From Thunnus maccoyii (Eukaryota; Chordata; Actinopteri; Scombriformes; Scombridae): a stretch of DNA of 64,000 nucleotides. Positions 1-64,000 of this stretch are shown here, piece after piece (the first letter of the stretch is position 1; each line of letters starts with the position of its first letter). The stretch lies in assembly GCF_910596095.1 (NCBI RefSeq), contig NC_056550.1, forward strand, positions 11,344,501 to 11,408,500. The letters are read 5' to 3'. The notes under the pieces are model-generated. The model did not search any database. It was not told the origin of the DNA and worked only from the letters and a program-made list of their open reading frames with translations. Made by a program: the position numbers and the translations under genes.

Positions 1-679
1 GGCTCCAAGTGGCCTCTCAGCCTGGAGCTGAAGTTGGGACTCCTCTCAGAGTCAGAGGCACACACACACTTACAAACACACATACTGCATAGACTTGAGC
101 AGAACTCGAATCTCAGATTAAGTCCTGCAGCAGCTGCTATCTCCTGTAATAGGTCATCATTAGCTAAAAACACCTTTCGGCTGTGCAGAGGAGCAGAGGG
201 ATGGAAGGTAAGGGATGTGACAGATGTCTGTGATGACTGGATGTCTGTCTGTAGCTTCCACCTCTTAATTCGAGGTTTAGATATTGTCTGTATTGTGAGA
301 AAACATGGTTTTCCAGGAACATAAATGCATTTCTATGACATAAAAGCTCAAGGCAGCAGCTATTTGATATGTAGAAGGATGGATTCATCGGAGGAGCAGC
401 AGCTAAGCAGCGTCAGTGAACATCTCATAGAAGATGAACCATGTGTGAATAATAGATGATCTGCTCATACATGTGCTATGTAATAGAGTAGGTGTTAGTG
501 GAATGAAAGGTGAGCTGCAGACTCTTGATCTAGCAGAGTGGAGCTCTGTGCTCTGATGGTTCAGGACTGAAGGAGTGAAGGTATCATCACAGCAAGCAAC
601 AGTGAGACATTGATGCTGACAAACTGAGGTATATTTTTGGACTCCCTGACTGATTCTTGTGTGATTTCCTTGTCTGCAG

Positions 680-2840
680 GTTTGCTGCCCGAGCCTGTCG
701 TTAATGGAGGAATGGAGGAGAAGGTAAGATTCACCAGCGAGAGAGAGAGAAACACAGGACAACACTTAAAAGTCTTTAGAAATATCATTTGCTTTGGAAA
801 TCTGCTTTAGTCCAAAGCCAAAAGTAGGATTTTGGACTTTGAAGTTGTCAGCCTCACACAGCAGCTACTTCCCTCCTCACTGATGGAGCCTCTCCTTCCT
901 GGCAGAGAGGAGGTCAATAATAGTCAAGCCTTCTGCTCTGAATACTCTTTAGTTCCTCTTGTGGCACAGAAAACCCAGCAGGCCAAGGTCAAACTGCCTT
1001 TGAAGGCTTTTTTCAGGGTCGGTTTGCCACTTTAGAGAATTCAGGCGCTGGTGAAGTGAGTTATCAATCACAGAGGCGTACGTGGACCGGATAGACTTTC
1101 CTGCAATTGTCTAAAACCTTCTGGTGTTCATTGTGTGGTGCTGCAGTTTGTAGAAAGCCCCACCCAGCTAGTACTCCATTAACTTTGAATTATTTGAAAG
1201 TGTTTAACCAAGGCAAGCAATAAAAAACCAAATTCATCCAGCAGATTTAGTTGCTTTGAGGCGAGATGTAGAGAATGTAGCAGCTTCATGTTAATCCTGC
1301 TGAAGTATTTGGGCGTAAACTCAAAAGAGACACACTGACTACCACTTACTGTAAGAGGCAACACACACACAGACTAATCCTATACTGTATACTTAAAAAA
1401 ACAGAAACTATATGTGTGTTTGTGTGTAAGCTCCTGTTAGTTGTTGGTGGCATGACAGGAACACTTTTTAAGGGTCTCTCCAGTTACCAGAGTTTCTAGT
1501 TCCCAGGTGAAAACACTAGACCTTTATGTAAATCGCTGTTGATAAGAGGAGATAATTCCTGGTTTGTATGAAGACATCACAACACAAACTAAAAGAAACT
1601 GTAGTGACCGTGGCTGCCTTCCGTCTGCTCGGGCATTTGGCCAAATATGCAAAGTGAAGCCTGACCCGGGCTTCCCGTTACTCAGGGACTGTATGTGCAG
1701 TTGTGAAGGTCTACGTTCCATGTATTGTTGCATAACACATGCTGGTTAAAAGGTTGCAGAGCTGGGAGGGGAAGGGGAGGGTCAAGCAGAAGTCGTCCAC
1801 GAGGTGAAATGTGCGGCCTTTAGAGGAGCAGCGGATTAAAAATGGTTGAGTTTTAACAGGTTTTACACGCTTATTGTTCAGTGAGCTGGAGCCACTTTCA
1901 CTGAGGCTGCAGGAGCTTAAAGTGCTTGTCCTGCAAACTTATGAGCTCATTCAAACTGCTGGAAATCGCTGAAAGTGCCGGAAAACGACTGAATGAAATG
2001 ATGAGTGAATAAACCAGGAAGAATACTTTCAGTTTACTTAGAAAGCACAATTTAAAGTGCTTTTGCTGATTTCGGGAACTGCCGAATGCCAATAAAAGCT
2101 CACAGATGTATTAAATAATTCTTATTAGTGATTCCTAGATTACCAGACATGTTTAACAGTGAAATAGCTATTAAACAAAAGGAAACTATTTAGGAATTAC
2201 TTTATACTTGTACTACAGTATTTTTGATTTTATGAAACTATATGTTTGAAAACAGTCAGACTGTTGATGCCACTTCTCAGGTGCCTCTAAGAATGGCACA
2301 CATAGAAAAAGAACAACTCAAATCTAAGGCGGCCTCCCTGTGGTGAGGTCCTGTACTGCACCAAGGCTGGAAAAAAGGATAATATTGTAGTTTCACATTC
2401 ACATAAGGTTCACAGTGTTGTCTGTGCATTTAATAATATGTCAGCAAATGTAATAAAGTGATGCTAAAGTGTATTTGTGTTTCCAGGTGAACGGTAGAGG
2501 GGCCAAAGAGGCAGAGAGGGACTCGAAGCTGTCCGTCAGTCCTTCTCCATCCAACGCCTCGTCCAACACCTCGCTCACAACCCCACCCACAAACACCCCA
2601 CCTGAGGTACGTCACAGAAAAAAATATCCTACGGGACAAGAATCCTGATGTACTGCTGCATCTTTAAAAGTATAACGTGCAATTTTCTCTGTTTTTCTTC
2701 AGTTGGTGATCACAAACACCATCCCAGCTCTCAACCTGACCCTGCAGCAGGTCAAAGAGCGCGCCCACCAGAAGCGCTCCAACAAGAGAGCCCCGCCCAT
2801 GGACTGGACCAAGAAAAATGAACTCTTCAGCAACCTATAG
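680..2840 (+). CDS. 3' end of an unidentified protein gene (last three exons; SH2B1 by position only)
   Basis: Three exons join in phase: 680-723, 2487-2606 and 2703-2840 (stop TAG 2838-2840), each with an AG acceptor and, for the first two, a GT donor. They encode about 100 residues: a short acidic piece, a Ser/Thr/Pro/Asn-rich low-complexity stretch, then a basic segment ([12 protein letters not shown]) ending in [11 protein letters not shown]. There is no membrane segment or catalytic motif. The first exon begins with two bases of a split codon, so the gene continues upstream, beyond what I can recover. In human 16p11.2 the plus-strand gene before ATP2A1 is SH2B1, known for alternative C-termini; that fits the position and the possible alternative exon downstream, but I do not recognise the residues as SH2B1. 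The exon structure is solid; the identity is not. Confidence 0.75.
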
Positions 2841-4215
2841 GGCATCTCAGCTCCCCTCTCACACACACACACACACATACACACACAGATTTTTATTATA
2901 GATATCAGAATGAATTTAAAATCCTTGTATTATTATGACAGTTTAACTATTGGCTGCAGACAAATTCAAGCCTTTCTGTGAAATATAGTATTCTTCTTAT
3001 TATTCCTCTTCATGTTATTATATTACACATATTATATGTATAATGTGCTACTAACGATGAAAGATGTATATGCCAAGGAAAGAGAACTGGACCGTGATGA
3101 CAATGTGTGTTTGCGTGTATGTGTGTGTGTGTGTAGCCATGCCCAGTGTGTATGTGAGCATACTTTCCTTCATGAGTGTGTGTGTGTGCATGTGTGTGTG
3201 CTCTCAGTGGACCCTGACAGTCCCTGCTGGTCAGAGTCTGGTGCCTGTGGAAAACAAGGTGGAGGAGTTTGATCGTCACCCTAAATTTAATGACCGGCTC
3301 CTCCGTCTGCTTATCTGCCTTTTAAAAGTTTCTACTAACATTTAAAATATTGAAGCGTCTTCTTGTGGAACGATAACAGGACCAGGCACATGCTGTAAAA
3401 CCAGCCTGACAATCATTTCATCATTTATCCCCCAGTTTAACTTGTTTTTTCCCTTATTATGCCTGACACAGGACTGAGTTAAATTCACTTTCAGGTCATT
3501 TAATTCAACATTGACAGTAATGATTTTAATTGTGTAGATATTCACTCTTAATAACTTCCTTACATATAATTTTTGTGATATTTTTAATAATTAAATGATC
3601 CTTAATTCAGATAAACACCATTTCATTCCTCATACAATGATTTCTTTTGTTTTTTGAAAATACACACTGATGGCTTTAAATGGGAAAGTTTTTAAAGGAG
3701 ATTCTCTTATAACGTGCTGTACATATATATAAAAATCATATATCGTGTATATTTTTACATTTTTGATAAATATCCCGCTCTGAAAGTGAGTTCAGCCTAA
3801 CCCTGTGTTGTTACCATGACATCCACCATTTATCCATACTTTGTCTCTGGACACATTCAATGTGAACTACAGTTTATGAGTAACTTATACCGTCCACACT
3901 TTGCCATCAGGCCCGCTGTGAATGGCCGTTCAGTTCACATAAACACTTTTATTGCTCCTGGAATAAATGCTTTGTGAGATTTTCTTTTCTTTTTCTTTTT
4001 TTTTTTTACATGTTTCTATTGATGTCTTAAAAACTTAACTTTGAGATCATGCATGTCTGAAAGAATGTCTGTGCTTCACTAGATTTGATACTGAAGTATT
4101 GAGAGCAGTGATGCTTTTCGAAATGAACGATGGCTTTATATGAAGAGTTGTTTTGTAGCTTGTGTAAGCAGTGAGCAGATCCTTTACTGTAATAAATCAG
4201 TTATTACAACCATGT
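2841..4215 (+). other. Probable 3' UTR of the first gene
   Basis: AT-rich sequence follows the stop at 2840. Poly(A) signals AATAAA occur at 3962-3967 and 4191-4196; the second is followed by a T/G-containing stretch. A (CA)n tract lies at 2860-2886 and imperfect TG tracts at about 3100-3200. No coding signal is seen. The UTR end is inferred from the last AATAAA before a mobile element begins at 4288. Confidence 0.5.
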
Positions 4216-4287
4216 TATCCTGGCTCAGATGTTGATTATTATTCAGTTATATGTGAAAAAATACATTGTAGTGAAGCTGTGTTGACA

Positions 4288-4608
4288 CTAGAGCTGCAAC
4301 GATAAATTCCTCTCCAACTATTTTCATAATCAATTAATCCTTTTGAGTCAAATTAATCCTTTTGAGTCATTTTTTTAAGAAAAAATGTCAAAATTCTCTG
4401 GTTCCAGCTTCTTAAATAAAAACGTTCTGGTGTCTTTAGACCTCTATGAAAGTAAACTGAATATCTATCTTAATATAAACAAGACATTTAAGGTGCATCT
4501 TGGACTGTGGGAAACAATGAACGACATTTTATTGACCAAACGATTAATTGAGAAAAAGAATCCGATAGATTAGACAATAATGAAGATAATTGTTAGTTGC
4601 AGCCCTAG
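4288..4608. mobile_element. MITE-like element ending in CTAGRGCTGCAAC
   Basis: The ends are CTAGAGCTGCAAC at 4288-4300 and GTTGCAGCCCTAG at 4596-4608, inverted copies matching at 12 of 13 positions. The inside is AT-rich with repeated ATTAAT motifs. I recognise this as a very common teleost dispersed repeat. Related copies lie in atp2a1 intron 3. Confidence 0.8.
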
Positions 4609-5558
4609 TTAACACTTACAGCTCTGTAATTTCTGAATATTTTCTTATTGGTGCTAATTATAGGGAAACTAGAAATTCAAAGAATTTGCTAGCATAACCT
4701 AGAGTTTTACTTTTTACCTTTTATTCAACAAGTTTTTCATTTGGTCATTCAGGGAGTTCTTCACAAAAAAAAACTGTTGCTAAACAGTTCATGATCATCA
4801 AAAGGCAGGAACATAAGTAAAAATTATTCTACACTGTTCATGATTTATAATATCATAACTTGTTTTTATCAGTCAATTATGGACAAATTATGCAGCAATT
4901 AATATACAGTATGTAGTATGTTGGTCTATGCAGTCATAAGTGATGCATCAACACTTTTTACTGGCACAAACTGCACATGAATAATCCAAACATTAACTGA
5001 TCTGAACAACTTTCATATATAAAAATGTGATTGCACTTTACTGTGTGTAGGTTTCCACAAACTATTTGCATTAAAGTGTAAGTCATCAGTGAAGCACGTA
5101 AAACTGCTGCTGCACTGTTCTCTGTGGGTCGAAGCTTTTATCTCACTGTCAAAGGCAAACAACTGATCTGATCTGTGATCCAGAAGTGCAACAAGCTTCA
5201 GGCGATAGAGAAGAGTGCAGCAGAAGTCTCCTACCTTCTCTGATTTAATGTTGATCAGTCTTTTAAACCACATCTCTGTGTTATCCCAGTGTTTAAAAAA
5301 AAAAAAAGTGAAGAAGGAACGATCAGAGTGGTTGTGTATCTAAAAGAAAGTGTTTCCTCTCCATGAAACCGGAATCATTTGGACCCGGAGACATCAAATC
5401 AAGAAGACTCATCTCTTAAATCAGACATCATCAATGTAAAAAAAAAACATCATCATCCATTTGAACACTTGATTAACAGACTAATTCTTAGTTCTTGTCA
5501 TATTTGATCAGTCCCCACTGTTTACCCTCAGTCTGTGTTGATATTTGTTTCGATGCAG

Positions 5559-5741
5559 GAGGACTTTGCTTGCAGTCGAGTGGTGCGCTGCGCTCCTCTC
5601 ATGTCCTCCAACATGTCACTCTGTCTCCAGCAGCTGCCTCATACTAATGGCCTCGACCTTTCTGCCCCTCCACTCTCCTTCAAGCCCTGCCGTCATTATC
5701 ACAGCTCGCTGTCACACTGCTGTCATACTGCTCATAATTGA
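5559..5741 (+). CDS. Candidate alternative last exon of the first gene
   Basis: A pyrimidine-rich acceptor ending in ATGCAG at 5558 precedes an open stretch of 60 codons ending in TGA at 5739-5741, and AATAAA follows at 5950-5955. The stretch opens in phase 0, the phase left by the donor at 2606, so splicing from exon 2487-2606 to here would swap the 45-residue basic tail for a 60-residue Cys/His/Leu/Ser-rich tail (starts EDFACSRVV, ends CCHTAHN). This rests only on the splice site, phase and open frame. It could be chance. Confidence 0.35.
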   Translation, partial: EDFACSRVVRCAPLMSSNMSLCLQQLPHTNGLDLSAPPLSFKPCRHYHSSLSHCCHTAHN

Positions 5742-6175
5742 CATAATTGGACTTTATGACATTGACGGACATCGGGGTGAAATGAGGTGAATGGTGACTC
5801 GGCAAAGAAAGATAATAATAATAACAACACTGATGATGGTTATTGTGAGAGGGCAGGTAAGGATGCTTCAGCAGTGTGATTATGATAATAACTGATGATT
5901 GTAGAGATAATAATGATGAAACCTTTGAGTACATTACACACTATTATGAAATAAAGACTGATTCTGATATTTGGATTAAAGGTAATGATAAAGACTTTAT
6001 GCAGATTGTCTGATGTTAATGTTCATCACAGTTTGAGTTTTCAATTTTATTTTACTTAATATAAACATCTTAATATTGTGTTACTGTAATACACAATGAC
6101 AACTCACTACACTGAAGGCATTGAAGCCATAGTGGCACTGCATTTCAACTTATAATTATCATTATTAACATTGCC

Positions 6176-6381
6176 TTAAAGGACAGGTTCACAGTTTTTA
6201 AAGTCTGTCTTAAAACAACAGTCAGGTGTCCAGATGAATACTGAAACAGGTTTTTCTTGCTGTAATCATTCCTCCTGTTCATACTGGACATTAAAAGATT
6301 CCCTACAAATGTGATGGGGGACAAAATCCACAGTCCTCGTTTTGTGCAAGAATGTATTAAAATTATGAACCTGTCCTTTAA
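6176..6381 (+). mobile_element. 206-bp MITE with perfect 16-bp inverted ends and TTAA termini
   Basis: TTAAAGGACAGGTTCA at 6176-6191 is the exact reverse complement of 6366-6381. If the outer TTAA is a target-site duplication, this resembles a non-autonomous piggyBac-type element. There is no coding capacity. A relative lies at about 46015-46490. Confidence 0.8.
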
Positions 6382-6617
6382 TTGTAATATCCAAATGAAA
6401 TGTTGTTATGTACCTTCTGTAATACATTAAAGGGGAACTTATTCCTGCACTTCTATAAAGTTGGGGAACAGAATCAGTTCTGTAGATGCTTTGATAAACT
6501 TTAGTTTCATCTTTCCACAGCTTGTAAATGTTGACACTGCGGTACCTTTTGCTATTTGGATTCAGCTTGTATTGTTTTCATGCTGACGGTACACGTGGTG
6601 TTTTGTTTGACAGTTTG

Positions 6618-6745
6618 ATATGTCGCAGTGAGAAAATCACAGGTGTAAACGATCAACTGAGTCCTCGTTAGTGTGATTACCAACACCTGTGCTTTTCACA
6701 CTATGACAAGACTAAATGTCTGCTGTGAAAAAGTCTTTTTCTAAT
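6618..6745. mobile_element. CACAGGTGT palindromic MITE, copy A
   Basis: An arm containing CACAGGTGTAA near 6639-6650 faces its inverted partner ACACCTGTGCTTTTC at about 6684-6700, and similarity extends into the outer flanks (GTCGCAGTGAGAAAA against TTTTCACACTATGAC). It belongs to a family with further copies near 18.7, 27.4, 27.8 and 33.2 kb. Confidence 0.6.
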
Positions 6746-6852
6746 TAGCAAATGAACTCATTACACACCTTACACATTGTATAATTTGAGTTCACATTAC
6801 ATTTTTAATTTTGCAGCTGGCATGTCAATTTTTTTGTCATCTCACCTAAAGC

Positions 6853-7345
6853 AGCAGTGGTGGGATGTAACTAAGTACATTTAGTCAAGTACTGTACTTA
6901 AGTACAATTGTGAGGTACTTGCACTTTACGTGAGTGTTTCCATTTAATGCAACCTTATACTTCTAGTCCACTTTTCACTTTTACATATATGGGTATTTTT
7001 TCTGTTGATCAATGTAAAAAAAGCCACAGTAAATGTCCTTCGATTGCATGTTGAGAGATAATTATTTTTTTATAAAAACATGAAAAATTCCAAGAGGAGT
7101 GAATTCTTTTCACAGATATTGTATATGTGTATATGTATAATCAATATACCAATGAGTGAGGACATTTTGCATTATGAGTTACTTTTGATACTTCATGTAA
7201 ATTTTGCAACTAATACTTCTGTACTTTTATTTAAGTAAGATTGTGATTGCAAGACTTTTTACTTGTAAAGGAGTATTTTTATACTGCAGTATTGCTACTT
7301 TTACTTCAGTAAAAAAAAAACAACTCAGTACTTCTTTCACCACAT
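6853..7345 (+). mobile_element. hAT-like element with ends GTGGTGGGATGTAACTAAG
   Basis: The left part reads GTGGTGGGATGTAACTAAGT and the right end CAGTACTTCTTTCACCAC. The interior is rich in ACTTNAGTA motifs. I recognise it as a frequent fish non-autonomous DNA transposon. A reversed relative lies at 46663-47218 and a fragment at about 35480-35640. Confidence 0.75.
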
Positions 7346-7439
7346 CTTTCTTCTTTGCTACATTAAACCCACGATGATGATGATGATATGAAGAAGGATG
7401 AAGCGGGGGAGGGATGGTGACGTTGATAATTAAGATGAT

Positions 7440-7613
7440 GAAGGGCAGGTGTGGGTCGAGCGCTGGACCTTCACAGCTTTAGGTGCAAACACGGCTGGTT
7501 GCCTGGCAACCGTGCCCACCGGGGGGTCCTTGTAAGGGCTGGAGCTGGGGTGAGACGAGGGGTCACCCGAACTCTACCTTCAAACCCCACAGCACACTAA
7601 AAATAGACCAGCG

Positions 7614-7615
<2 letters not shown>
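7440..7615 (+). promoter_or_regulatory. Candidate muscle enhancer upstream of atp2a1 (E-box, X-box, MEF2 site)
   Basis: This GC-richer island in AT-rich sequence holds an E-box CAGGTG at 7446-7451, a perfect palindromic RFX X-box GTTGCCTGGCAAC at 7498-7510, and a perfect MEF2 consensus CTAAAAATAG at 7597-7606. MEF2 sites and E-boxes commonly drive fast-muscle genes such as SERCA1. The link to atp2a1, 10 kb downstream, is inference. Confidence 0.35.
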
Positions 7616-7654
<39 letters not shown>

Positions 7655-7657
7655 TGG
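7616..7657. repeat. (TG)n microsatellite
   Basis: A nearly pure TG dinucleotide tract with one TATG interruption. It directly abuts the MEF2-containing island. Confidence 0.95.
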
Positions 7658-8721
7658 AGATACATGGAATAAGTGACATCGAGTGTACGCAGAAGGATGG
7701 AGGATGAGATTTGGGGGAAAGTGATACAGGCCAATGAGTGGTGAAGGCAAAGTGTGACGCACTAGCCAAGCTGCTGTAAGGCTGCTGTAATATGAGCTTT
7801 TTTTTTTCTATCTGTCTTCTCTGAGAAAGCTTCATCCCCTTCTGCCTTACAGTACTTTCCTCGTGCACACACACTCTCACACACGCACACACACACCCAT
7901 CTCCTTTTGTAAAAATACCCAAGGACAATCCTCACTATTAATAGGAAGTGTTGTCAACTGGCTCAGGAGAAATGGGACCTTCCTTTCAGCTAACTATTTT
8001 TGCAGCCCTTTGTAGCCGTGACCCTTTCCACTGTCAATTACAGTCATTTTCCACACTATCACAGCCAATAAAAACAGATTTTACATGCAAAAAACTCTTT
8101 TCAATAAAGTTATAACTAAATGTTGAGTAAAGAAACTAATCTCCACACATGTAGTCTGTTTTATTTTCCTGAAAGGCCATGGCCATTGTTTTCTGTCCAT
8201 CATAAGCTCCCACAGAGAATTGTTCCCGAGCAGCAGTGATGGACTCAGTGTTATATTATTTACTTGGCTCCTCTTTCAGCACCGGGCTCTTTTGGCTCCA
8301 GCTCTGGAGCGGTAATCGAGCTCCACGCATACTGCAGGTGATTTATAGCCCCGGGCTCACCCCGACCACTACGGTCTGACTGCGTGTACAATAAAATAAA
8401 CAGCAATCCACTGATTTTTGACTGAATGCATGTGCACTATGACACAAGTGAGAAACTTTTGGTTTGATGTTGGCTGATAGCTACTTATGTATCCATCTTG
8501 AGCCGTTCATCAGTGTTCGTAAGATCTATGGAATCTGCTTTTCCATGGCAGACTTTTTATATTTTAATCTACAAATATGTACAATCAGATTTGCAGTGTT
8601 AGTATCATAATATGAAGACAAACCAAGACTACAAGACTCATTTCAGAAACCAGGATATAATAAAAAAAGATTGTTTTTAACTTGTTTGTGCATGCAAATA
8701 AAATTGTAATCAGATGGCATA

Positions 8722-8788
8722 TATAGTACCTGTCAAAGTTTGTTCCCTTGAATGAGAAGATGTGTCCAAACTTTTGGCTGGTAGTGTA
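8722..8788. mobile_element. Short foldback element, diverged copy
   Basis: The left arm (TGTCAAAGTTTGTTCCC) and right arm (GTGTCCAAACTTTTGGCTGG) are imperfect inverted copies about a GAATGAGAAGA core. The same unit occurs in better shape at 9267-9348. Confidence 0.6.
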
Positions 8789-9266
8789 GTATGAGGAACA
8801 AAATCATAAATCAGATGAAAGATTATACTTGCATTTAAACTCATATAATTGTTTATTTGTATTTAACAGCACATGATGCCTTCTTTAACACTGTATTTAG
8901 TTAATTAGTTAGTTAGTTGGACTTAAAGGACACCAGAAACAGCTGCAGTGGTGAAACATCTGTCAAACAAGAACAAAACGTCTTACATTACATTACAAAC
9001 AATGAACGTTGTCTTCTGTAACTTCTGTACAAAGTTTTATAAATAAAATCAGCCACACAAAAGGTTTCCTTCCCGAAACACAGCTCAAGTTATTTTTATA
9101 ATCGGTCATCCAGAAAAATTCATCAGACATTAAGGACATTTTATAGTAGTGTCACCCTTAAATCATCATATAATGATCAATAAAACATAAATGGACTTAC
9201 ATACTAGCTTATTGCTTACATTGTACACACTATCATTACTCTACATCCATCCTAATACTGTAAATA

Positions 9267-9348
9267 TACAGTTCCAGTCAAAAGTTTGGACACACTTTCT
9301 CATTCAAGTGAATGGGAAGATGTGTCCGAACTGTTGACTGGAGCTGTA
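9267..9348. mobile_element. 82-bp foldback (hairpin) element flanked by TA
   Basis: ACAGTTCCAGTCAAAAGTTT begins a 27-base arm that pairs with the right arm (TGTGTCCGAACTGTTGACTG and on) with three mismatches, leaving a loop of about 25 bases. The TA flanks suit Tc1/mariner-type insertion. The transcript would fold into a long hairpin. Confidence 0.75.
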
Positions 9349-9645
9349 GATAAATTCCTTTCTTTATGTATATTGGGCTGTTCATAACTTATAGACTCCT
9401 CACTAGTTTATTGCTAATTTGTACATTTATTCATCTTCATAATTTATCTATATGGACTTTGCTACTGTTTGCACCTCCAGGTTAGATGTTTAACTGCATT
9501 TCGTTGATTAAGATTAATCTAAATATGGCTTTTTTTCCAGAAATGTTTCACGACAGCTTGCAGTAAAATGATGATTAAATTAATTCAGTATCAATTAATA
9601 TCAAATGGCCCTCGGGGAAACAAATCTAAAAGTGTTTACTCCTCT

Positions 9646-9721
9646 CTGTGTGTGTGTGTGTGTATATGTGTGTGTGTATGTGTGTGTGTGTGTGTGTGTG
9701 TATGTGTGTGTGTGTGTGTGT
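9646..9721. repeat. (TG)n microsatellite
   Basis: A 76-base TG tract with three TATG interruptions. A (CA)n tract on the same strand begins 69 bases downstream. Confidence 0.95.
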
Positions 9722-9789
9722 ACCCCAGGAATAGGGCTTGGGTTGGGACAGCACTTAAAGCTTAGCACCATTCCAGCTAAACACCTGTC

Positions 9790-9814
9790 ACGCACACACA
9801 CACACACACACAAA

Positions 9815-9857
<43 letters not shown>
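9790..9857. repeat. (CA)n microsatellite
   Basis: A CA tract with one CAAAGACA break. Together with the upstream TG tract it forms an inverted pair. Confidence 0.95.
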
Positions 9858-9862
<5 letters not shown>

Positions 9863-9868
9863 TACCAT

Positions 9869-9920
9869 ACACTCTGTCTGTCTGTTTGTCTGTCTCGCTG
9901 TCTGTCCGTCTGTCTGTCTC
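9869..9920. repeat. (TCTG)n tetranucleotide tract
   Basis: Imperfect CTGT repeats directly after the CA tract, forming a compound microsatellite. Confidence 0.85.
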
Positions 9921-10479
9921 TCACTCACACTTGAACATACTGTGACAAGCTCAGAAATGTTGACGCTTGTGTCTGCAAGGTCACATTTCTATATTCTCTC
10001 ACATGGCTGCTGGTCTCCACTACTTGTTTTTCTCATTACAGCCCGCAGGACTTGTGCATGTGTCTCAAAGCTTTTGTCTGCACTACTAACAGCTTCTGTC
10101 AGACATTTTCGGGGTGTGTGTATGTGTGTGTGTGTATTTCTTTTGTTATAGTAGATTGCCTGCCTGCCTGTGTGTGACAATGTGCGCTTTTGATTGATTG
10201 CAGTCAATTAGACCTGCAGCGAGAGCATCTTTCAGTATTCGTCATCACTTTTGAGTCTGTGTTGTCATCCTATAAACTGCTTAAAGACGTGAGGAGGCCA
10301 AACAAAGAGTCTGCCACAGCCAGTCGATGAAAAAAAAGCGAGAAGGTGATAAACACTGTTAGTTACTGAGCTCTTTTGTCCTCCACAGCCTCCATGTTTC
10401 TCTCTCTCTCACTAACTTCTTCATAGTGGACTCCCTCTCCCATCTTGCTCAACACTCATCCATCATCCTGTCATCGCTG

Positions 10480-10720
10480 CTGCTTCTCCAACCCTGTGCA
10501 TCCAGTCATTCCCAGCCTGCCCGCGCTCAGGCCCGTATATGGCGGGGCCATCCGGCAGGGGAGCCACAGGGTTAAATATACTCTGAAGCTCCAAGAATGC
10601 CAAACTCTTCCAACTAACCTGCCTGGCGGAGCAGAGGGGGTCCAACACACACAGTGTCCTCATTGTCTAATTAGCATAAGTATTTTCCGCAGTAATTCTA
10701 ATGAACTGGAGTCACATCTA
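10480..10720 (+). promoter_or_regulatory. Candidate muscle regulatory island (CArG-like and MEF2-like sites)
   Basis: A GC-rich island contains a CArG-like box CCGTATATGG at 10533-10542 (one mismatch to the SRF consensus), an MEF2-like TTAAATATAC at 10572-10581 (one mismatch) and AGAATGCC, which resembles a TEAD/MCAT site. It lies about 7 kb upstream of the atp2a1 promoter. Only motif clustering supports it. Confidence 0.25.
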
Positions 10721-11891
10721 TGAGGTGCAGTTAGAAATATTTAAAATCTTCTTCATCCACTGTGGCAGAGAAATGTTGATGTGTTTTGTAGCTTCAAGTT
10801 AGACAACATTTTTCTACACTTTTTGATTCTGTATCTGCTTGTCCCAGCAGTTTTTTCACACTTATACTAAGTGAAATAGTCCATATGTCTAATACACTAT
10901 GCAACACATAGTAGTCTAATAGTCTAATGCAACTCATGTATATGCATCAATGCATCAAAAAGAAAAATTCTGGAGGTTTTGTGCATTTTATGTACATTTC
11001 CTTGTAATTCACCACAACATATTTGCTTTCATTGCATGACTGTAGCTAGGATTTTAGAAACACTTCATCATCATGAGACGCCCTTAACATCTTTTTATAT
11101 ATTTTATTTATTCAGTTTTCTGTTCAGTTATTTTCTTAAAATGTTATTTTCTAACATTAAGCTCTAAATGCTGTTTTAAAGCCCTGTCTGGGGGAGAAAT
11201 ATCTGTAATTTTGATCTTGTTGATCTAAAAATTGTGAAATTTAAACATACCGAGTCTTAAAAGAACAAAGAACTTTGTTCTATTATTGTCAGCCGATGGA
11301 CTTTTCCGAGGCACCTGTCGATTTGCAAGTGTGCAGAGGTTCTGCTCCCCAACATACTGAGTCTTAAAATACTGGAATAAGCTCATTATCATTATCCAAG
11401 ATGTGTAAGTTCTTAAATGTAGAATGTAAACTCCCTCTGAAACCTTCAAATCTCCAAAACAACACAACCTCACTGTCCTGAATAGTAGCTACAGCCCTGT
11501 TTCTTTGGAAATATTGTCTTTTTGAAAATATGATGCAATCTGTAAGTGTGAACAGCGCTGTCTGTACACCAACAGTTCAAATTGAAGGTCCCCAAAGAAT
11601 CTGTGGGACTGACGAGGTTAAGGACTGTTTTATATGATATACTACTTTATTACTACTTTCTACTTTATATGATATAATGTATTTATCTGAGAGGATTATT
11701 GGCTGATTGTGTCCGTAGGTAGATCTAATTTGTATTGGCTATAATTTAAAATTAAAGCCAACACAGACTATAGTCCACATTTCTTAAGGAGATAAAAACA
11801 AAATATAAATCAAATAGATTTAAATACAAGCTGACTGGAAGCAGGCTTCAGTAAACAAAACCACAACACAAATCTTGGAGACAAGGTGCTG

Positions 11892-11933
11892 AGTGTGTGT
11901 TTATGTGTGTGCGTGTGTGTGTGTGTGTGTGTG
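11892..11933. repeat. (TG)n microsatellite
   Basis: TG tract with TTATG and GCG interruptions. Confidence 0.9.
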
Positions 11934-12854
11934 ATTTCTTGGATCTTGTTGGCTCTGCTTCACTGTAAAGCCCAAATAGATCTTCTAAGGAGGAAGTAGC
12001 TCTTTATCAGTCTCCGATCTCTTCTTGGACGACAGAGTAGAAAGGAGGGAGGAGGGGGAGTGCCGTCGGAGATTTGGTGACATAACACAGCAACACGAGA
12101 GCCTTGAGTGTATCCTTGCTTCATGTTCTCAGGGACGCACTCACTTAAGAGAGCACCCAGCCCTGGTTAACTTCCAGGGACAATTTTCTTGGGGCACGTG
12201 GCGGCCAAGTGATGAAGGGGGTGCAGGAGAGGACAGGAATCATGGGCTGGTGAAACAGAGAACAGGGAGATTTCAGGCGAGACATTACTGGGATGGCAGG
12301 AGACGGGAGAATATTCACACATACGTATGAACTAAGATTCAGAAGTCACTGTCATAAAAGCTACTGTCACTGCAATTGCTGCAGCACTAGTGTTTTGCCT
12401 AAAATAATATTTTTCAAAGAATTCCTCATCTTGTATTTAATAAATAATATCAGCATCAGTAGGTTATGCCGGACTATAAAAAATACCACTGACTGTATTT
12501 ATATGCACCTAAAAACTAACGACTGCTTGTCATCAAGTTAGAGACAAAAGATGTTTACATGTGTTGCATTTAATTACTCTAAAATGCCAGAGTGCAGATG
12601 TTTTGGTCAGTAATTCTATATATAATAACTGTCATAACAAAGGTAGACTTTGCAGAACACATATTGAAGTTGTTCTTCCTGTGATTGTTTCACTTGCTAA
12701 TTCCAAACTTTTGCTAGCAACAGACCATCACTTTCTGACATGTTGTTACTTCCCCCCTTCGTTGTCTCTTCCATATCTGAACAAATGTACACTCAAATCT
12801 TTAAAGCAGCTAGCTAGCAAGGGCTTAGATGACTAAGTTACTGGGTAGTGGTAA

Positions 12855-13210
12855 TAGCTGTGTTAAATGAGTAGCTCAACATTTTTGCTGAGAGTTAGAT
12901 TAGATGAGTGAGATAAATATGAAGCTGGAGCCAGCAGCTGGTTAGCTTAGCTTAGCATAAAGACTTGAAACAGGGGGAAACAGCTAGCCTGGCTCTGTCC
13001 AAAGATAACAAAATCCTCCTACCAACACCTGCAGAACTCACTTATTTACATACTATGCCTCCAAAAAGACGGAGGGGGTTTTAGGAGGGATTTATTTGCC
13101 TGACTGATTCTTACCTGGGAGCAGTTGCCAGGCAACCAGCGGAGACTCCAAGAGGTAACTGCTTCCACCCAAAAAATAGTTCGACTCATACCAACTCTCA
13201 TGAAATGGTG
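12855..13210. mobile_element. Teleost dispersed repeat with GCTTAGCATAAAGACT core
   Basis: The stretch GGTTAGCTTAGCTTAGCATA followed by AACAGGGGGAAACAGCTAGC is a very common percomorph repeat. The copy carries a perfect RFX X-box palindrome GTTGCCAGGCAAC at 13124-13136. The ends are approximate. Confidence 0.7.
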
Positions 13211-13623
13211 AACTGTCTTTTTTCACTTTGATTTTTGTTGAAACAAACGTGATATATTGTGTACCTTTATCAAGAAAAAATAAAGTTTTCTGTTTACTTT
13301 CTCAAATTTAGATTAATAGTGAAATGTGAGAATAATTACTACAGTGCATGTTAACGCACTGTGCACACATTCCAACCTTGATGTAACCTTCAAGCCTCAG
13401 TGTAGCATCTAGGGGGGTCCTCGCCTGCATGGTGTCACATTCTCAAACCTCCCTGAAAGAACACCGAAATTCTGCCATTGTGTCATAGCTGCCTGCCCAC
13501 ATGCCCGCTGCACTATTTATACCAGAGGAGCACAACTGCTGCTATAGGTACAGTTACAGTGGGGCACTTCAAACCCCAGCTGCCCTGCCTCAGCTAATAA
13601 TACAATGCAGAATACACATTGCC

Positions 13624-13627
13624 CACA

Positions 13628-13680
<53 letters not shown>
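13624..13680. repeat. (CA)n microsatellite
   Basis: Almost pure CA tract. Confidence 0.95.
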
Positions 13681-13682
<2 letters not shown>

Positions 13683-13818
13683 CTGCTTGCTCTGCTGCTA
13701 CTTTTGGCCTTCACCATCCTCCCTCAAAGTGCTTCCTGTATCTATCACAGTGATGAGCAGCCACAGACAGCCAGCCATGACGTGCCCACCTCCCACACCG
13801 AACCGCCTGCCAACAAGC

Positions 13819-13820
<2 letters not shown>

Positions 13821-13850
<30 letters not shown>
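13821..13850. repeat. (CA)n microsatellite
   Basis: Pure CA tract, 140 bases after the previous one. Confidence 0.95.
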
Positions 13851-13855
<5 letters not shown>

Positions 13856-15218
13856 TTACGTCACGACTGAACCTGTCTCCATCCCAGCTCCAAATCATTA
13901 CGCACATAATCGTTTTATGGGGAAGTACAATGTGGAATATAACTGCAGTGTGTTTGTGAATGCATTTAAAAAAGTCCAAGAGTACAAAAAAAGAGAAAAC
14001 AATTCACAAAGAAGAAGTGTCTGGAGTTTTTATTTGACTTTTTACACTTTAATGAGCCTCCCAAGACACAATTTTGAAAACATATTTTATATCTTGAAAT
14101 GGTAATGCAATGTGTGTATAGTCAGACACAATTTTTTTGTATTTGTATTTGTTGTCTGTTAGTATTTTCTGTCTGTTTAAAACATTTTTCATCTGTAGGT
14201 ACATGTGTCTGTCAGGTGCATTTTAAAGTCAATATATGATATGTTTATGTTGACATTAATACTGTTAAGGAGACCATGAAATGTTTCTAAAATGTAAAGG
14301 AGCATTTCATTTCTTTGTAAATGGGCACACCGTAGTCCACTGAAAATAAATGTACGTTTATATTCCATATTTTATAGTGTAGTGAATATATATATATGTT
14401 TATATATACGGATCATACTGTATATAAGAACTAAAAGTTATAGTTTTTCCAAGTTTTTGAGAAGACAAAACAATTCAGTCACAATGTTTATTCAGAAAAC
14501 ATATTTGCATTTTACATCTGATTTGTGAACTAAATGCTGTAATAATCATTTCATTTTGGGGCTGATTGTAAACAGAACAGTGAGGGGTCAACAGTCAAGG
14601 ACGTCCTGTTGTAAGAATACACTATCCTCTCTCTTGTCCATCTTATCCCTGGACACTAATATGTGCTTAAGACAACAACCACAACAGAAAACCTGACATG
14701 TCAACCCTCTTATTAACAACAGACAGCACCTTCAAAACATAAACCTCTGACTCTTGCCAGCTGGTGTGACACAAGCAGTTAATCAAAGTCACAATAAGGT
14801 TTGCTGAGTGAATCATTCACTGATGGAGGGATAATGTCAGTCTAATAAAACACTTGGAAAATCTATGATACAGTTATGGAAATTTTACTTCTTTGTCCTT
14901 TAAGCAGATTAATCATGTTATTATGTGACAGATTTGACAAGTATCAGATCATTGACTAGAATTGCCTTTACAATTGCTTTTATTTCAGGAAATTGTTCAT
15001 TTTGCAATCAAATCCTGTAAATCTATTAAAAGTTTAAACATTTATTTCCTGCAAAATTAGAAAACTGTATTTAAAACATTGAGGAAGTGTCCTTTTGAAT
15101 TAAAATCTCACCTCAAACACTTCCACCTCAAATCAAAATGACTTTACAAGCATAACACACACCTAATCATTCTTTCCAAGTAATGATTCCAAACGAGTGT
15201 TTCAAGAATCGCCTTCTC

Positions 15219-15219
<1 letters not shown>

Positions 15220-15278
<59 letters not shown>
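15220..15278. repeat. (TG)n microsatellite
   Basis: Pure TG tract of about 29 units. Confidence 0.95.
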
Positions 15279-15279
<1 letters not shown>

Positions 15280-17560
15280 CTCTGCTCGGGCGGTGCAGCA
15301 TTATCACTGCTGTGTTTTATTAGCATTAGAGCACAGTGCTTAGAATGAGCCGCAGTAACCTGATCCCAAAGGGAGATTGAGCTAAATGTCAGTGAGCCAC
15401 CTTGAGCTTTGCACCACTACGGCCGGCCCACAACGGCACCGCAGGTCAGAGGGGAGACACACACGGCGGAGCAGCTTAAACACAAACTGTAGCCTGGAGG
15501 GAGAGAGGAAGACAGATAGAGAGAAGTAAAAACAGAGAGAGAGATATAGTGAGACTGCAGAGAGATGAAATGAGGAATGACGGATGTCACTTGTTTTACT
15601 TTATGGTTCTGACAAATTTTACCAGTTGGTTCAGAGAAAAGCAATATGTGCAAGAAGATGGATATCAATATACACATATCAGCTGTGATTTTCTCTTCAT
15701 TTATTGAAGAAAAAGTATTATACATTGGTTGTTTAAAAAGTATTACATATTTGCAATACATCTGCTAAAATATGAAGCATTAAAGGCCCAATTGGTCATT
15801 GCTTGACCATATAAATCAATTCTCTACTTTGAGAATGCACCGAGAGGTGCGGACCAGTGTGAGCTTCAATGTAAGTCTATCAAAATGAAAAGACATTGCA
15901 CTGCTCTGTCTGTTTCCCGTATATGAAATCAATTGATTCATCATGTGACTGATAAATCGCTTTAAGTAACATGTATACAAAACATTAGAATCAAGCACTT
16001 CTTCAGAAAGATCGTGTATCACATCAGATATCACATATCAGATGGATATTCAACTTTTTCACTCACTGGTGGCTTGAGATGTTGTGAAAAGATGACTGTA
16101 AGATTACATGTTCTGGATTCATGGTCATCAATATTTCTCTTTTGATTATTGTATCGATTAAGAGTAGTGATATTTTGTATAGTCATTTGGAATTATGATG
16201 TTTTGTGTGTGTTTTATACTAAAGTGTCGGTCACATTATGAATCATTTAAATGTGTATAATTATTATAAGTTCAGCACATTACACTTATAACTAAAACTT
16301 ACAGATAAAAACTTTCATTTTGTGTTTTGCTTTGCCAATTTTAATTGAAGATATAAGAAGTTACTGATGTAAACAAACCTTTAGCATCACAAAAACATTC
16401 ATAACTTAGATTTATGTGTTGCTTTAAAGACTTGCCAGTCAGTTTGGTGATAAAACACCTTTGCACCTTTTCTTTATACCTTTAACAAAAACACAAACAT
16501 GCATTATAATAACTTCTGGTCCTGTCATATGATGTAAAACAATGGGACAAAACGTGACGTGACAGGAGAGTACAGGATGTTAGAGTACATGCTAGAATAT
16601 CACATCAGATTTAGTGGTGTAAGGCCTTGACACGACTTACTGAAGTACAATATCACATCACACGTCAAGTCGTATAAAAAAACCATAAAACTAAATGGTG
16701 TTGCACGTCATGTCATCCAACAATATCAGCATCACGGTCACAGTCTGCGTGTTTACACAAGAACAGCTGTTTAAAGTTTCTAAACCGATAATTAGCAGCT
16801 ACTAATAGTTGCTTCTTTTTTCATACATTATCAACAGCCTGCCTCTCCCAAACTATGGAGCTAACATGCTTTCCGCAGCAATAAATGGGGCTTAAGTGAA
16901 CTGAACTCACATGCTGTTCATAGATCCTAAAAGCCTCCCTCTCCCTCTCCCTCCCTATGGTTCTCTCCTTCACCCAAGCTCCTCTCTCCTCTTCTCTTTC
17001 CTCCTGCTTCGTGTCTGCACGCGTGTGATTATGACGACATAACTCTAACCATATCACCATCAGGGCACTGGAGAGGAGAAAGAGTAGAGTTGGAGAGTTC
17101 CTTCTGTCCCATCACTACTTCATCTTAACATCACTGCTTTTGTTTTTCCTCTGATAGCACACATGGACATTTATGGCATTAAAAGAGTTACAAACTGCAC
17201 CAGAAAAACCAGAAGTGAAGGGTTTTATTCCCAAAAGACATCTTCTTTTGCTCTTAACACCCCAACACATGGACACCTTTCAAAACCTTGCATGTTTTTT
17301 TGTTTTATGTCCCCAAACATGTGCACACACATGCACAAAATAATACTCTGTCATGTGTCCATCAATGTCCCCTACCTCTCATTCAGAAAGTGTCACTGTT
17401 ACGTTGCCCCAGCTCACTGTCCTGACCATGCATGTTCTCTTATGCACATCTTATTTCCAGCTTGCCAGGCAGTGGACCTCCTCTGCAGTTGTTGCCCTCT
17501 CCCACCTCCCCTCAGCCTATTCTTTACCACAGGGCCATCCCTGCCCACCTATTTGTGAGG
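15279..17560. other. Gene-free stretch upstream of the atp2a1 promoter
   Basis: No gene seen. The part at 15290-15480 is GC-richer and lacks simple repeats, as conserved non-coding DNA often does, but I cannot test conservation. The remainder is AT-rich. Weak open frames at 17163-17558 have no splice or domain support. Confidence 0.4.
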
Positions 17561-17660
17561 CTCTCGGCCAATGAGGAGCGAGTGCATGGTGAGCAAGCAC
17601 CAATGAGGCCGCTTTTTCATCTGTATAAAACTTTTCAGGAAAGTTTGCCGGGTTGCACTT
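17561..17660 (+). promoter_or_regulatory. atp2a1: atp2a1 core promoter (two CCAAT boxes, TATA box)
   Basis: CCAAT occurs at 17568-17572 and 17600-17604, both in a CCAATGAGG context, and TATAAAA at 17624-17630. An E-box CATCTG sits just before the TATA box. The start of transcription is expected near 17655, giving a 5' UTR of roughly 270 bases with a (GA)n tract at 17699-17722. A focused TATA promoter suits a strongly expressed muscle gene. Confidence 0.75.
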
Positions 17661-17901
17661 TCTGTCAGTCCAGGGCTCCGAGAGGAGAGCAACAGCCCAG
17701 AGAGAGAGAGAGAGAGAGAGAGGGGCTAGAGAGAGAGCAAGTGTGAACGCAGGGGGTTGCCAGTTCTTAATCCCGGTCCACACTTCAAGAAAGTGGTGGG
17801 TGATAATTCAGCTTTCAGTTGTCCAATTGTTTTAACTTTCAGTGTGAGGCCAGCTCAGACTAATGTGTTTCTGTGTTTTTGCTTTATCCCCTTTGTCCTG
17901 A

Positions 17902-38897
<20,996 letters not shown>

Positions 38898-39210
38898 AGG
38901 CGAAGTGCAACAGAGAGTGGCCGAGGCAGAGAGAGCGCTCAGACACAGAGGATGGAGAGAAAAGGCTGAGCGCTCCAACTGAGAGTGTGCCAACAGTCAC
39001 TTGATATGATTAAAGCATCAAGTGGCATAAATACAAAAGCAAACGCATACGCCATCTGAAAACACACCAAAAAAAAAGCTGCAAAATATTTTTTTTCTGT
39101 GTATGTACTGAAATTAATATACAGTATAGGTAAGAGTTATTAAAGCTATTCTATGTTGATTCTATTCTTAAAGAATAAAGATATGTAATAAAGAAATTGT
39201 CAAACTTGGA
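38898..39210 (+). other. atp2a1: 3' UTR of atp2a1
   Basis: It follows the TAG at 38895-38897. Two AATAAA signals (39174-39179 and 39187-39192) lie close together and give a UTR of about 300 bases. The first part is GA-rich. Confidence 0.8.
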
Positions 39211-40739
39211 TGTCAGTGTTCAGTTTTTGTGTGTATAATTTGCTGTTAATGTTAAGCACCTCTCATGACCTTAATGCGGTCATGCAGCAGAGCATAACAG
39301 GATTATCATGTAGTGAATAACAGTCAGTAAATACCTGGTTTTTAACTGAGACCAAAGTCAATATAGGTTCAATAGTGTTTATAATAAAACCTCTACAGCT
39401 GTTATATTAACATTCAATCCATTATGAGTATTAATTTATGATCAGTTTTCTGCTTTTTTAAATTGGTTTCTGACTATTGTTGTTAATGAGAAGGCTACAG
39501 CCATGGTAAAAATTCAGTAGCTATAACAGGTTATGTATAAATCTCAACAACATTAGACTAAATTTTATTGCTCTAAAGTTGTTATATTGAAACTTTGTTA
39601 CAGTAATCAGGGGTTTTCAACCTTTTATAGTAATGCTTTTATATATCTTGTGTCATATTTCAAGTTGTAAAGTTCAACTTGTTGCATCTGCACTTTTTAA
39701 AAACGGTTCAAAAGCATCCAAGTAAATTCAAATAGGTTAAATGGAAAGTATTACAATATTTATCCTATTTTATTATTTAATTATATTATGCTGTCTATTA
39801 AATACATTATTACACAAATAAGTCAGAGGTTTCTGGTGACCCTTCTGCATATTAAGAGTCCAGGATTAATAAACTATCATATCTGTATTTGATTATAAAC
39901 TCAAAAGTTGAAGGAACCTACCAGTGTGTAATTTTTCAGTGTGTATTAAGACAAAACAAATTGGCGAGATGTTATTCACACATTCACATTTCTTGATTTT
40001 TACTTAGCTTCCTTTTCCACAATCATATATTTTCTGGAAATCTAAAAGCTAGTATGGTTGGAATAAGAACGGAAAGAGTTAATACTAGGCTAAAACAAAA
40101 AGACAACAAATTAATATATTTAATAAAATCACATCTGAATTGCAGTTAATTTAGGAGAGTCTCTCTGTTTTGTATCACTTCGTTATTCATTATTGCACTG
40201 TGATCCGTTGCTTCCAGAGGTCCTCATAACTCTTCACAAAGAAGATGCATAAAAGTCTGCATGGAAAAATCATCATGTAGTTTGCATATTAATTACTAAG
40301 AGTGCAAAAAAGTGTTGGACTGTTGAGTGTTTTTGCTGGAGTTGTGTCAGTATTATAAACAGAATACATTTACATGTGTATTACTACAGGAATAGATGCG
40401 TTACTGAATGTATGAAAAACGGAGTGTGAGACAATTTTAAGTGTCACCAAAGTATTCACGGTTCATCAAAAATCACTTTGGTCACTAAGCAACCGTTTCA
40501 GTCATTAACACCAAACCATCATCTCTGAAACAAACAAATAATGTCTCCATTTAGGAGTATGTACACCTTCTTCAGTGTCACTATGCAAGTGTTAGCAGCA
40601 CCAGCTGTGATGATTCCAGTGGTCACTCTACCACAGCATCAATATTTCATGCGGCTGTGGTCGCTTGAGCTTTCTCGGTCACTCTTGGGAGGTTTCATCT
40701 TGGTCTGTGCTCTTTGGTTCCAATGTGACTCTCTGAAAC
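39211..40739. other. Convergent gap between atp2a1 and rabep2
   Basis: AT-rich sequence with no gene. It must hold the rabep2 3' UTR on the minus strand, but I find no clearly placed poly(A) signal; minus-strand ATTAAA/AATAAA candidates lie near 40119 and 39770. Confidence 0.5.
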
Positions 40740-42565
40740 TCATGAGGCGTCTGCAGGCGGGGCACCGGCTTCACTGACTCCCTCCTCCAGGATTTCTCTG
40801 ACTTGTTCAAGACTCTCAGCCTGGCGAACTAACTCCAGCTTCACCTGAAGGGGGGAGAGAGGAGGTGAGTCAAATACTGTACGTCTATTGATATAATCCT
40901 TGTGGATGAGTTTTAATCATTTGGGATTATTTTGGGATTCGTGTTTCTGCAAGTCATAATAATTTTACTCATTTTCTCAAGCTAACTTCTACCATCCAGA
41001 CCACTTCTTACCTGCAGCGACTGGGAGAGCTGCACAAAGTCCCTTTGAACAGTCTGGCTGGTGTCGACCTGGGAGCGCAGGCTGATCACTTGGCTGCGCA
41101 GCTCCAGACACTGCTGCTGCAGGCCCGCCTGACAGCCAGAGAGAAGAGTAAGAATAAAGCCCCTGTGTGTCAGTAACCTGACGCACCAGATGGTTTGTTA
41201 CTCAGAACCATCTGAGAAGTCGTCCCTGGAAACTGTTTGGAAAAGGGCAGGCATTTCCAAAAAATACTTGGCAGGTGATTGGATGAACCACCTGTCTATC
41301 ATCATCTTACCTTGCAAGGCAGTTGGTTCGTGACATCACGAAATCGTGCGAGAATCCTTATAGGATGCCAATTGGACCGAACCACCGGTGGTTCGGACAC
41401 AAGCACATAACTTGAAGCCTGACAAGATGGATTATCATGTGATCTTGTGAATCCAGCTGCCTTGCTAGGTAAGTGTGTTATACCCCTAATGGTTATATCA
41501 AAAACATATATAGTGTAGCACACATGCTACTGTTTAAAGTATTCACAGTGTAAAGATAAATAAAATTCTACACATCAAGTCTCATTTCAGTCAATCAATT
41601 ATCAATATATAGCCCACCGCCAATACTCACAAGTATTCACTTTTCTCATTATATAATGATAATAATAATAATAATAATAACAATAATATGACACATAATG
41701 TTATAAATCAAGCTCACAGTCAGAGACTTAAAACAATATTTTCTCACTGCAGTAACTGCGAGAGATTGGGGAAAAGTCAGATGTAAGGTGTGTACGTACA
41801 ATTAATTACTTTTTACATTAATTTCCTGAAACTAAGATGAATAATCATGATAAATAATTGTTACAAATGATCAGAATTAATATTTCTGCTCAGCAATGCC
41901 ACCAGAGTGACAGCCCACCACACACAGGATATTCCACCAGTGCAAATAGCAACAAAAAACAGGTTGGATTTACTTTATCATTACTGAGGGTCTTGTTGTT
42001 GCTCTGCACATGAGAGAGCGCCACCCGCAGGGCTTCGAGTTCAGTGCGGCAGGCCAGCAGCTCAGCCTGCAACTGGTCCTTCTGGGCCTGGATCCTCTCC
42101 GTCTCTGTCTTCAGACTGGAAAGCTGCACTGCAGACACAATCACAAACAAAGGTCCATCACCTTAACTTCATTCTATATAATGTCTATTTATTATCTGAA
42201 TTTGTATCAACATATAATATCTGGAGAGATTTCATGGATTCACAAGTCTAGTAGACATTTTTTTTAAGGGTGAACTAATTTAAACCACCTTCCTTATTCC
42301 AATGCTGATTGGATGGTATGTAAATGCATGATTGCCTTGCTAGGTGCAATGCTATTTACCTAGAGGGGAATCACCTGTGTTTTCGCTATTTCAGAGGCAT
42401 CTGTACTGCATAGTTGTGACAATGATGAAGGCTGGATGGCCAAATAAATTTTGTCTTCTAGTCTTCTTTAAATTATTATGATTTCTCTGTCATTATTAAT
42501 AAGGAAAATAACAATTTATTTCAAGTTGGGTTTAATTTTCCTAGTTTTGGCCATCAATTCTATCA

Positions 42566-42614
<49 letters not shown>

Positions 42615-45600
42615 GATTATACTCACAAAAGGGGATAAAATGTTAACGGTGAAATAAATCTGAATATAAATGTAACCCTACGCCAGTCACTAGATTTACT
42701 AATTGGCTTACCAGACTAATAAGAATGATTTGTTCACTCACCTTCTAAAACTTCTGATGATCGTGGTTGCAAGTGAGAGCAGGCAGGGAGAGAGAGAGTG
42801 CAAAATTAAAAATGTGTCACAGTCAAGACAGTGTACAAAAAAAGCCTTAATAATAATAAAAAAATATAAAGCACAGACCATTCTCCTCTGCCCGGGTGTC
42901 CAGCTGCTCCCTCAAGTTGACTATCTCGATGCGAAGACGCTCCTCACAGTGCGCCCCCTGCAGGTTAGAGCTCAACAGTGAACACACACTGATACCTCCT
43001 ATAAAGCTGTCATCAGCTTTTCATTTACCAATTAAAAAGGTTGAAACACAAATCAAAGCACAAACACTATCTGACCAGCTGCACTGCAGGACTTATTAAA
43101 TTAAAGAAACCAAATAACATCTTAAAACTAGCACGTTACTAAGAGGAACTCTCCTCTCAGACAGACAGGCGTCAAACTGGTTTCTGTTCCCTTTTCATTT
43201 ACAATGCTATGTAAAACTATTCTTCTAAAAATACTGGATGTGACTCATTTATGTGAAAATATCTGACTAATTATGATACAATGTTTATATGACTTGTTAC
43301 TAAATGGATTCTAAGTGGCTTTTCATCACCAGCACTTACAGGGCAGATAAACTATTAACAAAAACCTGAAACAGTAATCATACCTGCAGTGTTGCTGGGA
43401 ATGATGAGCTTGACTCTGGTCCCTCATCCTCAACCTCCTCTCCTTTCAGTCTGGACAGCTCACTGCACATCTTCCTCTGGGAGAGGGACAGCTCTGCCTG
43501 GACTCACACAAAAGCCATCACACATGCAGGTTTGAACACCTACTGAATAAATATCTTTTTGGCTGACACACAAATACCTAGTGTGCATAGTATTTACAGA
43601 CTCGCCTCAGGAATCAATTCACTACTGTTGACTTGTTCAGTGTGTGATGGATGAGTGAGTCATCATGCACACGAGTTACAAATTTGCGGCAAGAAAACAA
43701 TTAAAGAGATGTCACTTCATTTATATTCTTGGCAAGTTTACATGTTAAACAGGCTAGTTTAAATTAAACTTGACACAGTAACGTTTGACATTATTATCAC
43801 TCACCAGCCGACCCTGGACTGCGTTCTGTGATAGGCTAAAAGATTTCTGTAAATCCTGGAGGAGGGCCTCTGAAGTCTGAACCTGAGACTGGAGCACGGA
43901 CACCTGAACACACACAAATTAACATGCGTATAAGTCTGCACATCAGGTTCACTGTGCGTGTGTGTGTCACTGACTCACACTCTACACACTCACAGGTGTA
44001 AACTCATATTCAGAGGAGCGTCGCCCACCTGTTTGTGTGTGTGGTTGGTCTGTGTATCCAGTTCTTTCTCCAGCTCCTCCTTCTCAGCCTGCAGTCGACT
44101 CACCTCCCCACGCAGCTCTGACACCTGCCCGACACAGCACACATGACATTTTCTATTGTCAAATGTAAACAATACATTAATCCTCCCAGAAAAAAAAGAT
44201 CAATGTTGCTTTTTCAAAGACAAATCTATCTTAAAATCAAATTCCTGCAACCAGACTTTTGAAGCAGATATTACAGCGTCAAATCCGAACCTGAGCATTA
44301 AGTGTATCCCAGTCACTGTGCGTGACCAGCCGATGTCCAGCGGGCGGCAGGTAGATAGCTTCAGGCACCAAAGTTCCTGTGGAGACCAGTGAGTCGGTAT
44401 CTTCCTGAGCGTGGGGTTTTCTGGGTAGAGAGGGCGTGTCTAAGGAGAAGGAGGACAAGGAGGCCGAGTCGCAGTGCCGCAGTGAAAAATACCCCTCTGT
44501 CGTAAGCGCGGCCCCTTCTCCTTCTGCCGCCGCCTCGAGCTCTGCTGGTTGGCTGTGCGTCCTGTCCGTCGGAGCCGTGGCCTCGGCGTGTGTCAGGCTG
44601 TTTGCGATCGATGGCGGTGATTCATTACTGGCGGCTTCTGCTTCCATCCTGCCTTTCCTTCCGCCGATCTAACAGGTGGAGAGAAACAAAAAGGTGGGCA
44701 TGAGTCCAAAACATTTGTAAACAATTTTGGGAAAAAGACACACACACTGTTGCACACTGACCAGGCTCTGTCCGCTGGCTCTCCTCCACTCCACTGGCTG
44801 AGACTGCAGAACAGCGATCCTGGCCTCATACTGCGCTGCTGTCTCTGAAAACACAACAGGATAATGAAATAATGATGAAACCATTTTATCGTTGCATTTG
44901 TGCAGCTTAAAAAGGAGCATAACTTGGTAAAACACTTAGTAATACCTTGATTGTCTGCTGTCTGAAAGACTGAAAGTTTGCCTTAATTTGAAACTACATA
45001 ATAAGGAACTGAAAACAAGGCGTATGGCTGTTTAGTTCTCATTAAACATTAGTACAACTTTTTTTTAAATCCCCAACACTGCAATAAATGAGAGGTTTCC
45101 AAGTCATAGTTAGAAAACTTCTGCATTCATTTACTGTAAGTTTAGGTTCAATCATACTTTCTTTTCCACTCTTCCAAAAATCAATAACATGCTGTAAGCG
45201 CTAAGAGTTGAGATGCAGATTCTAGTTCTTGGTTAGCTCTTTCAAAGGCCAGGCATCTCTGTACATACCTGACATGATTAAAAAGATAAAAGCCAAGGTC
45301 TGTCCAGTGTTCTGAGGAGAGGCTCTTAAGTTGTTGAATGAAAACAAAACTGTCAAAGTTTGCATTTTCCTTGGGGACATTTACTGAACAATGCTCCAAA
45401 CACAACTTATGTTTGTCTTTGTAATGCTGTCTTATTATGTGACATTATCATACCATGTGCACACAAGGACTGTCACAAACACACCGTAAACACACACTTT
45501 GAGCCAAACACACACACACTGACCTCTGAGAGCCTCCTGCAGAGACTGAATCTCTTGATCACATTGTTTTTGCAGCTCTGCCAGTTCCTCCTGTTTGCTC

Positions 45601-47763
45601 AGCTCACAGATCGTCGCCACACCCTGCCAGTGTTCGACCTGAGCTCTGCAATCGGCTAGTTGGGCCTGCAGGCTCACCTCTGTAAAATGACAAACAGGTT
45701 GAGGTGCGTTACCCTTCACTATGCTGTTTTGAGGGCGTTTGCATCAGTCGCACAAATATGGGATACAGGGAGGTGACAGGAATCTACATTACAAAAATAT
45801 CAGACAAGACTTGGAAATACTTAACGATACGAGAAAAGCTTATCTAATGTCTTTGATTTATATGCTGAGAAATTCCTTGCTTCCTTCATTCAGTTTTATG
45901 AAGCTATGAAACATGTTTGTGGCATCCGACTTGTTGCTCTCATAGTGAAACTGCCTGACAGTTGCATAAATACTATGCATGAGTCAGCCATGTAGTAATC
46001 TGTGTATTCACAACATTTTGTGATGGGGGACAAAATTTATGGTCCGTGTTCTATGCAAAAATATATTTCTAAGTTTATCTGAAGTTATAATGAGGCTCTC
46101 AGCCATCTGCATTAATCAAATCAAGTATAAATCTTCCAAAGTTATGTCTTTTTAATACCAAATTCCCTTTTTTTTGTTTCTCTGGACAGTGTTTCCTTGC
46201 TGAGCTGTGGCAGAGGAACAGTACAGAAAGTGTGAGTTTGGTACTAAAGTGAACATAACTTATGAAGATACCAAGCTGACTGTTAAAGCCTCATATTAGC
46301 TTTAGATAAACATTGGACTGTGGATTTTGTCCCCCATCACTTACATTGTCATCACTCAAGAAACTGATCTCTTAATGGTCAGTACGAACAGGAGGAATGA
46401 TTACAGCAAGAAAAAACTGTTTCAAAGTACAGTTGAACACCTGGTTATTGTTTAAAGACAGACTTGAAAAAATAAGTCATCTCCTTAAATTTACTGTACT
46501 TTGACATGTCAAATACACATGAGGGGTACAACTATCATGGAAATAAAGTACTTTGAAGCTTCAGAGTTGCTACCATTATTTTGTACAGTATCAAGTAAGC
46601 AAACACACACCTCTTTATCTTTCTTTTACTGCTACTGTTTGTAAGTATTCTCATGTCAAGGGCAGTAGTGCAAGAAGTACTCAGATCCTTTACTTAAGTA
46701 AAAGTACAACTAACCCTCCAAAGGCTCCCCAGATAAATGAGTGAATGGGTGAAAAAAGAAGAAAAAACTAAGTTCTGATACACAAAGCTGCTTTGGTGAA
46801 ATATTGGATCATTTGAACATTTAATGAAATGAAATCAGAGAAGTTTAGAGGGAAAAATCACTATTTGGTGGAGCTGTTAACAATTCATAGACATCTGAAA
46901 TGTGACCCCAGCTACACACTGCTTTTTGTAAGACTCAAAAGCCAAATAGGTTGGAAACCACTGGTTTCATCTTTAACAATGTGTTGTATTTAAAAAGCTT
47001 GTTATATTATCCATTGTGTCAAATCGTCATCTGACAAGTTACTAAAGCTGTCAAATAAACATAGTGGAGCAGAAATTACAATATTTCCCTCTGAAATGTA
47101 GTGGAGTGAAGTATAAAGTATCATCAAATGGAAATACTCAAGTAAAGTAGAAGTACCTCGAAATTGTACTGAAGTGCAGCACTTGAGTAAATGTACTTAG
47201 TTACTTTCCAACACTGGCTAAAGGACCTAAATTTGCTACACTAGGTTACTAGTAACTACGATTTTGTCAAAGGGATATCTAAATATGTACTGCTAGCTAG
47301 CTAATTTGTTATTATGACTAACTTTAGTAAAGTATAGGCTAGGATAATAGCTATGAACGAAGTTAAACAGCTCTCAAGTTATGTTAATGTCTTCAGAGTG
47401 AAATGACAACTGAACTGGATTTAAACTCACTTTAGTCAGGACCAGTGGACCCCCCTCGGTGGTTTATAAAGGTCACTATACCCCAGTTTGACCACAAATA
47501 AAGTGTTAGCTCGCGGCTAGCTGCGCCCGTTCGTTTCTATGGTCGGCGATGCTAACTGCTAACACACAGGCCGTTTATTGGCTACCTGACTCACCATCAA
47601 CAGGTTTCACTGAAGATCAGCAACAAGTTAAGAGTTAATATTTACTGAAATTCAAGGTGTGCAGCAGTCAGCGTCAACTCACAGCCAATCCCGTCACATA
47701 TGAAGCAGATTAATATTTAACGCTGTGGTTTTTATTACCTGAGTCTTCACTCTTTGAGGTCAT
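40740..47763 (-). CDS. rabep2: Rabaptin-2 (Rab GTPase-binding effector protein 2)
   Basis: Coiled-coil Rab5 effector of early endosome fusion. Twelve exons (5' to 3' on the minus strand): 47763-47739, 45679-45524, 44844-44762, 44668-44291, 44124-44029, 43903-43805, 43497-43384, 42957-42879, 42753-42742, 42128-41974, 41128-41012, 40844-40740; all junctions keep phase and give 472 aa (MTSKSEDSEVSLQ to PPADAS). Diagnostic matches to mammalian RABEP2 are DSASLSSFSL, DSLVSTGTLVPEAIYLPP and the C-terminal QRDFVQLSQSLQVKLELVRQ followed by AESLEQVREILEEG. Most of the protein is heptad-rich coil with a Ser/Ala/Glu-rich linker encoded by the large fourth exon. It is shorter than human RABEP2 (569 aa, from memory): the coil that should lie between exons 3 and 4 is missing and the intron there is only 93 bp. 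Convergent orientation with atp2a1 matches human. Confidence 0.95.
41307..41472. mobile_element. Inverted-repeat element with a 20-bp perfect palindrome (rabep2 intron 10)
   Basis: Ends CTTACCTTGCAAGGCAGTTGG and CCAGCTGCCTTGCTAGGTAAG are inverted copies with about three mismatches. At 41377-41396 lies a perfect 20-base palindrome, CCGAACCACCGGTGGTTCGG. A partial terminus (GCCTTGCTAGGT) recurs near 42334. Confidence 0.6.
41657..41688. repeat. (AAT)n microsatellite
   Basis: ATA trinucleotide tract with one CAA break, in rabep2 intron 10. Confidence 0.9.
42566..42614. repeat. (AAT)16 microsatellite
   Basis: Pure trinucleotide tract in rabep2 intron 9. Confidence 0.95.
42742..42753 (-). CDS. 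rabep2: 12-nt microexon of rabep2
   Basis: The 12 bases AAGTTTTAGAAG lie between CATCAG (acceptor) and GTGAGT (donor), with a CT-rich tract about 20-45 bases upstream. Joined to the G before and TG after, they read E-V-L-E-V, giving EENEVLEVQLSSLKTE, which aligns with TEVLEASLCSLRTE of human RABEP2. Without it the frame is kept but the heptad loses four residues. Confidence 0.8.
46015..46490. mobile_element. Relative of the 206-bp TTAA MITE, reversed (rabep2 intron 1)
   Basis: Read on the minus strand, 46470-46320 matches the element at 6176-6381 (TTTCTTGCTGTAATCATTCC, then GTGATGGGGGACAAAATCCA). A second inverted GTGATGGGGGACAAAAT copy at 46021 gives a longer palindromic structure. Terminal repeats are worn. 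Confidence 0.65.
46663..47218 (-). mobile_element. hAT-like element, reversed copy of the 6853-7345 family
   Basis: On the minus strand the start reads CCAGTGTTGGAAAGTAACTA then AGTACATTTACTCAAGTGCT; the other end has CTTTTACTTAAGTAAAGGAT. It lies in rabep2 intron 1. Confidence 0.75.
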
Positions 47764-50630
47764 CGTCTCGTCAGACAGCTCCATCACCAGCGGGGCGTCC
47801 GACGAGAGAAAAGACAAATACAAACGTCTATGAAAAGTGCGAGAAACCCGCCGCAGTCATTTTGAACAAGCACCAGGGCTTTTGGTGTCAACTTCAGGAA
47901 ACAACTTTCCCCGGTCTAAGCCTGCGGAAACACGTCAACCTCCTTCCTGTTCACAAATGCCTTTCTTTCTTCACTGGAATTTAGTTCTGCGTTTAATTTG
48001 AGTGTTTCTCTGTTTGTTCAGTGCCAAGAGAAGTGGTCACACTTCTGTTTTTTTATCATTGTTACACCCAGATAGCCTCTCTGGAGAGTCATGGCCAGTG
48101 ATTGGTGACCCCTGGAGGTCACTGAGCCAAAATTACACTAAAAACTGACATTTTTATCTTTTGCTATATTTTTTCTTTTTTTGTTTTGTTTCGTTTATTT
48201 GTTTTGTGTCTTTACAGATGGGGTATTGACATAACACAAATTACTAATTTAAATATGTACTTTTTTCCACTTCTTATAATCCTGTCATGACCAACAACAC
48301 TCAAATTTCCCATTTGATGTCATAAATTAAGAAAAACAATATTCTAATGATACACATAATTAAATGCTTTCAATTATCTTTAGCATATCATAATGAGAGT
48401 AATATTGAGGTGTCAAAGACATTTTTTCCCTAAATAAGGATACCCTCTGGTGGATGAATATTGCTACTGGGGAGGTTTATATGTTTATTTTAACAGTTAA
48501 GAGTAACCAGGGGCAAGACAAGGGGTTTTCAAAGTCTGAGACTGCGGGCTTCCCCTCAGACAAAGCCTGGAAAAAGGGCATCCCCTCACCCCCCCTTAGT
48601 TTACTTGCTTAGTTTCGCTCAATTCCTGGATGCCTATGGGATCATAATTATGTTATTTGATCCCATACACACTCAACAATTGAGCCAACATAGCCTAACA
48701 TTGCTGTTTGACATAACTTCAGACTACACTAAATACATTAAAAAAATGTCCTAAAGCACTTATTAGTTTCTAACTCTGGGAAAGTGGGAAAAACAGTAAA
48801 ATTCCCCAAAACTACTGTATCTCTGAACTATCTCTTTTTATTCTATGTGATCTCCTTTTCATAACTAATGTAATAAATGATGTAATATTTTTTCACTTCC
48901 ATTCGCTGAGCGTCCCCTGAAACTGTTTGGAGGCCCCCCTGTTGAGGTCCGCTTCCTACTTTGAAAACCTCTGACTTAGACACAATATGAAGTTGTGTTG
49001 TCCCTGAATCTGTCTTTTCATTTTAATGCACCGTGTGTCATGATTGCTCACAACATTGGCAATATTACTCTTCATCACTCTTCCCAATCTGAAGTATAAA
49101 TACAGCCTGAAAACTCCTTAGGGGACATTTATCACCCCCCACTCAAAAAATCATAAAAAAATACTGCAAATCACATCTGCTTTAATCAGATCCACCTACA
49201 TTTCATTTATTGCCTTCTTTGCCTATTTGGCCAGTTTGTCTCTAAAAGTGAAAAGGATGTTAGAAATGGTGTTACTGTGTCATGCTGATTTGTGCTACAG
49301 AGTTGCTCTGTCATGGCTTCATTCACGCCCTGCCATTAACTTAAGGAACTGGCCAATCCTATCTTATCAACAACAATGACAAAGAAAAATGTGTACAGAC
49401 ATCTGTTTGCTTTAAAGTTTGTCCTTTAACAAAGGACAGAATGAGCTTTGTCTGTATTGGCCCTCATGTTCTGCAGTATAATGTCCTCTGTGTGGTAAGT
49501 AGGTTATTTTCATACTGCATGCTGATATGATATGAGGTCCTCTGTTGTCCCTCACAGAGAAAAGGTCATGTAATTATGCAGTGTCATGTGCATGATACAC
49601 ATCAAAGTAAACGGTAAAAAAATGGTAAAAAAAAACGGTAACTCGAGAGAGACTTGATCATACCCTACATATTATGCTTAATTACCCTTCTGAGTAAAAT
49701 AGCAAGGCTCTATTCTAAGTAACCAACAAAATTAAATTGTTTTACATTGTGACACAAGTGGAATAATTCACACAGATGTTTAAAACCAAGCTTAATATTT
49801 ACCTTGAAACTAGGAAACTGTATTTTGTCAGCAGCAGCTTGGGTGTTTAAGTCTTTTTGCACCTGCTTCCTTTGCTTGACAAAGGCATTTATATACAGGC
49901 TTTGATAGTTTCCTGTGTTTGCTTTTCAATAAAAACTACACAGAACCTGAAATAACTGTGTTCTCCCTCAAGTGGCAGCCACTGATTTATGATTTATGGA
50001 TTTCAGCTTTCAAACGGTTAAAAATCTGTGACTACAGCAGAATCCTTATGTCCAGATACTGTGGCCAAAAGAGTGGGTGTATTCACTGAGCTGATTAGAC
50101 TCAACTTTCCAGTCCTCATCTCTCCTACACGCCTCTTTGATTTTCATTTGCTTATCTTGAAATCTGATATTTATGAGGGCATGCATCCTGCCTCTACATC
50201 ATCCAGGTGTGGCAGAGCAACTGTGGAGCAGAGAACACATGTAGAAGAGGAATATGGGTACACATGTCTATGCTTGTTATACATTTTGTTTTACACATGA
50301 AAACTTGAGAATTATATTGTTCCCAATCTACACACGCTTCTATAGTTGCAATTAATTCTGTAGTTGCAGTAGAGGCAGAGCAATATTTGATAACTTAGTC
50401 TAAAATGTGGCCCTCCTTTTGTCAACCCACCAATCCAACAGATGACATTTTTGAGATCTTGAGGCCTGTGACTGAGCAAAGTTAATCCAACTTCAGAGTC
50501 AAAGAATTTAAAAGTACAAAGAAATGACTAACTGCACAATTTGAAATGTGAAAATCAGTGTTCTGAAGATTTGTTTGAAATTTATGCTCCAAAAAGCAGA
50601 ATCTCAATAAAAAGCCTCATCCCTCATTAT
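47764..50630. other. Gap between rabep2 and the GTPase gene
   Basis: It holds the rabep2 promoter side near 47764-47850 (GC-rich, no TATA seen), one element at 48518-48977, and otherwise AT-rich sequence. Open frames here are short and unsupported. Confidence 0.5.
48518..48977. mobile_element. Dispersed element with GGGTTTTCAAAGTCTGAGAC end
   Basis: GGTTTTCAAAGTCTGAGACT on the left and CTTCCTACTTTGAAAACCTC on the right are inverted, with CCCCTCAG / CCCCTG motifs just inside. Fish repeats of this pattern are common. Confidence 0.6.
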
Positions 50631-51298
50631 ATTGAACAATGCTTTTTATTTAAATCAGTTGTCATTAAAACATGGTCACAATGTAGGAAAGAGAAATACA
50701 AAACGTTGATCTGGTAACCGATAAAATGTTTGATTGCTGGCTTAAAATCTTCATTTCCAACAATAGCAAAAGTTATGTCAATATTGATGGATTGATACCA
50801 AAACCGCAAATTCATGATACAAAGCAGCCAAAGTACTGTATAAAATGCTGGTCAAAGTCTCAAAAAACGATAACTCATACAAAGTGACTCACGTAAACCA
50901 GTGCTATTTGTTGTTTAACCAAAATACAATTTCTCTGATAAAGCAATATCATAAATAGTTTGAACATTTTTAAATATCTTAAGTGGTATAAGCCTGGATT
51001 AATGGTTGAGTGGAGCAGAGGCACAGAATACATGTATAAATGTTCACAACAAATAAGCGATCAGTAACAAAAGCTCATATTGCCTTGAGGCCAAACCTGC
51101 AGGTAGTGTGGTTTAACAGTTTGTACCGAGGTAACATTATCTAATCGTTAAATGGTATTACAGTATGAACAGCACCAGAGCTCTTAATGGGTTTTTATGA
51201 GTGTACAAAGATACAGCATCGGGTGGTCGAGTGAAATTTCATTTGGTCCCGTGTCACTGTGGAGATGCTGAGTCTTTAGTGTACATCTCAGTCTTTCT
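50631..51298 (-). other. 3' UTR of the membrane GTPase gene
   Basis: It follows the TAA at 51301-51299. On the minus strand AATAAA lies at 50650-50645, giving a UTR of about 660 bases. Confidence 0.6.
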
Positions 51299-52685
51299 TT
51301 ACAAGTCCATGTCATGATCGCTGACACTCTGGCGTAGATAGTCTTCATACAGCTTCTTCTGCAGGGAGAGAAAATAGACAGTTAAACATACTTCAATACT
51401 GCCTTTTTTTTTATTGCCAGTACCATTTCAGTACAAGTTACACACACACACTCTACCTTTTTGGTCTTGACCACCTCCTGAACGTACTCCAGCTTCTCCT
51501 GCAGTTGCCTTTTCTGTTTGCCTGACAAAGTTGGTCGAGTCCTGCGTAGAATTAAAAAAGGGAAAACACGTCAAAGTCCGAGAATCTGATCAGATTTATT
51601 ATTAAGTAAATGTCATGAGTAGTGTTGCAAATCCACAGAGTCCTAATCACATTCAGCTGCCTAACAGGAATCTACTACCAGTGTCTGAAAAACTATAGTT
51701 GAAGAACACAGACTTTTTATGCTTCCTTTTCAAAACTAAGGTGAGATCACCTACTTAATCTTACAAGAAGAAATAAAAGTGAAATAAAAAAGTGTCACAG
51801 CTGGAGGAGAGTGTAAAAAAGTTTTTTAAAAAGTTGCATTTCCACTGGAGATAAATAAAAAGAAAAAAAAAGTATTAAAGTGTAAAATAAATTAAAAAAG
51901 GATAAAAATAAAACAGGATTAAGTACGACATTAACGTTACATTACAATAAATTAGAGCCCTACTTGAAGGAGAAGCGTGCGATGATGAGTAGGAGGAAGG
52001 AGAGGAGGACCAGTCCACCACAGCTGTAAAGCTGCTGCTCCACAGAGAGTGACTCAAACATTCTCACGATGGGAGTCTGTGAATTACAAGAGGAGCTATA
52101 ATTAGATTTGACTGCTTTGAACATTAACTGTGTGTGCAGCTGCTGATTGTTTGTCTCACACACACAGTGTCACACACCACCCCAGTGAGCTCTCACCAGA
52201 TAGAGCCCAAGTGCTTCTTTGCCTTCGCGGCCCAAAGCCATCTCCAGCAGCTCCTTGGACAGAGCGCCCAGCACCAGTAAGGCCATCAGAGCCAGTGGGA
52301 AACTGAAGCCCAGCAGAGTCAGGAAGCAGCTCTTGCAGCGCGCGCGTCGGTTCTCAACACTGGTCTGCCTGTGAGAGCAGAGGGTCGAGATTATTCTGTG
52401 AAGGCATCACTGACTGACGCTGCTGTGTGTATCCCGATAATCTTTTGTTTTTGATAAAATAATTCTCTGCATGGGATCACACTCACAGCTGGATTATTCA
52501 CAATTCCTATGAAAGACTTCATATGATTTCTAAATATAACAGGATAATAATCTCTTTAAGATTATTAGCAGAATAAAAGGCCCCATGTCAAATCAGCTAC
52601 TGTCAACCTGCATGCCCCTAATGGCATTACAGGGAATAACATCTAGAACTACCAGGATCTCCTGGAAGGGAGTGTCATACAAATA

Positions 52686-52730
<45 letters not shown>

Positions 52731-55700
52731 CTGTCATTAATGAGCGTATCAGTTATGGCCTCGCTGATGACCTCACAGTCCTTCTCAAGGGAGTTGAGTG
52801 TATTCTGGACTGTTTGGTTAATAGTTTTCTCGACGGTGCGACACACCTCCTCAATTTGGTTGACGCAGCGACTCGGCTAGGAACAGGAACACAGACAAAA
52901 GTAAATGTATACCTATCAGGTAGTTTATATTAAAAGGACTTTATTTGGAATGACATGCAAAGAGCGAGTTAAGGGAGCGGAGGTACGAGCCTAAAAAGTT
53001 AACGGATCACCTCGTTACCCTTACCTTGTTTGGACTAGGAATGTAGATGGTGGGCATGTCAAAACCACATTTGTTGAGTCCCGGTCGCTTGCAGAGCTCC
53101 TGGACAATCTGCATCATTACTCTCTGTGTCAGCCAGGCAAAAGAAATAATCAAGTCATTCAGAGGAAGACAGAGTCAAGACATCATTTCCTGTTTTTTTA
53201 GTATCATTGTGGCAATATCTAGTAATTCTCTTAGAAAGGACTATATTTGATGAGGTGAGTGTCCATTTACTGGTGTGTTCTGTTCTCCTAGATACTTGAA
53301 ACAGACCAGAACTGATAAAAACACTTGGCAGCAGCTTTAAGCTACCCACACACTTGCACATGAAGAGGGCATATTCTATTCTTGGTTATCAGTCCTCTTA
53401 GAGGGGCCGAGGTCTAACCATATAAAGCAGTGCATGTGATTTTTTTTCTTGTAGATGTAAATGGAAACTCCTTCTTTAACTTCTACAAAGGTGTCTGAAT
53501 ATTGTGTTTTTGTTCAGATGAACGTAGAAGGGCGTTGCTGTATATACCTGTCTGTCAGACTCTCCCCCGGCCTCGTCAGCCTTGCTCAGGTAAAAATGCA
53601 GCCGATCCCCGTGTTTCTCATTCAGGCTTTCCACAATGTTGAGGGTGCGCTTGCACAAAGCCTGACCCATTGGGTCGAAAAAGACCAAAATCAGGTCACA
53701 GAGATCACCTGAGTGTGACAGTGAGAAGGACAATTATTTAACTATGTTATTAAACTGCATGGTAATTCAAGCATGATGTTTAAACTGAAGTTTCTGAGTG
53801 ATATTCATTAAACTGTTGTCTTTATGATTTTTTGCGGTTGTTAAAATGGTTTATTTTTTAAAAATTTAAACAGAGGATTTAGCATCATGTCATCACATTT
53901 TCATTGTGTTGTGACAATATGGTTCTACTAAAAGATGATCTCAAAATCTTAGCTGTCAACATTGACATTATCTCTCGGTTTCTTTTAGAGACCTATTTCA
54001 GTTTAGACATAAAAAGCACTAATAAACAGAACACTGCATTTAAGATTTGAATCAACCATGAACTAGCACCTTTTTGAAAGCAGGATTTCATTTTACCATC
54101 ACACAGACTTGAACATAGTCAGTAGAGCTGCCTGCCTCATTTTGTACTATTCAAAGAAAACCATTTAAAATAACTCAGTTGCTCATCACCAGCTGTCACA
54201 ATGCCATTAGGAGAACCTCGATAACTACAGTTACACAATAACTGAAGGTCAAGAACAATAGAAGAAGGTCAGAAACCCACCCAGCCACAGGATAACCTCG
54301 TCCACATCAAAGGGATACTTCATATCACCATCCACCAACCCTGGCGAATCCACAAAAGTCACCAGGCTGAACCGTTTCTGACGCGACGTGCAGATCTCTG
54401 TGCTCAAGTACTCTGAAACACCTAGAAATCAATTGAGGAAGATCAGAGAATTGTGGTAAAAATTAATAAGCACCATAGTGGATGTTGATAATTTAACTAT
54501 GAATGTTTGATACTGATCACCTTACATTCAAATAAAACATGATGAAGCCACATGGCTGTTGCACTAAAAGCAAAGTTCCTGTTTAAAGTGCAGCACAATA
54601 ACCTGAATAAATAACATCTGTTTGTCTTCAGTGTTTTAATAGAAGAATTGTGTGGGTGTTGCCACACCGATCCCTTGTCTCTCTTCATCTGTGTTGTTTT
54701 TTGTTGCTGCATCCTCAACAGTAATATAAAAGCGAAGGAAGTGTAAAAAAGGACCAACAACAAAATATACAGCGAATCTCTTGGCACTTTGGGAATGCAT
54801 CAGTGTGACAGCAGCCTGAGGGGGAAACAGAGTGTGCCACTGTGATGAGTCTCCTGAATAGCACAGGAAGGGATCGTGATTCAAGCTGCAAATCTCACCT
54901 TTGAACTGTTGCAGAGGCTTGAAGTGTGGATACAGATGAAGGGTGGCATTTCCCTAAAGACAAAACAGAACCAGATCAGTCGGAAATAGTTTGTGAACCA
55001 GGTGTCACACTCTCCACAAGTACTGAAATCAATATTAAAAGTAAGTGTTTTTGTAAGAATGCACTCACTGTGAGAGATTCTCTCTTGCGCCCACTCGTCA
55101 CAAAGCTGAAGCCTTGGGTCTCAATCGCCACTCCAGTGCGCTGGATGTGCTCTTCGACATACCTGACCAAAAAAAACAAAGCAGAACAAAAAGGACCTGG
55201 TATCAGACAACTTTGTGATGCATTGATGGAGCAGTCAGTTTTGTCCAGTGTCCAAAACAAATCAATTAAAACTATATTATTATTGATGTGTATTGGCTGA
55301 CTCGAGTATTAACAGCATGATCTTTACTGCACTCCTGCATTTGTCAGGTAATGTTTCTATAAATTGCATACAAAACCTGTGCAAGGAGGGATGTAGCTGA
55401 ATGCTACAAATTATACTAGACAGACAATATAACATGCTATTTTCTGTTGTGTGCAGTTTGTATTTCCTTGTGTTTTGTTCTGTTACATATATGGCATCAT
55501 ATCATTTAGTAGTTGGATCTTGGCTAGATGGACTTGCTCTGTATAAAGTCCTCTGAGACATACTTTTGTCAAATATATATTACCAGTTGATGAAGGAGCT
55601 TTTCCCAGCAGAATGGTTGCCCATCAGCAATACAGTGATCTTTTTCCTGGGCGGCAGCAACTTCACACCAACAGTTTCGGCCACTGTGATCAACCCTGAA

Positions 55701-57464
55701 CAAACCAGAGAACACGGTTTTAATAATCACTTATAGCCAGTAGGCGATTTGAGGGGGGATGCCATCCCCCTTATTAGTAAAATGACCAAAATACATCCCC
55801 CTTTTTAACCAGCCATCCCCCCTCTCCATCCCCTAGTAGCAGAAAGAGGGCAGGGGCAGAGAGGTGGTTTAGTTGAATATGTTAGTGTGGTCTGCCTGTC
55901 TCATTGATCCTTTATCTGACTGAGGTTTGTGCAAGTTAGAATCTATGCCCCGAGCATGGCTCTGAAATATCAGTAGCCTAACTGTGCTGTGTATTGATAA
56001 ATCCATGGAACTTTCTGTGGTGCTGAGGTAGCAGACGGATTTGTGATTGTGTCTTTATCTCTCAGTCCTGTCCTTTTGTCAGTTTCATCTTGGATCTATA
56101 ATATTCTCTAAACTATATACTATAAATACTCAATTCTATACCATAGTGTAGCCTAAATACTAAATAGAGTAGTGTAACCTTCATGATCAAAGTCACAAAT
56201 AGTGAGAGGATCATAGAGACACACTGCTGCTTGTAGTATTCCTATAATATTTCTATGATCATTCAGTAGCGTCTGTGCAAAAACAAAATATTTTAAAATA
56301 TTTTAGGGGAGACATGACTACAGATATAGTTTTTACTATAGATGTTTGATGTAACCTGGGTCTAGAGCAGGTAATGTGACTGATGAAATTAACTTGCACT
56401 GACCACACTGCACTCAACTGCCACAGCTACACAATTTGAGGTCAAGTTTATACCATCAAAACTACAGTGTGTTTTGAAAAATAAGCATTATTAAAATGCA
56501 TAAAAGTCCAAATCCAGTAAAAGAACAGGCCTACAAAAATCACCTACTGCTTCTAGCTATCTTACACCTGGTGCACTGTTTTTTGAAAAAACAAAGATGT
56601 TAATATAAATTAAGCAAAACTGGAGTCATCATGCTGTTGTGGAGGCACCTGCAGGACTCAGGTAAGTCAGTCAAGAGCAAGACGAACTAGAAATATCAAA
56701 TGTATTGAGTGAAGAAAGTGATTGCAGAGGGCTCACATATATTTCAATAAGAAGTTTGGGAAGGCATAGATGGTAGACAATGGATGTAGGTAACTACACT
56801 ACATCTCATTAATTTCATGACAAATCTCTGACACAAACTATCACAAAACTCTTATATATTATGAACTAACCTAGGTTACATTACAAAAATGCGAATGACT
56901 TTGAGTTTATTAGTATTCATGCTCACAGTGAACAGTTATATATATACACATGACTGTACATCATAAAAATATAAAACTATAAGTAACATTTCTATATATA
57001 CACATATACTCATACATTCATACTCATACAAACGCATTTACAAATACAACCAAGACTTCAGATATCTATCTATTGTAACGTGAGTTGTAGCTGGCTCAAC
57101 AGTTTAATTAGTTAACTAGTATCAGCGTTAATGAGCAACGTCAGCTAAATCTGAATCTAAATTGCTGCTTATTAGCTTTGCTAACAGTTAGCCTCGGGCA
57201 CCAGGGATACCGTTAGATTAATTACTAAGTTAGCTGGCTAACATCCAGTGAACAAGCGGTTTCCTGGCTTAGCTTTTTTATTAAATAGGAACACTATCGA
57301 AGTCAAAGGACGGTTGGAGCAGCAAGTTATGTGTCAGCCAACTCACCACTGTCGGGATCCGTGTACAGCTGATGACAATCCCGCAAGATGCGCTCATCAC
57401 AGGACACGCCGCCAGATATCGACTCTGCGTTTGCAGCAGTTCGGTTTTTGATTTTTCCAGACAT
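51299..57464 (-). CDS. EHD/dynamin-like GTPase with C-terminal two-helix membrane hairpin, uncharacterised
   Basis: Twelve exons join in phase to 451 aa: 57464-57347, 55695-55584, 55162-55069, 54953-54899, 54421-54281, 53708-53548, 53123-53025, 52876-52731, 52368-52197, 52076-51964, 51541-51457, 51358-51299. The GTPase motifs are the P-loop GNHSAGKS (65-72), DSPG (151-154) and SKAD (215-218), with a spacing and FVDSPG/LSKADE style closest to EHD proteins and sarcalumenin. A helical part (about 261-320) follows, then hydrophobic helices at about 323-346 and 383-403, and a basic, coil-prone tail to VSDHDMDL. No signal peptide or EH domain is seen. This order (GTPase, helix bundle, membrane hairpin, coil) recalls mitofusins and atlastins in small form. 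A role in membrane shaping or fusion is inference. At exon 5 an alternative acceptor 9 bases on (start 54412) would drop three residues. Confidence 0.88.
52690..52728. repeat. (TG)n / (CA)n abutting a splice donor of the GTPase gene
   Basis: On the coding (minus) strand the exon 8 donor reads GACAG|GTAACACACA: a pure CA tract of about 19 units starts at intron position 4. Confidence 0.95.
54961..55035 (+). repeat. 75-bp dispersed repeat, intron copy
   Basis: CAGAACCAGATCAGTCGGAA, AGTTTGTGAACCAGGTGTCA and AAGTACTGAAATCAA match 58108-58180 with few differences. The copy begins 8 bases from the 54953 exon boundary in the GTPase gene. Confidence 0.8.
55700..57346. other. Intron 1 of the GTPase gene
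   Basis: AT-rich. 55740-55830 has clustered ATCCCCC units (AGGGGGGATGCCATCCCCC is itself an inverted repeat) and may be part of a mobile element. Nothing else definite is seen. Confidence 0.4.
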
Positions 57465-57948
57465 CGTCAGACAATAATAATACCAAAGTTTCAGATGGAT
57501 TCGTCAGAGCATCTACAGTGCACGACGCGCCCGGCAAGCAATGAACAAAGCCGGTATTTCTTGTTTGAATCACCCCGGTCCGCTGAAACCAAACACTGGC
57601 AGAAACGTACCTCGGCCACGTCGTCAGATTGAGTGGCTTATGTCGCACAGGCCTCTGGGTAATGTAGTTTGTCTTTTGAATCAACGCAAACTAACCAATC
57701 AATAGCCACTCAATGGGGACGCTATAAAATAAATGATGTAATAAAATGCTTTTTAATTTTTTATATAGATACACAGCCGTCCCTGACGCTGTGACGCTAA
57801 ACAGCAGCATCTGGATCAAATGTCTTTTTTAATTTATTTTATTTAGTGCAAGATAAGTGATTGGCACAGATTGAGTGCAAGATAAGTAACAAAATAATAA
57901 AAATAAAATATTAGAAAAATAAAAATGTGGCTTAGTACTAGATGCTCG

Positions 57949-57949
57949 T

Positions 57950-57987
<38 letters not shown>
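57949..57987. repeat. (TG)n microsatellite
   Basis: TG tract with one TATG interruption. Confidence 0.95.
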
Positions 57988-57989
<2 letters not shown>

Positions 57990-58107
57990 GGATATAGAGG
58001 GGAGGGAGAGCAGAAGGGACAAAAAGAAGAAAAAAAAAAAAGATAAAAATGCTACAGTGCTGTTAGGAGGCATCTCTGGTTGCGTCCCAAGGACGAAGAG
58101 GCAGAGA

Positions 58108-58180
58108 AAAAACAGAACCAGATCAGTCAGGGATAGTTTGTGAACCAGGTATCACGCTCTCCAGAAGTACTGAAATCAAC
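58108..58180 (+). repeat. 75-bp dispersed repeat, intergenic copy
   Basis: Matches 54961-55035. It is flanked by two partial copies of GTCCCAAGGACGAAGAGGC (58084 and about 58206), so it seems to be part of a larger repeat. Confidence 0.8.
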
Positions 58181-60716
58181 ACTGAACTTATTTGGTTGGG
58201 TTGGGTCCCAGGGACGAAGAGGCGCCAGAGTGAAACCCAGGTGGATCAGGACAACTGGGCCAAGCCAGGTTTTTATTTTTAGATAAAAACTTGGATCAAA
58301 TGTCAAATGTGTTGGTAAAATGTCGGAGGCAAATAAGAAGTGACACTGAATTTCTTAAAGGAGACATTACAAATTTACAAATGGAAGGAGGTTTTTCATG
58401 TCTGCAGTACATTTTGCAGGCAGCCATATACACACAGAAAGGGCTGTGTCTGGTAATCAAACCCATTACAGTTAGGCTCTGTGCTTACCACTGAGCCTGG
58501 CCGGAATAAACAACCATTTATGAGTGACAATACCCTGGCATCTGTCTTTTGCATTTACTGGCTTTTGAACCTTTCTGATGAGCAACACACTCAGTAACAT
58601 GACTGTCTACAAATTATTTCATGTATGCAAAGTACAGAATATAGTATAAATGTTCTCAACCTTAAAATACTCTTCTGCACCTCCTTGTCTTACTGATATA
58701 CGGAAATCTATGACTGCAGTACAGCAGTATAGCTTGCTGCTTTGAACAGACTATAGTTCAAGGCCACTCAGAAAAACATACTCAATTTAGTAAATGATTA
58801 CAGATGAAAACATCCTTTATACAGTAGTCTGTGGAAATGTTTGGGCCTGCATCAAGGTGGTGAAAAGAGTGCACACAGCATAGACGCCACACAACTTTCC
58901 AGTGTAAAACAAACAAAATAAACAAATATTTGTGTTCGATGCAGTTTAGTCCAAATGAAACATAGTTCAATTTCAATCCTTTAATTTGTCCATGAAAAAA
59001 AAACAAGAAAAATTTCTAGAATTTTCATTGGTTTAGTGGCACCTCATAGCATCTCAAGTGTTACACAAACATTTGATGATTCTGGAGACATAAAGACGGC
59101 TACTATTACACATACTGTAAGACAGTAAATCCAGTGTACGACGTATAATGATCAATTTAAAGACACAGATTTTAAGAGGAGAAATGCACAAATTAACTCA
59201 AGAGTTAAAAATGATTTGCAATTTCAAGTAAAAAGGAAAACACAGTATCAGCCACTTTCAAAGAAACTCAGTGCAAATTTAGAGAGTAGACACCTTCTGG
59301 TTCATATAAGCTAATTGTCTGTATATAAGCTGATATAGCCACCAGAGCTGAAAGTATATCTGTATGGGTGTGAATTTTCAGATTACGCCACAAAATGTTC
59401 TTGTTAAAAGATTGAACTGTAGAAATAGATGGAAAAAACTCTGCACACATACCTGCCAAAGAGCAAATAAAAATACCTCATAGGGCTTATAAGATTAGTG
59501 GTACTTCATAGAACTGCTGTGGAGCTAATTCAATGAACTGTTTCTTGTACAAGGTTTCAACTTTATAAACCCAAGTACAGCCACATTCTCCCTCCTTTCC
59601 CATAAGTGCCTAGTAGACGTCCCCTCTAGCTTTATAGCATAAACAACACTTCACATCTTGTGAATCTCTTACTTTTAATTCAGTGCAAAGACAAACATGA
59701 TTTAATGCAAAGTAAGAAACATGGGATTATGCAGCTTTCTCTCAATACTATAACTAAATTAAGCTAATTATGCAGCTTGGTTGTCTGTTGTTGATTGCCT
59801 TTTGATGACGGAAACGTCTGTGTGTTACTGTTTGTATCAGGAATCTTAACAGATACAAGCCATTTAAGGCGTAATTCTGCATCCCTGTTTCATCGCAAAG
59901 TATGGCCGGCCAGTGAGATGACACGTAACAATGTGAACATTTGGACAGGCAGGCTGTTGAGTGTGAGATGGCCTTTGCTTCCACCATCTGTTACCACTTC
60001 AAAACATGTTTGTCCTCTAGCTTCAGCCCGTTTATGCTCAGTGTCACTGCATGGCTGGCCTGTGAGGGGATCTTCATATTCTATTCACATGTAAAGATCA
60101 AAGTCAGTCTGCGCTATTTCATTCTGATTACCCCCCTTATCACACTTAAATTAATGTGGTATGTGTTATGTTCAGCAGCTCATTGTGTTTGTTCTTAACA
60201 CGATCACACTGAGTTAATGGGATCCTTGTTAACACTGAATACATTAGCATAATTTGATCCAATAGAAATAATGTGGTTAGCTTCGTCTTTTAATGAAGTG
60301 CTCCATTGAGCAGCATTGGTCTCAGGTTAAGCTTCTTCCAAGTAGTGAGTCAAAAGTTTTTGTTTTTTAATGGAAATGAATATTTTTTTTCTCTTCTTCA
60401 ACATAAGTCAAACAGTAGTTCTAAAATAGTTGGAAAAACTTTGATTTCACACCTTTTTTCTTCTTGCAACAGCTCAACATGCTAGTTTCATTCATTTCAC
60501 AAGATCAACTATATCTATCTTAAACTTCAAAGCCATAATGTTGCTGTACAGTGTATAATGGACATACATAACCATGTCAAAGTAATGAGATGCATATTAG
60601 CATCACTGTGATTATTATGTTGAAATTAGTGAGGGAGGATTCATGTAAGACATCAGAGCAACAGCACTCTAATGTTTCCTTCATCGTTATGCCAGAATAA
60701 AGTCTTTCGCCTTTGG

Positions 60717-63154
60717 TTACCAGTGAGCTTTCCTCTCTTTGGCAACCAGCTCCAGGAAATGGGAATGATTCGCATAGAGGGGGAAGGACGAGTCAACATC
60801 AACCCACTGGACTTGTCCTGCGTCATCGCCAGCTTGCAACGGCAGCTCACTCACGCTGTCGCCTGCAGTAACAACAAAGATCTCTCATTACCAAAAACTT
60901 GCATCTTCATTTTTGATTTGTAACCATAATAATTTATTTAAAAACAGTCTGCAAGTTGCTGGAGATGTTGTGGAATTAGTAATTTTTTTAAGTATAAGAA
61001 TACATTTGAATAGTGACAATTAGAAAAAAAAAAGAGGAAAAATAAAACATTCTTCCCAGTTATTGATACCTGTGTCATCATGGAAGTTGACAGCGATTGT
61101 CTCCATCCAAGCATTGTCAGTGTTTCTAGGATCATCCACGTAGCCTTTATAGACCTGAAGGAGAAAAAAACACAGACACTCATTTCACCTCACGTACAAG
61201 CTCACTGTATATTCTATTAGTTTTCCTCATTCCTCACTCATTGACTAAAATGTCACAGTTTGCAGTTGCAGACCTGAAACCCTGATGATTGGAAGAGTTT
61301 GGTGATGCGTTCATGGATTTTTGCTCTCTCTGATGGCGAGACTGCCAGCGAGTTCAAGGCTTCTTCCGAAAACTCCCGCTGCAGTGTGAGAGAAACCTGC
61401 TCTCCTGGATCCACCATCCCCTACAAAACAGGCATATACGCTTGCATGTGAATTTACTTTTGTTGAATAGCTGTGAGGATATCTTGATAGGCACAATGAA
61501 AAGCAAAGGAGCAAATGACACAATGTAAAAGTGAGTGCAAAACAACAGAACACATGCATAAAAATTTGAACAACAAATGTAAAAGCCACCAACCCCAGGA
61601 ATGGCCCACTCCCCGCAGTCTTTCCTCTTGATGGACACAAACTGCAGGATAGGCTGTTTGGAGACTGAGTGATTTATCTTTGCTCCTTTAGCATCTATTT
61701 TCCATCTGGCAGACAACAACGTACATCAGGCCATCAGGCATTTATAAAAAATTAAAGCTCCAAAGTGCCCTAAGTGTTAATGTTTTTCCTCTTTTGAATG
61801 AGTCTTCAGTTAATAACTCAGCCGAGAAATTAACTGTGGTTAGCAAATATCTGGATAAAACCCATATGTAAAGTAAAGGAAAGTTACCTGCTGACAATGG
61901 GATCTGCTGCATGATTGGGTCCCCATCGTCCCAGCAAACCTCTACCAGTCAGCCCCGTGCGTCCATGAGGATTTCTGGATGAGTAAAAGATGAATTGGCT
62001 AATCATGTCAAATTCATTTATAAGCTGTTTTGAGAGCATCTGTATACAAAAACTTGAAAACTCTAAATGAACATAAGAAATACTGTTACAAACACAAGTT
62101 CTTCGGTAAAGGGCACATAGAGCACTTGTTTTTTACTCTAGCCAGCCATCTTGACATCATGTGTATCAGTATTAAAGCCTCAGTAAGAAATGTGTTCGAA
62201 ATTAACATTTAATGAAATGTTCCAGTAATGTGAGAGAGTTGCTAATGATACAGACCTCATTGGGAATCAACATCCCAGAAAGCACTTACTGCTGGTCGTA
62301 AAAGTAAGGTGGGGTTTGCAAACAAATTAGTCGAGTTGATACCACGTGTTACTGTCTAGTTTCTATCTATCTTTGAGTAAAACCAATCCAAATGACAGTG
62401 ACTGAATGACTAACTAATATCCCCCAAGGGAAACACCTTGTGAGAGAACCATTTCTCTTGGTATTCAATAACTTACAGCGGCTTTCCATTTTCCACTTTG
62501 TAACTGCCCTCAAAGCTTGTTCTGTCTACAGAACCATCCACAGTGTTGAACTTTGGAGAGAAAGAGCTGCAAAACAAGGAAAAGTCTTTAAACTGACATG
62601 AATAACCTCCAGCTGATTTGTGAAAACATACAGTACACACAACATAACATTTGACACAGCTATACAAGGTTAAATCTGAAAATGTCTCACAACAGCCAAG
62701 AAAATAACAAATATTTTGGACTCGATAATAGTTGACTGACCTTTAACTGGCTCAACATACAACGTACAGTATGTGTTACTCACCCAATATCAGGATCTGC
62801 CCATTCTGGCTTCTTTGCCACTGAGGGGCTGGTGTAGCTGACTGGATCGTAGTCCGGCCAGTCCTGACTCCAGTCCACCTTTTCATCAGGCACAGGGAAG
62901 CGTTTGATTTCGGACCCTGGATACTGGGCACATCTTGACTTCACATGAGGCGCTGCTGAGAATGGCATTGCACTGACACTGGTCATGTAGAGTTTACAGC
63001 AACTGGTACTGACGGGTCTAATGGTTTGACTGGTTCTGAATGGATGACCAGATGGGCAGGAGATGGCAGGCCTGCAGTGAGAGAAAAACAACAAATTATG
63101 GTAAAACCATCACCCTCAAGTGAAGTGTGAAGTGTTCGTGCCTAAATCTATAAA

Positions 63155-63224
<70 letters not shown>

Positions 63225-63773
63225 TAATTAATTTATTATACGATAAACTGACAACATATATATTCATAAGGAAACCCAGCACTTTACTGTTTGCCATTAG
63301 AGCAGTAGAATCATGTCATGACAACAGAATAACTGTTATATTAGCTAACCCTGAATGATTATTTATGTTTGACATCACATCTCATATTAACATGACTGAT
63401 GAATGGAAATAAAGTATATGATTCTTCATAATAAGCCACGTCAATGTACTGTCCTGACATCAAAAACAGTTAGCTGATGGTAATAACTACTGTAATACCG
63501 ACTTAAATCATATCGCCTGGCTCTGCCCATAACATCTGTGATTTAGGACATTGACAGAAGTAGCTGCTCCAGCTCTTAACCATCTCTACTGTCGATTAAA
63601 TGTTAGCTCAAAGCGGAAACTGTCCAAATATCAGTAGCTTTTAGTTAAATCTGCATGAATATTATACTTCCATACCTAACTCCGGAGCTGCAGACGGTGT
63701 ACGGAAGTCCGAAGAGGGTGAGCGCTAGACGAAACCCGCCTATCCAGTGTTGTCTTGGCATGAAATGTACCAT
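60717..63773 (-). CDS. nudt9: Mitochondrial ADP-ribose pyrophosphatase NUDT9
   Basis: Nudix hydrolase that splits ADP-ribose to AMP and ribose 5-phosphate, in mitochondria. Eight exons join in phase: 63773-63676, 63071-62784, 62566-62477, 61974-61888, 61705-61594, 61420-61274, 61154-61070, 60862-60717, for 350 aa, the length I recall for human NUDT9. The Nudix box is residues 226-248, GMVDPGE then REFSEE (human REFGEE), so the catalytic glutamates are present, unlike the degenerate box in TRPM2. Other matches are [64 protein letters not shown] and the end KERKAHW. The N-terminus is Arg- and Ser-rich with few acidic residues, fitting mitochondrial import. I chose the ATG at 63773; one at 63761 would remove four residues. 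Donors at 61593 (GTTGGT) and 61273 (GTCTGC) are weak. Confidence 0.97.
63156..63221. repeat. (AT)n microsatellite
   Basis: Long AT tract in nudt9 intron 1, about 85 bases beyond exon 2. Self-complementary, so liable to form a cruciform and to be misassembled. Confidence 0.95.
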
Positions 63774-64000
63774 TGAGTCAAATAATCAATATTGCGGCAT
63801 GCACAACATGCAACACACAGTAACCAGGAAGTGAGTGCACCACCCGACGTGGTGACGTTGTTGTTGTTTTTTTAAAAATGCTACTACCAATGAAGAGTCA
63901 TATGTAATCAATAAGTGCATACTGCATATCACAGAAACAACTTTATTTCAGTGCTAATTTTTTAAAAAAAATTTATTTTCTGAAAATGAGAACTAAAATT
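63774..64000. other. 5' flank of nudt9
   Basis: Holds the presumed promoter. No TATA box is evident upstream of 63773 on the minus strand, and no other gene is seen to the window edge. Confidence 0.4.

Follow-up and report, generated by a model that had tools for sequence, protein, structure and literature searches.

A candidate hairpin-anchored NTPase of the EHD/sarcalumenin class in a fish genome

The gene, its surroundings and its copy

The window, the whole stretch of 64,000 nucleotides that was analysed, lies on fish contig C18 and carries on its minus strand a gene of 12 exons and 1356 nt, with exact coordinates, that encodes a protein of 451 aa (Table 1). All 11 introns are GT-AG and in phase, which bears out the preliminary description of an intact gene with 12 phased exons. 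A SERCA-like pump, whose best match is SERCA1 with SERCA2 close, lies on the plus strand of the window. A coiled-coil stretch on the minus strand, which we take to be rabaptin, has no rabaptin match in Pfam. To the right of the window are MAPK3/1-like and GDPD-like exons (loci L014 and L015), and we take the neighbour set to recall human 16p11.2.

Table 1. Features of the gene, the window and the genome (window positions unless a contig is given).
Feature	Position	Strand	Content
Gene	51299..57464	-	12 exons
Exon 1	57347..57464	-	start codon (at 57464) and N-terminal region, without hydrophobic leader
Exon 2	55584..55695	-	G1 / P-loop GNHSAGKSSFIN
Exon 3	55069..55162	-	QRTGVAIETQGF, switch I region
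Exon 4	54899..54953	-	G domain
Exon 5	54281..54421	-	G3 DSPG
Exon 6	53548..53708	-	FFDP and G4-like SKAD
Exon 7	53025..53123	-	G domain end
Exon 8	52731..52876	-	post-G region, helical as judged from a bacterial model
Exon 9	52197..52368	-	putative membrane segment 1, residues 324-342
Exon 10	51964..52076	-	putative membrane segment 2, residues 385-403
Exon 11	51457..51541	-	basic tail
Exon 12	51299..51358	-	C-terminus and stop codon (51299-51301)
C9 copy	G000:C9:19859457-19872532 (loci L010-L012)		intact, 12 exons
EHD-like loci	C8, C16, C17, two on C6		names assigned in this analysis
Sarcalumenin-like loci	C18 at 15.53 Mb, C2 at 32.4 Mb		names assigned in this analysis
SERCA-like pump	30366-34746	+	
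Coiled-coil stretch	41893-44668	-	
Recurring short stretch	54962-55035; 58107-58182		intron 3; upstream of the gene
Stretches matched in the C9 region	6125-6405; 46306-46501		

A G-domain search of the genome (782 Mb, 54 contigs), whose genes and gene copies suggest a teleost fish, returned nine exon matches in two loci only, the gene in the window and a copy on C9, with all 11 first-look candidates scored. The copy has the same exon phases and encodes 448 residues without an internal stop, its last exon having been chosen by similarity. The two proteins are identical at 268 of 447 aligned residues (60% overall); by region the figures are 167/204 for the G domain, 6/28 for TM1, 6/26 for TM2 and 21/45 for the tail. 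Divergence between the copies (NG86) gives a saturated dS, returned as -1, and a dN of 0.16 for residues 41-300 against 0.80 for residues 301-451, which places the G domain under strong constraint. The TM sequences of the two copies are very different, with their hydrophobicity kept. Bacterial contamination of the assembly is ruled out by the 11 introns in each copy, by the two chromosomes that carry them, and by the SERCA-like, MAPK3/1-like and GDPD-like exons around the window copy.

The EHD4 G domain, used as a query against the same genome, found 20 matches, read as five EHD-like and two sarcalumenin-like loci. The pair on C18 and C9 is distinct from all of these and therefore forms a third set beside EHD and sarcalumenin (SRL) in one genome. 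The P-loop intron interrupts the K/R codon of FI[KR]|Y at both EHD loci that were inspected (C16 and C6A) and the W codon of FINW|Y in the fish gene, so that the introns share a phase and stand one codon apart in an ungapped alignment. No intron is found at that place in the two SRL loci. As proof of common descent the shared EHD intron was set aside; it is suggestive only.

Nucleotide-binding domain and hydrophobic segments

The motifs named in the preliminary description are present and were located at residues 65-72 (GNHSAGKS), 151-154 (DSPG) and 215-218 (SKAD). Pfam places Dynamin_N (1.3e-7) and MMR_HSR1 (1e-5) above cut-off in the 451-aa protein and lists five more families, each below its own cut-off, while NCBIfam has no match near any cut-off; neither database supplies a specific name, in agreement with the earlier statement that the protein had no recognised one. 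The best matches by sequence among solved structures (phmmer) are EHD4 and EHD2, at 5.7e-10 to 7.5e-10 and within residues 58-222, and together with the profile alignments to EHD and SRL reported below they uphold an EHD/SRL-related G domain. Pfam up to E 1 gives no EH domain, as had been claimed, no mitofusin domain and no atlastin/GBP-type G domain.

The word GTPase needs qualifying. The use of GTP is assumed, since EHDs are described as ATPases in one account (PMC11285977) and G4 reads SKAD instead of NKxD in both fish copies. Both copies also carry DRQRVMMQIVQEL where bacterial relatives have D..RxYGALCWNL, and the RxYGALxW stretch is lost in the pair.

The two segments that follow the G domain have Kyte-Doolittle means of 2.37 and 2.20 in the window copy, and the corresponding segments of the C9 copy reach 2.62 and 2.48. 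When residues 296 to the end were shuffled, 0 of 300 shuffles attained the weaker C-terminal segment, and this holds in either copy. For a fish EHD and a fish SRL, each represented by a portion of its sequence, the 19-mer maxima after the G domain are 0.57 and 0.59. A third, weaker hydrophobic stretch (residues 166-184, mean 1.76) lies between G3 and G4, and we count it as G-domain core because several bacterial rows have a counterpart above 1.4. There is no N-terminal hydrophobic leader, the first 19-mer above 1.4 starting no earlier than residue 164. Charges before, between and after the two segments are +4/-2/+5 and +2/-5/+4 in the two fish copies. The positive-inside rule relates flanking charge to the cytosolic side, and read in this way the pattern fits a cytosolic placement of both protein ends. 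The two hydrophobic C-terminal helices described earlier are thus recovered, along with the basic C-terminal part, here the basic tail of exon 11 within the 48 residues that remain beyond TM2; the earlier membrane reading gains support.

Bacterial relatives and descent

A scan of bacterial and archaeal genomes that started from aligned SRL, EHD and fish-pair sequences found 84 stretches that matched a pattern, eight of which were confirmed; a scan of genome contigs with the fish pair alone gave 58 pattern matches and none confirmed. Seven of the eight are of one kind, in metagenome-assembled genomes (MAGs) titled Planctomycetota (four), Myxococcota, Proteobacteria and Kiritimatiellae, and the eighth (L058) is remote and lacks any TM segment. 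That all seven of these first-found relatives are from MAGs is a caution, yet their ORFs are open and several phyla are represented. The C-terminal hydrophobic pair and a GN[HY]S[SA]GKS P-loop are present in every one of the seven, with QRTG in 5/7, DSPG in 6/7, DTPG in 1/7, and N[KR]xD; the 12 letters of fish GNHSAGKSSFIN are identical in four (L051, L052, L054 and L056). One relative, L073, has ANYSSGKS as its P-loop. All four bacterial relatives scanned match Dynamin_N, and none of those scanned comes near an NCBIfam cut-off.

A fish-only profile, at E up to 0.001, matched 20/294 genomes in the phylum of L053, 1/195 in that of L054 and 16/58 in that of L055, counts that include previously found loci (four, one and one, respectively) and two weak matches (4.9e-4, and 5.9e-4 to the C-terminal part only). 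Because the group of 58 is small, the Proteobacteria title of L055 may be outdated. Across 21 bacterial rows, which leave out L058, L064, L067 and L073, the best C-terminal hydrophobic pair is above 1.3 in all and above 1.6 in 18; a simple threshold of 1.6 leaves one segment only in L052 and L053, and a threshold of 1.4 leaves one only in L062 and L069. Lengths are 434-496 aa in 17 of the 21, with start codons that were chosen, not proven. Scans of viral contigs confirmed no homolog, and neither the fish nor the EHD4 G domain matched any plasmid. The SRL G domain as query found three plasmid records with distant dynamins, and the TM pair is absent from those of two records. The Calditerrivibrio plasmid pCALNI01 (L049) carries two adjacent dynamin-family genes, one of them read as lacking TM segments.

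The fish protein shares with the bacterial TM-pair relatives a GN[HY]S[SA]GKS P-loop, D[ST]PG, near-equal length, two post-G hydrophobic segments and a charged tail. They differ from it in N[KR]xD, in D..RxYGALCWNL and in a longer tail, and the fish gene differs in SKAD, a longer loop and its introns. It looks closer to them than to EHD or sarcalumenin, because the two-helix membrane anchor is the same. EHD1-4 carry an EH domain and lack TM segments, and the tip loop of their soluble helical domain dips into the membrane, whereas the fish protein has a TM pair and no EH domain, and the KPF and GSFW stretches of fish EHDs are absent from it. The EHD P-loop reads GQYSTGKTTFI and that of SRL GPWSVGKSSM, while the fish GNHSAGKSSFIN..QRTG is as in bacteria. 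Sarcalumenin has a homologous G domain, but in fish SRL the post-G region is not hydrophobic and the P-loop is GPWSVGKSS. Sarcalumenin has a signal peptide and a luminal location; in the fish protein the 19-mer hydropathy values show no leader. Mitofusin/Fzo1 and atlastin are much longer than 451 aa. The preliminary description had proposed their plan at half length, and this has to be replaced by the plan of the bacterial EHD/SRL relatives at near-equal length; since Pfam gives neither family and the length is accounted for by the bacterial plan, compaction of a mitofusin or atlastin is rejected as the origin. Among the 50 entries that VIA-align 2 listed for a bacterial model there was neither an atlastin nor a dynamin-1 chain, an absence that excludes nothing.

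The two-TM plan itself is already in print for the bacterial relatives: in PMC7016017 the closest bacterial homologs of EHD/sarcalumenin are given a TM helix pair after the GTPase domain, and EHD and sarcalumenin are derived from a proteobacterial transfer; the relatives found here are mostly planctomycete-titled. The section of that paper on EHD/sarcalumenin homologs mentions no third vertebrate branch. Sarcalumenins are set aside in a passage of PMC11789081 as an apparently independent transfer from bacteria, and the word sarcalumenin does not occur in a 2026 EHD review (PMC13282721). Searches of open-licence literature found no paper with the P-loop string GNHSAGKS and none on the protein, which may go by another name.

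Aligned as profiles (hhalign), the fish pair matches bacteria at 2.2e-27 over 261 columns, SRL at 6.5e-14 over 190 and EHD at 1.2e-12 over 154, with seven rows in the bacterial profile and two in the others, a difference that favours the bacterial profile; when EHD and SRL are each set against bacteria, the values are 3e-49 and 1e-40. By blastp, the window G domain scores 63.9-97.1 bits to 21 bacterial rows and 41.6-62.0 to seven EHD/SRL rows, three of the EHD rows being partial and therefore lower, and for the C9 copy the bacterial row L075 (57.8) falls under EHD_C6A (59.7) and SRL_C18 (58.2). In the tree, all five EHD rows fall into one starred group (100/99) and the two SRL rows into another (100/99, starred), with the fish pair outside both; EHD joins SRL (100/99) and then eight bacterial rows, a join that carries a long-branch warning. 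The earlier placement of the protein in the EHD group thus needs changing, as the comparisons put it outside that group and nearer the bacterial relatives. Its descent may be either retention from a common source or separate transfer.

We consider it probable that the gene encodes a vertebrate dynamin-type NTPase of the EHD/sarcalumenin class that stands outside both named branches and has the membrane plan of the bacterial relatives. A later bacterial transfer into an animal ancestor, separate from the EHD/SRL transfer, would be compatible with the same mechanism and differ in descent; we regard it as rather unlikely. The best tree does put the pair with 13 of the 21 bacterial rows (planctomycete-type), apart from EHD, SRL and the other eight, at 88/96 and unstarred, but the branch of the pair is 6.87 long, so that its placement is unsafe; the eukaryotic rows all come from one genome, and the presence of 11 introns in both copies favours old residence.

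The AU test does not reject a grouping of the eukaryotic rows into one clade (p 0.40), and this, with the neighbouring P-loop introns of equal phase, would suit a diverged animal EHD/sarcalumenin paralog that gained its membrane hairpin anew. Such an origin seems improbable to us, however, as the hairpin is placed after the G domain just as in the bacterial relatives, the P-loop letters are bacterial rather than those of EHD or SRL, and similarity to bacteria exceeds similarity to EHD/SRL. That the protein binds nucleotide and serves as a membrane scaffold with no useful hydrolysis, a reading not exclusive of the others, is unlikely; SKAD in place of NKxD and the loss of RxYGALxW speak for it, and the intact G1 and G3 and the low dN of the G domain relative to the C-terminal part speak against it.

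A possible mechanism

The sequence data show a G domain, a paralog, two hydrophobic segments flanked by charges that suit two cytosolic ends, and relatives in bacteria that share this layout. In the mechanism proposed for an NTPase of the EHD/sarcalumenin class with the bacterial membrane plan, the N-terminal helix, the helices that follow the G domain and the tail would make up a helical body like that of EHDs. Its tip would cross the membrane as a helical hairpin, unlike the EHD loop, which dips into one leaflet. Nucleotide binding would then bring together G domains from adjacent or facing molecules, and hydrolysis would swing the body of helices. Through this motion a membrane inside the cell might be tethered, bent or fused in the manner of mitofusin and Fzo1. 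Tethering or fusion has slightly less than an even chance of being the activity; a curvature scaffold or scission as in EHD is a possibility to be taken seriously, and a nucleotide-switched anchor without remodelling appears doubtful.

It is tempting to speculate, if tentatively, that vertebrates keep a third lineage of the class beside EHD and sarcalumenin, with the ancestral hairpin-anchored form, and that the EHD tip is a remnant of the hairpin site. If this is true, a living fish protein could reveal whether the ancestor fused or shaped membranes. EHDs are a well-studied membrane-remodelling family and the bacterial relatives are membrane proteins, so a vertebrate hairpin protein would offer a direct test of how hairpin-anchored and loop-dipping dynamin-type proteins are related, in a model fish, where both copies could be deleted if orthologs exist, and would add a candidate membrane-remodelling protein to animal cell biology.

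Two further observations concern repeats in the window. A stretch of some 75 bases in intron 3 is found again in slightly altered form, as judged by eye, upstream of the gene and is probably a dispersed repeat. Translations of two other stretches match several places in the C9 region, and these are probably the remnant of a mobile element.
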